From: Candidatus Lustribacter telmatis
GTDB lineage: Bacteria > Vulcanimicrobiota > Vulcanimicrobiia > Vulcanimicrobiales > Vulcanimicrobiaceae
Direction of reading: 5' to 3'
Assembly: GCA_003164045.1 (NCBI GenBank)
Contig: PLRU01000093.1
Span: forward strand, 58,166-122,165
Length of the DNA: 64,000 nucleotides
Part shown: in pieces, positions 1 through 64,000 of the stretch
Numbering within the stretch: position 1 is the first letter of the stretch
Layout: every line of letters starts with the position of its first letter
Translations under genes and position numbers: made by a program
Notes under the pieces: model-generated
Database searches by the model: none
Told to the model about the DNA's origin: nothing
Seen by the model: the letters and a program-made list of their open reading frames with translations, nothing else

Positions 1-49
1 CATCGATTTCGGAAAAACGGGCTGCGGAGAACCGGGACTGCGACTGCAT
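1..49 (-). CDS. 5' end of an unidentified gene, cut by the window edge
   Basis: An ATG on the minus strand at 49 is preceded by a strong ribosome-binding site (GGTGAGGAG, five bases upstream). It opens a frame that runs off the window edge, reading MQSQSRFSAARFSEID. The gene is divergent from pnp. Sixteen residues are too few to name a family. The call rests only on the good RBS and the open frame. Confidence 0.45.
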   Translation of the reverse strand, partial: MQSQSRFSAARFSEID

Positions 50-99
50 AGGGGCTCCTCACCCATGTCCATATCCGGTGCGCAGCGCGGCAAAACGTT

Positions 100-118
100 A
101 AACGCCCTTAAGGCGTTT
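100..118. promoter_or_regulatory. Hairpin in the pnp upstream region
   Basis: AAACGCC-cttaa-GGCGTTT is a perfect 7-bp inverted repeat with a 5-base loop, about 110 bases before the pnp start. It has no T-run, so it is not an obvious terminator. In enterobacteria pnp is autoregulated through a leader hairpin cut by RNase III. A similar role here is only an inference. Confidence 0.35.
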
Positions 119-228
119 CGCTCGGGCTTGCTTGCTCAAAAAGGGCCGCGACGAGGCAATTGTACGGCCGGAGCGAACCTTAACGCGTTCAATAAAACGA
201 CAAACAATAAGAAAATTTAGGAGTATTT

Positions 229-2457
229 GTGCCAGAATCCGTCTCTCTCGAGATCGGGGGTCGCACCCTGACGATCGAGACCGGCGAGCTTGCTAAGCAA
301 GCCAACGGCAGTGTTCTCATCCGCTACGGCGATGCGAACGTTGTCCTTACCGCCGTCACCGCCTCGGAGCAACCCCGCTCGGGCGTCGATTTCTTTCCCC
401 TGACCTGCGAATTTGAAGAGAAGATGTATGCCGCGGGCAAGATCCCGGGCGGCTACATCAAGCGCGAAGGACGTGCCTCCGAGCACGGCACCTTGAGCGC
501 CCGTCAAATGGATCGTCCGATCCGTCCGCTCTTCGAAGACGGCTTCCGCAACGACATCATGATCGTGGCGACCGTGCTCTCGATCGATCGCGAACTCGAC
601 GCCGACGTGCTCGCCGTATGCGGCGCAGGTGCCGCGCTTGCCGTTTCCGACATCCCGTTCGCCAAGAACGTCGCCGCCGTACGCGTCGGCCGCGATGAGA
701 ACGGCAAGTACATCATCAACCCCACGCTGCCGCAGTATGAAACCGGCGGCATGGACATCGTCATCGCCGGCACGCTCGACGGCGTGATGATGGTCGAAGG
801 CGGCGGACATGAAATCTCCGAGGAAGATCTCCTCGGTGCTGTAGAGTTCGGCCACGCCGCGGTCAAAAAGATCGTTACCGCGATCAACCAGCTGCAGAAA
901 AAAGTCGGCAAGAAAAAGCGGACGTATCCGCTGCTCACCGTCAACGAAGCGCTCGATGCGTGGACGCGCAAGACGTTCAAAAAAGACGTCGCCAAAGCGA
1001 TGCGCATCGTCGAGAAGGGCGAGCGCAATACCGCGTTCGCGAAGCTCTCCAAAGAAACCGCGCTCGAAAAAGCCGGCGTCAAAGAACTCGAAGTTCGCGC
1101 CGCGCTCGAAGACAAGAACAACAAAGACTTCGACAAGATCATCAAGACGATGGAAGAGGAAGAACTTCGCGTCATGGTCGTCGACGAGAAGTTGCGTCCC
1201 GACGGTCGCAAGGCCGACGAGATCCGGCCGATCTGGTCGAAGGTCGGCTACTTGCCGCGCGTTCACGGTACCGGCCTGTTCCAGCGCGGACAAACGCAAG
1301 TGCTCACCGCCGCGACCCTCGGTTCGATCGGCGACGAACAGCGCCTCGACGGCATCATGGCGATTCCGAACAAGCGCTACATGCACTACTACAACTTCCC
1401 GCCGTATTCGGTCGGCGAGACGCGCCCGATGCGCGGTCCGGGCCGGCGCGAAATCGGCCACGGTCACCTCGCGGAGCGCGCGCTGGTGCCGATCCTGCCG
1501 CCGCAGGATGAGTTCCCCTACACGATGCGTTTAATCAGTGAAACGCTCGAATCCAACGGGTCGTCGTCGATGGCGTCGATCTGCGGTTCGACGCTCGCAC
1601 TGATGGATGCCGGCGTGCCGATTCAGAAACATGTCGGCGGTATCGCGATGGGTCTGATCTTGCACGGCAAGAAACACGCCGTCCTCACCGACATCCAGGG
1701 CATGGAAGACTCGCTCGGCGAGATGGACTTCAAGGTCGCCGGAACCGTCGATGGTATCACGGCGATCCAGATGGACATCAAGGTCGACGGGATCACGATC
1801 GACATCATGCGCGAAGCCTTGGCGCAAGCCAAGAAAGCGCGCCTGTCGATCATCGACAAGCTCAAGGAAACGCTGCCTGCAGCGCGCACCGAGATGAGCC
1901 CGTACGCACCGCGCATGCTCGTTGTGACGATCAGCCCCGACAAGATCAAAGACGTGATCGGACCCGGCGGCAAAGTCATCAACAAGATCATCGCGGATAC
2001 CGGCGCAAAGATCGACATCGAGAACGACGGACACGTCTTCATCTCGGCGCCCGACGGCGTTGCGGCCGAAAAGGCCAAAGCGATGGTCGAAGCGCTCACG
2101 AAGTCCGTGCAAGTCGGCGAGACGTACCTCGGTACGGTAACGCGCTTGATGAACTTCGGTGCGTTCGTCGCGATTCTGCCTGGTAAAGAAGGCCTGGTCC
2201 ACATCTCGCAGCTCGCGCCGCAACGCGTCGAGCGCGTCGAAGACGTGGTCAAGATCGGCGACCAGATCATGGTGAAGGTTGTCGAGATCGATTCGCAAGG
2301 CCGCATCAACCTCTCGCGCAAGGCCGTTCTCGGCGGCGGCGACGAGGGTGGTGCACCGGCACCGGCACCGCGCAGCGAAGAAGCTGCCGGTTCGGGCGGC
2401 GGCGATCGTAACGGTGCGCCGCGCGGTCGCGGACGCCGTCCTCCCCGTCGCGACTGA
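229..2457 (+). CDS. pnp: Polyribonucleotide nucleotidyltransferase (PNPase)
   Basis: Cytoplasmic 3'-5' phosphorolytic exoribonuclease, releasing NDPs from RNA in mRNA turnover. At 742 residues the length is normal. Visible domains are two RNase PH-like cores (about 10-145 and 320-545), a KH domain near 565-610 with the GPGG loop in DVIGPGGKVINKI, and an S1 domain near 630-700 (GAFVAILPGKEGLVHIS). The second core holds EDSLGEMDFK, matching the metal/phosphate site of E. coli PNPase (D486, D492, K494). The C-terminus is a low-complexity Gly/Pro/Arg tail (GRGRRPPRRD), probably an added RNA-binding extension. Start is GTG at 229 behind TTAGGAG. The gene appears monocistronic, closed by the terminator at 2487. 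Confidence 0.98.
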   Translation: MPESVSLEIGGRTLTIETGELAKQANGSVLIRYGDANVVLTAVTASEQPRSGVDFFPLTCEFEEKMYAAGKIPGGYIKREGRASEHGTLSARQMDRPIRPLFEDGFRNDIMIVATVLSIDRELDADVLAVCGAGAALAVSDIPFAKNVAAVRVGRDENGKYIINPTLPQYETGGMDIVIAGTLDGVMMVEGGGHEISEEDLLGAVEFGHAAVKKIVTAINQLQKKVGKKKRTYPLLTVNEALDAWTRKTFKKDVAKAMRIVEKGERNTAFAKLSKETALEKAGVKELEVRAALEDKNNKDFDKIIKTMEEEELRVMVVDEKLRPDGRKADEIRPIWSKVGYLPRVHGTGLFQRGQTQVLTAATLGSIGDEQRLDGIMAIPNKRYMHYYNFPPYSVGETRPMRGPGRREIGHGHLAERALVPILPPQDEFPYTMRLISETLESNGSSSMASICGSTLALMDAGVPIQKHVGGIAMGLILHGKKHAVLTDIQGMEDSLGEMDFKVAGTVDGITAIQMDIKVDGITIDIMREALAQAKKARLSIIDKLKETLPAARTEMSPYAPRMLVVTISPDKIKDVIGPGGKVINKIIADTGAKIDIENDGHVFISAPDGVAAEKAKAMVEALTKSVQVGETYLGTVTRLMNFGAFVAILPGKEGLVHISQLAPQRVERVEDVVKIGDQIMVKVVEIDSQGRINLSRKAVLGGGDEGGAPAPAPRSEEAAGSGGGDRNGAPRGRGRRPPRRD

Positions 2458-2486
2458 CCGCACAACCGCGGTAACGCAGCACAAGC

Positions 2487-2521
2487 AAACGGGCCTCGGC
2501 AGTACATGCCGGGGCCCGTTT
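2487..2521 (+). terminator. Strong hairpin terminator after pnp
   Basis: AAACGGGCCTCGGCA-gtaca-TGCCGGGGCCCGTTT forms a 15-bp stem with one T-G wobble and a 5-base loop, starting 29 bases after the pnp stop. The A/T ends of the stem supply the only T-run, three bases. It should stop transcription, and possibly protect the 3' end, before the next operon. Confidence 0.85.
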
Positions 2522-2582
2522 GTCACAATGCGGGCTCCCGGGAGGGATGGAGCTAACGACTGCGCCAAGGAGTGCGTCGTCA

Positions 2583-2948
2583 ATGGCTGTACATCCCGAT
2601 CTTCTCAACGGTGTCATGCGCACGTATCGCGATCATGTGATCCGCGTGCTAGGTTGGCAACTTCCCAACGTTGCGTCGGGCGAAGAGCTCATCGCGCTGG
2701 CGAAAAAAACCGAAGCCTCGGCGCTCGAAGCCGAACACGGCTTGCGCACGGAGCCGCCCTTTCCGGGTGCGGCCGAGAAGCCGGACGAAATGCCGAAGGG
2801 CTGGCGGATGATCTGCGCCACCCGGCTCTCGCACGAAGGCCACGACGTCGGCGTGATGTACACGACGTTCGTCAGCGGCCGAACGCCCAGTATTTCCATC
2901 GTTGAAGCCGCCACGACGATCCCCGAGGAGTATTCGCCGCTCTTCTGA
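2583..2948 (+). CDS. Hypothetical protein, first gene of the PaaA-like operon
   Basis: A 121-residue soluble protein of unrecognised family. The ATG at 2583 (MAVHPDLLNGV) is preferred over the upstream in-frame start because AAGGAG lies 10 bases before it. There is no signal peptide or membrane segment. Its second half (GWRMICATRLSHEGHDVGVMYTTF) looks like a small alpha/beta fold. The next gene starts 16 bases after its stop, so it is probably cotranscribed with the SDR, diiron protein, thioesterase and SBP. A small accessory role in that pathway is inference only. Confidence 0.7.
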   Translation: MAVHPDLLNGVMRTYRDHVIRVLGWQLPNVASGEELIALAKKTEASALEAEHGLRTEPPFPGAAEKPDEMPKGWRMICATRLSHEGHDVGVMYTTFVSGRTPSISIVEAATTIPEEYSPLF

Positions 2949-2964
2949 CGGTAAGTCTGCCGGT

Positions 2965-3900
2965 GTGAATGACCTTGCCGGCCGCGTCGCCATCGTTACC
3001 GGAGCCGCGCGCGGCGTTGGTGCTGCCATCGTACGCGACCTCATCGCACGCGGCGTGCGCGTCGTCGCTGCCGACAACGGTGCATCGATCGATGGCCGCA
3101 CGGAAGATCCTGCGCTCATCGCCGCGTTCGCAGCAGAATGCGGCGATGCCGTCGTGCCGCTCGCGCAGAGCGTTACCGCACCGGGATTCGCTGACGCTGC
3201 CGTTGCGCTAGCGTGCGAACGTTTCGGCGGCCTCGACATCGTCGTCAACAACGCGGCGATCTTGCGCGACGCGTTTCTCTTCAAAGGCAATCGCGCCGAC
3301 TTCGAAGCCGTGATTGCGACCGACCTGACGGCGGCGTTCGACTTGCTGCGCGCGGCGACGCCGGTGCTGCGCGAAAACGCGAAGCAGGCACGCGGCGGCG
3401 AGCCGTACGGCTGGGGCCGCATCGTTACGATCGGCTCGACGGCCGCGCTCTACGGGAACTACGGTCAAGGCGCCTACGCCAGCGCGAAGGCCGGTCTCTT
3501 CGGCCTGATGCGCATTGCCGCGCTCGATATGGCGCGCAGCGGCGTCACCTCGAACATGATCGCCCCATTTGCGGCTTCCCGCGTGACCGAAACGATCGTG
3601 CCCGCAACGCCGGCGCAAGCGATCTATAAAGCCGCCGCGCTCTCCATCCCGCCCGCACCGATCGGCCGCTTCACGTCGTACCTCTGCTCGGCCCGCGCGC
3701 AGCACATCACGGGACAGGTATTCGGCGTACGCGGGCGTGAAACGTTCGTGTTCTCGCAGCCGCGCCCGCTTGCGCGCGCCACGACCGCGCCCGATCCGTC
3801 GCTCGACGACCTCGCCGCGCTCGTCGATAGCCAGTTCGCCCCGCATTTCACCGCGCTCGAAACCGATCTCGACGCGTTTTCTACGACCCCCGTTCTCTAG
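2965..3900 (+). CDS. Short-chain dehydrogenase/reductase, HSD17B4/MFE-2-like
   Basis: NAD(P)-dependent oxidoreductase of 311 residues. The N-terminus carries the cofactor motif TGAARGVG and the family NNAA motif (VVNNAAIL). The active-site YASAK follows a Ser-bearing strand (IVTIGSTAALYG). The C-terminal extension with GQVFGVRGRETFVFSQPRP resembles the dehydrogenase part of peroxisomal multifunctional enzyme 2, which oxidises 3-hydroxyacyl-CoA. A 3-hydroxyacyl-CoA substrate is therefore likely but unproven. GTG at 2965 was chosen because residues upstream in the frame are basic junk overlapping the previous gene. It is followed after 9 bases by the PaaA-like gene. Confidence 0.85.
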   Translation: MNDLAGRVAIVTGAARGVGAAIVRDLIARGVRVVAADNGASIDGRTEDPALIAAFAAECGDAVVPLAQSVTAPGFADAAVALACERFGGLDIVVNNAAILRDAFLFKGNRADFEAVIATDLTAAFDLLRAATPVLRENAKQARGGEPYGWGRIVTIGSTAALYGNYGQGAYASAKAGLFGLMRIAALDMARSGVTSNMIAPFAASRVTETIVPATPAQAIYKAAALSIPPAPIGRFTSYLCSARAQHITGQVFGVRGRETFVFSQPRPLARATTAPDPSLDDLAALVDSQFAPHFTALETDLDAFSTTPVL

Positions 3901-3909
3901 GAGTCTGCC

Positions 3910-4626
3910 GTGCCTACGCCCGCCGCACCATTTGTCGTCGCCACGCCCGCCGAGTTACTCCAACAGCCCGCCGAGTACCAAGAGCTGGTCAAGAAGATCA
4001 TCGTCAGCCACGCGATCAACGAATTGGCCGGGGCAACCGTGTACGACGAGCCGGCGATTGCCTTTGCGCCGACGCCGTATTGGAAGTGGCACGCTTGCCG
4101 TATCGCGATGGAAGAGTACGGTCACCACGTGCGGTTCGCGAAGATGGGCAAAGCCATCGGCGTGGCGGAAGATACGATGATTCCGGGCCGCACCGAGAAG
4201 CGCTCGCTCAACATTTTCGATACGACGCTCGGCGGCTGGGCCGAGTTCTGCGTCCTCAAGATGATCGGCGACCTGGCCGAAATCTTGCAAGTCGAAGATC
4301 TTCTCAGCTGCAGTTACGTGCCGCTGCGCAAAGCCGCGAAGATCACGATGCCGGAGGAGAAATTCCACGCCACGTTCGGCGAACGCGCGTGCGCCGAACT
4401 CGTGCAGACGGCCGAAGGCCGCAGCGGCGTGCAGGCGGGCATCAACAAGCTCTTCCCCACGCTGCCGGCATTCTTCGGGCGCGCGAATTCGAAGAACAAC
4501 GAGCTCTACCGCAAGTGGGGCATCAAGGAACGAACGAACGAAGCGATGCGCGCCGATTATCTCGAGCGCGCGCGCGTGCTCGTCGAGAAGATCGGCCTCA
4601 AGCTGCCCAAACTGCCGGCCGCCTAA
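3910..4626 (+). CDS. PaaA-like ferritin-fold diiron protein
   Basis: A 238-residue protein of the phenylacetyl-CoA epoxidase subunit A (PaaA) family of non-haem diiron oxygenases. Two helix pairs carry the ligands: a Glu in INELAG followed by EEYGHH, and a Glu in GWAEFCV followed by EEKFHATFG. That gives two ExxH motifs plus two single Glu. PaaA normally works with PaaB, C, D and E, and none of these is here. The neighbours are an SDR, a CoA thioesterase and an SBP, so an aromatic or acyl-CoA thioester substrate fits. GTG start behind TAGGAG; its stop overlaps the thioesterase ATG (TAATG). Confidence 0.8.
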   Translation: MPTPAAPFVVATPAELLQQPAEYQELVKKIIVSHAINELAGATVYDEPAIAFAPTPYWKWHACRIAMEEYGHHVRFAKMGKAIGVAEDTMIPGRTEKRSLNIFDTTLGGWAEFCVLKMIGDLAEILQVEDLLSCSYVPLRKAAKITMPEEKFHATFGERACAELVQTAEGRSGVQAGINKLFPTLPAFFGRANSKNNELYRKWGIKERTNEAMRADYLERARVLVEKIGLKLPKLPAA

Positions 4627-5063
4627 TGGGATTGCAGGCGATCATGCGCACGCGCGTCCGCTTCGGCGAGACCGACGCGGCGGGGATCGTGTTCTATCCG
4701 ACGTTTTTCCTCTGGTTCGATTCCGGGACGCACGGCCTGCTGCGCGTCGGCGACGCACCGAGCCGCGATACACGCGGCGCGCCGAAGGATCCGTTGCCGA
4801 TCGTCGAGTGCGGCGCGACGTTCCTCGCGCCGCTGCAGTTCGATGAGGAGATCGAGATCGTCTCGACGGTTGCCTCGATGGGCGAGTCGTCGCTGCGCAT
4901 CGAGCACGAAGTCCGCACGCTCGCCGGCAAAACGTGCGCGCGCGGTTTCGAGCAGCGCGTGTTCGTCGAAATCAAGGACGGCCGCATCGCGAAGGCCGCC
5001 ATTCCCGCCGATTTGCGCGCCCGCTTGGACGGCCCGGCCGCAACGTCGAAGGGCGACGCATAA
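4626..5063 (+). CDS. Acyl-CoA thioesterase, 4-hydroxybenzoyl-CoA/YbgC type
   Basis: A 145-residue single hot-dog domain. The N-terminal RVRFGETDAAGIVFYPTFF matches the family's catalytic segment, in which the Asp after T activates water to hydrolyse the CoA thioester. The typical later strand RGFEQRVFVEI is present. It probably releases a free acid from an aromatic or acyl-CoA made by the neighbouring SDR/diiron enzymes. Start and stop overlap both neighbours (TAATG at each end), so translation is coupled through PaaA-like, thioesterase and SBP. Confidence 0.9.
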   Translation: MGLQAIMRTRVRFGETDAAGIVFYPTFFLWFDSGTHGLLRVGDAPSRDTRGAPKDPLPIVECGATFLAPLQFDEEIEIVSTVASMGESSLRIEHEVRTLAGKTCARGFEQRVFVEIKDGRIAKAAIPADLRARLDGPAATSKGDA

Positions 5064-6199
5064 TGTTTCGCTCGGAATTTCTCGGCGGTCTCGGCGCCAC
5101 CACCGCCGCCGTCACGTTTCCGCAAATCACGCCGTCGATCTCGATCGCGCTCGTCGGGCCGATGAGCGGCCCGGCCCGCGGCATCGGAACGCGGTTGAGC
5201 ACCGGCGCGCAAGGCGCGATTCAGTACGCCAACGAGCTGGCCGGCTCGCTGCAGCGCACCTACACGTTGCGCGTGTTCGACGATCAGAACACGGCGGCCA
5301 ACGCGTCGCTCGTCTCGAGTTTCGCCGCCGGCGACAGCTCCGTGATCGCGGTGATCGGTCACGTGAAGGCCGACGCGACGCTGCAGGGGATCGCGAACTA
5401 CGGCCCGGCGCAGTTGCCCTTGATCGTTCCGCTCTGCACCGACGACCGCATCACTGCAACGCAGTACCGCAACGTGTTCCGCTTGCCGACGAAGGATTCA
5501 TTCGAAGGCGCGATCTTCGCGCAATCGGTCATCGCGCAGTACAAACCGAAGCTGCCGTACGTCTTCGTGCAAGACGCCGAATACGGCGCCGACGTCGCCA
5601 CCGGTTTCATCAACGCGATGACCGCGCAAAAAATAGCGGTGCAGTACCAGCAATTTTCATACAACAAACCCGACTTCGCGGCGGTCGCCGATAAAGCGCT
5701 CGCGGTGCAGCCCGACTACGTGTTTCTGGCCGGCGTCGTCGGCGACATGGGCCCGATCGTGGGCATGCTGCGGACGAAGGGGTATACGGGCCCATTCGGC
5801 GCCTCGCAAGGCTTCTACGATCCCGGCACGCTCAAGCTCGGCGCCCCCGCGGACGGGATGATCGTCTCGACGTCGTTCCCGTATTTACCGCTCGCACCGA
5901 CGACGGTGCGCCAGCGCCAAGAATTCGAGACGCATTTCGGCGCGATGGACGCGTTTGCCGCATTCGGTTACGCCGCAGTGCAAATCATCATCTCGGCGGT
6001 CACGCGCACCAACGCATCGGGACGCGGCGCAACGACGACGGCGATCCAGCAAGGAATTCCGGTCGACACGATGACGGGTTCCTATTCGTTCGGCGCGTTC
6101 GGCGACGCGCTACAACCGCAGCTCTACTACTATCTGATAAAAGACGGCAAGATCACCTACTTGAAGCAAGCGCATCCGTCAACGTTCATGATCAAGTAA
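5063..6199 (+). CDS. LivK-type solute-binding protein (periplasmic binding type I)
   Basis: A 378-residue branched-chain-amino-acid-type receptor (Peripla_BP_6), which binds a ligand in the periplasm and normally feeds an ABC importer. The mature start ISIALVGPMSGPARGIG and the typical D-D-Q-N segment (VFDDQNTAANA) mark the fold. The N-terminus (FLGGLGATTAAV) is hydrophobic but short of basic residues, so export is likely but the signal is atypical. It is the last gene of the operon, its ATG overlapping the thioesterase stop. No permease or ATPase lies nearby. It is more distant from the four-member SBP subfamily at 32.7, 33.9, 38.2 and 57.5 kb. Confidence 0.88.
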   Translation: MFRSEFLGGLGATTAAVTFPQITPSISIALVGPMSGPARGIGTRLSTGAQGAIQYANELAGSLQRTYTLRVFDDQNTAANASLVSSFAAGDSSVIAVIGHVKADATLQGIANYGPAQLPLIVPLCTDDRITATQYRNVFRLPTKDSFEGAIFAQSVIAQYKPKLPYVFVQDAEYGADVATGFINAMTAQKIAVQYQQFSYNKPDFAAVADKALAVQPDYVFLAGVVGDMGPIVGMLRTKGYTGPFGASQGFYDPGTLKLGAPADGMIVSTSFPYLPLAPTTVRQRQEFETHFGAMDAFAAFGYAAVQIIISAVTRTNASGRGATTTAIQQGIPVDTMTGSYSFGAFGDALQPQLYYYLIKDGKITYLKQAHPSTFMIK

Positions 6200-6216
6200 T
6201 CGCCCACGCGCGATTA
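6197..6216. terminator. Probable bidirectional terminator hairpin
   Basis: TAATCGC-ccacgc-GCGATTA is a perfect 7-bp inverted repeat placed exactly between two converging stop codons. The SBP stop on plus is part of the left arm and the minus-strand small protein ends in the right arm. It lacks a long T-run, so efficiency is uncertain. Confidence 0.5.
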
Positions 6217-6363
6217 TGCGCCGTCTTCCTCGTCGTCATCATCATCATCTTCGCCGAGAATGTCCGGGTCGAGCGCTTGAGAGTGTGCGACGTCGTCACG
6301 CTCGGCCGGCGTCGGCCCACGTTCGTCCGTCAAATCGTCTTCGTAGAGATCTCGGCGTTCCAT
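6214..6363 (-). CDS. Small highly acidic protein
   Basis: A 49-residue ORF starting MERRDLYEDDLTDERG and ending in a run of Asp/Glu (DILGEDDDDDDEEDGA). The longer ORF upstream is basic and overlaps the quinone reductase, so the ATG at 6363 is preferred. There is no strong RBS. The acid-rich composition is unlike a random shadow ORF of GC-rich DNA, and the gene lies between converging and diverging neighbours. No family recognised. Confidence 0.5.
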   Translation of the reverse strand: MERRDLYEDDLTDERGPTPAERDDVAHSQALDPDILGEDDDDDDEEDGA

Positions 6364-6430
6364 AGGGTAGGCGTGTACCCGGGCGGATCGGCCCGGAAAC
6401 CCGCTCGTTTCCGGGCGGGTTGGCACTCGC

Positions 6431-7405
6431 GTGAAGGTGATACGCGTCGACCGCATCGGTGGTCCAGAGGTGCTCCAGCCGGCCGAGAGCGATACGCCCA
6501 AGGCCGCCGCCGGCGAGCTGCTGATCCGCCAGACGGCCGCCGGCATCAACTACATCGACGTCTACCTGCGCACCGGCGCCTATCCGCACGCACTGCCGTT
6601 CGTACCGGGCCGCGAGGGCGTCGGTATTGTCGAAGCCGTCGGTGCGGACGTCGCCGGTTTCACCACCGGCATGCGCGTGGGATATCCCGAGTCCCCAAAT
6701 CTCGGCGGTTATGCCGAGTGCGTCACCGTTCCGGCCCGCTTCTGCGTGGAGGTTCCCACCGGCATTGAGGATGCCGTCGCGTGCGGCGCGATGCTGCAAG
6801 CGCTGACCGCACAGTATCTCGCGACCGATTCGTACCACATCGCCCCGGGCGATCGCGTGCTCGTGCATGCTGCGGCCGGCGGCGTGGGCCGGATCCTCGT
6901 GCAGCTCGCGAAGCGCCGCGGCGCGACGGTTATCGCAACGGCCGGCGGTCCCGAAAAAACGGCGCTGGCAAAAAGTGCCGGCGCCGATCACGTGATCGAT
7001 TATCGTGCGGTCGACTTCGAACCCGAAGTGAAAGCAATCACCGGCGGTGCGGGCGTCGATGCCGTGTACGACGCCGTCGGCAAAGATACGTGGGAGCGCA
7101 GCTTACGTTCGCTGCGCATACGCGGTTCGTTCGTGCTTTACGGCGCGTCGAGCGGTAAGGTGCCGCCGATCGATCCGCAGACGCTCTCGGCAGCCGGCTC
7201 CGTCTTTTTCAGCCGGCCGACGTTCGGCCATTTCGCGCGCACGCACGCCGAGCTCGCCGAACGCGCCACGGAAGTCTTCGAAGCGATCCTCGACGGCTCG
7301 CTCCAGATCCGGGTCTCAAACACGTATCCGCTCGCCGAAGCCGCGCAAGCGCACCGCGATCTCGAAGCGCGCAAGACCAGCGGTAAGGCGATCCTGCTGG
7401 TTTAG
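6431..7405 (+). CDS. qor: NADPH:quinone oxidoreductase, zeta-crystallin type (MDR family)
   Basis: A 324-residue medium-chain reductase without zinc-ligand cysteines, typical of quinone oxidoreductases that reduce quinones or enones with NADPH. The GroES-like half includes AAGINYIDVYLRTGAY and PFVPGREGVG. The Rossmann half carries VLVHAAAGGVGRILVQLAK, the family nucleotide-binding loop. GTG start at 6431. It sits alone, upstream of the arsenic operon but separated from it by that operon's own promoter. Confidence 0.92.
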   Translation: MKVIRVDRIGGPEVLQPAESDTPKAAAGELLIRQTAAGINYIDVYLRTGAYPHALPFVPGREGVGIVEAVGADVAGFTTGMRVGYPESPNLGGYAECVTVPARFCVEVPTGIEDAVACGAMLQALTAQYLATDSYHIAPGDRVLVHAAAGGVGRILVQLAKRRGATVIATAGGPEKTALAKSAGADHVIDYRAVDFEPEVKAITGGAGVDAVYDAVGKDTWERSLRSLRIRGSFVLYGASSGKVPPIDPQTLSAAGSVFFSRPTFGHFARTHAELAERATEVFEAILDGSLQIRVSNTYPLAEAAQAHRDLEARKTSGKAILLV

Positions 7406-7421
7406 GCTACTACTGACGCCT

Positions 7422-7452
7422 ATATTGACATTCTCCGATACAATGCTAATAT
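7422..7452 (+). promoter_or_regulatory. ArsR operator and promoter of the arsenic operon
   Basis: ATATT-GA-CATT-N9-AATG-CT-AATAT is a long dyad. Its arms match at 9 of 11 positions, with only the GA/AG pair differing. It contains a near-consensus promoter: TTGACA at 7425, a 16-base spacer and TAATAT at 7447. Bound ArsR would cover both promoter boxes. The expected transcription start, about 7 bases after the -10 box, coincides with the arsR ATG at 7459. The message is therefore probably leaderless. Confidence 0.85.
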
Positions 7453-7458
7453 CGAGTT

Positions 7459-7791
7459 ATGTCGATGCAACGCTGCTGCCCCCCCGCCGAGGTGGATGCC
7501 GTGGACCGAACCGAGGATGCCGGGCTCTTTAAGGCGCTCGGCGACCCGCACCGGCTCACCATGCTCGCGACACTAGCGCGAGCAGAGGACGAGGTCTGCG
7601 TGTGCGACTTCACGTCGGCGCTTCCGCTTAATCAGCCCACCGTCTCGCATCACTTGAAGATTCTCCGCGACGCAGGTCTGGTAACGTGCGAGCGCCGCGG
7701 CACATGGGTCTATTACCGCCTAGCCGCCAGCGCGAAAATGCGCATCGACGCGTCGCTCAGTGCTCTCATCCCTGAAAAGGCACTCGTATGA
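7459..7791 (+). CDS. arsR: ArsR-family arsenic-responsive repressor
   Basis: A 110-residue winged-helix repressor. The sensor motif EVCVCDF is the CVC arsenite-binding site at the start of the alpha-3 helix in classical ArsR. The recognition helix is in NQPTVSHHLKILRDAGLV, followed by the wing RRGTWVYYRL. A further CC pair lies near the N-terminus (MQRCCPP). It should repress its own operon through the dyad at 7422 and release it on As(III) binding. The stop overlaps the start of the arsI-like gene by four bases (ATGA). Confidence 0.93.
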   Translation: MSMQRCCPPAEVDAVDRTEDAGLFKALGDPHRLTMLATLARAEDEVCVCDFTSALPLNQPTVSHHLKILRDAGLVTCERRGTWVYYRLAASAKMRIDASLSALIPEKALV

Positions 7792-8195
7792 AAATGCATC
7801 TCAATATTGCCACGCGCGATCTCGACGCGAGCGTTGCCTTCTACTCCACGCTGCTCGGTGCGCAGCCTGCGAAAAAGCTGGATGATTACGCGCTGTTCAT
7901 TACGGAACAACCCGGCCTCGAACTCGCGCTTGACTTCGACAAAGATGCGAACGCGCCGTTCGGCCAGCACTTTGGGATAGTGGTCGATTCTCCTGAAGCA
8001 GTCGAAGCGCAGATCGAGCGCCTCAACGTTGCCGGATATGCAACCGACGTTGAGCGCGAAGAGACGTGCTGCTACGCGAACCAAACCAAAGTATGGGCAA
8101 GCGATCCCGAAGGCCGTCGCTGGGAGACGTACTTCGTGCACGAAGACACAGAAGAGCGCGATCAAGACGACGCCGGCGCGACCTGCTGCGCCTGA
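7788..8195 (+). CDS. arsI: ArsI-like C-As lyase (VOC/glyoxalase fold)
   Basis: A 135-residue protein of the CadI/ArsI branch of the vicinal-oxygen-chelate family. ArsI is a non-haem iron dioxygenase that demethylates trivalent organoarsenicals such as methylarsenite. The iron triad can be read as H4, H61 (FGQHFG) and E113 (RRWETY). The vicinal cysteine pair that binds the arsenical is C94-C95 (ETCCYANQTK). A Cys pair also ends the protein. Position between arsR and acr3 supports the arsenic role. CadI-type cadmium-induced protein is the nearest alternative. Confidence 0.85.
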   Translation: MKMHLNIATRDLDASVAFYSTLLGAQPAKKLDDYALFITEQPGLELALDFDKDANAPFGQHFGIVVDSPEAVEAQIERLNVAGYATDVEREETCCYANQTKVWASDPEGRRWETYFVHEDTEERDQDDAGATCCA

Positions 8196-8196
8196 C

Positions 8197-9234
8197 GTGA
8201 GCGATATCGCCCTCGAGCGGCGGAGGCTTTCGTTTCTCGACCGCTACCTCACGCTGTGGATCGTCTTGGCAATGGTGCTTGGGATCGGTCTCGGCGCCCT
8301 CGGCTTTCATCTGCCGTCAGTCATCGTGCCCATCGGTCTCATCGTGATGATGTATCCGCCGTTTGCCCGTGTTCGCTACGAGCATATGTCAGCTGCGCTC
8401 CGCGACACTCGCCTTCTCGGGCTTTCGATCGTGCAGAACTGGGTGATCGCGCCGCTGTTGATGTTCGGACTTGCCGCCGCTTTTCTGCACGGGCGGCCCG
8501 ATTTATTCGCGGGTCTTGTAATGGTCGGGCTCGCACGGTGCATCGCGATGGTGGTCGTATGGAGCGAACTCGCTGGGGCCGATCGCGAGTATACCGCTGC
8601 GCTGGTCGCACTCAACTCGGTGTTTCAGGTATTTGCCTACGCGGCATACGCCTATCTCTTTGTGACCGTGCTGCCGCCGCTCGTGGGGCTCCCGAGCCTT
8701 GCCGTACATCTTTCCATAGCAACCGTTGCGGTCAGCGTGCTGATTTATCTGGGCATTCCAGCGGTGGCCGGCGCGCTCACTCGCTTGTTCCTTCGACCGC
8801 GCATAGGCATCGAGAAGTACGATGGCGGTTTTGTTCCGGCGATCGCGCCGCTCACGCTCATCGCACTACTCGTGACGATCGTCGCGATGTTCGCGCTGCA
8901 AGGGGCGCGCATCATCGCGCAACCGCTCGATGTACTCTATGTAGGCGCGCCGCTGACCATCTACTTCGGCATCATGTTCTACGTGTCGTTCTGGATGGGC
9001 AAATCCGTCGGCGCTTCCTACGGTCGCACGACCTCGCTCGCGCTGACGGCGGCGAGCAACAATTTTGAACTCGCCATCGCGGTCTGCATCGCCGTGTTCG
9101 GAATAAACTCCGGCGAGGCGTTCGCTTCCGTCATCGGACCGCTCGTCGAAGTGCCGGTCCTGCTCACGCTCGTTCACGTGGCGCTTCGAATGCGCGGTGG
9201 ATTCTCACGCGCAACACTTTTGGAGCAATCATGA
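8197..9234 (+). CDS. acr3: ACR3-family arsenite efflux permease
   Basis: A 345-residue membrane protein with about ten hydrophobic segments, exporting As(III) across the inner membrane. The N-terminal LSFLDRYLTLWIVLAMVLGI and the PPFARVRYE region are typical of ACR3. The functional Cys lies in GLARCIAMV and the conserved Glu in GPLVEVPVLL. GTG at 8197, one base after the arsI stop, was chosen; the longer track ORF runs through arsI in another frame. The stop overlaps the arsC start (ATGA). Confidence 0.95.
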   Translation: MSDIALERRRLSFLDRYLTLWIVLAMVLGIGLGALGFHLPSVIVPIGLIVMMYPPFARVRYEHMSAALRDTRLLGLSIVQNWVIAPLLMFGLAAAFLHGRPDLFAGLVMVGLARCIAMVVVWSELAGADREYTAALVALNSVFQVFAYAAYAYLFVTVLPPLVGLPSLAVHLSIATVAVSVLIYLGIPAVAGALTRLFLRPRIGIEKYDGGFVPAIAPLTLIALLVTIVAMFALQGARIIAQPLDVLYVGAPLTIYFGIMFYVSFWMGKSVGASYGRTTSLALTAASNNFELAIAVCIAVFGINSGEAFASVIGPLVEVPVLLTLVHVALRMRGGFSRATLLEQS

Positions 9235-9620
9235 AACCATCCGTTCTGTTCGTCTGCCGCCACAATACCGGCCGCTCCCAAATGGCCGAAGCGTATCTGC
9301 GCTCCTTCACCGGTGACGCGGTCGACGTGGCATCCGCCGGTACGATCGCCGCCGACGTGCCCGACCCCGGCGTCGTCGCGATCATGGCCGAAGATGGGAT
9401 CGACATTTCAGCCGCACGTCCCAAATTGCTGCAGTCCCAGCGCATGGAAGGCGTCGACCGGATTATTACGATGGGCTGCGACGTCGAAGGGGTGCCGCGC
9501 ATCGACGACGATTGGGGCCTACCGGATCCCAAGGGCCAACCACCGGAAGTCGTCCGCGAAATTCGCAACACCGTCAAGGCAAAGGCGCGGGCGCTCAGTG
9601 ACGAGTTGCTCGCGCGTTAG
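9231..9620 (+). CDS. arsC: Arsenate reductase, low-molecular-weight phosphatase type
   Basis: A 129-residue LMW-PTPase-fold arsenate reductase. The P-loop is VLFVCRHNTGRSQMAE (C9-X5-R) and the acid loop is WGLPDPKG. Only two cysteines exist, C9 and C83 (TMGCDVEG). Thioredoxin-linked enzymes such as B. subtilis ArsC relay electrons through C10, C82 and C89, and the third cysteine is missing here. Reduction by a small thiol or by another partner, as in mycothiol-linked enzymes, is possible. The last four bases overlap the stop of the converging M16 gene. Confidence 0.9.
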   Translation: MKPSVLFVCRHNTGRSQMAEAYLRSFTGDAVDVASAGTIAADVPDPGVVAIMAEDGIDISAARPKLLQSQRMEGVDRIITMGCDVEGVPRIDDDWGLPDPKGQPPEVVREIRNTVKAKARALSDELLAR

Positions 9621-11029
9621 GGCGCCTTAATTGCGTCCGGCCGGCCGAGGTCGAGCTGGTCGAGCGGAATCGTCGAGACGTTGGGATATTTAGCGGCGAT
9701 CGCAGCGCCGAAGATGCGCGCGTCGCCCGCGAGCACGATGAACAGATCGTCGAACGTTGCAGCGGCGAAGCGCTGCACCATCGCCGGATCGACCGCTTCG
9801 ATTTCGGGCAGATAGTCGCCGAGTTCGGAGAGCGGCACGTCGTAGAGCGCGAGCTCGCCGAGCACGCCCGCGATGCCGTCGATCGTTTCGACGGAGCGTG
9901 AGAACCCGCCGCTGATCGTGGCTTTGCGCGTCACGAGCTCCGCCGCTTCGGGCGGCGCCGTCGCGAGCCCGTGCAGCGTTTCGAGCACCACGCCGACCGC
10001 CTCTTCCACCTTGGTGTGGTCGACGAGCGTTGAAGCTAAGAACATGCCGGGTTCGCGGCGCGCGATGAGCTGCGCGCCGGCGCCGTACGAGAGCCCGCGC
10101 TTGACGCGCACTTCCTGATTGAGGCGGCCGCTGTAGCCCGACAGCACGGCCGTGGCGACGACGCCCGCGGCATACGTGGGGGCGCGCCGCGCAATGCCGA
10201 CGCGGCCGACGAGAATTGCCGTGCGTCCGGCATCGGGTTTGTCGACGATGACGACGCGCGCTCGCGGCGGCGGCGCCGTGAACGGCGCCGGAACCGGAAG
10301 CGGCGCTGCGGGGGCGCGCCAATCGCCGAACTGCCGCTCGGCCAGCGCAAACGCTTCGTCGGGAACGCAGTCACCGCCGACGATCAGCGTGGCGTTGTCG
10401 GGCCGGAAGTACCGCGCGTGAAAGGCGACGACGCGATCGCGATCGAGCGAGGCCAGCGTATCCGCCGTACCGGAAACCGGATGCCCGTACGGCGACGATG
10501 CGAACGCCACGCGTTGCGCCACGAAGCGCGCGAGCGCACTCGGGCTGCTATAGCTCAGCGCCAGATCGCCGATGGCTTTCGCGCGCACGCGTTCGACTTC
10601 GGCTTGCGGGAACGACGGCTGCCGCACGATCTCATCGAAGAGCGCGAACGCTTTCTCGAACACGTGCGTCAGCGCGGTCAGCGACACGACCGACGCATCG
10701 TAGCCCGAGGCGGCGTCGAGCCGCGCACCCCATCCGTCGATCGCTTGCGCGATCTCGACGGCGGATTTCGTAGCGGTGCCTTGCGTGAGCAGCGAGGTCG
10801 TGAGCGTGGCGAGGCCCGCTTCGGCTTCGGTCTCGGCGGATGCGCCGCCGCGCACGAGCAGTTGCGCCGCGATCAACGGCACGGCATAGGCTTTGGGAGC
10901 ACTGCGCACCGGAAATACGATAACACGCAGGCCGTTGGCGAGCGTGCGTTCCAGCGGCAGCGGCAGTTCTGCGCGGTGCGGGGCGCCGGGCGACGGCGGC
11001 TTCTCGAGGGTCGTCAGCGGTTGTGTCAC
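9617..11029 (-). CDS. M16 peptidase family protein, inactive partner subunit
   Basis: A 470-residue M16 (pitrilysin/insulinase) fold. At the place of the zinc motif it reads GLATLTTSLLTQGTA, so HxxEH is absent and it cannot be catalytic alone. C-terminal M16 repeats are recognisable (RGLSYGAGAQL, GYSGRLNQEVR). In two-gene M16B systems one subunit holds the zinc and the other supplies the R/Y substrate-binding pair; RGLSYG fits that role. Translation is coupled to the upstream catalytic subunit by a four-base overlap. There is no clear signal peptide. Confidence 0.88.
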   Translation of the reverse strand: MTQPLTTLEKPPSPGAPHRAELPLPLERTLANGLRVIVFPVRSAPKAYAVPLIAAQLLVRGGASAETEAEAGLATLTTSLLTQGTATKSAVEIAQAIDGWGARLDAASGYDASVVSLTALTHVFEKAFALFDEIVRQPSFPQAEVERVRAKAIGDLALSYSSPSALARFVAQRVAFASSPYGHPVSGTADTLASLDRDRVVAFHARYFRPDNATLIVGGDCVPDEAFALAERQFGDWRAPAAPLPVPAPFTAPPPRARVVIVDKPDAGRTAILVGRVGIARRAPTYAAGVVATAVLSGYSGRLNQEVRVKRGLSYGAGAQLIARREPGMFLASTLVDHTKVEEAVGVVLETLHGLATAPPEAAELVTRKATISGGFSRSVETIDGIAGVLGELALYDVPLSELGDYLPEIEAVDPAMVQRFAAATFDDLFIVLAGDARIFGAAIAAKYPNVSTIPLDQLDLGRPDAIKAP

Positions 11030-12312
11030 AGCGGTAAGTATTCGATCGTGGTGCGGTTCTCGACCGTGAGGTATTGGCGTGCCACGCGCTGCACGTCGGC
11101 GCCGGTCACGGCGCGATAGCGATCGAGGTCGCTATTGAGAGCACCCGGGTCGTCGCGTTCGATCGCGCTGCGCACGAGCGCGACCGCGATGTTGTTGTAG
11201 GTCTGGCGGCTCCGCACGAACGAACTCGCGATCTGCGTGCGCACGCGCTCCATCTCATCCGCGGCGGGCAACTCGTCGCGCAGCTTCGCGATCTCCGCAT
11301 CGAGCGCTGCGCGCACCTTTTCGATCGGGATGCCCGTACTGGCGATCGCGCGAAACGAGAAGAGGCCCGGCTGTTCGCGCAGATCGGCGCTGGCATGGGC
11401 GGCCGTTGCGACGCGCTGGTGATAGACGAGCGACTGATAGAGCCGCGAACTCTTGCCCATGCCGAGCAGCGTTTCGACGATGTCGAGCGCCGCGGCATCG
11501 GGATGCCGCCAAGCGGGGATGTGATAGGCGTATTCCACTGCCGGCAACGGCACGTTCGCCGCACGGTAGGTGTACGTGCGCTCCGCCAGTTGCGGCGGTT
11601 CGAGCACCTCGACGCGCGGAATCGGGGCCGCCGGTTGCGGTACGCGCCCGAAATATTTATCGATCCACGCGTTCGCCTGCACCGGGTCGAAGTCGCCGAC
11701 GACCACCAGCACCGCATTGTCGGGCCGGTAGAACGTGCGATGGAAGGCGACGACGTCGTCGAGCGTCGCTGCGCGCAAGTTCTCCGGATCCCCGATTACG
11801 CCGCGCTTATACGGATGCTTTACGAACGACTCGCGGTTGACGAGTTCGTCGAGCATGCCATATGGTTCGGCGAGAATGCGTTGATCGTATTCGCCGATCA
11901 CCACGTCGCGCTCGGTATGAAAGTGCTCTTCGATCACCGCCAGAGAACCCAGCCGATCGGCTTCGGCCCACAACAGCGTCTCGAGATAATTCGACGGCAC
12001 GACTTCGTAGTAGTTCGTGATGTCGTCGGCCGTGAACGCGTTGTTGAGACCGCCGATGTCTTCGGTAAGGCGATCGATCGTCTCGGGGCGCGTGTTCTTC
12101 GTGCCCTTGAACATCAAGTGCTCGAAGAGGTGCGCGAAACCGGAACGGCCCGGCGGATCGTCTTTGCCGCCGACGCGATAGCCGACATTGATGGCAACGG
12201 ACGGGACTCGATGATCCTCGACCAGCAATACGCGGAGACCGTTGGGCAGGGTGCGATCCGTGAAGTCGATGGGCGCGACCGCGATCCCGGCGCCCGTTAC
12301 TGTACTGGTCAA
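11026..12312 (-). CDS. Zinc M16 peptidase, catalytic subunit
   Basis: A 428-residue metallopeptidase of the M16B (mitochondrial-processing-peptidase-like) family. The inverted zinc motif HxxEH is visible in FAHLFEHLMFKGT, and the downstream Glu ligand falls in the EDIGGLNNAFTADDITNYYEV region. The substrate-binding half has RPDNAVLVVVGDFD. With the inactive partner encoded next it should form a clamshell that degrades oligopeptides. The start is 59 bases from the divergent tamB start, so the two share a short promoter region. Confidence 0.93.
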   Translation of the reverse strand: MTSTVTGAGIAVAPIDFTDRTLPNGLRVLLVEDHRVPSVAINVGYRVGGKDDPPGRSGFAHLFEHLMFKGTKNTRPETIDRLTEDIGGLNNAFTADDITNYYEVVPSNYLETLLWAEADRLGSLAVIEEHFHTERDVVIGEYDQRILAEPYGMLDELVNRESFVKHPYKRGVIGDPENLRAATLDDVVAFHRTFYRPDNAVLVVVGDFDPVQANAWIDKYFGRVPQPAAPIPRVEVLEPPQLAERTYTYRAANVPLPAVEYAYHIPAWRHPDAAALDIVETLLGMGKSSRLYQSLVYHQRVATAAHASADLREQPGLFSFRAIASTGIPIEKVRAALDAEIAKLRDELPAADEMERVRTQIASSFVRSRQTYNNIAVALVRSAIERDDPGALNSDLDRYRAVTGADVQRVARQYLTVENRTTIEYLPL

Positions 12313-12371
12313 GATTGGCCGAATGCGCGCTGGGCGCTATGTTTCCCCCTTCGGTGGGCAGAAGAGTCGTA

Positions 12372-15300
12372 ATGCGTCGATATGCCGTGATTGGGGGGGC
12401 CGCGCTTGTCGCGCTGGCCGTCCTTGCGGCGGCACTGGTGTTCCACGACGCGCTGGCGACGGTAATCGTGCGCAGCGTCGCATCCGCCGCCGGCTATAAC
12501 GTGCGGTTCGACCACCTCCAAGTCGGGTTCACCTCGGCGACCGCTATGGGGACCAACGTGACCAACCGCGCGGGCGAGCCGGTGTTCGAGGCGGGCCGCA
12601 TCGACGTGCGCTACTCGATTCGCAACGTGCTGCCCGGGAGCAGCCGCCGCCGCTTCGGGATTTCGGCGCTCGACATCCAGCGGCCCAAGATGACGCTCAT
12701 CCACCACGCCGACGGGACCTACAACGTCGCACTGCCCGCGAATTCAACCTCGGCGAAGCCCGACACGTCGCCGATCGACCTGCGCGTGCGCATCCGCGAC
12801 GGGTCGGTCGTGTTGCTGGACCGCTTCGTGGTGCCCGGCCAGGAACGGCGTCAGCGCATCGTCGGCCTCGCCACGGATGCGGTGATCGCGCCGCACGCGC
12901 ACTCGTTCTATAACGTGAAGTTCGACCTCGACGACGGCCGCGCGCTGCACCGCGTCATCGGGAAGGCAACATTTTCCACCGACCACGGCTTCGAATCGCA
13001 GCACTGGACCGCCGCCGACATTCCGGTCGGCCCGCTGCTCGATTTCGCGCTGCCGTCGCATTTGGTGAACATCGTCGACGGCAACGTGCGCAACGTCGAT
13101 GGCCGCATCTACACGTTCGTCGATCCCGACGGCACGACGCACACGCACACCGCGCTGCGCGCCGATCTCGATACCGGTAAAATCTACATCGCCGGCGTGA
13201 TCAAGCCGCTGCGCGACGCGCACGGACACATGATCGCCTACGACAACGGGCTCACGACGACGGGCATCGACGCAACGCTGGCCGGCGTACCGCTGCATTT
13301 GGAAGGCGGCGTCTACGATCTCGCCGCGCCGAAGCTGCGCTTCGCCTTGGTGGGCCGGGGAGAAATCGAGCAACTGCAGCAAGCCATCGCGGCATCGCAG
13401 CGCCAACCGCTGACGGGCGATTTGTCGTTTACCCTGCGCGGCTCGGGCGACCTCAACGCGCCGGTCGTCAACGGAACGTTTTCGGCGCCGGAAATGGTGT
13501 ATCGCGGTCTGCCCGTGAGCCACCCAAGCGGAACGTTCTCGATTCACGGCAGCGATCTCGACTTGCTCGGCGCCTCGTTCGCCTACGGGCCGGTGAACGT
13601 TGAAGCGCACGGCACGCTCGCGCTCGAAAAGGAGGTCGGCGTGAACCTCGTCGTCACGCTGCACGCCGGCGGTGACCGGCTGCCGTACGTCTCGCAGTTG
13701 CTGCGCGGCCTGCCGTTGACCAGCGTCGTACACGTGCAAGGCATCGGCACGCGCCTCGCGAGCGCGGGAATCGTGTACGGCGACGCGCGCGACGGCCGGC
13801 TCGATGCGCTCTTCAACGTGAACGGCGACGGCGTCGGCGTGATCGGACCGTTCTCGATCGAACGCAACGACGGCGCGTCGCTGTACGCGCGCATCGCGCT
13901 CGATCGCCCGAAGGCCGGCGTGCTCGGCATCATCGACGCGCACCGCATGTCGCTGCGCCCCGGCGCGATCCCAGTGCTGCCGGGTTTCCGCCTGGCGGAA
14001 TTTCCCAGCGTAGCGGGAACGCTCGACGCGCAGATCGTCGGCGCGGTCGATGCGAGCCGCCTCGATGCGCTCAGCGGACACGTGCGTTTAGGCGGCGTGC
14101 GCTACGGCGCGCTGACGGCAAACGCGACCGCCGATCTCGGCACGGCCGGCGACGGTACTCAGCGCGGCGGCGTACACGTGACCTCATCGCTCGGCACGCT
14201 CGACGGCAACGCGGCATATGCCGGCGGACTCGTCGGGTTCGACGGGCGCCTGCGCTCATCGTTCGCGCAGCTGCAGCCGCTGACCGGAAATCTCGGCGCG
14301 CGCGGCCGCATCGACGGCACGCTGCTCGCGCTCTCCGACGGCACGACGTCGGCCGCGCAAACGTCCGACCTGCACTTCGACGGCGCCAGCATCGCCGGCG
14401 TGCCGTTGCGCTCCGCGACGGCAACGGCCACGCTGCAAGGACAGAAGCTCGACGTGCGCGCGCTGCAGCTCGGCATTGCCGGTGGCACCGTCACCGTTCT
14501 CGGCTCGCTCGGCAGCGGCGGCGAACTGACCGCAACCACGAGCGCGCTCGATCTGCATGCCCTGACCGGGCCGCACATTCCGCTCACGGCCGGTACGGTG
14601 CGGGCCAACGCGCGCGTGCACGGCACGCTCGATGCGCCGGACGCAAACGTCGCGCTGATCGTCGCCGGCGCGCGCTGGCACGGCATCGGTCTTTCGGGCA
14701 ACGCCTTCGCCAACTACAACCGCGGAACGCTGCACCTGAGCGATGCGACCGTGCTTGCACTCGACTCGTACGCGTCCGCCGGCGGAACGGTCGCGCACAT
14801 CGACGGCAAAGGGACGCCCACGCTCGACGTGACCGCGAACCTGCACGGCGCGCAGGTCGCGCCGATTGCTAGCGCCCTGCACTTGCCGCTGCGGTATCCC
14901 GACGGCGAAATCGACGCGGATCTGCACGCCACCGGCAACGCGAACGCGCCGCAAGTCGCGGGCTCCGTGCGCATTCCGCAAGGTTCGCTCAACGGCTTGA
15001 ATTTCAGCAACGCGAAGGTGGCGATCTCCGGCGGCCCCGCCAACGTCAGCGCCCGTAACGGCACGGTGATGGTCGGCTCGACGGCGATCGCCTTCTCCGG
15101 CGACGCCGGTCCGGCAACGCAGCGCATCGACCTGCGCGCGCCGCACGTGAACCTCGCCGACTTCAACGATTACTTCGATGCCGCCGATACGCTCGCCGGC
15201 AGCGGCCACGCGATCGCCAACGCCGGCCGCTCGAGCGCCGGCTTAACGACGAGCGGCGACGTGCTGATCACCGATGCGCGCTACCGGCGCTTCAACGTCG

Positions 15301-17447
15301 GCAACCTCTCCGCGACGTGGCAGAGCGCCGGGCATACCGTGCACGCAAACGGCAGCGTGCAAAGCGATCACGGTTCGATTGCGCTCACCGGCGACGTCAC
15401 GCTGCCCGCGAGCGATCCGTTGCGCGATACGAACCACCGCAGCACGCTTGCCGCAAACGCGACGCTCGCCAATCTCGATCTCGCGCAGTGGCTGCCGACG
15501 GCCGGCGTGACGTTCCCAATCTTGGGCATCGTAAACGGTACGGCCCACGCGTCGGGAACGCTCGCCGCGCCGTCGTTCGCCGCGGACGCAGCGGTGAGCA
15601 ACGGGGTCGTCCGCGGCTATCCGCTCTCCGCGTTCACGTTCGCGGCAACGGGCGATGCCCATAGCGCCCACCTCACCGCACTGCATCTCGCCGGCCCCGG
15701 ACTCACCGCGGATGCATCGGGAACGCTCGGTTACGGCCCAAGCGATCCGGTCGCGATCGCGCTGCACGCGCAGAGCGATGACGTCGCGCTGTTGGCCAAG
15801 AGCTTGGGCGCAAAGCTCGACATCAGCGGTACGTTGGACACCACGGTGAACGCGACCGGCTCGCGCAACGCGCCGCACCTCGCGCAAACGATCGACGCGA
15901 CGAATTTCCGCTCCGGCAAATACACGATGCCGAAAATGCGCGCCCAGCTCGCAGCCGATCTGCAGACGCTGCAATTACAGTCGTTTGAAGCCGATCTCGT
16001 GCGCGGACGATTGCTCGCGACCGCAACGCTCCCGATCCGTCTCACCGCACCCATCGGCCTGCGCAACGATCCGTTGACGGCCACGCTGCGCGCCGAAGGC
16101 ATCGATCTCGCGCAGTTCGACGCGCTGCTGCCGAACGGCACGAAAATCGGCGGCACGATCGACGGACAAATCGCCGCCGGCGGAACCGAAAGCACTCCGG
16201 CGATCACCGGAACGATGACGCTCGCCGGCGGCAGCTATGCATCGAATCTCTTGCGCTCGGGGCTCACCAACGGCCGCGCGCGGCTCGACTTCACGCAAGC
16301 GCAGGCGCGTCTGACCGGCGTACACACCGACATCGGCGGCGGCACAATCGACGGCACGGCGAGCGCAACGTTCGGCGATCTGCGCGCCCTGCAGCGCACG
16401 CTCGCCTTCAACAGTCAGTTCACGGCGCAGCACGCCGCAATCAACGTCGCCAACCTCTTCCGGGGCACCGTCGACGGCGCGCTCACCGCGAACAAATCGC
16501 AAGGCGATATCCCAACGCTCGGCGGCACGCTCGCGTTTACCAAAACGCGCCTGCCGCTGGCCGCATTGATCCCCAAGACACCGGCCCAAGAAGGCCCGCG
16601 TACACCGGCAACCGTGGCGTTCGATCTCAACGTGCAAGTAGGCAACGACGTGCGCGTGACCGGCCCCGGCGTCGATATCGGCGCCCGCGGAGCCGTGGCC
16701 ATCGGCGGCAACCTCGCTCATCCCGAGCTGAGCGGGAAGATCACGTCGACCGACGGTACGCTGAGCTTCTACCGCACGTTCGTGCTGCGCCAAGGCACGG
16801 TCGCTTTTCAGCCCGCCGACGGTTTGGTTCCGAACGTCGATGCCACCGCAACCACGCACGTCACGAATCCCGACACCGACGTGCTCTTGCACGTCACCGG
16901 ACCCGCGACGAGTCTCAATCTCGATCTCGCCTCGAATCCGAGTTACGACAAAGAGCAAATACTCGGACTGCTGGTCGGCGCGCAAGCTTTCGGCGCCGTG
17001 CCCGGCATCGAGACGGCGAACAGCGGCAGCGTCTCCGCCGGCAGCATCGCCGGCGGCTTCCTCGGGCAAGAGTTCACGCAGAGCTTATTGCAGCCGATCG
17101 GCAGCGGCCTCGGGCAAGCCCTCGGCTTCGAGGATCTCGCGCTGGGCTATGATTTCGGCACCGGCCTCTCCGCCGGCGCGCGCAAACAAATCAGCAAGAA
17201 ACTGTATGCTACGTTCAACCAAACTTTTGGCGGTGACCAGCGCCAAACGATCGGCCTGAACTACGATTTGCCGCGCAACGCATCGATTGCATTGACGGCC
17301 TTTAACGCCGGCAATCAGGCGCCGTCGCTGGTTCTCACGCAGCAGCTCTTTGCGCCGACCGAGCCGACCAACTACACCCTGCAGGCGCTGCAGCCGCCGC
17401 CCGGGATCGCCGACGTCGTACTGACCTACCAGCGGAAATTCCGCTAA
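12372..17447 (+). CDS. tamB: TamB/YtfN-like inter-membrane protein
   Basis: A very large protein of about 1,691 residues, with one N-terminal membrane anchor (YAVIGGAALVALAVLAAAL) and then a long beta-rich periplasmic repeat region of AsmA/TamB character. The C-terminal third is the TamB (DUF490) domain, with NPSYDKEQILGLLVGAQAFG near its end and a final aromatic-rich strand (VVLTYQRKFR). TamB bridges inner and outer membranes and takes part in outer-membrane protein insertion and phospholipid transport. No Omp85/TamA gene is adjacent. ATG at 12372 is preferred over 12315 because it directly precedes the membrane anchor. Its presence argues for a diderm cell. Confidence 0.88.
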   Translation: MRRYAVIGGAALVALAVLAAALVFHDALATVIVRSVASAAGYNVRFDHLQVGFTSATAMGTNVTNRAGEPVFEAGRIDVRYSIRNVLPGSSRRRFGISALDIQRPKMTLIHHADGTYNVALPANSTSAKPDTSPIDLRVRIRDGSVVLLDRFVVPGQERRQRIVGLATDAVIAPHAHSFYNVKFDLDDGRALHRVIGKATFSTDHGFESQHWTAADIPVGPLLDFALPSHLVNIVDGNVRNVDGRIYTFVDPDGTTHTHTALRADLDTGKIYIAGVIKPLRDAHGHMIAYDNGLTTTGIDATLAGVPLHLEGGVYDLAAPKLRFALVGRGEIEQLQQAIAASQRQPLTGDLSFTLRGSGDLNAPVVNGTFSAPEMVYRGLPVSHPSGTFSIHGSDLDLLGASFAYGPVNVEAHGTLALEKEVGVNLVVTLHAGGDRLPYVSQLLRGLPLTSVVHVQGIGTRLASAGIVYGDARDGRLDALFNVNGDGVGVIGPFSIERNDGASLYARIALDRPKAGVLGIIDAHRMSLRPGAIPVLPGFRLAEFPSVAGTLDAQIVGAVDASRLDALSGHVRLGGVRYGALTANATADLGTAGDGTQRGGVHVTSSLGTLDGNAAYAGGLVGFDGRLRSSFAQLQPLTGNLGARGRIDGTLLALSDGTTSAAQTSDLHFDGASIAGVPLRSATATATLQGQKLDVRALQLGIAGGTVTVLGSLGSGGELTATTSALDLHALTGPHIPLTAGTVRANARVHGTLDAPDANVALIVAGARWHGIGLSGNAFANYNRGTLHLSDATVLALDSYASAGGTVAHIDGKGTPTLDVTANLHGAQVAPIASALHLPLRYPDGEIDADLHATGNANAPQVAGSVRIPQGSLNGLNFSNAKVAISGGPANVSARNGTVMVGSTAIAFSGDAGPATQRIDLRAPHVNLADFNDYFDAADTLAGSGHAIANAGRSSAGLTTSGDVLITDARYRRFNVGNLSATWQSAGHTVHANGSVQSDHGSIALTGDVTLPASDPLRDTNHRSTLAANATLANLDLAQWLPTAGVTFPILGIVNGTAHASGTLAAPSFAADAAVSNGVVRGYPLSAFTFAATGDAHSAHLTALHLAGPGLTADASGTLGYGPSDPVAIALHAQSDDVALLAKSLGAKLDISGTLDTTVNATGSRNAPHLAQTIDATNFRSGKYTMPKMRAQLAADLQTLQLQSFEADLVRGRLLATATLPIRLTAPIGLRNDPLTATLRAEGIDLAQFDALLPNGTKIGGTIDGQIAAGGTESTPAITGTMTLAGGSYASNLLRSGLTNGRARLDFTQAQARLTGVHTDIGGGTIDGTASATFGDLRALQRTLAFNSQFTAQHAAINVANLFRGTVDGALTANKSQGDIPTLGGTLAFTKTRLPLAALIPKTPAQEGPRTPATVAFDLNVQVGNDVRVTGPGVDIGARGAVAIGGNLAHPELSGKITSTDGTLSFYRTFVLRQGTVAFQPADGLVPNVDATATTHVTNPDTDVLLHVTGPATSLNLDLASNPSYDKEQILGLLVGAQAFGAVPGIETANSGSVSAGSIAGGFLGQEFTQSLLQPIGSGLGQALGFEDLALGYDFGTGLSAGARKQISKKLYATFNQTFGGDQRQTIGLNYDLPRNASIALTAFNAGNQAPSLVLTQQLFAPTEPTNYTLQALQPPPGIADVVLTYQRKFR

Positions 17448-17499
17448 AGCGTACGCTGGGATCGCGATGAAGGTGCCTCACTTGGAGTAGGCTATCATC

Positions 17500-18222
17500 A
17501 TGGATCTCCATCCATCGGCAAGTGCATACCACGGCGGGAATACGATTCTCGATCGGCTCGATCGATCCGAACGAGAAGCATTATTGCCGCACTTGCACGT
17601 GTTCGACGAAGAAGAATCGAACGTCATCCGAACGCGCGGTCAGCCGATTGAGGCCGTGTATTTCCCGATCGATGCCGTCTATTCGGTCGTGGTGGAACTC
17701 TCGCAAGGCCATACCTACGAGGTCGATGTGATCGGGCGCGGCGGCGTGGTTGGCGCGGAACTCGCGATTGGCGCCCATCGCGCATTGCGCACGGTGTTGT
17801 GTCAAGCCGGCGGACGCGTCGCGCAATTACCGAGCGAATATTTCAAAGAGACGCTTACGCGGGATAAGTCATTCTTCCTGAGCGTGAGTGAATCGCTGCG
17901 CCGCCAGTGGTTCGATAGCCAGCAAACCGTTGCGTGCAATTTCGTCCACACGCTCGAGCAGCGCGCAGCGCGATGGATTCTCATGACGCAGGATCAAAGC
18001 GGCCGCGACTGCTTTCCGATGCGCCGGGAGTATCTCTCCATCATGCTCGGTCTCACTCCGGCGAAGGTGGGCGAACCGCTCGCCGTGCTCGAGCAGCTCG
18101 ACTGCATCCGCTACGAAGACGAACACGTCACGGTCACGTCGCGCGAGGCGCTGCACGAGTACGTTTGCGAGTGCTACGACCTCCAGATGATCGTGCCGCT
18201 GAACCGCGATGGGAAGCCTTGA
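17500..18222 (+). CDS. Crp/Fnr-family transcription regulator
   Basis: A 240-residue protein with an N-terminal cyclic-nucleotide-binding-like beta barrel (residues about 20-130, AVYFPIDAVYSVVVELSQGH) and a C-terminal winged helix (REYLSIMLGLTPAKVGEPLAVLEQL). There is no N-terminal Fnr-type cysteine cluster. The barrel lacks the RxS cAMP signature of CRP, so the effector is unknown. The last codons overlap the -35 box of the following SOS-controlled gene. Upstream GGAG lies 12 bases before the ATG. Confidence 0.9.
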   Translation: MDLHPSASAYHGGNTILDRLDRSEREALLPHLHVFDEEESNVIRTRGQPIEAVYFPIDAVYSVVVELSQGHTYEVDVIGRGGVVGAELAIGAHRALRTVLCQAGGRVAQLPSEYFKETLTRDKSFFLSVSESLRRQWFDSQQTVACNFVHTLEQRAARWILMTQDQSGRDCFPMRREYLSIMLGLTPAKVGEPLAVLEQLDCIRYEDEHVTVTSREALHEYVCECYDLQMIVPLNRDGKP

Positions 18223-18247
18223 CAATCGAACATATGTTCGATATTAT
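18219..18247 (+). promoter_or_regulatory. SOS (LexA) box filling a consensus promoter
   Basis: TTGACA at 18219, a 17-base spacer and TATTAT at 18242 form a near-perfect sigma-70 promoter. The spacer and its edge consist of the 18-bp perfect palindrome ATCGAACATATGTTCGAT (18225-18242). This contains CGAACATATGTTCG, which fits the Bacillus/Actinobacteria LexA consensus CGAAC-RNRY-GTTCG. Bound LexA would block RNA polymerase directly. The predicted transcription start is about 18254, only a few bases before the ATG at 18257. Confidence 0.9.
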
Positions 18248-18256
18248 CGGGCTCCG

Positions 18257-19021
18257 ATGCCAGTCGACCCGGCGTTCGCCGCCCTCCGTGAGGCCCTAGA
18301 CCAGCGTCACCGCGACGCCTCGGCGGCCGCGTTTGCCCTCGGCGAAGACGAGGTGCTGCGCACGGGCCTCTCCGAGCTCGACCGTATCCTCGGCGGCGGT
18401 TTCCCGCGCGGAACGATCGCCGCGCTTGAGGGCGCACCCAGTTCCGGCCGCAGCGCGCTCGCGGCGCGGCTCTTGGCGGTGGCAACCGGCCGCGGCCTCG
18501 GCGCGCTGATCGGCACCGACCTCTTCCCGCCGGCCCTGGCCGCGGCCGGCGTGCGGCTCGAACGGCTGATGTGCGTGCCGGTCAGCGATCCGGTCGGCGC
18601 AGCGCGCGCGGCCGACATCGTGCTGCGCTCGGGTGCGTTCAGCGTGGTGGTGATCCCCGCGCTGCCGAGCGGCCGCGGTACGGGTTCGGCGACGTGGACA
18701 CGGCTGGCGAGTCTCGCGCACCGCGCTAACGTTTTGCTCGTTGCGGTGGGTGTGGAAGCATCGAGCGAACTGCGCTACTTCGCCTCGGTGCGGCTCGAGA
18801 CGGCGATCGAACGCGTGCGCTGGAACGGCGCAAGCGGACATCTCTGCGAACTCGCCGGCTACGACATCCGCGCGACGGTGCGCAAACACAAACGCGCCGC
18901 ACCAGGTGCGAGTACGATCATCACGTGCCTGCCGTTCGAAGATCGCCCCACCTTAGTCGCCGTCCGTTCGCGCGAACTTGCCGTGCAGGCACCGCCGTTG
19001 CGTGTTGTGTCGACGGCGTAA
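18257..19021 (+). CDS. RecA/ImuA-like SOS-controlled ATPase-fold protein
   Basis: A 254-residue RecA-core protein resembling ImuA/SulA-like (COG4544) members of the ImuA-ImuB-DnaE2 mutagenic translesion system. Seen: TGLSELDRILGGGFPRGTIAALEG leading into a P-loop, GAPSSGRSAL, in which the Walker A lysine is replaced by Arg; a hydrophobic Walker-B-like strand FSVVVIPALP; and ANVLLVAVG. The replaced lysine suggests weak or no ATP hydrolysis, as reported for ImuA proteins generally. Start ATG 18257 has no RBS and is probably leaderless from the SOS promoter. No imuB or dnaE2 follows, which is odd. Confidence 0.8.
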   Translation: MPVDPAFAALREALDQRHRDASAAAFALGEDEVLRTGLSELDRILGGGFPRGTIAALEGAPSSGRSALAARLLAVATGRGLGALIGTDLFPPALAAAGVRLERLMCVPVSDPVGAARAADIVLRSGAFSVVVIPALPSGRGTGSATWTRLASLAHRANVLLVAVGVEASSELRYFASVRLETAIERVRWNGASGHLCELAGYDIRATVRKHKRAAPGASTIITCLPFEDRPTLVAVRSRELAVQAPPLRVVSTA

Positions 19022-19035
19022 ACCCATGGTCGCGA

Positions 19036-19075
19036 TTTGCTGTGCGATAGCGACCACACCGTTGCGTAAAGCACC
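19036..19075. repeat. Dispersed palindromic repeat, copy A
   Basis: ATTTGCTGTGCGATAGCGACCACACCGTT followed by GCGTAAAGCACC matches the core and right arm of the repeats at 41742, 43494 and 45317. The left arm (GGTGCTT type) is not recognisable here; only AACCC remains further upstream. It lies just after the ImuA-like stop. Confidence 0.8.
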
Positions 19076-19451
19076 CCCGGCCGCGCCCGATAATGGAACG
19101 TTATTGAGCATTACGAAATCGACCCGCCTGAGGCACACGGGCGACCATTTAAGATGCACTTAATTTTAAGAAACTGCACTTTTAGGTTGATAGACGGCGC
19201 TTCGCAAATTAAATTTGAGAAACAGCCCTGGGGCGATTTGGCAGATTCTCGATACTCTCGGCTATGGTCAGCATCGACCGGCTTAAAGGCGCCGCAATTG
19301 GCATTGGCTCGAACCGTCTGCTGCCGCGATACCTGACCGCGACCGCAGTTTCCTGATCCAAACGGAAGCGACGAACGTATTGCCGGAGATGTCTTCATCA
19401 TTGTAGCGTGGACGAGCTATCGGCACACCGCTCAGAACGCGGCGACGATCT
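19076..19451. other. Non-coding, partly AT-rich spacer
   Basis: Between the repeat and the MhpC-like gene I see no ORF with an RBS or recognisable protein. The part around 19155-19215 (TTAATTTTAAGAAACTGC, AAATTAAATTTGAGAAAC) is much richer in A/T than its surroundings. Short track ORFs here do not resemble proteins. Possibly decayed foreign DNA. Confidence 0.5.
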
Positions 19452-20351
19452 TCAATGTGTCGGACGAGCGGATGCTTCGGGCACTCGGTTTTTGGCGTGA
19501 AGAGACTTGCCCAGAAGAAAATCAAGGTGAAGAGCGTTGAACTCATCGGCCTGCTCGAACTGCGGCCAGTGGCCCGCATTGTCGATCACGACCAGCCGTC
19601 CGTCGGGAACCGTGTCGGCGAAGCGCTGACCCACTTCGACGGCGCCCGTCGGGTCGTGTGTCGTCCAGACGACCAGCGTCGGCGCTTCGACCGTTCGCAG
19701 CTCGGCATCGGTAATGAGGTTGCGCGTGCGCACGTCGAGATCTTGCAGGCACATGATATTGCGCATGGCGTCGAGGAACCCCGGCTGCGAATAGATCGCG
19801 AACCGGACGTCGACGAGCTCATCCGTCACTTTGCTCTTGTCGTGCATTAGCCATTCCAAGCGTGCGCGAACGCTCTCGCGCGTCGCGTTCTCGACGGCAG
19901 CGAGTGTCAGTGTTTTGATTCGTTGCATGACCGCTGGGTCGGCCGTTAAGCCGCCGGCGGTATTCAGCACGAGCCGGTTCGTTCGTTGCGGGTATGCCGC
20001 CGCGAATTTTTCGGCCACCCAGCCACCGAGGGACTCGCCGGAGAGATGCGCGCGCGCAACGCCCAACGCATCCATCACGTCGCGAAGATGGCGTACATAG
20101 TCGGGTATTTCGTACGCGACGTCCGGCTTCGCCGTAAAACCATGCCCGATCATATCGAACGCGATCACGCGAAAATGCTCCGCGTGCGGCAAGATATTTC
20201 GGGTATAGGCCTCGAGATGACCACCGACGCCGTGCAGAAAGATCAGGACGTTATCGCCGGAGCCGGCCTCGAGGTAACGGGTGCGTACGCCACCCGCGTC
20301 GACGTAGCCGAGCGTGTAGCTCCCCTGCATGAGATCCGTCCAGGTCGTCAC
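19452..20351 (-). CDS. Alpha/beta hydrolase, meta-cleavage-product hydrolase (MhpC-like)
   Basis: A 299-residue alpha/beta hydrolase. The oxyanion HG motif is in LIFLHGVGGHLEAY, the nucleophile elbow is GESLGGW (Ser), the Asp lies in VVWTTHDPTGAV and the His in IDNAGHWPQFEQ. These spacings are those of C-C bond hydrolases such as MhpC/BphD, which split the ring-fission product of a catechol. GTG at 20351 is chosen because GGGGAGG precedes it by about 9 bases and it overlaps the MhpB-like stop (GTGA). The longer ORF in the track runs back inside that gene. Confidence 0.88.
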   Translation of the reverse strand: MTTWTDLMQGSYTLGYVDAGGVRTRYLEAGSGDNVLIFLHGVGGHLEAYTRNILPHAEHFRVIAFDMIGHGFTAKPDVAYEIPDYVRHLRDVMDALGVARAHLSGESLGGWVAEKFAAAYPQRTNRLVLNTAGGLTADPAVMQRIKTLTLAAVENATRESVRARLEWLMHDKSKVTDELVDVRFAIYSQPGFLDAMRNIMCLQDLDVRTRNLITDAELRTVEAPTLVVWTTHDPTGAVEVGQRFADTVPDGRLVVIDNAGHWPQFEQADEFNALHLDFLLGKSLHAKNRVPEASARPTH

Positions 20352-21187
20352 GGTTGTAAGCCTCCCCAAGCAATGCCCATCCCAGTTATCCACGCATCGA
20401 CTGGTTCGTAATGCGTGGTTGCCGATACGACTCCTGACGCCGCGAAAGCAGCCAGCCAAGTCCGCACCTCGTGCGCTCCGGTGCCGGCCGGAGCGACGGA
20501 CGCGTCGTTCAACGTTCGCAGAAACGCCCAGTCGCCGGCCGCAAAGCCCGCCAGAACGCGTCGATCCCACGGCTCGTCAATGCGCGGTGGCGCCTGCGTC
20601 GTTCGTGTGACGCGCTCGCCTTCCGACAAGCTCCCGGCTTCTTCTGTCAGGGGCGGGTCATGCGAGAGCCCCCCCGATCCGATGAACAGCGTCGAGCCCT
20701 CAAAAGCGCGGGCGATGCGACCCACCGCTTCGCCTAGCGCCAGGGTTCGCTCGAATGAGGGCAACGGCGGTTGGGCGCAGTTGATAATAACCGGCACCAC
20801 CGGGCACGCGTCGAGGGTGCCGAACAGGTCCACAAACGATTCGCCAAACCCATGGTCAAGGACCATCCGCCGGCCGCGCGCGACATCGAAACCTTCTGCC
20901 CCTAGGCCGCGCAACAGGGTTTCAGCGTGCTCGGCATGCACCGCATAGTCGGTCTCCGGGGTGCCCCAGTCGCCATATCCCCGTGCGCTTCCGGTGACGA
21001 CTGAAAACGGCGGAACGACATCGGCCAGCGTCCGACGATGTTCCGGTCCGAAGAAGACCACGAGATCTGGCTTCATGTGCTTCAACGCAGCGCGAACCTC
21101 GGCGATCGCTCGCGCAAACGTACCGTCCCCGCCGTCAGGACGAACGCTGCGCAGCGGGCTGTGAGAAATCCCGATGAACGCGCTCAT
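20348..21187 (-). CDS. Class III extradiol ring-cleavage dioxygenase (MhpB/LigB type)
   Basis: A 279-residue Fe(II) dioxygenase related to MhpB (2,3-dihydroxyphenylpropionate 1,2-dioxygenase). Shared segments are ISHSPLRSV at the N-terminus, LVVFFGPEHRR, VLDHGFGESFVDLFG, VPVIINCAQPPLPSF and LFIGSGGLSHDPP. The histidines in these blocks are the known metal and acid-base residues of the LigB superfamily. It opens a catechol ring next to a hydroxyl (meta cleavage) and passes the product to the MhpC-like hydrolase. Good RBS GGAGAGG before ATG. Confidence 0.92.
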   Translation of the reverse strand: MSAFIGISHSPLRSVRPDGGDGTFARAIAEVRAALKHMKPDLVVFFGPEHRRTLADVVPPFSVVTGSARGYGDWGTPETDYAVHAEHAETLLRGLGAEGFDVARGRRMVLDHGFGESFVDLFGTLDACPVVPVIINCAQPPLPSFERTLALGEAVGRIARAFEGSTLFIGSGGLSHDPPLTEEAGSLSEGERVTRTTQAPPRIDEPWDRRVLAGFAAGDWAFLRTLNDASVAPAGTGAHEVRTWLAAFAASGVVSATTHYEPVDAWITGMGIAWGGLQP

Positions 21188-21227
21188 AACATACCTCTCC
21201 GGGGGTCCTAGGCGGCGTGGACAACCC

Positions 21228-21252
21228 CTAACTAATATGTTAGCATGTTAAC
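21228..21252. promoter_or_regulatory. Operator dyads between the divergent mhpB-like and flavin reductase genes
   Basis: CTAAC-taatat-GTTAG (21228-21243) overlaps GTTA-gcatgt-TAAC (21239-21252). The two inverted repeats share the GTTAG arm, in the only AT-rich stretch of an 88-base divergent intergenic region. The likely ligand is the GntR/FCD regulator encoded at 23259. That pairing is inference from position. Confidence 0.6.
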
Positions 21253-21275
21253 GGCGGAGGTGTCCATTTTCCACG

Positions 21276-21761
21276 ATGATCGCTCAGCGTGCTTTTAGGT
21301 CATGCCTGGGATCCATTCCCACCGGCGTAACCGTTGTTACCGCGCAGACTCCCGACCACGAACTCGTTGGCGTGACCGTGAACTCGTTTTCGTCGGTATC
21401 ACGTGACCCGCCCCTGGTGCTCTTCAGTCTTAATCGCACCTTGCGCAGTCTTCCCGCGTTCGATCGGTGCTCGCATTTTGCCGTGAACGTGCTGCGCGAA
21501 GATCAGGATTCGATCGAAAGTCACTTCGCGCGTCCCTCCGAGGATAAGTGGGCCGGCATTGCGTTCGTCGAGCACGACACCGGCGCGCCGATCTTTGAGA
21601 ATGCAATCGCCTGGTTCGCTTGCGATCGATATGCCAAATATGACGGCGGCGATCACGAGATCATCGTCGGACGCGTGGTGGCCACCGGCCACGATGAAGA
21701 TGCGCTGCCGCTGGTATTCCACCGCGGCCGATTTCACCGCTTTTCACAATTCGGGAGCTGA
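21276..21761 (+). CDS. Flavin reductase component (HpaC-like)
   Basis: A 161-residue flavin reductase-like domain (FMN-binding split barrel). Typical segments are SIPTGVTVVTA, VGVTVNSFSSVSRDPPLVLFSL, FAVNVL and HEIIVGRVV. It supplies reduced FAD or FMN to the monooxygenase encoded eight bases downstream. The gene is divergent from the mhpB-like gene and shares its operator region. GGAGG lies about 14 bases before the ATG, which is rather far. Confidence 0.92.
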   Translation: MIAQRAFRSCLGSIPTGVTVVTAQTPDHELVGVTVNSFSSVSRDPPLVLFSLNRTLRSLPAFDRCSHFAVNVLREDQDSIESHFARPSEDKWAGIAFVEHDTGAPIFENAIAWFACDRYAKYDGGDHEIIVGRVVATGHDEDALPLVFHRGRFHRFSQFGS

Positions 21762-21769
21762 ACAACGAC

Positions 21770-23275
21770 GTGGGCGCACGTACCGGCCAAGACTACCTCG
21801 ACCATCTGCAAGCGCATCCGCGTGAGGTCTGGTTACGCGGTGAACGCATCGAGGATGTGTCGACACATTCGGCATTCGAGTCGGCTCGCTCGCAGATCGC
21901 GCGGCTTTATGACCTGCAGCACGATCCCGCTTTACGTGATACCCTGACCTATGTCTCGCCGAGCAGCGGCGAGCGGGTTGCGACCTCGTTCATGATTCCG
22001 AAGAACCCCGGGGACCTTAACCTGCGCCGAAATGCCTTTCGCGCCGCGGCCGAGGCGACGTTCGGCTTGCTCGGCCGATCCCCGGATTTCCTCAACGTCA
22101 CGCTCGCGGCATTGGCTGAAGGCGTTGAGTTCTTCCAGCGCGCCGGCTCGCGATATGCCAGTAACGTTAACGCATACTATGAGTACGTGCGCGAGAACGA
22201 TCTCTTCCTTACGCACGCGCTGATCACGCCCCAAAACGATCGCTCGAAATCGAGTGCCGAGCAGAGCGACGAATCGCTGCACCTGCGTGTCGTACGGGAA
22301 ACGGACGACGGTGTGATCGTTTCCGGCGCACGCATGCTCGGAACGCTTGGACCGATCGCGGACGAAGTGCTAGTCTACAACTTGCCCGGCCTCAAACCAG
22401 GCGATGAAGCCTACTCAATGATGTTCGCCATTCCGGTGGACACACAAGGCGTCAAGCAGATCTGCCGCGAGCCATTTTCCGGCGGCGGCGAGTCATCGTT
22501 CGACCACCCGCTTTCTTCGCGATTCGAAGAACCCGACTCGCTGTTCGTCTTCGACAACGTGCTCGTCCCATGGAATCGCGTGTTTCTCCACAACGACGTC
22601 GCGCTGGCCAATGCGATGTATGTCGAGACGAACATTCGTCAGCACACCGCCCATCAAACGTCCGTCCGCGGGCTCGTGAAAATGCAATTCCTAGGCGGAG
22701 TTGCCGTCGCAATCGCACAGGCGGTCAAGACCGACCAGTTCTTACACGTCCAACAAATGCTCGGCGAGTGCTTGCAGAATATCGAAGTCGTGAAATCGTG
22801 CATCATCGCCTCAGAGGTCCAGCACGAAACCGGAGTGGCTGGCTCGATTCGTCCCGCCTTTCAGCCACTGCAAACCGTTCGCACGCTGATGCCGGTGATG
22901 TATCCGCGAATGGCCGAAATCGTGCAGATCCTGGGAGCCGGTGGGCTTCTGATGCTGCCGTCGTCGGAAGACTTCGTGAGCCCCATTGCCGGGATCGTCG
23001 ACCGGTTTTATCGAGGGGCTGAAAACGTCAGTGCGATCGATCGCGTTCGCCTCTACAAACTCGCGTGGGACCTCGTCGGCCACGCGTTCGGAAGCCGCCT
23101 GACGCAGTACGAACGGTATTACGCCGGTGATCCGGTGCGAACCACGGCCAGCGTTTACTTCGCGTTTGACAAGGCAGAGATGAAGGCACTTGTCGATGCG
23201 GCACTCGTGCTCCAAGGTGAACCCGGCGAATCCGCGCGCGAAGGGCGAGCCCCGGAACTTACCGCGGCGACGTAA
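21770..23275 (+). CDS. 4-hydroxyphenylacetate 3-hydroxylase-family monooxygenase (HpaB-like)
   Basis: A 501-residue FADH2-dependent phenol hydroxylase with an acyl-CoA-dehydrogenase-like fold. HpaB-family segments include TGQDYLDHLQAHPREVWLRGERI at the start, FFQRAGSRYASNVNAYYEYVRENDLFLTHAL, FDNVLVPWNRVFLHND and GAGGLLMLPSSEDF. It should add a hydroxyl ortho to a phenol, making the catechol that the divergent dioxygenase opens. Substrate could be a hydroxyphenyl-acetate or -propionate; not decidable here. GTG start. The 3' end overlaps the converging GntR gene by 17 bases. Confidence 0.92.
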   Translation: MGARTGQDYLDHLQAHPREVWLRGERIEDVSTHSAFESARSQIARLYDLQHDPALRDTLTYVSPSSGERVATSFMIPKNPGDLNLRRNAFRAAAEATFGLLGRSPDFLNVTLAALAEGVEFFQRAGSRYASNVNAYYEYVRENDLFLTHALITPQNDRSKSSAEQSDESLHLRVVRETDDGVIVSGARMLGTLGPIADEVLVYNLPGLKPGDEAYSMMFAIPVDTQGVKQICREPFSGGGESSFDHPLSSRFEEPDSLFVFDNVLVPWNRVFLHNDVALANAMYVETNIRQHTAHQTSVRGLVKMQFLGGVAVAIAQAVKTDQFLHVQQMLGECLQNIEVVKSCIIASEVQHETGVAGSIRPAFQPLQTVRTLMPVMYPRMAEIVQILGAGGLLMLPSSEDFVSPIAGIVDRFYRGAENVSAIDRVRLYKLAWDLVGHAFGSRLTQYERYYAGDPVRTTASVYFAFDKAEMKALVDAALVLQGEPGESAREGRAPELTAAT

Positions 23276-23972
23276 CCGCAGCTGCCGGCTCGCCAGCGTC
23301 GACCAGCCCACCTTGCGAGGAACGCCCAAACGCCAGAATATGACGTTCCATCATCGCACTTGCAACGTTCGGCTCGCCGCCCTCGATTGCGGCGACGATC
23401 GACTCGTGCTCGGCATGCGCTTGAGCGACCCGCCGCGCAAAGACGAGGCCGCCGCCAAGGGCCGTGGCAATATAGAAATCGCTCCGGTCCCAATACCCCG
23501 CGGCGCACGAGGCGACGAGGGGCGAATGTGCCATTGCATGCACCGCACCGTGGAATTGCTGATTGAGCAGGCGGTAAGCATGCGCGATCTTCGCCGGTGT
23601 GTCGACGCTCTGGCGCAATTCCGCGATCTCACCGTGGATGCGCCGCAACTCGATCCGCTCGGCCGCGTCGCCGCGCGAGGCCGCCAATTCCGCCGTTAAC
23701 GCCTCGGCACTCGCGAATAATCGAAAGAAATCACCGATCTCGCGCGGGTTCGGTGTGACGACGCGGCAACCGACTTGCGGGATGATCTCAAGGAAGCCCT
23801 CACCGGCGAGACGTTTGAAGGCCTCCATGACCGGTTGGCGGCTCGCGTTAAGCGCTTTGACCACGTCTTCGACGCGCACTCGGCTGCCGGGCGGCAGAGC
23901 GCCATCGAGCAGAAGACCTTTGGTGTACTCGTACGCGTGTTCGGTCAGTCGCGGACGATAACGGGCCGGCAC
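23259..23972 (-). CDS. GntR-family regulator with FCD domain
   Basis: A 237-residue repressor/activator. The winged helix is near residues 10-75 (GALPPGSRVRVEDVVKALNASRQPVMEAFKRL), followed by the all-helical FCD ligand domain with metal-ligand-like His in NQQFHGAVHAMA and the HAEHESIVAAIEGG motif. It is convergent with hpaB and is the natural regulator of the meta-cleavage divergon. Ligand unknown, probably an aromatic acid or ring-fission product. Confidence 0.9.
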   Translation of the reverse strand: MPARYRPRLTEHAYEYTKGLLLDGALPPGSRVRVEDVVKALNASRQPVMEAFKRLAGEGFLEIIPQVGCRVVTPNPREIGDFFRLFASAEALTAELAASRGDAAERIELRRIHGEIAELRQSVDTPAKIAHAYRLLNQQFHGAVHAMAHSPLVASCAAGYWDRSDFYIATALGGGLVFARRVAQAHAEHESIVAAIEGGEPNVASAMMERHILAFGRSSQGGLVDAGEPAAAVTSPR

Positions 23973-24050
23973 GAATCAATTGTTCGATACGGCCTGCATG
24001 AATCGCTTTACGGGGACTGCCGGCTAGCGTCGCCCAAAGCGACGTTTGTT

Positions 24051-24383
24051 CCGGTCGCGGCACGGGATCAGTGTTCGTTCGGGTCTTTGACCGCTGGAAT
24101 TGTCTGGATCTCGACACCGATGTTGTGGCCATTTTGCCGCTGGACACGAACGATGTACACATTTTCGATAATATCTCGCGTTGCCGGATCGATACTGATC
24201 GAATCTCGTGGACTCTCAAACTGCATGCCGCGCGCAAGTGCGAGCGTTTTGTCGGGATCCAGGTTTCCGCCCAGCCTCTCGGCGATCGCATAAATCGCGT
24301 TCATCACATCGAAACCGGCGACATCTGCGAAGCTCGGCACCTCCGTTTCGCTACCGTACGCTTTTCTAAAGGCACGGACGAAC
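24051..24383 (-). pseudogene. Truncated copy of a LivK-type SBP gene
   Basis: About 333 bases are nearly identical to 28222-28554, the 3' end of the intact SBP gene at 28239. The encoded tail (FADVAGFDVMNAIYAIAERL to the final VKDPNEH) differs from the intact protein at only a few residues. Identity starts 17 bases beyond the stop codon and ends abruptly upstream at GACGAAC, where an in-frame TAA follows. There is no start or signal peptide. It is a partial duplication, not a functional gene. Confidence 0.9.
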
Positions 24384-24388
24384 AGTTA

Positions 24389-24409
24389 ATTGACAGGTGC
24401 CTTGTCAAT
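24389..24409. promoter_or_regulatory. Inverted repeat upstream of the ferulate module
   Basis: ATTGACAGGTGCCTTGTCAAT: 7-bp arms ATTGACA/TGTCAAT with a partly symmetric centre (8 of 10 pairs match). It starts a few bases after the end of the duplicated SBP fragment. A second TTGACA follows at 24411. It may be an operator/promoter for the operon starting at 24571; the protein that binds is unknown. Confidence 0.5.
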
Positions 24410-24481
24410 ATTGACATCGCGCAGCGGATGTCATACCGTTGTTTTTAGGACACCGCCTTTTCCGGCAGTTAGGAGTACCGA

Positions 24482-24574
24482 ATGCTGAGCGCGGAAGCGG
24501 CGAGTTCGGCGATGAGGCGTTTTTTCTCAAACGTTACGTGTTCGCGTAACATCCAAAAGGTGGCGGTTTCATGA
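24482..24574 (+). CDS. Possible 30-residue leader ORF before the HCHL gene
   Basis: ATG at 24482 has a good RBS (TTAGGAG, six-base spacing). It encodes MLSAEAASSAMRRFFSNVTC and ten further residues. Its TGA overlaps the ATG of the hydratase/lyase gene (ATGA), the usual sign of translational coupling. No homology is recognised. It could be a leader peptide that sets translation of the operon, or a chance ORF. Confidence 0.4.
   Translation: MLSAEAASSAMRRFFSNVTCSRNIQKVAVS
24533..24550. promoter_or_regulatory. Probable MarR operator upstream of the HCHL gene
   Basis: GTTACG-tgttcg-CGTAAC is a perfect 6-bp inverted repeat 20 bases before the hydratase/lyase start. MarR dimers usually bind such short dyads near the promoter or RBS. 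The MarR gene at 27547 lies at the other end of the operon. Confidence 0.5.
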
Positions 24575-25431
24575 CTTCGGCAACATCTTCCGGCGCGGAA
24601 ACGGGCGAGCTCAGCAGTTCGACCGTCCAGGTCACGTTCGACGACGGGATCGCGTGGGTCGTACTGAACCGCCCCGACAAGCGCAACGCGATGAACCCCA
24701 CGATGAATCGCGAGATGAACGTGATTCTCGATGCGCTCGAGATCGACGATCGTTGCAAGGTGCTGATCCTGACCGGCGCGGGCGAGGCGTTCACCGCCGG
24801 AATGGACCTCAAGGAATTCTTCCGGGAAACGGCCGGCTTCGATCCGATCAAACGCCACCGGATGATGGCGCAAGCCACGAACTGGCAGTGGCGAAAGTTG
24901 CGCTACTTCGCTAAGCCCACGATCGCGATGGTCAACGGCTGGACGTTCGGCGGCGGGTTCGTGCCGCTCATCGCCTGCGACGTGGCGATCGCGGCGGAAG
25001 ACGCGATCTTCGGCGTCTCGGAGATCAACTGGGGCATCATCCCGGCCGGTAACGTCACGAAAGCGATCGAGGCCGTGCTCAACGAACGAAAGGCGCTCTT
25101 GTACATCATGACGGGCGACCCGTTCGATGGGAAGAAGGCGGCCGAGATCGGCCTCGTCACCGAGTCCGTGCCGCAAAGCGAACTGCGTGCCACCGTGGTC
25201 GCGCTGGCCCAAAAGCTGATGAAGAAGAACCCCATCACGCTCTGGAATGCGAAGGTCGCCTTCAAGCACATCGGCGAGATGGATTGGGAGCTCTCCGAAG
25301 AGTACCTCACCGCAAAGGCGATTGCCAACGCGAGGATGGACCCGGAGCGCGGATCCGAGCGCGGTCTCAAGCAGTTTCTCGATGACAAATCTTACAAGCC
25401 GGGGCTGGGCGAATATCGTCGTGAGGAGTGA
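24571..25431 (+). CDS. ech: Hydroxycinnamoyl-CoA hydratase/lyase (HCHL, feruloyl-CoA type)
   Basis: A 286-residue crotonase that hydrates feruloyl- or coumaroyl-CoA and then cleaves it to vanillin or 4-hydroxybenzaldehyde plus acetyl-CoA. It reads unlike generic enoyl-CoA hydratases and matches Pseudomonas HCHL along its length: LNRPDKRNAMNPTMNREM, TGAGEAFTAGMDLKEFF, QWRKLRYFAKPTIAMVNGW, FGGGFVPLIACDVAIAAE, SEINWGIIPAGN (catalytic Glu) and the diagnostic tail KQFLDDKSYKPG. Cotranscribed with the CoA ligase that follows, giving both steps of ferulate side-chain removal. Confidence 0.92.
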   Translation: MTSATSSGAETGELSSSTVQVTFDDGIAWVVLNRPDKRNAMNPTMNREMNVILDALEIDDRCKVLILTGAGEAFTAGMDLKEFFRETAGFDPIKRHRMMAQATNWQWRKLRYFAKPTIAMVNGWTFGGGFVPLIACDVAIAAEDAIFGVSEINWGIIPAGNVTKAIEAVLNERKALLYIMTGDPFDGKKAAEIGLVTESVPQSELRATVVALAQKLMKKNPITLWNAKVAFKHIGEMDWELSEEYLTAKAIANARMDPERGSERGLKQFLDDKSYKPGLGEYRREE

Positions 25432-25453
25432 CGCCACGGCGGTTCGTCCGCCG

Positions 25454-27529
25454 ATGGAGCGCTTGCTCCGAGCCCGTTCGATCGCCATCGTCGGCATCTC
25501 GCCGGAGACCGGCTCGATCGGCTTCAACTGCCTGCGCAATCTGGAGAACTTCGGCTTCGACGGCGAGATCGCGCTCGTCAGCCGCACTCGCTCCGAGGTG
25601 AACGGGCGGCCGTGCGTGCCGCAGGTGGACGAGCTCCCGTTCGGCGTCGATGCGGCGCTGCTGTGTTTGCCGCGCGCCGGTATCGTCAGTGCTCTCGAGG
25701 CGAGCGCTCGCCGCGGCATTGGTGCAGCGGTATCGTTCGCATCGGGATTCGCGGAAACCGGCGAGGCGGGCCGGATGGAGCAGCAGCGCATCACAGCGGT
25801 CGCTCGCGAGGCCGGGATGGCGTTCGTCGGACCCAACTGCATGGGGTTCGTGAACTACGTCGACGGTCTGCCGTACTTCATGCACGTGATGCCCGCGCGC
25901 CGGGCCGTTGACGGTCCCGCGCTCGCCGTACTGACGCAAAGCGGCGGCATGATGGCCGTCATCAACGAGATGGCGCGCGCTCGCGGCATGAACGTGTCCT
26001 ACGCCGTCTCGACCGGTAACGAAGCCGTCACCACGGTCGAAGATTTTCTCGAGGCGGTGTTGGCCGACGATCGTCCCGGTCCGGTTGCGATGTTCGTCGA
26101 ACAGATCAGGCACCCGCAGCGGTTCCTCGACCTGGCGCGGAGTGCCCAGGTCAAAGGCCGCCCGATCGTGCTGCTGCATCCCGGCCGTAGCGAGCGCGCG
26201 CGCGCCTCGGCGCGCTCGCATACCGGGGCGATGGCCGGCGATTACGAGGTAATGCGGGCCGTCGTCGCACACGCGGGCGTCGTCTTCGTCGATTCGCTCG
26301 ATGAGTTGATCGATCTCGCCGGCGTGATGACGCGGTTCCCCGTGCCGCCCGCGGGGGGAATCGGCATCTTTACGGATTCGGGAGCGTACAAGGGCCTCTC
26401 GATCGACCTGTGCGCCGCGAGCGGACTCGCGCTGCCGGAGTTGACGGCATCGAGCGTTGCGGCGATTGCACCGGAAATGCCGGACTTCGCTTCCGTCGAC
26501 AATCCGCTCGATCTCACGATGCATGCGCTGAGCAACCGGCAACTCTACGGCGCAGCGGCGGCGGCGTTCTGCGACGATCCCGGCATCGGTTGCATCGTCG
26601 CGGCCGTCATGTCGAGTCGCTCCAACGTGCCGATTTTGAACGAGGGCACGGCGCTCGACTCGCTGATGGCGACGGAGAAACCGGCTGCGGTGGCGTTTTT
26701 GGGGGAGTCGGAGTTACCGGCCGATGTGGTCGCGAGATTGCGCGCAAATGCATTTCCACTGTTTCGTTCGGGCGAGCGGGCGCTGCGCGCGATGGCCCAC
26801 TACACGCGTTACGGCGTACGCCGGCGCAGCGCGCCGGCCGCGGAACCCGTCCGGTGCCCGCGCATCGAGCCCGCGGGCGTCGTCCCGGAGCACCTCGCGA
26901 AAGGTGTGCTCGAAGCGGCGGGCATCCCGATTCCGGCGGGGGCTTTGGCGCGTTCCGCCGATGAGGCGGTTGCGATCGCCGGAGCGATCGGATTCCCCGT
27001 GGTGCTCAAGGCGCAATCGCCCGATCTTCCGCACAAAACCGACGCCGGCGGCGTGCTCGTCGGCATCGCGGACGATGCGGCGTTGCGCGCCGGCTGGGAG
27101 CGCGTGACGGCCGCGGTCGAGCGTTACCGCTCTGGCATCATCCTCGATGGTCTGCTGGTCGAGGCGATGAGTCCGCGAGGCGTCGAACTCGTCGTCGGCG
27201 CCAAGCGCGACGCGGAGTGGGGACCTATCCTTCTGCTCGGCGCGGGCGGCATTTTGATCGAAGTCATGACCGACTTCGTACTGCTGCCGGCCGATGCCGC
27301 CCGCGAGGACATCGCCGGTGCGCTCGCGCGGCTCAACGTTGCAAAACTGCTGCACGGCGTGCGCGGGGCGGCTGCGGCCGATTTCGATGCCGTGGTCGAC
27401 GCCGTGCTGCACGTCGGCGCGCTGGTGCGGGCGAACCCCGAAATTCTCGAGATCGACGTGAACCCGCTGGTCGCGTTCGAACGCGGCAGCGGCGTGTTGG
27501 CCCTCGACGCCCTTATCGTGACCGAATAG
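25454..27529 (+). CDS. ADP-forming acyl-CoA synthetase, probable feruloyl-CoA synthetase (FerA-like)
   Basis: About 691 residues from the chosen ATG. Order: CoA-binding Rossmann domain (LLRARSIAIVGISPETGSIG), succinyl-CoA-ligase-like domain with the phospho-histidine loop ARSHTGAMAGDY, and a C-terminal ATP-grasp domain (FPVVLKAQSPDLPHKTDAGGV). This is the NDP-forming acetyl-CoA synthetase family. FerA of Sphingobium SYK-6, which activates ferulate, belongs to it. Directly after an HCHL gene, ferulate or coumarate activation is the likely job. ATG 25454 fits the family N-terminus, though an in-frame GTG at 25421 overlapping ech is possible. Confidence 0.85.
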   Translation: MERLLRARSIAIVGISPETGSIGFNCLRNLENFGFDGEIALVSRTRSEVNGRPCVPQVDELPFGVDAALLCLPRAGIVSALEASARRGIGAAVSFASGFAETGEAGRMEQQRITAVAREAGMAFVGPNCMGFVNYVDGLPYFMHVMPARRAVDGPALAVLTQSGGMMAVINEMARARGMNVSYAVSTGNEAVTTVEDFLEAVLADDRPGPVAMFVEQIRHPQRFLDLARSAQVKGRPIVLLHPGRSERARASARSHTGAMAGDYEVMRAVVAHAGVVFVDSLDELIDLAGVMTRFPVPPAGGIGIFTDSGAYKGLSIDLCAASGLALPELTASSVAAIAPEMPDFASVDNPLDLTMHALSNRQLYGAAAAAFCDDPGIGCIVAAVMSSRSNVPILNEGTALDSLMATEKPAAVAFLGESELPADVVARLRANAFPLFRSGERALRAMAHYTRYGVRRRSAPAAEPVRCPRIEPAGVVPEHLAKGVLEAAGIPIPAGALARSADEAVAIAGAIGFPVVLKAQSPDLPHKTDAGGVLVGIADDAALRAGWERVTAAVERYRSGIILDGLLVEAMSPRGVELVVGAKRDAEWGPILLLGAGGILIEVMTDFVLLPADAAREDIAGALARLNVAKLLHGVRGAAAADFDAVVDAVLHVGALVRANPEILEIDVNPLVAFERGSGVLALDALIVTE

Positions 27530-27546
27530 GCCGTCGAGCGTCCGGT

Positions 27547-28011
27547 TTAGGCGTCTTCGCCGTCGATCAAAGCGGACAATAGCGTCCGAAGCAGCACGAC
27601 TTTGGCGGGTTTGAGGCGTGAGAAGAACTCCGCCTCTGCGGCGTCGACCGCTCTTTCACAGACATTGAGCACGCGCTTCCCTTCAGCGCTGAGGCTCACC
27701 AACAGCACGCGGCGGTCGTTGCGATCTTCCGTTCGCAGCACGAGCCGCTTTTGGGCCAGCGCCGCGGTCGACTCGTTCATCGCCTGCGAGGTTACGGACG
27801 AACGTCGTGCGAGATCGGCCGACGTAAGGCCGCCCTCCCGGGAAACGAGGTTCAGCAACAAGTACTGCGCGGACGTGATGCCGTATTCGCGGAGCGCTCC
27901 GTCGAGCATCGAACGAACGTCGGTCTCGAGGCGCCGAATGAGGTAGGACGTCCGTCGTACGTGCGGGGCAGCCGGCGATTGCCCTTGCTTCATCGCGAGA
28001 CCCGTTCGCAT
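27547..28011 (-). CDS. MarR-family regulator, probable ferulate-operon repressor
   Basis: About 154 residues from the ATG at 28011; the ORF opens further upstream with a TTG at 28086, and 27993 is also possible. A MarR winged helix spans GITSAQYLLLNLVSREGGLTSADLARRSSVTSQAMNESTAALAQK with the wing TEDRNDRRVLLVSLS. It converges on the CoA ligase gene 17 bases away. In Sphingobium and Pseudomonas, ferulate genes are controlled by MarR proteins (FerC, FerR) that release DNA on binding hydroxycinnamoyl-CoA. The same role is inferred here. Confidence 0.85.
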   Translation of the reverse strand: MRTGLAMKQGQSPAAPHVRRTSYLIRRLETDVRSMLDGALREYGITSAQYLLLNLVSREGGLTSADLARRSSVTSQAMNESTAALAQKRLVLRTEDRNDRRVLLVSLSAEGKRVLNVCERAVDAAEAEFFSRLKPAKVVLLRTLLSALIDGEDA

Positions 28012-28238
28012 CACCGAGTGTTTGCCGGTACGTGGAGGGTTGCCTGTCGCCGGCGCGTCGCCGAGTTCGAGCGGAATGCCCGCCAAGGCGCGGGCGTAGG
28101 CTCGGCTACGACCACACCATCCGCGTGTAACGCGCGCTCGCGCTCACCAAAAACGTCGCGCCGTCCTCGTGGATGGAGCCGTCGGCATTGAGACCCCTCG
28201 CATCGAGGTACGCGAGGCGCACCGGTCGCGGCACGGGA

Positions 28239-29429
28239 TCAGTGTTCGTTCGGGTCTTTGACCGATGGAATTGTCTGGATCTCGACACCGATGTTGTGGC
28301 CGTTTTGCCGCTGGACACGAACGATGTACGCATTTTGGATAATATCTCGCGTTGCCGGATCTATACTGATCGGACCTCGTGGACTCTCAAACTGCATGCC
28401 GCGCGCAAGTGCGAGCGTTTTGTCGGGATCCAGGTTTCCGCCCAGCTTCTCGGCGATCGTATAAATCGCGTTCATCACATCGAAACCGGCAACGTCTGCG
28501 AAGACCGGCACCTCAGTTTCGCTCCCATACGCTTTCCGATAGGCGCGAACGAACTTTCGATTAAGCGCCGACTCATGCGTATACGTATAGTTCGAGGCAA
28601 ACGTCAGCCCGAGCGTTATGTCGCCTATTGAATCGAGGTCTGACTCCGAGACGAGACTACCCGTCGAGAGAATTTTCGTACCGTCTTTTATAAGGCCGGC
28701 CGTTGCAGCAGCCTTGAGCATTTGCAATCCGCCGACATAGTTGAAAAAGCCATAGAGCGCTTGCGCCTTCGAATCGCGAACTTTTTGAATGTAGGCTGAA
28801 AAGTCTTGATTCGTAAGAGGAACGCGAGCCTCGCCCAAAATGCTCCCACCTTCGGCTTCGAACGAACGTCGAAACGCCGACCCTGCATCAATACCGGGGC
28901 CGTAATCTTGATACATGAGGTAAGCAGTTTTCATCCCATTCTGATACGCCCATTTTGCGAATGGAACCGTAAGTTGCGCCGTAGTAAAACCGAAGCGCAC
29001 TGTATATGGATTCTTGGCAATGATGCCCGACGTCGCTGCATTGACAATGAAGAACGGCTTCTTTGCTTGTGTCGAAACGTCGGCGATCGCGATAGCATTC
29101 GGAGTTGTCGTGGCGCCGATCAAGATATCGACATTTTCCTGAATAATGAGTTCTTGCGCCATACGGCGCGCGATCTCTGGAGCAATACCTGTGTCGTCGC
29201 GCTTCACGATCAGAATTTTACGTCCGGCTACCCGGTCGCCGTGCAGCGTCATGTACGCCTTTATCGCTGCGTCGAGACCCCGGCCGATATATTCCGGCGC
29301 GCCCGTGTACGAGTAGACAACACCGATTTTTAAAGGCAGCGGCTCGGCGCGAGCATCGCTGTACGCGAGGCACACCATGACGACCGTTAGTGACAAACAG
29401 GCAAAACGGCGCCAGCTAAACCACTGCAT
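28239..29429 (-). CDS. LivK-type solute-binding protein, parent of the 24-kb fragment
   Basis: About 396 residues starting at MQWFSWRRFACLS, with a classic signal peptide ending at SDARA-EP. Mature protein opens KIGVVYSYTGAPEYIGRGLDAA and keeps the Peripla_BP_6 fold to VKDPNEH. ATG 29429 overlaps the end of the Rieske gene by 14 bases, so the two are cotranscribed. Codons and base composition are less GC-rich than in flanking operons. The last third is duplicated near-identically at 24051. No transporter partner genes nearby. Confidence 0.9.
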   Translation of the reverse strand: MQWFSWRRFACLSLTVVMVCLAYSDARAEPLPLKIGVVYSYTGAPEYIGRGLDAAIKAYMTLHGDRVAGRKILIVKRDDTGIAPEIARRMAQELIIQENVDILIGATTTPNAIAIADVSTQAKKPFFIVNAATSGIIAKNPYTVRFGFTTAQLTVPFAKWAYQNGMKTAYLMYQDYGPGIDAGSAFRRSFEAEGGSILGEARVPLTNQDFSAYIQKVRDSKAQALYGFFNYVGGLQMLKAAATAGLIKDGTKILSTGSLVSESDLDSIGDITLGLTFASNYTYTHESALNRKFVRAYRKAYGSETEVPVFADVAGFDVMNAIYTIAEKLGGNLDPDKTLALARGMQFESPRGPISIDPATRDIIQNAYIVRVQRQNGHNIGVEIQTIPSVKDPNEH

Positions 29430-30732
29430 GCGTTTCGCCCTTATGCGTTTCGCGCAGCGTCTCAAAATCAGCGATCTCACTCAAAACCGCAACGGCACGA
29501 ACACGATAGAGCGCAGCGTCATATGGTGCTCGTGGTTCGATCCCGTTCTGTAATTCGCGGGCCAAGCGTAAGAGCATCCGCCGAGTCATGATGCCCGCTC
29601 GATCGGAGGCTACGAGATGTTCGCGCGAGCGGTCGACGAGCCGGCCTGGACCATGGCCGAAGGCGCTCGGCATGTTTTCTTGTAGGCACCGATCTTGATC
29701 GTTTACGCCGCGGATCCCCGTGAACGTCTCAGCGCGCTGAACATCGCGCGAAATCTCGTAGTCGTTTTCGCGATTTGCGCGCGGCAAATAGGTGTCGATA
29801 ATCGTGCCGTCCGGCATGCCGTACGACACGCGATCACGCAGCGGAGGAAAGAAGCCGCCCTCCTCGATACTGTCGATCTCATCCTGCGTGAATGGACGAT
29901 CGAGGCGATAGAGGTAATTAAATGTCATGACGTGATGATCGTCAACCGGTACCCAAGCGCGACCGTGAAGCATGTTCGTCCCGGAAATGAGGCTGTAGAA
30001 TGGCAAGAGCCAGTGTGTGGTGCGCCAGTAAAATTGATCTTCGCCAGACGTTCGGCGAGCGCCATAGAAGATGCCGTAGTCTGTTTCGCAGCCCTCCAGC
30101 ACGGGTGCGCCATCCTCTTGAATCGCAACAAGGCCAGGCGTTATGCCGCTAACCGGAACTTTCAGGCCACGGTGCAAGAACGTCAAATGCGAGCTGTCGA
30201 TTTCTCCCTCGAGGCCCTGCGCATAGTTACTCCGTTGCAGCCAACGTGATAAGTGCACGTGTCCCGCCGGTAAGGACGTCCATTCCAATTCCGGAACGAC
30301 AGCCTCAGCGTGTTTTGGGCCGAGGTTTACCCAAATCATGCCACCAACTTCGCGCGTCGGATACGAGGTGATGCCGACTTGCGGCTTCATTTTTTCGGCC
30401 CCCGATTTATCGACGTTCGGGATATCGACGCAGCGGCCGTCGACATCGAACTTCCAACCGTGATAGACGCATCGAAGCCCGCATTCTTCGTTTCGGCCGA
30501 AAAATAGCGGTGCAAGCTTGTGAGAGCAATATGGTTCGACTATACCAATCCTGCCGTCGGAATCGCGAAACGCCAAAAGATCTTCCCCGAGAAGTCGCAG
30601 CCGTAGCGGGGGTCCGTCGCTCACAACTTCAGATGAAAGTGCGGCAGGAAGCCAAAAGCGACGGAACAGCTCACCCATCGCGGTGCCCGGCCCGGTTTGC
30701 GCTAATAGCGCGTTGTCATCGTTAGAAAGCAT
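29416..30732 (-). CDS. Rieske non-haem iron aromatic oxygenase, large subunit
   Basis: A 438-residue oxygenase. The Rieske [2Fe-2S] site is CSHKLAPLFFGRNEECGLRCVYHGW (CxH...CxxH). The mononuclear iron site is in EGEIDSSHLTFLHRG (Asp, then two His). Length and motif context resemble the phthalate 4,5-dioxygenase/phenoxybenzoate dioxygenase branch, which works with a separate reductase and includes aryl ether cleavage and demethylation enzymes. No reductase is adjacent. Followed in the same operon by the SBP. Substrate unknown, an aromatic acid or aryl ether by context. Confidence 0.92.
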   Translation of the reverse strand: MLSNDDNALLAQTGPGTAMGELFRRFWLPAALSSEVVSDGPPLRLRLLGEDLLAFRDSDGRIGIVEPYCSHKLAPLFFGRNEECGLRCVYHGWKFDVDGRCVDIPNVDKSGAEKMKPQVGITSYPTREVGGMIWVNLGPKHAEAVVPELEWTSLPAGHVHLSRWLQRSNYAQGLEGEIDSSHLTFLHRGLKVPVSGITPGLVAIQEDGAPVLEGCETDYGIFYGARRTSGEDQFYWRTTHWLLPFYSLISGTNMLHGRAWVPVDDHHVMTFNYLYRLDRPFTQDEIDSIEEGGFFPPLRDRVSYGMPDGTIIDTYLPRANRENDYEISRDVQRAETFTGIRGVNDQDRCLQENMPSAFGHGPGRLVDRSREHLVASDRAGIMTRRMLLRLARELQNGIEPRAPYDAALYRVRAVAVLSEIADFETLRETHKGETHAVV

Positions 30733-30864
30733 GATTTCTCCAACGCGTTGAACAGAGAAAACGCGTATGCCATGGAAGTATCAGATGCCCGACCAGTTCC
30801 GTCAAGGCTATTCGCACGCAGAGAACTGTTTTTCTTCAACGTGGAAACTTTTAGGGAGTGAGCA

Positions 30865-31665
30865 TTGAGTCGAGCTGTAGCGGAAGAACCGTATCCGGTC
30901 CGATCGCTTGCAAAGGGCCTGGAGATATTACTCCTCTTCAAGAGCCCGGACCATCCGGTTCGCATCACGCAAGCGAGTCAGACACTCGGCATTTCTCCAT
31001 CGACAACACACCGATTATTATCAATGCTGCGTTCACGTGGATTTGCGCGACAAGATCCGAAAACGCACGCTTACTATGCAGGGCCAGCATTACTCGGTCT
31101 TGCTCAGTCTCTTCTTGAAGAGGGTGCGCTCTGCCGCGCCGCGCAGCTAGAATTGGAAACACTGGCGACACGTAGCCGCGAAACAGTCGTGCTAGCGGTG
31201 CTTCGCGGGAGCGAAGCGCACGTTATCGTCTCAGTAGAGAGTCCTGAAGCGCTACGCGTCGCACCGCTGCCGTGGCGATTCGGTGTTCCGGCGTACGCAA
31301 CTGCGGCCGGCAAAGCGTTGCTTGCCGAGTTGTCCCGATTACAAGTCCGTCGACTCTACTCAAAACCGAAGTTAGATGTACGGACTGTGCATACCATCGC
31401 CAAGCGCAGCGAGCTGGAGCGCGAACTCATAGAAGTTCGCAACTGCGGCTACGCGACGAGCTTTGGTGAAACAAATCTTAACGTCAATTCCGTTTCACTA
31501 ATAATCCGCGGATCAAAAGGGGAAGTGTACGGAGCACTCGGGTTACTGTGTCCGTCGCAACGCTTGCCGCGGGAGCGGGTCGTCGGCATGTTAGACGTTC
31601 TGAGGCGAAGCGCGGGCGTCATCGCGCGCCGCCTCGAGGCGTCGCTCTTTACCAACATCGACTAG
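30865..31665 (+). CDS. IclR-family regulator
   Basis: A 266-residue protein with an N-terminal winged helix (RSLAKGLEILLLFKSPDHPVRITQASQTLGISPSTTHRLLSML) and a C-terminal GAF-like effector domain (AYATAAGKALLAEL, TSFGETNLNVNSVSLIIRG). The TTG start at 30865 is supported by AGGGAG eight bases upstream. It is divergent from the Rieske-SBP operon (133 bases between starts) and is its likely regulator. IclR proteins commonly respond to aromatic acids. Confidence 0.92.
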   Translation: MSRAVAEEPYPVRSLAKGLEILLLFKSPDHPVRITQASQTLGISPSTTHRLLSMLRSRGFARQDPKTHAYYAGPALLGLAQSLLEEGALCRAAQLELETLATRSRETVVLAVLRGSEAHVIVSVESPEALRVAPLPWRFGVPAYATAAGKALLAELSRLQVRRLYSKPKLDVRTVHTIAKRSELERELIEVRNCGYATSFGETNLNVNSVSLIIRGSKGEVYGALGLLCPSQRLPRERVVGMLDVLRRSAGVIARRLEASLFTNID

Positions 31666-31816
31666 CGGCGACGATGTCACCGGACGGCATCGCGTGACCT
31701 CACGGTCAGCAGGGCGACGTTTATCGGATCCAGGCGGCGTCGCGCGTGAGAGGTCTGCAAGATGGCGTTCGGCCCTGGCGCGTTTCGGCACGGTCATCGA
31801 CGAAAAGAAGCCTAGC

Positions 31817-32656
31817 ATGAGCGGCACTACGACCGGACCAGCTTGTGGCATGCGATCGGACGGCGGCCGCGAACGAGACGGCAGGGAATGGGCAATCGTC
31901 CCCGCACCCGATACCGCAGTGACGCATCAGACTCAGAGCGCCGGAATCCAGTCTGTCGAGGTCGGCGTTTCAGTGCTGCACGCGCTCGCCCATTTCGGGC
32001 GGCCGGCGACGCTGGGCCAAATCGCCTCTCAGGCCAACATGCAGCCGAGTAAAATCCACCGTTATCTGTCAAGTTTCGTTCGCACCGGTTTCGCGCAGCA
32101 GACCGAGAGCGGCGAGTATGAATTGGGACCGGCGTTGCGCCGCTTGGGCTTTCTCGCCATCCGGCAGAGCGATCCGTATCGCATCGTTGCCGAGCGAACC
32201 GCCCGGCTTCGCGAGGCCAATGGTCACACGGTATTCCTTGCCGTTTGGGGCGACGCCGGCGTCACGATTGTACGCTGGCTAAACGGCGTCGATGCACCAA
32301 TGATCAGCTTCCGACTCGGTTCCACGTTGCCACTGCAACGCTCCGCGACCGGCAGACTCTATCTCGTCTACCTGCCAAAAAAAGTCACCGCGCAATTGCT
32401 CCAGCGCGAGCCTCCATTATCGAACCTCTCAGCGAAACTTGAAGAGATCCGCAGTTCCGGCTTTTCCACGTCGGTCGATGAGATTCTGCCGGGCGTGCGC
32501 GCCTTCGCTGCCCCGATTTTCGGCGCTGAAGGCGACTTGTTCGCATCCGTTACGGTGCTCGAGACAGGCAGCGCGGGGAGGTCTGACTCGGAAATCGTCA
32601 GGGACCTGCTTGTCGCCACGGCTGAAGCATCCGCCGACGTCGGGCATAACAGCTAA
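31817..32656 (+). CDS. IclR-family regulator, second copy
   Basis: About 279 residues from ATG 31817; the ORF is open further upstream but with arginine-rich shadow-type sequence. Winged helix: SVEVGVSVLHALAHFGRPATLGQIASQANMQPSKIHRYLSSFVRTG. Effector domain: PMISFRLGSTLPLQRSATGRLYLVY. It precedes the two tandem SBP genes and a Rieske gene by 70 bases in the same direction, with an operator-like dyad between. It is only distantly similar to the IclR at 30865. Confidence 0.9.
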   Translation: MSGTTTGPACGMRSDGGRERDGREWAIVPAPDTAVTHQTQSAGIQSVEVGVSVLHALAHFGRPATLGQIASQANMQPSKIHRYLSSFVRTGFAQQTESGEYELGPALRRLGFLAIRQSDPYRIVAERTARLREANGHTVFLAVWGDAGVTIVRWLNGVDAPMISFRLGSTLPLQRSATGRLYLVYLPKKVTAQLLQREPPLSNLSAKLEEIRSSGFSTSVDEILPGVRAFAAPIFGAEGDLFASVTVLETGSAGRSDSEIVRDLLVATAEASADVGHNS

Positions 32657-32690
32657 GACTTGCCACGGCGTGGATAAAAGAGTAGAATTG

Positions 32691-32709
32691 CGTTCACTAT
32701 AGGTGAACG
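32691..32709. promoter_or_regulatory. Operator dyad before the SBP-SBP-Rieske operon
   Basis: CGTTCAC-tatag-GTGAACG is a perfect 7-bp inverted repeat with a 5-base centre, 16 bases before the first SBP start. A third half-site-like ACGTGAA follows at 32719. The neighbouring IclR gene at 31817 is the natural candidate to bind here; not proven. Confidence 0.7.
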
Positions 32710-32725
32710 TATTTACTTTACGTGA

Positions 32726-33922
32726 ATGGATGGGAAGACGGTGAATTTGCTCAGCACCGCGCTCAAAATTGCCCTCGGAGTCCTACTGGCATTGACGTCC
32801 ACCGTCGCGCGGACCAATGCCGCGCCGTCGGCACCGCTCACGATCGACGTGGTCTTGTCGATGACGGGCGCGGGTGCAACTCTCGGAAAGGACGAGTCGC
32901 TAGCATTTGCGATTTTCGAAAAGACGAGCAACGCTAAGGGCGGCATCAACGGGCAGCCGGTGCACTTCGAGATCCATGACGACGCAACGAATCCGCAGGT
33001 TGCCGTTCAACTCGCAAGCGCGATTCTCGCGCGAGCGCCGGCGGTGTTCATGGGCTCATCGTTGGCAGCGAGTTGCGCTGCAATGGCGGCGCTCGTACCG
33101 CAGGGCCCGGTGCAGTTCTGCCTCTCTCCCGCCTTCGAGCCCAAGAATGGAGCGTACACGTTCGGTGCCGGCGGTTCGGTCGGGTACCTGCTTCCCGCGT
33201 CGTTCAACTACATCCGCAACGGAGGCTATACGCGCGTTGCGAGTATCGCCACGAGCGACGCCTCCGGGGTTTCGGGTGAGCGCAGCATGGACGATGCGAT
33301 CGCGCTTCCTGAGAACCGCAACATCAAACTTGTCGCACGGGAACACTTCGCCGTTGGCGATATCAGCGTGGCGGCGCAGATCGCGCGTATAGCCGCCTCC
33401 GGTGCGCAGTTAGTTTTTGCCTTTACGACTGGATCGGCACTCGGGACTGCGCTTCATGGTTTGAACGATGCTGGAATGAATCTGCCAGTATTTGCTACTA
33501 CGAGCGCAATGAACGTCCAGCAGCTCGCGAGTTACGCAAGTTTCATACCAAAGGAACTTCTTTTTGCGAGCAATGTGTTCATTGCGCCGGCACGGGGCGG
33601 AATCTTACGGCCGGTGCAGCAAGAATTCGGCGAAGCCTTTAAAGCGGCGGGGACCCCACCGTCACCGCTCCACTCGTACAGCTGGGACGCTGCGCTCATC
33701 GTTGTCTCAGGCTTGCGTCGCCTTGGCACGAACGCGACTGCTTCGCAATTACGCGCCTATATCGAGCAACTTCACGACTTTCCGGGCGTCAACGGCATCT
33801 ACGACTTCCGCATTGGCGATCAGCACGGCCTTACCGCCTCGTCGGTCGTGGTGTCGCGCTGGGACCCCAAGCTGGCGTATTGGATTCCGGTGAGCGACGG
33901 CGGCGGGGCGCCGCTTCGATGA
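32726..33922 (+). CDS. LivK-type solute-binding protein, subfamily member 1
   Basis: A 398-residue periplasmic receptor. Signal peptide near LKIALGVLLALTSTVARTNA-AP. Mature motifs: VVLSMTGAGATLG, GGINGQPVHFEIHDDATNPQVAVQLA and the subfamily's C-terminal signature GVNGIYDFRIGDQHGL...VSRWDPK. The same signature appears in the SBPs at 33919, 38178 and 57457, so these four are paralogues of one subfamily. Its stop overlaps the next SBP start (ATGA). No ABC partner genes. Confidence 0.9.
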   Translation: MDGKTVNLLSTALKIALGVLLALTSTVARTNAAPSAPLTIDVVLSMTGAGATLGKDESLAFAIFEKTSNAKGGINGQPVHFEIHDDATNPQVAVQLASAILARAPAVFMGSSLAASCAAMAALVPQGPVQFCLSPAFEPKNGAYTFGAGGSVGYLLPASFNYIRNGGYTRVASIATSDASGVSGERSMDDAIALPENRNIKLVAREHFAVGDISVAAQIARIAASGAQLVFAFTTGSALGTALHGLNDAGMNLPVFATTSAMNVQQLASYASFIPKELLFASNVFIAPARGGILRPVQQEFGEAFKAAGTPPSPLHSYSWDAALIVVSGLRRLGTNATASQLRAYIEQLHDFPGVNGIYDFRIGDQHGLTASSVVVSRWDPKLAYWIPVSDGGGAPLR

Positions 33923-35088
33923 GAGCGCTCGTTTCGATTGTCGCCGCACTGCTGCTTATAGCAATCGTTTGCGAACGCACAGCTGACGCCGAGGGACCGC
34001 TTATCATCAACGTCGTCTTGCCGATGACGGGACCTGCCGCTTTCTTCGGAAAGACCGAAGCGGAAGCGCTCGCGGTCTACGAACGGTGGATCGACCGGTC
34101 GGGTGGCGTTCGTAAGCGCGCGATCCACTTCGTCGTCGCCGACAGCCAAAGCAGTCCGCAAGTAGCGGTGCAGCTGGTGAATGGCCTCTTAGGAAGCCGC
34201 CCGTCGATCATAATGGGTTTCGCGACAAGCGCTGAAGCCGGCGCGGTCGCCCCACTCGTTCCGAACGGTCCGGTCATCTACTCCTTTTCGCCGGTGGTGC
34301 AGCCAGCGCCCGGCAGTTACGTGTTCGCAAGCTCGGTCTCGGCCGGCTATCTGATTCCGGTAGCTATTCGCTATGCCCGGGACCGCGGATATCATCGCAT
34401 CGCCTTGATCGACTCCACCGATGCGACGGGACAAGAATCAGACCGTATCGTTCTGCAGGCGATGGCCTTGCCGGAAAATCAAAGCCTTAGCCTGGTCGCG
34501 CACGAGCGCTTCAACCCGTCGGATGTGAGCGTCGCGGCGCAAATCGCCCGTATGCAAGCCGCCGCTCCAGACCTCGTGATTACGTTCGCCAACGGCAGCG
34601 CCTTTGCAACCGTGATGCGCGGGCTCCTCAACGGCGGCCTCAATGTTCCGGTTGAAGCATCGGCAGCGAACATGAACTACGACCAACTCGCGCAACTCAA
34701 TGACGTCTTGCCCAAGGACTTGCTCTTCAACGGGTTCCGTTATCAGGAATCAGGCAACGTGCAAGGCCCTCTCCGTCAGAAGATTGATGACTTCTATGCT
34801 GCCTTTCGTGCGGCCGGCATTCGTCCGTCACCGCTGCACCTTTTCGCCTGGGATCCCGCCGATGTCGTGGTTTACGCGCTTCGCCAGCTGGGACCTGACG
34901 CCACGGCCACCCAGTTGCACGATTTTCTCGAGACGCTCCATGGGTTCGTCGGACTCAATGGGGTCTACGACTTCCGCAGTGGCAACCAGCATGGGCTGAG
35001 CGACTCCGCCGTCATCATGGTGCGCTGGAACCCAAAGACGACCCAATTCGAGCAAGTTTCTGATCCGGGCGGTCGCGCAAAACGCTAA
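33919..35088 (+). CDS. LivK-type solute-binding protein, subfamily member 2
   Basis: About 389 residues from ATG 33919, four bases inside the previous gene. Signal peptide MRALVSIVAALLLIAIVCERTADA. Mature motifs VVLPMTGPAAFFG, SSPQVAVQLVNGL, DSTDATGQESDRIVLQAMALPEN and the tail GLNGVYDFRSGNQHGL...VRWNPKT. A tandem duplicate of the preceding gene, now well diverged, suggesting different ligands. A Rieske oxygenase follows 33 bases later. Confidence 0.9.
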   Translation: MRALVSIVAALLLIAIVCERTADAEGPLIINVVLPMTGPAAFFGKTEAEALAVYERWIDRSGGVRKRAIHFVVADSQSSPQVAVQLVNGLLGSRPSIIMGFATSAEAGAVAPLVPNGPVIYSFSPVVQPAPGSYVFASSVSAGYLIPVAIRYARDRGYHRIALIDSTDATGQESDRIVLQAMALPENQSLSLVAHERFNPSDVSVAAQIARMQAAAPDLVITFANGSAFATVMRGLLNGGLNVPVEASAANMNYDQLAQLNDVLPKDLLFNGFRYQESGNVQGPLRQKIDDFYAAFRAAGIRPSPLHLFAWDPADVVVYALRQLGPDATATQLHDFLETLHGFVGLNGVYDFRSGNQHGLSDSAVIMVRWNPKTTQFEQVSDPGGRAKR

Positions 35089-35121
35089 TGCGCCGAAATC
35101 TACCTAGCGAAGGAGCACCAG

Positions 35122-36285
35122 ATGCAATCAACTGAACGCCCGGCTCGAATCGCCGCGAATGCGCATCACGGCGCCGATCTCTCCCACACCGGCCCCGATA
35201 CACCGGCCGGGCGCTACTATCGGCGTTTTTGGGTGCCGGTTGCGGAGCTTGAGAGCATCAAGCCCGGTCGCGGAAAATCTGTGGTCGTTATGGGCGAGCG
35301 CGTCACCGTCTATCGTGGTGAGTCCGGGGTGCCGCATGTCATTGCGAACCTCTGCGCGCATCGCGGGACGCGCTTGTCTACCGGCTGGATAGAGGGCGAA
35401 TGCATCCGCTGCGTCTACCACGGGTGGCTGTACGATGCGCAGGGACAGTGCGTCGAGCAGCCCGGCGAAACAGCGGGCTTCGCTGACAAAATTCGCGTCC
35501 GCAGTTACCCGACGCAATCGTGGGTTGGCCTGATATTCGCTTATTTCGGCGAGGATGAGCCGCCTCCGCTTCCGCAGCCGGGCGAATGGCAGAAAGCGAG
35601 TCTCGTCGAGAACCGAAACTACCTGCGCCAAAGCAACTATCTGAATTCGCGCGAGAACGGGTCGGATTGGCTCCACGTGCGCTTCACGCATCGCCGATCA
35701 GCCTTCACAGACGCTGGCTTCAACCGCGAAATCCCCGAGTACGATGCTGTCGAAACTGACTACGGTATCCGCGGTTACACACGCTTCAGCGACGGGAAGT
35801 ACAACGTGCATCACATTCTGCTGCCATTCATGTCGTACAATATTATTTTCGATGACGTCGCCGGTTGGGTGAAGCAACTAGGTTGGCGGATACCCATCGA
35901 CGACGAAAACACACAGAACTACACTGTGCGTCTGATCGAAAAATCGGGACCTGATCTCGACCGTTACTTAGAAGATCGACAGAGGTATCGCGACGCTGCC
36001 AAAGACCTACCGCCGGCCCAATTTTATGTCGATGCTTGCTTGAACGGCGAGATGCATGTCGATGAAGTGCCGCTACATCATCCGCAACTTGTAAACATTC
36101 AAGATGCGGTCGTGTTGAACGCCCAGCCCGCACTACACGACCGGGACGACCGGCTGGGTCGATCGGACGTCGAGGTGATTCTTCTGCGCAAACTCTTAGC
36201 GCGCGAGATACAGGCCAATGAATTGAATCAGCCTGTAAAGAGCTGGCAGTGGACGGAAGAACAGGTTGTCGAAACGGGCATTTAG
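35122..36285 (+). CDS. Rieske non-haem iron aromatic oxygenase, large subunit
   Basis: A 387-residue oxygenase. The Rieske site is CAHRGTRLSTGWIEGECIRCVYHGW. The iron site is read as NSRENGSDWLHVRFTH (Asp...His....His), an unusual sequence around the ligands but with conserved spacing. GAAGGAG precedes the ATG. It is the third gene of the SBP-SBP-Rieske operon. Substrate and reductase partner are unknown. It differs strongly from the Rieske protein at 29416, so it is not a recent duplicate. Confidence 0.9.
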   Translation: MQSTERPARIAANAHHGADLSHTGPDTPAGRYYRRFWVPVAELESIKPGRGKSVVVMGERVTVYRGESGVPHVIANLCAHRGTRLSTGWIEGECIRCVYHGWLYDAQGQCVEQPGETAGFADKIRVRSYPTQSWVGLIFAYFGEDEPPPLPQPGEWQKASLVENRNYLRQSNYLNSRENGSDWLHVRFTHRRSAFTDAGFNREIPEYDAVETDYGIRGYTRFSDGKYNVHHILLPFMSYNIIFDDVAGWVKQLGWRIPIDDENTQNYTVRLIEKSGPDLDRYLEDRQRYRDAAKDLPPAQFYVDACLNGEMHVDEVPLHHPQLVNIQDAVVLNAQPALHDRDDRLGRSDVEVILLRKLLAREIQANELNQPVKSWQWTEEQVVETGI

Positions 36286-36623
36286 CGTAATCAGAGGCCT
36301 GCCCGCGCGCTTCGCTTAGGTAAAATATGGCGCGTTCGTCCGACGGGCACTGGCCAACGGTGCGTGCGGGACGAGTCCGAATCAGCTTTGTCGCGCTCCA
36401 AGGGGCGACCACGTTGGTGTTGCGGCCGCCGGTATCGCGGACGGAAGTTACGCACCCGCACGATCGAGACGGGCGAAAACAACTCGAAAAACTTGTCCTC
36501 ATCAAACGCAAATGCACGCTGAATATGCGAGTGTCGGGCTATCCTCGAGCGTCCGCGCCTTAGCCGCGTGACGGCGAGCCGCTTGAGCGCATCGCCTGTA
36601 AAGCCGTGAGGAGGTCCACTAAA
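36286..36623. other. Spacer without a recognisable gene
   Basis: About 340 bases after the Rieske gene. Short ORFs in the track on both strands overlap one another and none has a good RBS or a recognisable motif. Possibly decayed coding DNA next to the tRNA remnant. Confidence 0.45.
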
Positions 36624-36767
36624 ATGTCTACTTCGCCCCCGCAACAGGCCGCATTAACTGGCATCCCAGAAGCCGGTCCCAGGACAGACTTGGTCTATTT
36701 TGTGGAGGGCTCGCAGTCATCCGCATGCGAGTATAACGGGTTCGACTCCCGTTGGGGCTACCAATAA
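36624..36767 (+). CDS. Truncated gene start running into a tRNA remnant
   Basis: ATG at 36624 has a strong RBS (GAGGAGG) and opens MSTSPPQQAALTGIPEAGPR. The frame then runs through the tRNA 3' fragment (GFDSRWGYQ) and stops at TAA right after CCA. The good RBS and natural-looking N-terminus suggest a real gene whose body was replaced when tRNA-derived DNA was joined. AALTGIPE faintly recalls the start of some SAM methyltransferases; this is weak. Confidence 0.4.
   Translation: MSTSPPQQAALTGIPEAGPRTDLVYFVEGSQSSACEYNGFDSRWGYQ
36729..36763 (+). pseudogene. tRNA 3'-end remnant (T arm, acceptor strand and CCA)
   Basis: ACGGG-TTCGACT-CCCGT is a perfect T arm, followed by the acceptor strand TGGGGCT, the discriminator A and CCA. 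The matching 5' acceptor strand (AGCCCCA), D arm and a normal anticodon arm are not found upstream, where protein-like sequence lies instead. A 3' tRNA fragment is the usual scar left by an integrative element using a tRNA gene as attachment site. The amino acid identity cannot be read. Confidence 0.65.
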
Positions 36768-36791
36768 AACTTCGCTACGGCGGGGTTTTTT
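36766..36791 (+). terminator. Rho-independent terminator after the tRNA remnant
   Basis: AAAACTTCGC-TACG-GCGGGGTTTT is a 10-bp stem (two T-G wobbles) with a four-base loop, running into a T-run that ends at 36791. It starts three bases after the CCA end, the normal place for a tRNA terminator, so it probably moved together with the tRNA 3' end. Confidence 0.85.
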
Positions 36792-36971
36792 CTGTGTCCA
36801 TGGCGGAAATGGTCACAATTCTCGTCATAACGTCTCTGCTGTCCGGCTTTTGAGTCGCCAGCCCAGACGCGTAAACGACGCCAAGAGTGTTCATGCGAGC
36901 TTGGCTCGTCGCGAGACGACGTGCTCGTGCATATACATTTCCAGCTCGTCGGCGAACACAGCCGCCTGGAC

Positions 36972-38159
36972 TCATGCCGGCATTATTTCCAAGGTAAGCG
37001 GGAGGCGGGCGAACCCTCGCAAGGAGTTGTTGATGGCGCGCTCAGGTGCGGTAACGGAAAAACGCTTGACTCGCCTCGCAAGTGACAACAGCAGGGTTCC
37101 AATTTCGAGGCGGGCCAGCGGCATTCCCAAACAAACGTGCGCGCCATGTCCAAACGCTAGCTGATCGCTCGCGTCGCGTTTGATGTCAAATCGCTCCGGA
37201 GCGTCCCAATGCCGCTCGTCGCGATTAGCCGACCCATACATGATGAGGACACGGGAGTCGGCCGGCACGACGGTATCGCCGACCATCACATCTTCCGTGA
37301 CGTAACGTGTAAAAAACTGGACCGGAGCCTCGATGCGTAACACTTCCTGCACGGCGTTCGGTATGAGCGCCGGATCATCGCGGATTGCGTCCCACTGATC
37401 GGGATGCTTCGCAAAAAGCCACAAAGCGCTTGTCGTCGCATTGATCGTCGTGTCCAAGCTCGGGCCGACGTAGTTGGACATCTCGCGAGCGCATCGCTCG
37501 AGTGGTATCTCGCCCCGCTCGCCGGCCTCATAGAGCTGTGCACCCCAGCTACCCGGCGCCAGCTTTCCGGGCACCGCCGTGGTCCGCATGTACTCCATCA
37601 TTTCCATGCGCAGAGCCGTTCCAGCCCGCGATCGCTCATTGTCAGGTCCGCCGGCGTTGAAGCCGGCGGCGCCCCATTCAAGCATGCGTTCACGGCCCTG
37701 TTCGGGCAGGCCGACGAGCGTTCGAACGACGGCAAGCGGCAAGTGCCAAGCGAGGTCTCGAACTCCGTCGAACTGGCCGAGCGCGGCGACTCGCGAAGCG
37801 ACGGCCTCCGCCTCAACGGTTATCGTGTCGCGGAGTTGGCTCATCGCCTGAGTGCCTAACGGCCGGCCGATGATTTTTCGCAAAGCAACGTGCTCCGGTC
37901 CATCGCTCGTCAGGAGTGAGCCGCGATTCAGCTCGTTGCTGCGCTCATTCATGCCGACGCCGTGTGCGGATGAAAACACGCGCCAATTTCGCAGCGCGCT
38001 GCGCACGTCGTCGAAGCGAGGAAGCGCCAACACGCCATACTGTTTCAACGCCACGACTGGTGCCAAATCTCGCAGCACGCGATAGTTGTCAAAGGGATCC
38101 AATAAGGAGCTCTCCGACCAAAGATCGATCCCGGACTCAGCCAGCTTGGTATTTACCAT
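36972..38159 (-). CDS. Cytochrome P450, CYP199-like aromatic acid monooxygenase
   Basis: A soluble bacterial P450 of about 395 residues. The haem-binding loop is FGHGAHVCLGMPLARLE, the K-helix ExxR is in EVLRIEAPVQFFTRY, and the oxygen-activation helix carries GPSLDTTINATTSAL. Overall spacing and the tail NNSLRGFARLPLTLEI resemble CYP199A enzymes, which demethylate 4-methoxybenzoate and related aromatic acids. No ferredoxin or reductase gene is next to it. It is the last gene of the methyltransferase-SBP-P450 operon. ATG 38159 or the adjacent GTG 38162. Confidence 0.88.
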   Translation of the reverse strand: MVNTKLAESGIDLWSESSLLDPFDNYRVLRDLAPVVALKQYGVLALPRFDDVRSALRNWRVFSSAHGVGMNERSNELNRGSLLTSDGPEHVALRKIIGRPLGTQAMSQLRDTITVEAEAVASRVAALGQFDGVRDLAWHLPLAVVRTLVGLPEQGRERMLEWGAAGFNAGGPDNERSRAGTALRMEMMEYMRTTAVPGKLAPGSWGAQLYEAGERGEIPLERCAREMSNYVGPSLDTTINATTSALWLFAKHPDQWDAIRDDPALIPNAVQEVLRIEAPVQFFTRYVTEDVMVGDTVVPADSRVLIMYGSANRDERHWDAPERFDIKRDASDQLAFGHGAHVCLGMPLARLEIGTLLLSLARRVKRFSVTAPERAINNSLRGFARLPLTLEIMPA

Positions 38160-38177
38160 CACACGTGTCGTCCGGGC

Positions 38178-39350
38178 TTAAAGCGGATAGCCGCCGAGTT
38201 TGCTGGCCGCGACGAAGTCGCCGGTCTTCGGATCCCAGCGCGCAATGACGCCGACACCGAGCGTGATGCCGCGTTGCTTTCCATCGCGGAAATCGTAGAT
38301 GCCGTTGATACCGGCCCAACTGTGCAGGCCCTGTATGTACCCTTGCAACTGCGTCGCTGTGGCTTGCGGCCCGACCGCCTTGTACGCGGCGACGACGATC
38401 ATCGCCGGATCCCAGGCGATATTGTTCTGGAAATCGGGCCGGATGCCGGCGTCCTTAAACGCCTTGCGGTAGATCATCTGCGCGTCGCGAATCGGTCCCG
38501 GGCCGGCGCCGCTCGCAGTGAGCGAACTGAGCGACGGAAAGTACAGTTCTTTCGGCAACACGTCTTTGAACTGTTCCATTTGAGAATAGGTCATGTTCGC
38601 TCCGCCGCCGCCGATGGGTAAGGTGACACCGGCGTCTTGGATCCCGTGCAGCACGGTGCCGAAGCCGGCGCCGGCCGTCCAGGCGATGAGTACTTGTGCG
38701 TTCGAGGCTTTGATGTGGGACATCTGCGCGACGACGCTGAGATCGGTGGAATTGAAGTGCTGGCGGTCGACGGCCTCGACGCCGGCATTTTCCGGCGACG
38801 CGATCGCGTCGTTGAACGAGCGTTCGAAGAGCTGTCCGGTCGCGTCCGTCGCGGTGATCATCGCGATGCGGTTCCAACCGCGAAGGTGGAAGTAGCGCAC
38901 ATAGAGCCTCGCTAGATCCGGGCCGGCCATACCGGCGGAATAAACGTAGCTGCCCGCCGGGGGCTCGATGCCCGGTGACATGCAGTAGTCGACCGGCCCG
39001 TTCTTCGCCAACGGCAGCACCGCCGCGCATTCCGCCGTCAGCGCCGGTCCAAGGAAGAGCGACGGTTTCTTGGCGATGACCGCGTTCGCGAGTTGGACCG
39101 CGGTCGCGGGATTGCCGGCGTCGTCCTGGATGCTGAAATGAATCGGATGACCTTGGATGCCGCCCTTCGCGTTGACCATGCGCTCGATGATCTCGAGCGT
39201 TTTGCTCTGGCCTTGACCGATGAATGCGGCGGGCCCGGTCATCGGATAGAGCGCGGGAATCTCGATCGGCGTCGTATCGGCAGCGAAGCCCGGTCCGGCA
39301 ACGAGCAGTGCGAGTGCGGCGAGGGCGAAGCCGGCAGTGGTCCGTTTCAT
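38178..39350 (-). CDS. LivK-type solute-binding protein, subfamily member 3
   Basis: A 390-residue receptor with signal peptide MKRTTAGFALAALALLVAGPGFAA. Mature motifs: PALYPMTGPAAFIGQGQSK, GGIQGHPIHFSIQDDAGNPATAVQLAN, RGWNRIAMITATDATGQLFERS and the signature GINGIYDFRDGKQRGI...ARWDPKT. Closest in pattern to the SBP at 57457. Its start overlaps the methyltransferase stop (ATGA) and the P450 follows 15-18 bases later, so all three are cotranscribed. Confidence 0.9.
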   Translation of the reverse strand: MKRTTAGFALAALALLVAGPGFAADTTPIEIPALYPMTGPAAFIGQGQSKTLEIIERMVNAKGGIQGHPIHFSIQDDAGNPATAVQLANAVIAKKPSLFLGPALTAECAAVLPLAKNGPVDYCMSPGIEPPAGSYVYSAGMAGPDLARLYVRYFHLRGWNRIAMITATDATGQLFERSFNDAIASPENAGVEAVDRQHFNSTDLSVVAQMSHIKASNAQVLIAWTAGAGFGTVLHGIQDAGVTLPIGGGGANMTYSQMEQFKDVLPKELYFPSLSSLTASGAGPGPIRDAQMIYRKAFKDAGIRPDFQNNIAWDPAMIVVAAYKAVGPQATATQLQGYIQGLHSWAGINGIYDFRDGKQRGITLGVGVIARWDPKTGDFVAASKLGGYPL

Positions 39351-40108
39351 GATGCTTCCTTTGCGGGCGTTGCGTGGGCTTTACGGCCCCAGAACATCTC
39401 GATGCCGTGCCATTCCATGTGTTGCGGATCTTCGAGCATCGGGCCGCACATGGCCGTCAGCTCTTCGCCCGAATAGTTGGAGACTTCGGCGAAGTTCAGC
39501 GATGCGGGAAACATCTTGGCGTACCACTGCGCCATGTGCACGTCGGCCTTGATGCGTTGCTGGAAGAGCACGCCGCCCAACACGGCTTCGGCGAACACGA
39601 TGCGCCGGCCAGGCTTGAGCGCGCGAATGAGATCGGCGCCGGTCTCGCGCCAGTCATCGCAATGTTGCGTTGACTGAAGGATGCCGATGCAGTCGTAGGA
39701 GTTATCCGCGGCGGCGTTTCCGTACGTCCACTGCCAGCAGCCGAGCTTGCCGTTGCGGCCGCGCTTCTTCTGCATCACGGCGTCGCGGCCGTCGCGGATG
39801 ATTTCGACGACATCGATCGCGCCGAGCGGCCCCACCATAGCGCGCAAGTCGTCGGCCCATTTCGCCGGGCCGACTCCCTCCCCAATGATCAGCACCCGGT
39901 CGCCGGGCTTGGCTTCGAGCAGGCCGTAAATCACGTGGCAGATCGGTCGCGCCACGACTTGCCAGATATACGGCAGGCCACCGGCGATCGCGAAGGTGGT
40001 TTCCCAACGCCGGCGCTCGTTCGGGTCGCGGATCTCGGGGCCGAAGTATTCGACGTCCCAGTCTTGGATGTAGGACCAGGGGTCGGGGCTGACGGGCGAG
40101 TCGATCAT
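39347..40108 (-). CDS. SAM-dependent methyltransferase-like protein
   Basis: A 253-residue protein with a class I Rossmann-like core: PGDRVLIIGEGVGPAKWADDL corresponds to motif I, GAIDVVEII to the acidic strand after it, and SYDCIGILQSTQHCDDW and LKPGRRIVFAEAVLG to motifs IV-VI. The N-terminal part (WDVEYFGPEIRDPNERRRW) is distinctive and unassigned. First gene of the operon with an SBP and a P450. Whether it acts on an aromatic compound, for instance as an acceptor of methyl groups, is not visible. Divergent from a LysR gene. Confidence 0.65.
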   Translation of the reverse strand: MIDSPVSPDPWSYIQDWDVEYFGPEIRDPNERRRWETTFAIAGGLPYIWQVVARPICHVIYGLLEAKPGDRVLIIGEGVGPAKWADDLRAMVGPLGAIDVVEIIRDGRDAVMQKKRGRNGKLGCWQWTYGNAAADNSYDCIGILQSTQHCDDWRETGADLIRALKPGRRIVFAEAVLGGVLFQQRIKADVHMAQWYAKMFPASLNFAEVSNYSGEELTAMCGPMLEDPQHMEWHGIEMFWGRKAHATPAKEAS

Positions 40109-40160
40109 TCGAGGAAGATTCCGTCCGCCACAGCGGTCACCCGCGGGAAGTAATCACCAC

Positions 40161-40199
40161 ACGTATGGTAAAATTGCCTGCGCTATACGTTTTACGTAT
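40161..40199. promoter_or_regulatory. LysR-type operator region
   Basis: ATACG-tttta-CGTAT (40185-40199) is a perfect 5-bp dyad. ACGTATGGTAAAA at 40161 repeats as ACGTATGGGAAGG at 40194, a pair of related sites. They lie between the divergent methyltransferase and LysR genes. This is where a LysR protein would control both directions. Confidence 0.55.
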
Positions 40200-40215
40200 G
40201 GGAAGGCTGGCGCAG

Positions 40216-41184
40216 ATGCGGGCACACGATTCGTTCGATACAACCTTACTCTCGCTGGAACTCCGCCATCTTCGCCAACTCGCCGCCGTATTCGAACACG
40301 GTAGCATCAGCGCGGCCGCCAAGCACCTCGGCATGCAACAGCCGACCCTCAGTCGCAGCATGAGCGCCATCGAGCGCGCGGTCGGCGTACCCCTCTTCGG
40401 ACGCGGCCCGAAAGGCGTCGCGCCGACCGATTACGGCCGCGCCTTACTGCAATACCACCGCGCACTTGAGGCCAACTTGCGCAACGCCGCGGGCGAACTA
40501 AACGCGATCCGCGGTGGCCCGCCCGCGATGATCCGTCTCGGCGTCGGACCGATCGAGGGCGCCGACGTCGCTGCCACCGCGCTCTCCCGGTTCCTCGAAC
40601 GCTATCCCGACGCGCAGATCGCCATCCGCGAGGGCCTTTACGCCAGTCTCGAACCGCTTCTCGCGAACGGCGATCTCGATCTCATCCTCGGCAGCGAGCC
40701 CAGCATCACCGCCGGCATCGGTACACATCACGGGATGAAACTCGAACTGCTGGGGAGCTTGCATCCGGCGATCGTCGTTCGTGCGGCGCACCCGTTAGCG
40801 AAGAAACGCCGCGTGACGCTCGAAGATCTTCAACGTGCGCGTTGGATCGTACCGTTCGGCAACACCGCCTCCGCGGAGCGATTTCGCGCGACGTTCACGG
40901 AGAATGGCTTGATGCCGCCGGCGGGGAGCGTTTTCGCACCGATCTCATCGTGGACCGCGGCCGGGCTCGTCGCGCAGGCCGACGTCGTCGCACTCATGCC
41001 CCAGCAGCTTTATCGCCGCGAGATCGCGAGCGGTGCGTTCAAGGAATTGCGCGTCGCAGAGCCCGCATTCGCCGGCGCCGTGTACCTAATAACCCGTGAG
41101 GAAACGCTGCTATCTACGCCCGTGCGCAGCTTGCTGCGCGACATCCGTGAGGCGAACAAAGCGCTCAACGGCGTTTTTCGATAA
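40216..41184 (+). CDS. LysR-family regulator
   Basis: About 322 residues from ATG 40216, chosen because GGAAGG lies nine bases upstream and the earlier ATGs overlap the operator dyad. The HTH is LELRHLRQLAAVFEHGSISAAAKHLGMQQPTLSRSMSAIERAVG, followed by the LysR substrate domain. Divergent from the methyltransferase-SBP-P450 operon, which it probably controls in response to the operon's substrate. Confidence 0.92.
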   Translation: MRAHDSFDTTLLSLELRHLRQLAAVFEHGSISAAAKHLGMQQPTLSRSMSAIERAVGVPLFGRGPKGVAPTDYGRALLQYHRALEANLRNAAGELNAIRGGPPAMIRLGVGPIEGADVAATALSRFLERYPDAQIAIREGLYASLEPLLANGDLDLILGSEPSITAGIGTHHGMKLELLGSLHPAIVVRAAHPLAKKRRVTLEDLQRARWIVPFGNTASAERFRATFTENGLMPPAGSVFAPISSWTAAGLVAQADVVALMPQQLYRREIASGAFKELRVAEPAFAGAVYLITREETLLSTPVRSLLRDIREANKALNGVFR

Positions 41185-41741
41185 CGTGCCCCTACTTGCC
41201 AAGGCGAGATCGGATTGACCTAGCGGCCGAGATTACATCGTCCTCATCTCGGGACTGAGCGTGCAAGCTGCTGCAAGGACGGCGTTGCTCTCTTTTAGGA
41301 GCGGGCAAAAGCCGTAACGGTCCGATATCGTGATTGTGGGCGGCTCGTAGAGCCTCGACGTATCGCCTCCGGGTGTCCCCGGCACGGTGCTGGGCGCGAT
41401 TTTGCAGGTAGGCGGCTTGGCTACCCAATTGGCTACCTAACAGCCGGAAAGCGGACCTCGTAGCTCGGGACAGAGAATTGCAAAAACCGATCAAACAACG
41501 GCTTTTCCGGATACAACCCAAGTCATCGGAGCCGGAAAATAGAGTTCGAATCCCGTTGCTATTCTCGAAGCGATTGAGACCTTGCACTCTAAGCACTTAG
41601 GTGGTCGGTAAGGAGGACATTACCGAACGCGCCTCCGCCAGGCCCAATCTGAGATAATTCGCGGAACCTAGCGGCCAGTGCATAAACCCGCCATCACCAA
41701 GGGACGCTCGTGAGGCCCTCACGAATTACGTAGGCGAGTCG
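41185..41741. other. Long spacer, no gene recognised
   Basis: About 550 bases. The minus-strand ORF of 134 residues at 41192 has no RBS or motif and looks like noise. There is a hairpin (GAAAATAG...CTATTCTC, 41535-41566) around TTCGAATCCC. That resembles a tRNA T loop, but the flanking bases do not pair as a T stem. The stretch may be decayed mobile DNA between the LysR gene and the repeat at 41742. Confidence 0.45.
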
Positions 41742-41798
41742 TGTGCTTTATCGACCCGTTTGCTGAGCAATGGCGACTACACCGTTTCGCTAAGCACC
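41742..41798. repeat. Dispersed palindromic repeat, copy B
   Basis: GTGCTTTATCGACCCGTTTGCTGAGCAATGGCGACTACACCGTTTCGCTAAGCAC: left arm GTGCTT, right arm AAGCAC, with the shared core. The right part lies inside the 3' end of the FAD hydroxylase gene and supplies its stop codon. Confidence 0.85.
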
Positions 41799-43333
41799 CT
41801 CTTGGTTTCGGGTGAGCCGAACCAGCGGAGGAGCGCTTCTCGCAACGCGACCGTGGCGGTCGCTGCGGGCTCGTCAATTGTCGCGGCCCAGCCGATGTGG
41901 GCATCCGGGCGGATCAGGAGAGCATCGGCTGGCCGATCGTCGGTCTTAGTTGTGTGGATGTCGATACGATGTTGCCAGTCCCGGGCGGTACTGCGTAATT
42001 CTGAGCGATCGGCAAGGTCGAGCAAGATCGGCCGTGCTGTGCGCATCAGAGCCGCGACGCTGGTAGCACCCTGATCGGTGTGTAGGATGAGGTCGGGTAC
42101 GAAGGTGCCAGTCAGTGCACGCCCGTTGGGGTTTGTCGGAGAGTAGCGGATATCCGTGGCGGCTATCAGCTCGCCCATGTGGCGCAGCGGCTGATCGTAG
42201 ACCATCAACTCCTGGAGAAGTTCCCGAAGTGCTTCCATCGCTGGGTCCTGTTCGCGCCGCAGAGCTGCTTGAGCCTGGGTCTGCATCATGCCGCGTGCGC
42301 CGGCGAAGTGCCGCTCGTCGTGATAAGTGTCGAGTAGGCCGGCTGGAGCCCAGCCCTGCGCGGCTGCGGCCAGCTTCCAGCCAAGGTTGACCGCGTCGAG
42401 CATGCCAACATTGATGCCGATGCCGGTGGCGGGAAACTGATGAGCCGCATCACCGGCCACCAGAATCCGTCCGTTGCGATACAGCTCAGCCTGCCGGGCC
42501 TCAAATCCATAGCGCGACAGCCGCGTCACTTCACCCAAGGGGATGTCCCCGCCGAGCACGCGGCGGATGCTGTCCCGGAATTCGGTTCGGGTCATCGGCG
42601 CATCATCGTCGACCGCGGTTTGCTCGTCTTCGGTGGTCTGGATCCCCAGAACAGCCGGGTCGAGTGAGCCGAGTGCGAACACACCGCGCGCCGTTCGCGT
42701 AAAGCCCGCACGGACTAACCCAAGTCCAGGCACGACGATGTCGCCGTTGTCCAGACGGATCACCGAATGGTGCACGGTTGTCGTGCCGAGCCGGTTGACC
42801 TCCGGATAGGTTGTGCCGGGAAACGCAATCCCGGCAAGAACACGGACCCGGCTGCGTGATCCGTCACAGCCGACTAGGTAGCGGGTCTCGAGCCGGTAAG
42901 GGCCGTCGGAGCCATGGACCTCTACTGTCACCGACGCGTCGTGCTGGCGGAGTCCGACAAGCTCGTGCCCGCGACGGATCTCGGCGCCGAGTTCGCGAGC
43001 GTGCTCCTCGAGCAGCCGCTCGAGCTGCGGTTGCGGCAGGCGCGCTCCCCAGATCGGGGCTTCAGCCAGTTGGGAAAAGTCCAGATAAAGGTTGCCGAAT
43101 GGCACCTTCGGAGCCCGGAAGCTGGGGATGCCGCTCGCGGCTTCAATCCGACCGAGCAAACCCCGGTAACGCAGCAGGTCCACGATCCGTCCGACGAAAG
43201 CGCCGGCCCTCGGGGTCTCGCGGATTTCCGGCCGGCGCTCCAGCACCAGCGTTCGCACTCTCGCCAGACGCAGTTCAGCGGCCAGCATTAAACCGGTTGG
43301 GCCGGCACCAACGATGGTCACGTCGGCCTCCAT
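41777..43333 (-). CDS. FAD-dependent aromatic hydroxylase (PHBH/RdmE-like)
   Basis: A 518-residue class A flavoprotein monooxygenase. FAD motif VTIVGAGPTGLMLAAEL, the DG motif YLVGCDGSRSRVRVLAG and the GD motif ILVAGDAAHQFPATGIGINVGMLDAVNL are all present. The C-terminal thioredoxin-like domain makes it resemble polyketide/rifampicin-type hydroxylases and phenol-type hydroxylases. It uses NAD(P)H and O2 to hydroxylate a phenolic ring; substrate unknown. The last residues (RVLSETV) are encoded by the dispersed repeat, so the native C-terminus may have been altered. No coupled neighbour genes. Confidence 0.9.
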   Translation of the reverse strand: MEADVTIVGAGPTGLMLAAELRLARVRTLVLERRPEIRETPRAGAFVGRIVDLLRYRGLLGRIEAASGIPSFRAPKVPFGNLYLDFSQLAEAPIWGARLPQPQLERLLEEHARELGAEIRRGHELVGLRQHDASVTVEVHGSDGPYRLETRYLVGCDGSRSRVRVLAGIAFPGTTYPEVNRLGTTTVHHSVIRLDNGDIVVPGLGLVRAGFTRTARGVFALGSLDPAVLGIQTTEDEQTAVDDDAPMTRTEFRDSIRRVLGGDIPLGEVTRLSRYGFEARQAELYRNGRILVAGDAAHQFPATGIGINVGMLDAVNLGWKLAAAAQGWAPAGLLDTYHDERHFAGARGMMQTQAQAALRREQDPAMEALRELLQELMVYDQPLRHMGELIAATDIRYSPTNPNGRALTGTFVPDLILHTDQGATSVAALMRTARPILLDLADRSELRSTARDWQHRIDIHTTKTDDRPADALLIRPDAHIGWAATIDEPAATATVALREALLRWFGSPETKRVLSETV

Positions 43334-43738
43334 TATCGGCCACTCCCTGCACCGTCGTTTGTCGCGCCCTTGCGCGATCCGGTCGACAACAACACTCGCA
43401 CGCCCCTGTCCCTAACCTCAGACGAGCATTATGCGGCACGACCCGGGGCTTGCGGCAAGCCCCCCTGCCTGGTGTAAAATGAAAGTGGTAAGTGGTGCTT
43501 TACGAACCCGTCTGCTGTGCGATTGCGACGATACCGTTACGGTAAGCACCTTGCCAGCGCCGCTCGGCCCCCAGCGGCGAAGCCGGACACGCTGGCTTTG
43601 CAGCCGGCTTCATGCTCGCGGGTTCGCCAAGCCGACTAGAAAGACCGGAGGCGGGGCGGCGTCCGCTCCAATTGGTTCACGGTTTGGTTTCCGGGTACAG
43701 GGGAGCCGCTTGAATACTTTCCGGCCCGGTCGCTAGAC
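43334..43738. other. Spacer containing repeat copy C
   Basis: About 400 bases between divergent genes. Apart from the palindromic repeat at 43494-43550 and GC-rich short hairpins (GGCTTGCGGCAAGCC at 43447), I see no gene. A promoter for the downstream NAD-binding protein is not evident. Confidence 0.5.
43494..43550. repeat. Dispersed palindromic repeat, copy C (best copy)
   Basis: A 57-bp unit starting GGTGCTTTACGAAC and ending GTTACGGTAAGCACC. The two ends are inverted copies (GGTGCTT perfect, then a slipped TACG/ACCG and AAC/GTT). The core is CCGTCTGCTGTGCGATTGCGACGATACC. It should fold into one long hairpin as single strand. Confidence 0.88.
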
Positions 43739-45202
43739 GTGCGCGTTCTCGTTACCGGTGCCACAGGTTATATCGGTGGCCTACTCGTTCCCGCGCTCCT
43801 GAACGACGGTCACGAGGTCCGCTGCGTTGCGCGCCTCCCGGAACGGCTGGCGGGACGCTTCGCCGGGGTGGACGTCGTGCGCGGCGACGTCTTCGACGCG
43901 CCGTCGATGCTCGCCGCAATGGACGGGATCGAGATCGCTTATTACCTCATTCACTCGATGACTGCCGATCGGCAAGATTTCTCGCAGAGCGATCGCGAAG
44001 CAGCGGCAACGTTTGGCGCCGCTGCGCACGAAGCTGGTGTGAAGCGCATTATCTTTCTCGGGGGTTTGGGCATCGACGGGACGACGCTCTCGCCGCATTT
44101 GCGCAGCCGTCACGAAGTCGGAGAGATTTTGCGGTATGGCGGCGTGCTCGTAACGGAGTTTCGCGCGGCGATCATCGTCGGCTCGGGCAGCATCTCCTTC
44201 GAGATGATTCGCTATCTTACCGAGCGTTTGCCGGTAATGGTGGCCCCGAAATGGGTCTCGACGCGTTGTCAACCTATCGCCGTCCACGACGTCATCCGCT
44301 ATCTCGTCGACGCGTTGAAGCGCCCGGAAAACGCGTCGACGATCTATGAGATCGGCGGAGCGGATGTGATGACGTACCGCGAGATGATGATGCGTTACGC
44401 TTCGGTGCGCGGCCTTTCGCGGCACATGCTGGTGGTGCCGTTCCTCACTCCTCGGCTCTCATCGTATTGGATCCATCTCGTCACGCCGATTCCGGCGAGC
44501 ATCGCCCGGCCGCTCGTCGAGGGCTTGACCAATGAGGTCATCGTCAAGAACGACGGCGCGCGACGCGCTTTCCCGGAAATTGTCCCGAGCGGGTATGATG
44601 ACGCCCTGCGCGTCGCGCTCGACCGTTCGCTCTCGACCGAACAGGCGACCACGTGGTTCGATGCCTATGACGTACGGACTTTGCCGGGCGAGTTCTCCGG
44701 CCTCACGCAGGGCATGCTCATCGACCGCCGCGAGCGACAGACTCGAGCGGATCCCGCCCAGGTCTCAGCCGTATACTCGAGCCTCGGCGGTAAACGTGGA
44801 TGGCTCTACGGCGATTTCTTATGGCAGCTGCGTGGGGCGATGGATCGTCTCGCCGGTGGCGTCGGAACCCGCCGCGGTCGCCGTTCGGCAACCGAACTCC
44901 GGGTCGGTGACGCGGTAGATTTCTGGCGCGTCGAGCAGTACCGGCCGCCGGCTTTGCTGCGCTTACGCGCCGAAATGAAGTTGCCTGGCATTGCGTGGCT
45001 CCAATTTGAGTCTGCGCCGAATGGCACGGGCGGCACGACGCTGCGCCAGACGGCGTTCTTCGAACCGCGTGGTCTGTTCGGCTATGCGTATTGGTACATG
45101 GTGCTGCCGTTCCACGAGTTCATCTTCGGGAACATGGTTCGGCGGATCGTCGAAGAGGCGGAGATGCTCGCGGTATCGCACGCCAAAAAAGACGCTGCAT
45201 GA
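43739..45202 (+). CDS. NAD(P)-binding protein with DUF2867-type C-terminal domain
   Basis: A 487-residue two-domain protein. The first 300 residues are an atypical/extended SDR fold: VLVTGATGYIGGLLVPALL is the cofactor loop, followed by YYLIHSM and IIFLGGLGID, like complex I NDUFA9-type and YesF/YwnB-like proteins. The last 160 residues resemble the DUF2867 lipid/SRPBCC-like domain (LRVGDAVDFWRVEQYRPPALLRLRAEMKLPG). Reaction unknown. GTG start with no strong RBS. Not in an operon. Confidence 0.82.
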   Translation: MRVLVTGATGYIGGLLVPALLNDGHEVRCVARLPERLAGRFAGVDVVRGDVFDAPSMLAAMDGIEIAYYLIHSMTADRQDFSQSDREAAATFGAAAHEAGVKRIIFLGGLGIDGTTLSPHLRSRHEVGEILRYGGVLVTEFRAAIIVGSGSISFEMIRYLTERLPVMVAPKWVSTRCQPIAVHDVIRYLVDALKRPENASTIYEIGGADVMTYREMMMRYASVRGLSRHMLVVPFLTPRLSSYWIHLVTPIPASIARPLVEGLTNEVIVKNDGARRAFPEIVPSGYDDALRVALDRSLSTEQATTWFDAYDVRTLPGEFSGLTQGMLIDRRERQTRADPAQVSAVYSSLGGKRGWLYGDFLWQLRGAMDRLAGGVGTRRGRRSATELRVGDAVDFWRVEQYRPPALLRLRAEMKLPGIAWLQFESAPNGTGGTTLRQTAFFEPRGLFGYAYWYMVLPFHEFIFGNMVRRIVEEAEMLAVSHAKKDAA

Positions 45203-45316
45203 TCTGCTTGCGCGACGTGACGCGCGATAACATACGATCCGGGCCATCTCAAAGAGTCACCTCGCCAGCAGACTGACGGAATCGAAGCCGGACCAGCGAA
45301 GTACTAGCTGGAGCGC

Positions 45317-45369
45317 GTGTGCTTAGCGAACCCGTTTGCTGTGCGATGTCGACCACACCGTTTCGCAAA
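45317..45369. repeat. Dispersed palindromic repeat, copy D
   Basis: CGTGTGCTTAGCGAACCCGTTTGCTGTGCGATGTCGACCACACCGTTTCGCAAAA: complete left arm and core. The right arm loses the AAGCACC end and reads CGCAAAAAGAG. It lies 17 bases before the stop of a converging small secreted protein gene. Confidence 0.82.
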
Positions 45370-45385
45370 AAGAGAAGACGGCTCG

Positions 45386-45766
45386 TTAGGGCGCGATGTA
45401 GATATAGTCGGCTGAGTTTAATTTCCTAGCTGTCAAGGACACATTTGATTGCCCATGAGTGAGAACGAGCTGTTCGCCTAAATAAAGGCGCTTTTTTTCG
45501 TTGCAAGCCAATTCATATAAGTGAAAATGGAATGCGGCAATGTGCACTTTAAACGTTTGTTGATCCCTTGCGTACGGGGCAACGCACCAAGCGCCGACGT
45601 TCGCCGCAGAGTTGGCGTCCGGGCGCGCTGTCACCCAGATATATCGTCTCGTCTCATTGCTGAAATGAATATACGTCACGGTCTGCTGCGCAGCCGGAAC
45701 CGGAGTCGGCGTCGCGATTGCAATCAGTAAGATCGAAAATAGCGCGCAAAGGACACGTGATGTCAT
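45386..45766 (-). CDS. Small secreted protein of unknown function
   Basis: A 126-residue protein starting MTSRVLCALFSILLIAIATP, a clear signal peptide probably cut after VPAA. The mature part (YIHFSNETRRYIWVTARPDANS...) has two Cys and is rich in beta-forming residues. ATG 45766 is preferred because the ORF upstream of it is basic and lacks character. Base composition is low in GC for the region, hinting at foreign origin. Flanked on both sides by pieces of the dispersed repeat. Confidence 0.65.
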   Translation of the reverse strand: MTSRVLCALFSILLIAIATPTPVPAAQQTVTYIHFSNETRRYIWVTARPDANSAANVGAWCVAPYARDQQTFKVHIAAFHFHLYELACNEKKRLYLGEQLVLTHGQSNVSLTARKLNSADYIYIAP

Positions 45767-45884
45767 ACGCGGTGATTGCTTGCCACGTCGCACCGAGCCT
45801 GCGCTTGATCGCGCGAATCGTCGAGATCGTCCCGCTACAGCGACATGCACACATAAACAAAAAGAGCCCCGCTTTCTCTGGGCC

Positions 45885-45907
45885 CATACCATTACGCAAA
45901 GCACCTT
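45885..45907. repeat. Dispersed palindromic repeat, half copy E
   Basis: CATACCATTACGCAAAGCACCTT matches the right half of copy C (GATACCGTTACGGTAAGCACCTT). The core and left arm are absent. Together with copy D it brackets the secreted-protein gene at 45386. Confidence 0.55.
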
Positions 45908-45928
45908 CCCGCTGCGGCTTTCACCAGA

Positions 45929-46462
45929 CTACTTCGGCCTGGTCAACGACTTAACGAGAATGACACTGCCGTAGGTCTTCCCTTCCCAATGGACACGGTC
46001 AATGAACTCGTAACCGCATCGCGAGTAATAGGCTCGCAAGTCATCCGCATGCTCCGCGGTGTCGCAAGCGATGAAGTTGCAGCCGGCCCGAGCAGCAAGC
46101 TCTTCTAGCCGCGACAACAATTCGAAGCCGACACCCTTGCCCTGGAGCCGCGGCTCAACAGCAAATTGGGAAAAATGCGAACCGCCGTTTTGACAATAGA
46201 CCGCAGTACGCGATTTGCGTAATGGAGTGAGGTAGACTGTTCCCGTAGCAACAATTATTCCGTCAATCAATGCGATGACCGTATCGCCACGTTGTAAGCG
46301 CTCAAGCGTAATATTATCGTGTTGAGTGGCCGCGGAATAGTTCCAACCCTTTTCCGCGAGTGGGGCATAAGCTCGATGAAGGAGCGCCGTGATGGACGAG
46401 ATCTCGTGATGGGGGAAAGCAAAACCCGCTGGTCGATGTTCCCAGACGATTGCCGAATCCAC
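45929..46462 (-). CDS. GNAT-family N-acetyltransferase
   Basis: About 177 residues from a GTG at 46462; the track ORF extends upstream into the divergent LLM gene region and is unlikely. The acetyl-CoA motif A is QFAVEPRLQGKGVGFELLSRLEELA and motif B is YYSRCGYEFIDRV. Substrate unknown. GC content lower than neighbours. Confidence 0.82.
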   Translation of the reverse strand: MDSAIVWEHRPAGFAFPHHEISSITALLHRAYAPLAEKGWNYSAATQHDNITLERLQRGDTVIALIDGIIVATGTVYLTPLRKSRTAVYCQNGGSHFSQFAVEPRLQGKGVGFELLSRLEELAARAGCNFIACDTAEHADDLRAYYSRCGYEFIDRVHWEGKTYGSVILVKSLTRPK

Positions 46463-46656
46463 TAAATTACACCGCCCGTAGAAGATTGGACTCTGATATC
46501 GACCTCGCGAACGCCTCGTAGTGCAAGGTAGAGAAGGTGACGCTTTTCGCGTTGGCATTTGGCTCCCTTGGAAGAACATACGCGCTTCTCACTCTTACGC
46601 GTGTAAATAGCGGCCGTTTGCATGGCTATGCGGGCGCGCTTGGAATATACGAGTCA

Positions 46657-47748
46657 ATGCAGTTTTCGGCGATGACCATGAACATGTACCTGCCGGATTA
46701 CGTCGAGCCCGCGGACGATCACCGCATCATCAACATGACGGTAGAGCAGTCTGTGTGGCTGGCCGAGCTCGGCTACAACGTCTGGTTCACCGACCATCAC
46801 TTCAAAGGGCCCTGGAACAGCAACATCATGCAGTTCGCGGCCTTCGTCTTGCCGCGGATTCCGCGCGAGCGGTACGTCGGTTTCGGCGTCCTCTCGATTC
46901 CGTTCTATCATCCCCTACGGCTGGTCGAAAGCATGAATCTGCTCGACCACTTGAGCGACGGCCGGGTGCTATTCGGCGTCGGAAGCGGATGGCAAGGCAC
47001 CGAACCCGCGGGGCTCGGCATCGATCCGGAATATCATGCGTCCGGAAAAGCGGCGGAAGACACGCTCGACGTCATGCAGCGGCTATGGAATTTCCGCGAC
47101 GGCGATCCGGAATACACGTTCTCGATTGGGCACTACAGCGGTACCGTGAAGCGGCGCGTCATGCCCGCGCCGTACACGAAGCCGCATCCGACGGTCATCC
47201 GCACGGCTACCCGCGAGCCGGCGATCGTGCGTGCCGCGCACCTCGGACTACCCGCGTTTCTGGGCGTACTCGGCGCCGATCTACGCGAACAAATTCGCAT
47301 CTACCGCGCCGCGCTCGCCGAAGCGAACCATCCTCCCGAGATCGAGCAAAATTGTCTGCGCTGGTGCTCGGTGGACTGGCTGAGCCTCTGCGTCGCCGAA
47401 ACCGATGAAGAAGCGAAGGCTCGCGAGAAGGTCGCGCAAGCCGAACAGATGGCGATGCGGAAGCAATACATCGCCCGCTACGGGCGCCTCGACGGCCCGG
47501 TCATGACGCAGAAGGCCGGCAAATCAACGGCCGAGGATTACGCCAAGGGCCTCGATATGCTGGGCACCATCGCCGGCAGTCCCGACACGGTCGCTGCGAA
47601 GGTTCAGGAGCTGGTCGATCTCGGGATCAACCACATGCATGTGCGCTTCATCGGCGAGTGGGCCGGCGAAACGCGTCACATCGTCAAAGACTCGGCAGAG
47701 CTCTTCGCACGCGAGGTCATGCCGCAATTCACCTCGGACAACCTGTAG
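46657..47748 (+). CDS. Luciferase-like (LLM) flavin-dependent monooxygenase
   Basis: About 363 residues of the bacterial luciferase-like fold using FMNH2 or F420. Seen: GYNVWFTDHHF near the N-terminus, LPRIPRERYVGFGVLSIPFYHPLRLVESMNLLDHLSDGRVLFGVGSGW, and a C-terminal GSPDTVAAKVQELVDLGINHMHVRF block. Start at MQFSAMTMNMYLPDYV is uncertain (46657 or 46672); no strong RBS. Substrate unknown, possibly a terpene or ketone. A secreted protein gene starts two bases after its stop. Confidence 0.85.
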   Translation: MQFSAMTMNMYLPDYVEPADDHRIINMTVEQSVWLAELGYNVWFTDHHFKGPWNSNIMQFAAFVLPRIPRERYVGFGVLSIPFYHPLRLVESMNLLDHLSDGRVLFGVGSGWQGTEPAGLGIDPEYHASGKAAEDTLDVMQRLWNFRDGDPEYTFSIGHYSGTVKRRVMPAPYTKPHPTVIRTATREPAIVRAAHLGLPAFLGVLGADLREQIRIYRAALAEANHPPEIEQNCLRWCSVDWLSLCVAETDEEAKAREKVAQAEQMAMRKQYIARYGRLDGPVMTQKAGKSTAEDYAKGLDMLGTIAGSPDTVAAKVQELVDLGINHMHVRFIGEWAGETRHIVKDSAELFAREVMPQFTSDNL

Positions 47749-47749
47749 A

Positions 47750-48889
47750 ATGCAGGGTTTCGTCATACGGCGTTTGGCGACGGTCGCTCTTGCATTTGCG
47801 ACGTGTGCCGTGCCCGTCGCCGCTCAGACGCTTACGGGGGATGATGCGGCGGCTTCGCTTGGGCGCCGCGATGCTCGCGTCATCACAACGTTCCGCGAAC
47901 CGATGATTTGCGCTCCGGTCGCGCTCGTTCCCCAATGCGAGTATGACCTTGATGCATTCGCGGGACCGGCGATGGACCGTGAAGACTCGCAGATCCCAAA
48001 CGCAGGCCCATTTCCCTTTCGCGTTCTGCGCGCGGCAATTGCGGAAGGCGATCTCCTACATGCATCGCGCGCCTTGAGCTATATCAATTCGCGTTCATAT
48101 TCCAACCTGCCGCAATCGCAAAGCGCGATCGCTTCCGTCACGGAGGCGGCTGGGCTGATTCGTAGCGCCGGCGCTAATCGGCTACTACAGACACTCTCCG
48201 CCGGCGCGCTGTTCGCCACCAAAAATCAGCCGCAATTAACGGCGCTTGGCTTGACTCCGCCTACTCCGGCGGCCATGCTTACCGCGGCCGGCGATGGCGC
48301 GACCGAAACATTCGTTCAGGCGGTGGATGCGAAGTTTCCGCCGACTCCACTTCTTGTTTTGCCGCCTCCCGATGGTCGCCATGACGAGATCGTCCTCGGC
48401 ATCGCGCTCAGCACGCTGCGCGAACTGTTCGAGATTCCGACGCTGGCACGTTTTTCCGAGATGCGCCCATTCATCGATGACGCGCTTGGTCGCATTCGCG
48501 AACGGGCACCGGCAATCGATGCGGAGATCGCTACCGTGCGAACGTCATTCGGCACGACGGACGCGAATCGTATCCAGGCCGCGATAGCCGCCTTCAACCG
48601 CTTGAATGCGGGGCTCAACGCGACGTTCGGATACGCCACGCCGTCGACCCGAAGGCTTGCTATCGGTGTAACCGTCGCGCAACTCGGCTATAACGCCGCC
48701 GTTTTTCGTGATCCGAAGTTTGGAGCGGTCGTGCAGATTCTGCCGCAGTTGCGCAGTGCGCTGCCTGCGGACGACCCGCTCCAGCTAACATTGGTATTGC
48801 TGGCGGCTTGCGATCCAAACGACTTCGTGTGTCAGCGAAAAGCCGCGGCTGCGTTTGTGGCCCGAGCGTTGCATCCAACTCCGCGCTAG
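47750..48889 (+). CDS. Secreted protein of unknown function
   Basis: A 379-residue protein with signal peptide MQGFVIRRLATVALAFATCAVPVAAQ. The mature part is rich in Ala/Leu/Thr helices with a few Cys (CAPVALVPQCEYD, CDPNDFVCQRK) and has no motif I recognise. Start ATG directly follows the LLM stop, so it is translationally coupled with it. Track ORF upstream is a shadow inside LLM. Confidence 0.75.
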   Translation: MQGFVIRRLATVALAFATCAVPVAAQTLTGDDAAASLGRRDARVITTFREPMICAPVALVPQCEYDLDAFAGPAMDREDSQIPNAGPFPFRVLRAAIAEGDLLHASRALSYINSRSYSNLPQSQSAIASVTEAAGLIRSAGANRLLQTLSAGALFATKNQPQLTALGLTPPTPAAMLTAAGDGATETFVQAVDAKFPPTPLLVLPPPDGRHDEIVLGIALSTLRELFEIPTLARFSEMRPFIDDALGRIRERAPAIDAEIATVRTSFGTTDANRIQAAIAAFNRLNAGLNATFGYATPSTRRLAIGVTVAQLGYNAAVFRDPKFGAVVQILPQLRSALPADDPLQLTLVLLAACDPNDFVCQRKAAAAFVARALHPTPR

Positions 48890-48916
48890 CCTAAGCACGG
48901 TCTCCGACGCGCTGCG

Positions 48917-50119
48917 TCAACTCGACGCGATGGGATAACCGGACGAACGTTCGGCTGCGGCGACGAACGCGAGCGTTGCTAGGCCACAGATGAGCAGTGC
49001 AGCGCCCAGCACGCCGGGCGTCGTTCCGATCCAACCCGTCACGAGCCCGACGACTGCTCCGCCGACATACTGGCCTGCGCCCATGAACGCCGACCCAACG
49101 CCGGCCTGCGCACCGGCGCGGGCCATCGTGGACGCGATGAGGTTGCCGATGATCAGGCCGAAGGCGCCGACGAAGCACGTCAGCGCGGCCACATAGGCCC
49201 AGCCGCTGCCGTGCAAGACCGAGAGCACGCACAGCGCGAGACCGGCCACGCAGCTTACGCCGAGCCCGCATAGCAAGATCGCCCGCAACCCGAACGCCGG
49301 CAGCAGCCGAATGTTCAGCGCACCCGTCGCCGCCGCGGCGAGCGCGATGCCGCCGAAGATCAGCGCGAACTGCATCGTTGAGAATCCGAAGTGCGCGATC
49401 AGCACGAACGGGGCGACGCTCACGTACGCGAACAGCGCGCCGAAGAGCAGTGTGTTCGCGGCGCTGTAGAAGATGAACGGCCGATTGCGAAACAGGCCCG
49501 CGTACGCCGACGCGACCGACCGCCACGACAGGGGCGAGCGGCGCTCCGGCGGCAGCGAGTCGGGAGCGACGCGGTATGCGACCGCCCAGATTGCGGCGCC
49601 CATGAGCACGAGCAGCCAGAACGACGCGCGCCAGCCGCTCCACTGTAGGATCGCCGCGCCGAGCACCGGCGCGATGATCGGCGCCAGCATCTGGATTTGC
49701 CCGAGCACCGAATACACCGCGGCGGCATCCCGTTCGGCGAACAGATCGGTGACGACCGCGCGCGGCGCGACAATGCCCGCTGCCGCGCCGCCCGCTTGCA
49801 GCAAGCGCGCCAATAGCAGCAGCTCGATCGTTGGTGCGAGCGCCGCCAGCACAGTTCCGGCGACGAACAGCGCGATGCCGAACAGGAGCGGCGCCCGCCG
49901 GCCGAAGCGATCGAAGAGCGGCCCGTACAGCAACTGACCGCCGGCCAGGCCGAAGACGAAGACGGACAGCGTGGCCTGCACCTCCGACGCGCTGGCGCCG
50001 AACGTCCGCGCGATCGCGGGAAACGCCGGGAGATACAGGTCGATCGACATGATGTCGATCGTGGTCAGCGTGCCCAGCAGCAGCAAGAGCGACCAGCGCG
50101 TGCCGGCTACGACGGTCAC
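48917..50119 (-). CDS. Bcr/CflA-type MFS drug efflux pump
   Basis: A 400-residue, 12-segment major facilitator transporter. The first helix region TIDIMSIDLYLPAFPAIARTF and the loop YGPLFDRFGRRAPLLFG (motif A) are characteristic of the Bcr/CflA drug-resistance branch, which exports antibiotics by proton antiport. GTG start. Divergent from a TetR regulator with tandem repeats between, so drug- or metabolite-induced expression is likely. The 418-residue track ORF overlapping it is a shadow. Confidence 0.92.
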   Translation of the reverse strand: MTVVAGTRWSLLLLLGTLTTIDIMSIDLYLPAFPAIARTFGASASEVQATLSVFVFGLAGGQLLYGPLFDRFGRRAPLLFGIALFVAGTVLAALAPTIELLLLARLLQAGGAAAGIVAPRAVVTDLFAERDAAAVYSVLGQIQMLAPIIAPVLGAAILQWSGWRASFWLLVLMGAAIWAVAYRVAPDSLPPERRSPLSWRSVASAYAGLFRNRPFIFYSAANTLLFGALFAYVSVAPFVLIAHFGFSTMQFALIFGGIALAAAATGALNIRLLPAFGLRAILLCGLGVSCVAGLALCVLSVLHGSGWAYVAALTCFVGAFGLIIGNLIASTMARAGAQAGVGSAFMGAGQYVGGAVVGLVTGWIGTTPGVLGAALLICGLATLAFVAAAERSSGYPIASS

Positions 50120-50176
50120 GTCGCCACCCGCCGCCCTGTGGCGCCAAACACCCTAACGATCATCAAGCCTCCCCTC

Positions 50177-50216
50177 ATATGATCCTTTTTAGATTTATAT
50201 GATACTATTTAGATTC
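50177..50216. promoter_or_regulatory. Tandem 20-bp direct repeats in the MFS-TetR divergent promoter
   Basis: ATATGATCCTTTTTAGATTT is followed immediately by ATATGATACTATTTAGATTC, 17 of 20 positions identical. This AT-rich segment is the only one in the 148-base divergent region and contains TATGAT -10-like boxes. Likely binding sites of the TetR regulator, perhaps covering both promoters. Confidence 0.65.
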
Positions 50217-50267
50217 ATTTAAATCAAGCCTCGACAGGCGCCGGCGCTTGGCCTATGATGATCCGCG

Positions 50268-50819
50268 GTGACGGCGCGCGGGGCGGAAGCGGAAAATGAC
50301 AAGATGATGGCGGCGCTCGCACGAGCGCTGGTCGATCAACCACGCGGCTCACTGCAAGAAGTGGCCGCCGCGGTGGGGGTCAGCAAGGCGACGCTCTACC
50401 GCTTGTGCCGTACCCGCGGGCAGCTGGTCGAGCGGCTTGTGCAGCATGCGACGACCCGCATCACGGAGGCGATCGAAGCGGCGCAGCTCGACACGGCACC
50501 CCCGTTGACCGCGCTCGAACGACTGATCGCCAACAACCTCGAGCACCGCGAGCTAACGACGTTCCTGATCCACTACTGGCGGCAGGACCCCCCGACGGCG
50601 GCCGGCGTGGAAGCCGGCTGGGACGCGACGCTCGACGCCTTCTTCCTGCGCGGCCAGCAAGCGGGCGTCTTCCGCATCGACCTCGCGGCACCGGCCCTCA
50701 CGGAGATCTTCGTCGCCCTGCTGCTCAGGCTGATCGACGCCGAACGCCACGGTCGCGTCGCGCGCGCGGGCTTAGCGAGCGTGATCGAGCGCGCGTTTCT
50801 GCGCGGCGCCGGAGTCTGA
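50268..50819 (+). CDS. TetR-family regulator
   Basis: A 183-residue protein. HTH: SLQEVAAAVGVSKATLYRLCRTRGQLVERL. The C-terminal helical ligand domain includes FLIHYWRQDPP. GTG start. It is divergent from the MFS pump and is its likely repressor. Confidence 0.9.
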   Translation: MTARGAEAENDKMMAALARALVDQPRGSLQEVAAAVGVSKATLYRLCRTRGQLVERLVQHATTRITEAIEAAQLDTAPPLTALERLIANNLEHRELTTFLIHYWRQDPPTAAGVEAGWDATLDAFFLRGQQAGVFRIDLAAPALTEIFVALLLRLIDAERHGRVARAGLASVIERAFLRGAGV

Positions 50820-50867
50820 GCGCCGAACCTGCGGGTGACCCGCGGTCGAAGCGCTGTGGCCCATTGT

Positions 50868-51035
50868 TCATGGCCGCTTTAGGAATCTCAAGTAGAACGC
50901 TGCGAAAATCAAGACGATTCCAATGTTGACTATCAGCCGTTCCGAGAATCGGTTTCTGAAGAACACGAAATCTACACCGACTACGACGGTTGCCATCGCC
51001 ACCACGTAAAGTACGATAGCTACCTGTCTGCTCAT
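50868..51035 (-). CDS. Small two-helix membrane protein
   Basis: A 55-residue protein starting MSRQVAIVLYVVAMATVVVG, with two membrane helices separated by a basic turn (FRNRFSERLIVN) and a basic tail (LRFLKRP). The shorter start is preferred because a GGGA-type RBS precedes it. The neat hydrophobic-basic pattern argues against a chance ORF. Function unknown. Confidence 0.6.
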   Translation of the reverse strand: MSRQVAIVLYVVAMATVVVGVDFVFFRNRFSERLIVNIGIVLIFAAFYLRFLKRP

Positions 51036-51209
51036 TTCAGTCCCTGATTCAATCGTGACCGGAATCGCCACTTTGAGTTTTCCATCACCCGATCAACCCC
51101 CAAGTCAGCGCTACCGGGCTCTATGTTGGTCGCGGACGTTCATACGCTGCGCATCGGGAGCTTGTTTCACCGACGTAAGATCCGCGAGCGCTTCCGGCTG
51201 GCCGAACGT

Positions 51210-51841
51210 TCATGTCACCGTCAAGAGGGTCTTAATCGCTCGGCGCTCGTCCATTGCGCGATAGCCTTCGGCGACGTCCGTGAGCGGCAATGTCAAATCG
51301 AATACTTTCCCCGGCTGGATCTCACGCCGTAGCACGAGGTCCAGCAAGTGCGGCAAGAACCGGCGGACGGGAGCGGGTCCGCCTTGCATGCTCGCCTGAC
51401 TCCAGAACAGCGTCTCGCCGTCGAGCGAAACCTCGTGCGGAACGCCGACGAAACCGATGGATCCGCCGGGACGCGCGCACTGAAGCGCCTGCGTCATCGC
51501 CTCCTGCGTGCCGACACATTCGAGCACCGAATCTGCCCCGATGCCCTTTGTCAGTTCCTTGACGCGCGCGACGCCGGCATCTCCGCGTTCTGAGACGATG
51601 TCCGTCGCTCCGAATTCCAGGGCGAGATCCTGTCTTGTCTTGTGGCGGCTCATCGCAATGATACGCTCCGCGCGCATCTGTTTCGCGGCGAGCACGCCCA
51701 TGAGTCCAACCGCGCCGTCACCGACGACGACCACGGTCGAGCCTGGCCGCACGCGTGCAGCGTCGGCTGCGTACCATCCGGTCCCCAGCACGTCGGACGC
51801 CGCAAGCAGACTCGGAATCAGATCGTCCGACAGGTGTTGTC
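51210..51841 (-). pseudogene. 3' remnant of a zinc-type alcohol dehydrogenase (MDR)
   Basis: Encodes only the C-terminal part of an MDR dehydrogenase: LIPSLLAASDVLGTGWYAADAA, the NAD-binding loop VVVVGDGAVGLMGVLAAK and the tail IKTLLTVT. The whole zinc-binding N-terminal domain is missing. Upstream of the HLSDDL segment the frame becomes arginine-rich nonsense that is the out-of-frame cupin gene. Fused to the cupin remnant near 51840-51847 by a deletion. Confidence 0.85.
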
Positions 51842-52099
51842 GGAAACGTCGCCCGGATGCATGACCTCGACCCGGCCGTTCTCTTGTTGCGTCCAACCGA
51901 GACCGGAGATGATGATGAGGACCTGCCCGAGCGGATGCGTGTGCCACGCGCTCCGGGCGCCGGGTTCGAACGTCACGATGGCACCTGCGACGCGACCGGG
52001 CGCGACGGCCGCGAACGGTGTCTCGATGCGCACGGAGCCGGTAAAGGTTGACGCCGGACCCTTCACTGCCGGATTAGAGCCATTACGAATGATGGGCAT
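51818..52099 (-). pseudogene. 5' remnant of a cupin gene
   Basis: The first 85 codons are a good single-domain cupin (RVAGAIVTFEPGARSAWHTHPLGQ, two metal His in HTH) like carboxymuconolactone-associated or mandelonitrile-lyase-like cupins. After HPGDV the usual W-x-P-P-G-x-K-H-W-H-G half-barrel is missing. It is replaced by eight residues (SDNTCRTI) read out of frame through alcohol dehydrogenase DNA. The protein lacks its second metal motif and is probably dead. Confidence 0.8.
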
Positions 52100-52132
52100 G
52101 GCTGCTCTCCCGATTCTTATGTTTGTACCTAA

Positions 52133-53488
52133 TCATGCCGGCACCGTGCTTCCGAGGAAAGCGCCCTGTGCGCGCAACCGCTCTTGAAGGATCGGAAGCG
52201 GCACATCGGCGAGGGAACTGCCGCGGTCGAGCGCGATTGTTGCCGCACTTCCCGCAGCTTCGCCCATGACGAAACAAGCCCCACTCACCCGGGTAGCCGC
52301 CTGCGCTCGATGATCCGTAGACGCGCAGCGCCCGACAACCAGCAGATTGTCGATTTCGTTCGGCACGAGCGAGCGATACGGAATCTCGTGAAAACCTCGG
52401 CCCGGTATTCGCTCAAAGACGATGTCGCCGGCGACGTGCTCCTCGATCGGCCACGGATTGACGCCGATCGAGTCGTCGAAGCTCGCGGCGCTCAAGACGT
52501 CAGCGGAAGAAAGTTCGTACGCGCCACGAATACGCCGCGTCTCGCGGATGCCGAGTTGCGGCGCCAGCTCGAGCAAATAGGACGACTCGAAGCCGGGTAC
52601 GCACGCACGCAAAAAACGAGCGAAGTCACTGGCTTGCCGGCGCCCATCGGCTTCTCCGAATGACAGGTCGTCAACGTCCAGCCCGCTGACGGCGAAGCCG
52701 TCCGCGCGGCGGGCTTGCGTGACGTTGACGCGATATTCGGTGGCGTGTGGCTGAGGTCGCACGACGGCAGATCGGCGGGCAAAGCGAAAGCTGCCTGACG
52801 CTTCCGCCGCCGTCATAAGCTCTTCCATGTGCGGAATGCCGTCGCGTTGCGCGCGTTCATGATCGACCTGGCCGACGCGAAACATCATCGTGGGAAACTG
52901 CATGTGTCCGTCGTCGTCGCCGATGGAAATCGGAACTCCGCACCATGTCGCGAGGTCGGCGTCTCCCGAGGCGTCGATGAATGCGGACGCTCGAATAGCG
53001 GCGCGCCCCGACTTCGACTCGACGACGATCGCAATCGCGCGACGGTCTGCAGCGAGCACGCCGACACCCATCGTGTGGAACATGACGCGAACGCCCGCCG
53101 AGGCGAGCATTTCGTCGAGCACGATCTTGTAAGCGGCGATGTCGTAGGCTTGCGTCGTAATGGAAAAGCGTCGACTCGACATTGGCTGCGCTAACGCGTC
53201 GCGCGCCGAGAGCCGGGCAAGAATCTCATCGGCGATGCCGTGCGTCACTTGGCTGATCTCTCCGGCCGCGTCGTGGGCAAAGAGTCCGCAGAAGTTCGAG
53301 ACCATCGATGCCGTTCCGGCCCCGCCGAGGAACCCATAGCGCTCGACCAGCATCGTCGACGCACCAGCGCGCGCAGCGGTGACGGCCGCAGCAATGCCGG
53401 CGGGTCCTCCGCCCAGGACCAGGACGTCGACCGTGGCATGGATGGGCGTGCGCCGTTCCGGCTCCACGGCGAATTCGCGTTTCTTCAT
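52133..53488 (-). CDS. FAD-dependent oxidoreductase
   Basis: About 451 residues from MKKREFAVEPERR; two upstream in-frame starts exist. FAD motif VDVLVLGGGPAGIAAAVTAARAG, then ERYGFLGGAGTASMV, and a late nucleotide loop AFIDASGDADLATWCG. The C-terminal NLLVVGRCASTDHRAQAATRVSGACFVMGEAAG is typical of the FAD_oxidored (PF12831) family, whose substrates are mostly unknown. Divergent from the XRE regulator with a dyad between. Confidence 0.85.
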   Translation of the reverse strand: MKKREFAVEPERRTPIHATVDVLVLGGGPAGIAAAVTAARAGASTMLVERYGFLGGAGTASMVSNFCGLFAHDAAGEISQVTHGIADEILARLSARDALAQPMSSRRFSITTQAYDIAAYKIVLDEMLASAGVRVMFHTMGVGVLAADRRAIAIVVESKSGRAAIRASAFIDASGDADLATWCGVPISIGDDDGHMQFPTMMFRVGQVDHERAQRDGIPHMEELMTAAEASGSFRFARRSAVVRPQPHATEYRVNVTQARRADGFAVSGLDVDDLSFGEADGRRQASDFARFLRACVPGFESSYLLELAPQLGIRETRRIRGAYELSSADVLSAASFDDSIGVNPWPIEEHVAGDIVFERIPGRGFHEIPYRSLVPNEIDNLLVVGRCASTDHRAQAATRVSGACFVMGEAAGSAATIALDRGSSLADVPLPILQERLRAQGAFLGSTVPA

Positions 53489-53527
53489 GGATGGAAGCAT
53501 CTCGGCGAAGGTTCTTGCCTCCCGCAA

Positions 53528-53551
53528 ACTGCCGGTGCTACAACTGGCAGT
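53528..53551. promoter_or_regulatory. Operator dyad before the XRE regulator
   Basis: ACTGCCGGT-gctaca-ACTGGCAGT is a 9-bp inverted repeat with one mismatch, ending at the base before the regulator's GTG start. It lies in the 63-base gap to the divergent FAD oxidoreductase. It is placed for autoregulation and control of that gene. Confidence 0.65.
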
Positions 53552-54391
53552 GTGAATGATGCCATCGAATCGGAGCGGCGGTCGTTGCTCCGCGCGTTTC
53601 TTCGGGATCGGCGTTCTCGTTTACAACCGCACGATGTTGGGTTGGAGCGTGGCGGGCGGCGTCGCTCGCCCGGCTTGCGGCGGGAAGAGGTGGCTATTCT
53701 AGCCGGCATGAGTGTCAATTGGTATGCGCAGCTCGAGACCGGACACAATGATGCGATCTCCCCCGCAGCCTTGGATAGCGTAGCGCGGGCGCTTAAACTC
53801 TCCGAACGCGAACGGCTCTATCTCGGCGCGCTCGCGCACGTGCCATTGCCTGCGGCGAGGCAATCCGATCCGGTCAGCGTTCCGGAGCGGCTGGTGGCGT
53901 TTCTTGCCGAAATCAGCGATCGGCCCGCGGTGATCTGGAACCGCCGGCGCGATGCGGTTGCTTGGAACGCGATGACCGCATCCATTCTCCACTATTCACT
54001 CGACACGCCGGCGTTCCATCGCAATGGCTGGTGGCGCATCTTTAAGCATCCGAATCGACGGCGCATCTGGGACGATTGGGAATCGGCCGCGCGACGTGCA
54101 GTTGCAGCGCTACGGTGGCAATTCTCGCGCGAACCCGAGATGGTATACGACTTGCTCCTCGATTTGCGAGGGGATGAATCGTTCAGAGATCTGTGGCAAG
54201 GCGATAGCGACGTAACCGACTGGATGCACGAACCTTCTCGTGACATCGCCGTGCAAATACCCGGCCGGCCGCCGATCCAGCTCGAGCCGATCACCCTGAC
54301 GCTGCCGGGTTCGGATGCGTATCTCGTGCAGATCTATCGCCGATTCGACCCGGACACGGCGCGGCAACTCTCCGCCGTGTTTGCGATGTAA
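53552..54391 (+). CDS. XRE-family regulator with MmyB-like ligand domain
   Basis: About 279 residues from GTG 53552; upstream sequence in the track ORF belongs to the divergent gene. HTH: GLRREEVAILAGMSVNWYAQLETGHNDAISPAALDSVARAL. The C-terminal MmyB-type PAS-like domain shows RPAVIWNRRRDAVAWNAM and WQGDSDVTDWMHEPSRDI. Such regulators bind fatty-acid-like ligands in one characterised case. Probably controls the divergent FAD oxidoreductase. Confidence 0.88.
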   Translation: MNDAIESERRSLLRAFLRDRRSRLQPHDVGLERGGRRRSPGLRREEVAILAGMSVNWYAQLETGHNDAISPAALDSVARALKLSERERLYLGALAHVPLPAARQSDPVSVPERLVAFLAEISDRPAVIWNRRRDAVAWNAMTASILHYSLDTPAFHRNGWWRIFKHPNRRRIWDDWESAARRAVAALRWQFSREPEMVYDLLLDLRGDESFRDLWQGDSDVTDWMHEPSRDIAVQIPGRPPIQLEPITLTLPGSDAYLVQIYRRFDPDTARQLSAVFAM

Positions 54392-54506
54392 GAAGCCCTG
54401 CTTATCGCGAAATGCGGCGCTTGCTGGTCGCAGGCAGACGAGATGTTTGGAGCCGCTGCAAGAGCCCCCACGCAGACGACGCCGGCGATGGAACGCCACA
54501 CGCTTT

Positions 54507-54944
54507 TTACTTCAGCGACGTAAGCACGTATTGCGCCACATCGTGAAGATCGGTCTTGGAGAGCTGCCAGTGCGGCATCACCCGGCTCAAGGGCTTTCCC
54601 GTATTGTCAATCCCGGTCGAGATCGCGCGTTCGAGCAGCGCGAGGGTGTACGGCGGCTTCTGGGTGGTAACGAGTGCCGCGTGCCGCAAGTCGGCGCTCA
54701 CAGCACCGCCGGGGAGATGGAGCCCGCCATGCCCGTCCGCATAATGGCAGGCAGCGCACTTCGGCATCAGCGCGGGCGGTCGCGCCGTGATGTGCGTCCC
54801 GTGAAGGTCGATCCCCGTTTGGAAGATCGCTTTGCCGTTCGCCAACGTGGAGCTAGGGGAGGCCGTTGCGGAATGGGCCGTGTCAGCGAGCCCAACTGCG
54901 AGGAGCACGGTGAGGATGCTCGCGGACCATTGCCAATTCAACAT
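54507..54944 (-). CDS. Secreted class I cytochrome c
   Basis: A 145-residue protein with a signal peptide (MLNWQWSASILTVLLAVGLA) and one haem c motif CAACH in ALMPKCAACHYADG. The distal Met is probably the one in SRVMPHW. It resembles electron-carrier cytochromes paired with secreted dehydrogenases. No such partner is adjacent. The region between it and the XRE gene has no feature I recognise. Confidence 0.88.
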   Translation of the reverse strand: MLNWQWSASILTVLLAVGLADTAHSATASPSSTLANGKAIFQTGIDLHGTHITARPPALMPKCAACHYADGHGGLHLPGGAVSADLRHAALVTTQKPPYTLALLERAISTGIDNTGKPLSRVMPHWQLSKTDLHDVAQYVLTSLK

Positions 54945-55057
54945 CCGTAGGCATTAGACGGGCGCGCGTCGCGTACCCATCCACGCGCTAATGGACGCGT
55001 TGAGGAGTGACGCAAAGCGGCAGGGAGCGATGTCGGCCGCGGTTTAGTCAGTCGCGT

Positions 55058-56725
55058 ATGAGACGTCTTGGGACACTCTTCATTGCCTTGACGTTCCTCG
55101 CCGGGTGTGGCGGAGGCGGCGGTGCTTCGCACGCGTCCGCACCGGTCGTTCCAAAAACCACGTCCGCGGCAGGGTCGGGCACCGTCCGGTTCGCGATCGA
55201 CGTTCCGGCCGGCACGACGCAAGCCAAAGCTCGTAAACCGCAGTACGTCTCACCGGCGACGCAATCGATCTCGGTCACCGCGGCCGGCACGACGACCAAC
55301 ATCAACGTGGTCAGCGGCTCGCCGGGCTGCGCGACCAACTACAACCAGCCGTCGATCTTCGAGACCGCCGTGAACGCTCAGCCGCGCGGCGTGGTGGAAG
55401 GGCCGGACGGAAACATCTGGTTCGTCGAAGACGCCGGCTATTCGATCGGATCCATTGCGCCCGGCGGTATCTACACGGATCACAACTTCGGTTTCTACGA
55501 GAACGGCATCATCGTCGGCCCCGACGGTGCGCTCTGGACCACGAGCCCGTACAATTCACTCCTCGGCCACATCACGACCAACCCCGTCGCGGTCAGCTAT
55601 CTTAACGGCTTTCCATACGACCTGCAGTACATCGCGAAGGCGGCTGACAACACGGTATGGGGCACGGCGTATACGAGTGGACCGTCGAACGTCGTGTACC
55701 ACGTCTCCTCGACCGGAGCGTGGCTGTCAGCAGATACGATCACGACGCAAGCCACGACAACGATGCCCGCGCTCGGCCCCGACGGCGCGATGTATGTGAC
55801 GGAAGGCAATGGCGTCAACGGCTGGGTCGCGCGTATCGCGGAATCCGCCGGCGTGTGGTCGTTGACGAACGAGTTTCCACTGCCGGGGATCCCCTTCGCC
55901 ATCACCAACGGACCCGACGGCGCACTCTGGATCACCGAGAGCACGGGACACGTCTACCGGATGACGACCGGAGGCGCGATCACCAACACCTATCAACTCT
56001 CGCCGGGCACCGGCGTAGCCATCCATACGTTACCCGACGGCGCACTCTGGATCGCCGAATATGATGCGAACAAGATCGCGCGCCTCACGACGGCGGGGAC
56101 GATCAACGAATTTACGATCCCGCATAGTGCCACCATGCCCTATGACGTCGCGGCCGGCAGTGACGGCATCTATTTCAGCGAACAGAACGCGAACATCATC
56201 GGCCGCTTCAACTTCCCCGTATCATGCACGGCGACCGCAGCGCTCCCGGGCGGCAGCGCGACCGCCACGGTGACGGCCTACGACGCGACCGGCGGCGCTT
56301 CCGGTGGTGGTCACGTGCTATCCACGCAGACCGCGGCGGTCACCGTCACGCCCAATACGACCACGACCGTCAATTTCGTGCTGAATGGCGTGGTGAATTC
56401 AGTCGAGGTCAGCGCGGGCACGATCAACCAAAACTGCGCAAACAGCGGAAGCGTGCCGATCATCGTTCAGGCCCAAGACGCCTCGGGGAACGCGATCATC
56501 GGGCCGGGCAACTACAGCGATGCCGCGGGCGACCCGCTCACGTTCACGCTTTCGACCAATGGGAACGGCACGATCACGAGTCCGAGCGTAACGTCGCCGT
56601 CCAGTGCGCCCGCGCTCACGTGGTCCGGCACTATACTCAATCCGCAAACACTCTCCGCCGCGGTGTCCGGCGGTACGATCACGGGCACCATCACGTCGGG
56701 CTTTGCGCAAGGCAACTGCACCTAA
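55058..56725 (+). CDS. Lipoprotein with Vgb/NHL-like beta-propeller and Ig-like tail
   Basis: A 555-residue lipoprotein: lipobox LTFLAGC at residue 17, then a Gly/Ala linker. Residues about 110-400 hold repeats of the type GPDGNIWFVED, GPDGALWTTS, GPDGALWITES, LPDGALWIAEY, the strand signature of virginiamycin-B-lyase-like (SMP-30/NHL) propellers. A Thr/Ala-rich tail of bacterial Ig-like strands follows. It is exported and anchored outside the inner membrane. Enzyme activity is not established; many such proteins only bind ligands. ATG 55058 is the start that exposes the lipobox. Confidence 0.85.
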   Translation: MRRLGTLFIALTFLAGCGGGGGASHASAPVVPKTTSAAGSGTVRFAIDVPAGTTQAKARKPQYVSPATQSISVTAAGTTTNINVVSGSPGCATNYNQPSIFETAVNAQPRGVVEGPDGNIWFVEDAGYSIGSIAPGGIYTDHNFGFYENGIIVGPDGALWTTSPYNSLLGHITTNPVAVSYLNGFPYDLQYIAKAADNTVWGTAYTSGPSNVVYHVSSTGAWLSADTITTQATTTMPALGPDGAMYVTEGNGVNGWVARIAESAGVWSLTNEFPLPGIPFAITNGPDGALWITESTGHVYRMTTGGAITNTYQLSPGTGVAIHTLPDGALWIAEYDANKIARLTTAGTINEFTIPHSATMPYDVAAGSDGIYFSEQNANIIGRFNFPVSCTATAALPGGSATATVTAYDATGGASGGGHVLSTQTAAVTVTPNTTTTVNFVLNGVVNSVEVSAGTINQNCANSGSVPIIVQAQDASGNAIIGPGNYSDAAGDPLTFTLSTNGNGTITSPSVTSPSSAPALTWSGTILNPQTLSAAVSGGTITGTITSGFAQGNCT

Positions 56726-56738
56726 CGGCGCGGTTTTC

Positions 56739-57455
56739 TTAAAACGCGCGCTGTCCCGCATCGACGGGCAGCACCACGCCGGCGATTCCCGAGGCCTGCT
56801 CCGAACAGAGGAATCCGATCGCATCGGCAACTTCCACCGGCGTGACGAGACGGTTCAGCGGGGTGAAGGGCAGCAGCGCCTCTGCGCCGCCGCGTTTCTC
56901 GCGTGACTCGGCGCCGCTCCCTTGCATCGGTACCGAGACAAAACCGGGCGCGACGCAGTTCACGCGCACGCCGCGCGCGCCGAGCGCCACGGCGAACGCG
57001 CGCGTCAACGATTCGATGCCGCCCTTTGTTGCAAGATACGCATAGCCGCCGTGCGCGCGGCCGATCGATGCGGTCACGCTGCTCACGAAGATCAACGCGC
57101 CGTCATCCGCCAGATGCACGCCGGCCGCATGCGCCATGCGCGCCGTGCCGGTGAGGTTGATCGCAATGATCGATGCGATCTCGTCCTCGTCAAACGTCCC
57201 CACCGGTGTCTCGTGAAGAATCCCGTGCGTGTTGACGACCGCCTGCAGCGTCCCCAACGTCAGCGCAAAGCGGAAGAGTTCGTCGATGCTCTCCGCCGAG
57301 CGGACGTCGAGGCGCACGAAAACGCATCCCGCGATCGTCTCCGCGGGCGCGTTGACATCGGCCAGTACGACGGTGAATCCGTCTTGCGCGAGCCGTCGTC
57401 CGGTAGCCCGGCCGATCGATCCGGCACCGCCGGTGACGATCGCCACAACGGACAC
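56739..57455 (-). CDS. Short-chain dehydrogenase/reductase
   Basis: A 238-residue classical SDR. Cofactor loop TGGAGSIGRATG, catalytic Ser in FVSSVTASIG, YLATK active-site pair (GGYAYLATKGGIE) and C-terminal PVDAG. Substrate unknown. Third gene of a BVMO-SBP-SDR operon, so it may make or use the ketone handled by the monooxygenase. Confidence 0.92.
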   Translation of the reverse strand: MSVVAIVTGGAGSIGRATGRRLAQDGFTVVLADVNAPAETIAGCVFVRLDVRSAESIDELFRFALTLGTLQAVVNTHGILHETPVGTFDEDEIASIIAINLTGTARMAHAAGVHLADDGALIFVSSVTASIGRAHGGYAYLATKGGIESLTRAFAVALGARGVRVNCVAPGFVSVPMQGSGAESREKRGGAEALLPFTPLNRLVTPVEVADAIGFLCSEQASGIAGVVLPVDAGQRAF

Positions 57456-57456
57456 G

Positions 57457-58638
57457 TTATTTCGCCTTCAGGTAGCCGGCCGGCCGGCTCACGGCGACGA
57501 AGACGCTGCGCGTTTTGTCCCACCGGTCCATCACTTGTGACCGCTGACCGATCCCGCGCTGCGCGCCATCGCGGAAGTCATACACGCCGTTGATGCCGAC
57601 CCAGCCGTGCAAGTTCACGATGTAGTTGCGAACTTGTTCGGCACTCGCGGACGTGCCAAGCGCCCGAAGGGCACCCACGAGAATCATCGCCGGATCCCAA
57701 CCGATGTTGTAACCGAGATCCGGCTTGATGCCGGCCGCGCGGAATGCGTTGAAGTACACGGCTTGGGCGTCCTCGATCGGTCCCTTGCCGATCGACTCCG
57801 GCGCGACCGCGATGTTGCCGGGGAAGTACATCTCGCTCGGCAGAAATGCGCGATATTGATCGAGTTGCGCGATGATCAAGTTGCCGTTGCCGCCGCCGAT
57901 AGGCACGTCGATGCCGGCGTCGGCAATGCCGCGCATGATCGTGCCCCACGGGCTGCCGGTTGCGAGCGTCATCAAGACCTGCGGATTTGCCGCCTTGATC
58001 CGTGATGCTTGTGCCGATATCGAGATATCGGTCGGGCTCATGTGCTCGTGCGCGACGATCTGTACGTCGCGGTTCTCCGGCAACGCAGCAGCCGTGGCGA
58101 CGCCGTGATCGAAGGCCTGACCGCTGGCATCCGTCGATGAAATGACGGCCATGCGCTTCCAGCCGCGCAGCCGGAAGTAACGCACCATCACGATCACGGT
58201 TTGGTCGGTCGTCGCTTGAGTGGAGAACACGTAGCTGCCCGGATCGGGGTAGATGCCCGGCGCCATGCACCACATCACCGGGCCCGTTTTCATTGTAAGT
58301 GCCATCGTTGCTGCACACGTCGCCGTAAAGCCCGGCCCGAAGATGAGCGGAACGTGTTCGCCGATCAGCCCGTTGACGAGTTGCACCGACAAAACCGGAT
58401 TGGACTGATCGTCGCTGATGTGAAAGGCGATGGGACGTCCGTTGATGCCGCCGCTGTGATTCACCGTCGTGGCGACGATGCCGAGCGTACGCGCTTCCGA
58501 TGCGCCGATGAACGCTGCCGGCCCGGTGAGCGAGAGCACGGCGTTGATCTCGTACGGTGTCTGATCGGCGGCGGATGCAGCGAGGGACGCGCTCGCGACG
58601 ATGAGGCCGAGCGCGAGTGCGAAGAGGGGGCGTAGCAT
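57457..58638 (-). CDS. LivK-type solute-binding protein, subfamily member 4
   Basis: A 393-residue receptor with signal peptide MLRPLFALALGLIVASASLAASA. Mature motifs NAVLSLTGPAAFIGASEAR, GGINGRPIAFHISDDQSNPVLSVQLVNGL, RGWKRMAVISSTDASGQAFDHG and the tail GINGVYDFRDGAQRGIGQ, then DRWDKT. Closely patterned on the 38178 protein. It lies one base from the SDR start and nine bases after the BVMO stop. No transporter genes present. Confidence 0.9.
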   Translation of the reverse strand: MLRPLFALALGLIVASASLAASAADQTPYEINAVLSLTGPAAFIGASEARTLGIVATTVNHSGGINGRPIAFHISDDQSNPVLSVQLVNGLIGEHVPLIFGPGFTATCAATMALTMKTGPVMWCMAPGIYPDPGSYVFSTQATTDQTVIVMVRYFRLRGWKRMAVISSTDASGQAFDHGVATAAALPENRDVQIVAHEHMSPTDISISAQASRIKAANPQVLMTLATGSPWGTIMRGIADAGIDVPIGGGNGNLIIAQLDQYRAFLPSEMYFPGNIAVAPESIGKGPIEDAQAVYFNAFRAAGIKPDLGYNIGWDPAMILVGALRALGTSASAEQVRNYIVNLHGWVGINGVYDFRDGAQRGIGQRSQVMDRWDKTRSVFVAVSRPAGYLKAK

Positions 58639-58647
58639 CGGATCTCC

Positions 58648-60189
58648 TTAGGTCTGCGCGCCGGTCATCGCGGACGCGACGCCGGGCAGTGTAGACGAAC
58701 GCTCGAGCTCGAGGTGTTGCGGCCGGCGTTCGGCGGACGCGTGGCGCGTGAAGAGCGCGAAGCCGCACAACCGCGTGGCCAAGGCGTAAAACGTTCCGCG
58801 CCAGGGCCACGTCACGACGTTGCGACCCGATGCCGAATGATAGTAGTTGTGGCAGTTATCCTCGAGCGTTTTCTTCGCGAGGCTGTTCACGACGAGATCG
58901 TTGTAGGCATCCATCACACTGCGCCGCACGTCGATCGCGGTAGCGCGCTCGCGCATGAGGCGGCGCATGGCGCGAGCGATGTATTCGGCTTGCCGTTCCA
59001 ACATGAACGTCACGCACATGTAGTTCGTGTTGGGACCGTACATCAAGAAGAAATTCGGAAAGCCTGCGACTTGAATTCCGAGAAAAGCCTCGGGCTGGTC
59101 GCCCCACACGCCGTGGATCTCACGGCCGCCGCGGCCGATCACTTTGAGCGTTGCGAGAAAATTCCAGGGCTGAAATCCCGTCGCCATCACGATCGCATCG
59201 ACGGGATGCTCGACGCCCTCGGAGTCAATCAAGCCGCGCTCGCTGACGGCTTCAACGCTACGCGGAACGACCGTGACGTTGTCGCGCGTTAGCGCCGGCA
59301 GGAGATCGCTGGACGCGATCGGGCGCTTGCAGGCGAACGCGTAGTCTGGTGCCACAAGGGCGCGCAGATCCGGCCGGTCGGCAAAGATCCGGTCGCGATA
59401 GCTGAAAAATGCCTCGCGCATGTTGCGTTGCATCGCGCTGCGCGGATTGCGCACCGACATGGCGCGCTCGATTCGCCAGAACACACGCGCGCGTGCAAGC
59501 AGACGGCCGAATCCGGTACGGCGGCGACGCCGTTCGTCGTCGGTGAGCGGGCGATCGTTCTTGTGCATCACGTACGCCGGCTCGCGCGCAAACATCGAGA
59601 CGCGCCCGGCCACCGGCGCGAGCGCAGGCACGACTTGCGCCGCGCTCGAGCCGTTGCCGACGACTGCGATATGTTTGCCGCGCAGGTCATGCTGATGCTG
59701 CCAGCGCGCCGTGTGAAATTTTGGCCCCGCGAAGCGGTCGAGCCCCGGCCACTCCGGATAGCGCGGGACGTTGAGCAGACCGAGTGCGGCCACGACGGCG
59801 TCGAACTGCGTGACGGCGCCGTCGGCAGCAGTCAGCGTGTAAAAGTGGCGCTGGTCGTCCCACACGGCCGACGCAATGGCGGTATTGAAACGCAGATGGG
59901 GCGTGAGGTCGAAGCGGTTGATCACGGCCTGGATGTAGGCTTGAATCTCGGGTTGGGATGCGTGCGTGCGCGGCCAGTCGTGCGGCATGAACGAGTAGGC
60001 ATAGAACGCGATCTCGATATCGCACTCGGCGCCGGGATAGCTATTGTCCCACCAGGTGCCGCCTGGTCCCGCGGATTTTTCGAAGATCGTAAACGTCGTG
60101 ATGCCGGCGCGTTTCAGCCGCACGGCGGCGGCAATGCCGCCGAGGCCGGCTCCGATGATGGCGATGGACTGCGAGGAAATTTTCGGCAT
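58648..60189 (-). CDS. Baeyer-Villiger-type flavin monooxygenase
   Basis: A 513-residue flavoprotein. FAD motif IAIIGAGLGGIAAAVRL. The type I BVMO fingerprint FxGxxxHxxxW is seen in RFAGPKFHTARWQH and the NADPH loop in IAVVGNGSSAAQVVPALA. Such enzymes insert oxygen next to a ketone to form an ester or lactone. First gene of the operon with an SBP and an SDR. Divergent from a LysR gene. Substrate unknown. Confidence 0.9.
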   Translation of the reverse strand: MPKISSQSIAIIGAGLGGIAAAVRLKRAGITTFTIFEKSAGPGGTWWDNSYPGAECDIEIAFYAYSFMPHDWPRTHASQPEIQAYIQAVINRFDLTPHLRFNTAIASAVWDDQRHFYTLTAADGAVTQFDAVVAALGLLNVPRYPEWPGLDRFAGPKFHTARWQHQHDLRGKHIAVVGNGSSAAQVVPALAPVAGRVSMFAREPAYVMHKNDRPLTDDERRRRRTGFGRLLARARVFWRIERAMSVRNPRSAMQRNMREAFFSYRDRIFADRPDLRALVAPDYAFACKRPIASSDLLPALTRDNVTVVPRSVEAVSERGLIDSEGVEHPVDAIVMATGFQPWNFLATLKVIGRGGREIHGVWGDQPEAFLGIQVAGFPNFFLMYGPNTNYMCVTFMLERQAEYIARAMRRLMRERATAIDVRRSVMDAYNDLVVNSLAKKTLEDNCHNYYHSASGRNVVTWPWRGTFYALATRLCGFALFTRHASAERRPQHLELERSSTLPGVASAMTGAQT

Positions 60190-60268
60190 GTCGCTACGAG
60201 GATGATAGTTTTATCCATCAAACCTGTCCAATATCTTTTTCGACTCGCACTAAGATGAAAAAGGTCTC

Positions 60269-61180
60269 ATGGAACTGCGGCAACTCCGCTACTTCTTGGC
60301 CGTTGCCGAGCATCTAAATTTCGGCCGCGCGGCCCAGGCGCTGCACACCGCCCAGCCGGCCCTCAGCCAGCAGATTCGGAAGCTCGAGCGGGAATGCAGC
60401 GGTCCGCTCTTCGAGCGAACGAAGCGCTACGTGATGTTGACGCCGTTGGGCCAGGAGCTCTTGGGTGAAGCGCTCGCCATCGTCGACTCGGTCGACCGGC
60501 TCACGGTTCGCCTTCGCGACGCATCGGCGGCCCCGCGGGGACGCCTACGCGTCGGTTCGATCACCCCGGCGACGGTCGGGCTCGTGCCGCGCATCCTTCC
60601 AACCTATCGAGAACGCTTTCCGCTGGTCGACCTGATCATGGACACCGTCGCATTGGACGAGCAAGTTTCCGCGCTGATCGAGCGGCGGATCGATCTCGGG
60701 CTGTTACGCGGCCCGGTCAACGACGACCGCATCCTAACGCTGCCGATCGTCCGGGAAAACTACTGCGTCGCCGTGCCGGCCGCACACCCGCTGGCCCGCG
60801 CGCCGTTTGTACGGCTCGCGGACCTCGAGGGCGCGACATGCATCTGGCTGCGCGGCGGCCGCGGCGGTTCCTACAATACCGGCGCACTCGAGATGCTTCG
60901 CGCCAACGGTGTCAGCCCGGGCGGATCGGTCGAGGCATCGGACATCGAGGCGAGCTTCGCCCTCGTGGCCAGCAACGCCGGAGTGTGCATTGCATCGACC
61001 GTGATTTGCGGACTTCATTTCGAGGGTGTCGTCTATCGTGCATTGGTCCCATCGATCGAAATTGGAACGATGATTTTGGCCTGCCGGCGCGACCGCCGCA
61101 CGGTCGCCGTCATCAACTCTTTCATCGATCACGTGAACACCTTGGATCTATCCTTCGCGCCACCGGTACGAACGGCCTAA
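60269..61180 (+). CDS. LysR-family regulator (BenM/CatM-like N-terminus)
   Basis: A 303-residue protein beginning MELRQLRYFLAVAEHLNFGRAAQALHTAQPALSQQIRKLE, typical of the BenM/CatM branch that controls aromatic and chloroaromatic catabolism. The effector domain follows (RLRVGSITPATVGLVPRILPTYRERFP). Divergent from the BVMO-SBP-SDR operon with 79 bases between starts, so it probably regulates it. Confidence 0.92.
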   Translation: MELRQLRYFLAVAEHLNFGRAAQALHTAQPALSQQIRKLERECSGPLFERTKRYVMLTPLGQELLGEALAIVDSVDRLTVRLRDASAAPRGRLRVGSITPATVGLVPRILPTYRERFPLVDLIMDTVALDEQVSALIERRIDLGLLRGPVNDDRILTLPIVRENYCVAVPAAHPLARAPFVRLADLEGATCIWLRGGRGGSYNTGALEMLRANGVSPGGSVEASDIEASFALVASNAGVCIASTVICGLHFEGVVYRALVPSIEIGTMILACRRDRRTVAVINSFIDHVNTLDLSFAPPVRTA

Positions 61181-61219
61181 CAGTCCGATGATTCGAGCGG
61201 CAAAGAAGCTCATGGGGCG

Positions 61220-62026
61220 TTAGTGCTTCCGCATGCCGAAGGCCCGCGAAAACCAGCGTTTAAACGATTTCGGTTCCGGTGTGGCAGCGGGCTGCATGAA
61301 GGTAACGTACGCGAGGTAGTCTTGCACCGAAGCCGCGTCCAGCAACGCGAACTCGGCGACGCTCCCGGCCGGCTGCATCTTGTGTGCGAGCATGTGGCGC
61401 ACGACTTTCCGGCTCGACACAACCGTGCGCGTCGTCATCCGGGCAATGGTCGGCAACGACGTGCCGCCCTCGGGAAGCCGCGCCTGTAAGTCGTGCCACA
61501 GCGCCATCACCTTCGTTACGTACGAGCGCGTCTCTGAGAACGGAGGAATGCCGCCGTAGCGCGCAACGGCTGCAGGCCCGGCATTGTAACTCGCCAGCGC
61601 CAAAGCATAACGATTTGGATTGGTGCCCGATCGTTGGATCATGCGACGGAGATAACGCGCCGTTCCATCGAGGTTCTCATACGTATCAGCGGCTAGCACG
61701 TCGAGGCCCAGCGCGGTTTCCGGCATGAGTTGCCCGAGACCCAGCGCACCAGCGTGCGAGACGGCACGCGATCGCCAGTTGGACTCCACGCCGACAATGG
61801 CGACTAAGAGTCGCGGATCGAGCGTATAGTACGAAGCCATCAGTAAAACGTGCGCGGCCATGTCTTGCGAGAGCGCTCGTGATAGCGACGGATTGAACGA
61901 ACGCAGCACGCTGCTGTATTGGGCGACGGCCGTGTCGGGCGCGCTTGCAGAGATCGGCGTCGAACAAGCCAACACAAGGGAGACGAAAATACAGGCTCGC
62001 CGCAAGGAGCCGGAAAGCGCCCTCAT
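61220..62026 (-). CDS. Lytic transglycosylase (SLT domain)
   Basis: A 268-residue secreted murein hydrolase. The signal peptide runs from MRALSGSLRRACIFVSLVLA. The SLT core shows the catalytic Glu in VGVESNWRSRAVS, then AGALGLGQLMPETA and LASYNAGPAAVARYGG. It cleaves peptidoglycan glycan strands with 1,6-anhydro ends. The C-terminal 90 residues are unassigned. Monocistronic. Confidence 0.92.
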   Translation of the reverse strand: MRALSGSLRRACIFVSLVLACSTPISASAPDTAVAQYSSVLRSFNPSLSRALSQDMAAHVLLMASYYTLDPRLLVAIVGVESNWRSRAVSHAGALGLGQLMPETALGLDVLAADTYENLDGTARYLRRMIQRSGTNPNRYALALASYNAGPAAVARYGGIPPFSETRSYVTKVMALWHDLQARLPEGGTSLPTIARMTTRTVVSSRKVVRHMLAHKMQPAGSVAEFALLDAASVQDYLAYVTFMQPAATPEPKSFKRWFSRAFGMRKH

Positions 62027-62117
62027 GCTTGTCTGTCGGCCGCGAAATGGGAAAGATTAAGCACGAGCAAGCGAACGTTGCCTTACCAGGTAGACGAGCA
62101 AACCGGAAGGCGCAACG

Positions 62118-62897
62118 ATGAAGCTGGCCACGTTCAACATTAATGGGATTACGAAGCGGCTCGCTAACCTCATCGAGTGGCTTGCCGATGCGCAGCCCGA
62201 CGTCGTCGCTTTGCAAGAGATCAAATGCCGTAATGCGGAGTTTCCACATCGCGCTTTGGCAGCGGTGGGATATCAGGCCATCGTCCACGGGCAAGGACCG
62301 CACCACGGCGTCGCGATCCTCGCCCGCAATGCGACCCCGCTCGAAACGCGCCGCGCACTGCCCGGCGATCCGGTCGACAAGGAAGCGCGTTATCTCGAAG
62401 CCGCGATCGACGGGCTGCTGGTGTGCTGCTTGTACTTGCCCAATGGCAACCCGCAGCCAGGGCCAAAGTTCGACTATAAGCTCGCGTGGTTTGCGCGGCT
62501 GATCCAGCACGCCGAGGAACTCAACGCGCAGCATCTGCCGGTTGTGATTCTCGGCGACTTCAACGTCGTTCCGACCGATTTCGACATTTACTCGCCGCGT
62601 TCGTGGACCAAGAATGCGCTGCTGCAACCCGAACCGCGCCGGTTGTACGCGCGGCTGCTCGAATACGGCTGGACGGATGCCCTGCGGACGCTCTTCACCG
62701 AAGACCCGATGTTCACGTTCTGGCAGTACTACCGCGACGCGTGGCCGCGTGACGCCGGCTGGCGACTCGACCACCTGCTGCTCAACGACGTTCTCGCGCC
62801 CCGCTTAGTCACCGCCGGCGTCGATCGCGACGTGCGCGGCCGGCCGAACGCGAGCGATCACGCTCCGGCCTGGATCGAGTTGCGCGATGCACCTTGA
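62118..62897 (+). CDS. xth: Exodeoxyribonuclease III (AP endonuclease)
   Basis: A 259-residue Mg-dependent AP endonuclease/3'-phosphatase in base excision repair. Conserved blocks: LATFNINGITKR (Asn), DVVALQEIKC (metal Glu), GVAILAR, VVILGDFNVVPTDFDIY, RLDHLLL and NASDHAPAWIEL (catalytic Asp-His). GC content and length are normal. The last 11 bases overlap the TauE/SafE gene. Confidence 0.96.
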   Translation: MKLATFNINGITKRLANLIEWLADAQPDVVALQEIKCRNAEFPHRALAAVGYQAIVHGQGPHHGVAILARNATPLETRRALPGDPVDKEARYLEAAIDGLLVCCLYLPNGNPQPGPKFDYKLAWFARLIQHAEELNAQHLPVVILGDFNVVPTDFDIYSPRSWTKNALLQPEPRRLYARLLEYGWTDALRTLFTEDPMFTFWQYYRDAWPRDAGWRLDHLLLNDVLAPRLVTAGVDRDVRGRPNASDHAPAWIELRDAP

Positions 62898-63651
62898 TCT
62901 TGCTCGCAACATCGAATTCGTCGCGCTTGGTGCGACGTTTGGATTTCTCGGCGGGCTCTTCGGCATCGGCGGAGCGACGCTCGCGATTCCCATCCTCGGC
63001 ATCGTCTTCGGCATGACCCAGCAGCTCGCGCAAGGCACCGCCGTCGTCATGGCGATCCCGAACGTCATCGTGGGTCTTATTCGCTACTGGCAGAAAGCGC
63101 GGCTAGACGTTCGTGCAGCGCTGTTGCTCGCGGGCGCCGCTTTACCGGTCACCTACGTCAGCGCGCTCGTCGCAACATCGCTCGCTAGCCGGCCGCTGCG
63201 GATCGCCTTCGCGATTTTTCTGATCTTGATCGCGCTCGACATCGCCCGGCGCGCGTTGCGCAAGGAAGCGCCGGCGAGCAAGGTCGCGCTGCCATGGCCC
63301 TTCCTCGGTTTCGTCGGCGCCTTTTGCGGTATGTTTTCCGGATTCTTTGGAATCGGCGGTGCGATCATCGCCGTGCCTGCGATGACGATGTTTTTCGGCT
63401 ACTCGCAGCTTGCCGCGCAAGGAATGTCGCTCGCGTTCTCCGTCGGGACCGCGTCGCTCACAACGCTCGCATACACCTCCAAGGGTGACGTTGATTGGGC
63501 GGTGTCGCTTCCGCTGGCGATCGGCGGCGTCTTAACCGTCCGTTACGGCGTCGATCTCGCTCACCGGCTCCCGGAACGCGCGCTGCGGCTCGTCTTCGTC
63601 GGGTTCACCATCACTGTCGCAATTGCAACGCTGATCACTGCACGAGGCTAG
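62887..63651 (+). CDS. TauE/SafE-family membrane transporter
   Basis: A 254-residue membrane protein with about eight hydrophobic segments. Both halves carry the family glycine motif: GFLGGLFGIGGATLAIP and GFFGIGGAIIAVPAM. Members export sulfite, sulfoacetate or other organosulfur anions; the substrate here is unknown. Start overlaps xth. Its stop shares bases with the converging acetyltransferase. Confidence 0.9.
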   Translation: MHLDLARNIEFVALGATFGFLGGLFGIGGATLAIPILGIVFGMTQQLAQGTAVVMAIPNVIVGLIRYWQKARLDVRAALLLAGAALPVTYVSALVATSLASRPLRIAFAIFLILIALDIARRALRKEAPASKVALPWPFLGFVGAFCGMFSGFFGIGGAIIAVPAMTMFFGYSQLAAQGMSLAFSVGTASLTTLAYTSKGDVDWAVSLPLAIGGVLTVRYGVDLAHRLPERALRLVFVGFTITVAIATLITARG

Positions 63652-64000
63652 CGGCTCCGAATTTCCATAAGTGGTTTGCTCATGTAGACGACCGTGCCGT
63701 GAGGCAACTCTTCCTCACCATCGATGGTATACCCGAGGCGAGAGTACAGCTCGATATTTGCGAGCATCAGGCGATTCGTATAAAGCCGGATCGACGTGCA
63801 TCCGGTTGACTTTGCCAACTCCTCGGCGTGCGCCAGAAGCAGCCGACCATAGCCTTTCCCTTGGTGGCGTGGCTCCACGGCAACGTTCTCGATAAATAGA
63901 CAGCCGGGTTCGCAGACGACTTCGATTAACGCCACAACCTCAGTTCCGGCCATCAGCAAGTCGATCCGATGCAGCTCGATTGCGCGCTCGTAGTCGGCCG
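63648..64000 (-). CDS. GNAT-family N-acetyltransferase, N-terminus beyond the window
   Basis: At least 116 residues; the frame stays open to the window edge (ADYERAIELHRIDLL before the track's start), so the real start is outside. Acetyl-CoA motif VAVEPRHQGKGYGRLLLAHAEEL and the motif B block LYSRLGYTI identify the family. Substrate unknown. Tail-to-tail with the transporter gene. Confidence 0.85.
   Translation of the reverse strand, partial: ADYERAIELHRIDLLMAGTEVVALIEVVCEPGCLFIENVAVEPRHQGKGYGRLLLAHAEELAKSTGCTSIRLYTNRLMLANIELYSRLGYTIDGEEELPHGTVVYMSKPLMEIRSR

Follow-up and report, generated by a model that had tools for sequence, protein, structure and literature searches.

How does the 3′ end of a tRNA gene, complete with CCA and terminator, come to lie inside an island of mostly catabolic genes when no tRNA 5′ half precedes it? 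The locus in question lies in a stretch of 64,000 nucleotides (the window) on contig C47 of a fragmented draft genome (G000; 5.0 Mb in 102 contigs, with an estimated contamination of 6.84%). The initial annotation had proposed that it is the scar of an attachment site, left when an integrative element crossed over in a tRNA gene and one of its ends was later joined to other DNA, and that it closes a block of lower GC content. Here we consider the remnant itself, the DNA on either side of it, its counterparts in related genomes, and the island in which it is found.

The remnant and its parent tRNA

The features at and immediately around the remnant are the following:

36611–36735, + strand: conserved element end, resembling an attP arm, 76% identical to its counterpart in the congener G001
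36624–36767, + strand: 47-codon open reading frame that reads through the remnant, probably not a gene
36736–36763, + strand: tRNA-Glu 3′ remnant (T arm, 3′ strand of the acceptor, A73, and CCA), recognized from its sequence and from the match of its core
about 36766–36791, + strand: terminator hairpin, directly 3′ of CCA
36801–36817, + strand: TGGCGGAAATGGTCACA, candidate integrase-side end of another element, with copies on contig C37 and on contig C235 of G001

The T arm, acceptor strand, CCA, and terminator that had been described are all found at 36736–36791. The T stem is formed by ACGGG (36736–36740) and CCCGT (36748–36752) on either side of the T loop TTCGACT (36741–36747), and it is followed by the acceptor 3′ strand TGGGGCT (36753–36759), A73 (36760), and CCA (36761–36763). 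The tRNA 5′ half is likewise missing, as had been claimed, in that no convincing candidate for it was seen and a covariance-model search found no complete tRNA here; indeed, Infernal with the tRNA models of Rfam gave no match over 35000–38000, even at E ≤ 5. No other RNA family had a credible Rfam match at the remnant, near-hits to istR and RsmY being rejected in that both rest on the terminator, and no second copy of a 23-nt query taken from the remnant was present in the window when three mismatches were allowed (chance expectation, 0). The remnant is probably without function today, although it may serve as a secondary target.

ARAGORN calls an 89-nt tRNA-Ala(CGC) at 36675–36763, which raises the alternative of a real but divergent tRNA with a long variable arm. 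The anticodon loop of this call looks canonical, but the acceptor contains wobble pairs, the anticodon stem contains a mismatch, and the D arm is weak. Similarly, ARAGORN made calls in only 5 of 1,000 sequences in which the upstream part was randomized and the T arm kept, but it is silent at the G001 copy, in which neither the 5′ acceptor strand nor the D arm is conserved, and the covariance models have no match at the site. With no Rfam tRNA and an unconserved 5′ part, we regard the call as a false positive and give a genuine tRNA-Ala almost no credence.

A 25-nt core of the remnant, ACGGGTTCGACTCCCGTTGGGGCTA (36736–36760), has a single further occurrence in its own genome, where it is found, exactly, in an intact tRNA-Glu(CTC) gene on contig C88 (92880–92952; L009 19845–19917). 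Thus, the search for a matching intact tRNA elsewhere in the genome, which the initial annotation had put forward as a check, was successful. The intact gene is located directly after tRNA-Gln, and the contig ends 83 nt beyond it, too soon for an adjoining integrase gene to be read. From the contig end an antisense frame is open into the tRNA, as is the case for the integrase gene beside tRNA-Glu in G007, a weak hint of an integrase at the C88 tRNA. No other contig of the assembly could be joined to C88 by overlap of their ends, and the C88 tRNA and the window fragment are conceivably, if not provably, the two ends of one element. The C88 gene, the only intact tRNA-Glu(CTC) found in the genome, does not encode CCA (TATAT stands in its place), in which respect most relatives differ from it.

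The open reading frame was correctly described as running into the remnant and stopping right after CCA (36624–36767). Its interpretation as a truncated gene is weakened: differences between the window and G001 are spread evenly over the three codon positions (12/9/12), in a comparison of two copies, which are too few to settle gene status. A genuine gene, small or truncated, that is joined to the remnant would be compatible with a scar, and its ATG, preceded by a Shine–Dalgarno-like sequence, is matched in G001, with an amino acid identity of 50% over 36 residues. The middle of the frame is unrelated between the two genomes, however, and the frames part near the core; moreover, no Pfam family matches the product, and a search of 60 genomes gave no longer homologue. 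We consider such a gene improbable and, judging from these alignments, the open reading frame is most likely element-end DNA that by chance reads open.

Element ends and a hotspot at tRNA-Glu

Over about 125–130 nt, the DNA upstream of the window fragment has 76% identity to that preceding a lone fragment on contig C136 of G001, and the 16-mer TCGCAGTCATCCGCAT (36711–36726) occurs exactly only at the window and G001 fragments among 25 genomes. In G001, the 3′ end of a broken integrase gene extends over the fragment; it exhibits 48% identity over 117 aa to the integrase of G007, and the fragment with its element end is likewise on a contig without a tRNA. Arms related to that of the window are also found at three of the four fragments of an array in G010. 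When the element end together with the core was used to scan a collection of genomes of 84,980 species, from which the window's own genome may have been left out, the only genome returned was the congener G001 (Candidatus Eremiobacterota isolate bog_1524). Given the upstream arm that the two genomes share and the broken integrase gene of G001, we therefore take the window site to be an element end. Meanwhile, TGGCGGAAATGGTCACA has a second copy on C37, where it closely follows a lone tRNA-Glu fragment at a similar distance, and an imperfect one, with mismatches, on C235 of G001. Because the motif is common to these flanks, the window junction may join two elements, so that, as far as sequence comparison goes, the site would be either an attR or an element–element junction. 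Near-copies of the element-end motif at 46031–46052, inside a GNAT gene, and in G009 are gapped or mismatched and were treated as chance.

The window's own genome thus contains a further lone tRNA-Glu fragment, that on C37 (L026 8338–8360), which is located beside another cluster of genes for solute-binding proteins, Rieske oxygenases, and IclR regulators. Near it is a gene for a 707-aa protein (L026 8785–10908) with no Pfam or PHROGs match.

In relatives of the window's genome (Eremiobacterota) the genes 5′ of tRNA-Glu(CTC) are conserved, and those 3′ of it vary from genome to genome. Tyrosine integrase genes, or pieces of them, adjoin or lie near tRNA-Glu(CTC) or tRNA-Glu(TTC) in G007, G011, G015, and G018, and adjoin lone tRNA-Glu fragments in G001, G006, G013, G015, and G024. 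The unit in G007, for example, extends over about 6 kb and consists of tRNA-Glu, an integrase gene (457 aa, with its stop codon at the tRNA end), a gene for an excisionase-like helix-turn-helix protein, an AAA ATPase gene, and then a lone 3′ fragment. Lone tRNA-Glu 3′ fragments are frequent among the relatives, and of the 15 that share a contig with an intact tRNA, 14 are found within 50 kb of that tRNA, 3′ of it and in the same orientation; these include four from G010 and three from G015. Exact identity between a fragment and the host's own tRNA over 23–29 nt was seen in 13 of 14 comparisons, the window included, and extends to host-specific variants; same-strand 3′ fragments that match the host tRNA exactly are the signature defined by Islander (PMC4383910). 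In several genomes the block common to fragment and tRNA starts at or near TTCGA, which suggests that crossover may take place in the T loop. These findings show that the tRNA-Glu genes of both isoacceptors are integrase-occupied hotspots in this family of Eremiobacterota.

The array in G010 (C12, 219–269 kb; L124, L050, L049, and L048) spans 49 kb and comprises one intact tRNA-Glu(TTC) gene with four 3′ fragments on its strand; it is an unusually long tandem island array.

The island around the remnant

The larger features of the window are the following:

18209–19021, + strand: imuA-like (RecA-fold) gene, left border of the insertion as judged from synteny
19022–64000, no strand: part of an insertion of about 57 kb that lies within the window, from synteny with G001, G006, and G009
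28239–36285, no strand: low-GC3 catabolic cluster (solute-binding proteins, Rieske oxygenases, and IclR regulators)

Synteny of C47 with G001, G006, and G009 extends as far as the imuA-like gene, and the next gene that is syntenic with G006 and G009 is that for an imuB-like Y-family polymerase, at about 76.4 kb in window numbering. The imuA-like and imuB-like genes are adjacent in G006 and about 3.4 kb apart in G009 and are split here by about 57 kb of mostly catabolic cargo (Rieske oxygenases, solute-binding proteins, IclR regulators, a P450, and flavin monooxygenases). No convincing direct repeats were found at the edges of this insertion. The remnant is located about 17.7 kb inside the island (19.0–76.4 kb) and so does not close it; nor does it end the lower-GC block at 28–36 kb, as had been supposed, since GC3, which is lowest at 28–36 kb, remains low to about 38.2 kb.

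There is no integrase gene near the remnant, the whole assembly having three tyrosine recombinases and C47 none, and no tRNA is present in the 95 kb that are available upstream of it on C47. In G009, about 1.1 Mb separate tRNA-Glu(CTC) from the region adjacent to imuA. With no tRNA in the 95 kb upstream, the fragment has therefore probably been displaced from its tRNA, a secondary move being the simplest account.

Two kinds of repeats were seen within the island. A direct repeat of about 330 bp (24051–24350 versus 28222–28521; 94%) corresponds to the 3′ end of the solute-binding-protein gene at 28239–29480, a truncated copy of which lies 4.2 kb away. In addition, three related intergenic repeats of 54 nt (41740–41793, 43492–43545, and 45316–45369) are spaced at about 1.8 kb and are 74–81% identical to a reference copy.

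Origin of the junction and comparison with known islands

The matching tRNA-Glu(CTC) gene, the family-wide occupation of this hotspot by integrases, the shared element end, and the placement of the remnant in an insertion away from any tRNA all support the proposal of an attachment-site scar. Very probably, the remnant is a displaced tDNA fragment, the scar of an element whose tyrosine integrase is directed at the T arm of tRNA-Glu. Elements of this kind bring along a copy of the tRNA 3′ end, which upon integration completes the tRNA gene, whereas the original 3′ end, with its CCA and terminator, comes to lie beyond the opposite end of the element. The window would then hold this far-side junction, consisting of the conserved element end, the core, CCA, and the terminator, possibly with the integrase-side end of a second element next after the terminator, as in tandem arrays. 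A later rearrangement would have taken the junction and neighboring catabolic cargo into the island of about 57 kb between the imuA-like and imuB-like genes. Of this scheme, we infer the crossover in the T loop, the element–element junction, and the later move. What is new is the bacterial family and the unusual location, not the mechanism, which is well established.

Two other origins were weighed against a displaced scar. An intact attP inside the island, which entered by homologous or illegitimate recombination and was never a chromosomal attR, would exhibit the identical order of element end, core, CCA, terminator, and integrase-side motif, and would also fit with the lack of a tRNA nearby. 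We nevertheless consider it rather unlikely, in that the remnant has no integrase gene left beside it and a search around the island did not turn up the element ends a second time. A chimera of assembly, with a false join in the contig at the remnant or close to it, is suggested by the fragmentation and contamination of the draft, but the shared core is just 25 nt, synteny places the two borders of the island on one contig, and the congener has the same element end and fragment, again on a contig without a tRNA; misassembly is thus a very slim prospect.

A more speculative idea, which we hold to be quite improbable, is that the element end with its tRNA-Glu 3′ piece is a portable secondary attachment site at which integrases stack catabolic cassettes. 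If true, the portable site would be a slow system for collecting cassettes, built from displaced tRNA ends and operating away from any tRNA. The displaced scar has implications of its own. Both isoacceptors of tRNA-Glu are documented here as a heavily used hotspot in a family of Eremiobacterota, with rare multi-island arrays; the footprints of integration can lie far from the tRNA, where they would be missed by island finders that call for a tRNA close by and an integrase; and displaced footprints offer a route for tracing the spread of catabolic genes in mostly uncultured soil bacteria.

Finally, we compare the locus with known systems, a literature search on tRNA islands in the phylum Eremiobacterota having found nothing relevant. 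Islander looks for a 3′ fragment of a tRNA gene that is present on the same replicon, an intact tRNA upstream in the same orientation at 2–200 kb, and an integrase gene inside the island (PMC4383910). Like the tDNA islands so defined, the window contains a 3′ tRNA fragment, with CCA, that matches a tRNA of its own draft genome exactly over 25 nt; the fragment lies outside any conserved protein domain, the open reading frame being without a Pfam match; a conserved element end adjoins the core; and tyrosine integrases are found at that tRNA in relatives. Unlike those islands, it has its intact tRNA on another contig rather than in the 95 kb upstream, no integrase gene lies between the two (such genes are found inside the islands of relatives such as G007), and the fragment lies within an island at a different locus. 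Arrays of three or more tandem islands, of which Islander reported only 4 in 2168 genomes (PMC4383910), are represented among the relatives by G010 (four fragments at tRNA-Glu(TTC), three of them with arms related to that of the window) and G015 (three at tRNA-Glu(CTC)), whereas the window has a single fragment with no adjoining tRNA. The window scar is a fresh instance of a known phenomenon, in an uncommon, ectopic location and in a little-studied host family.
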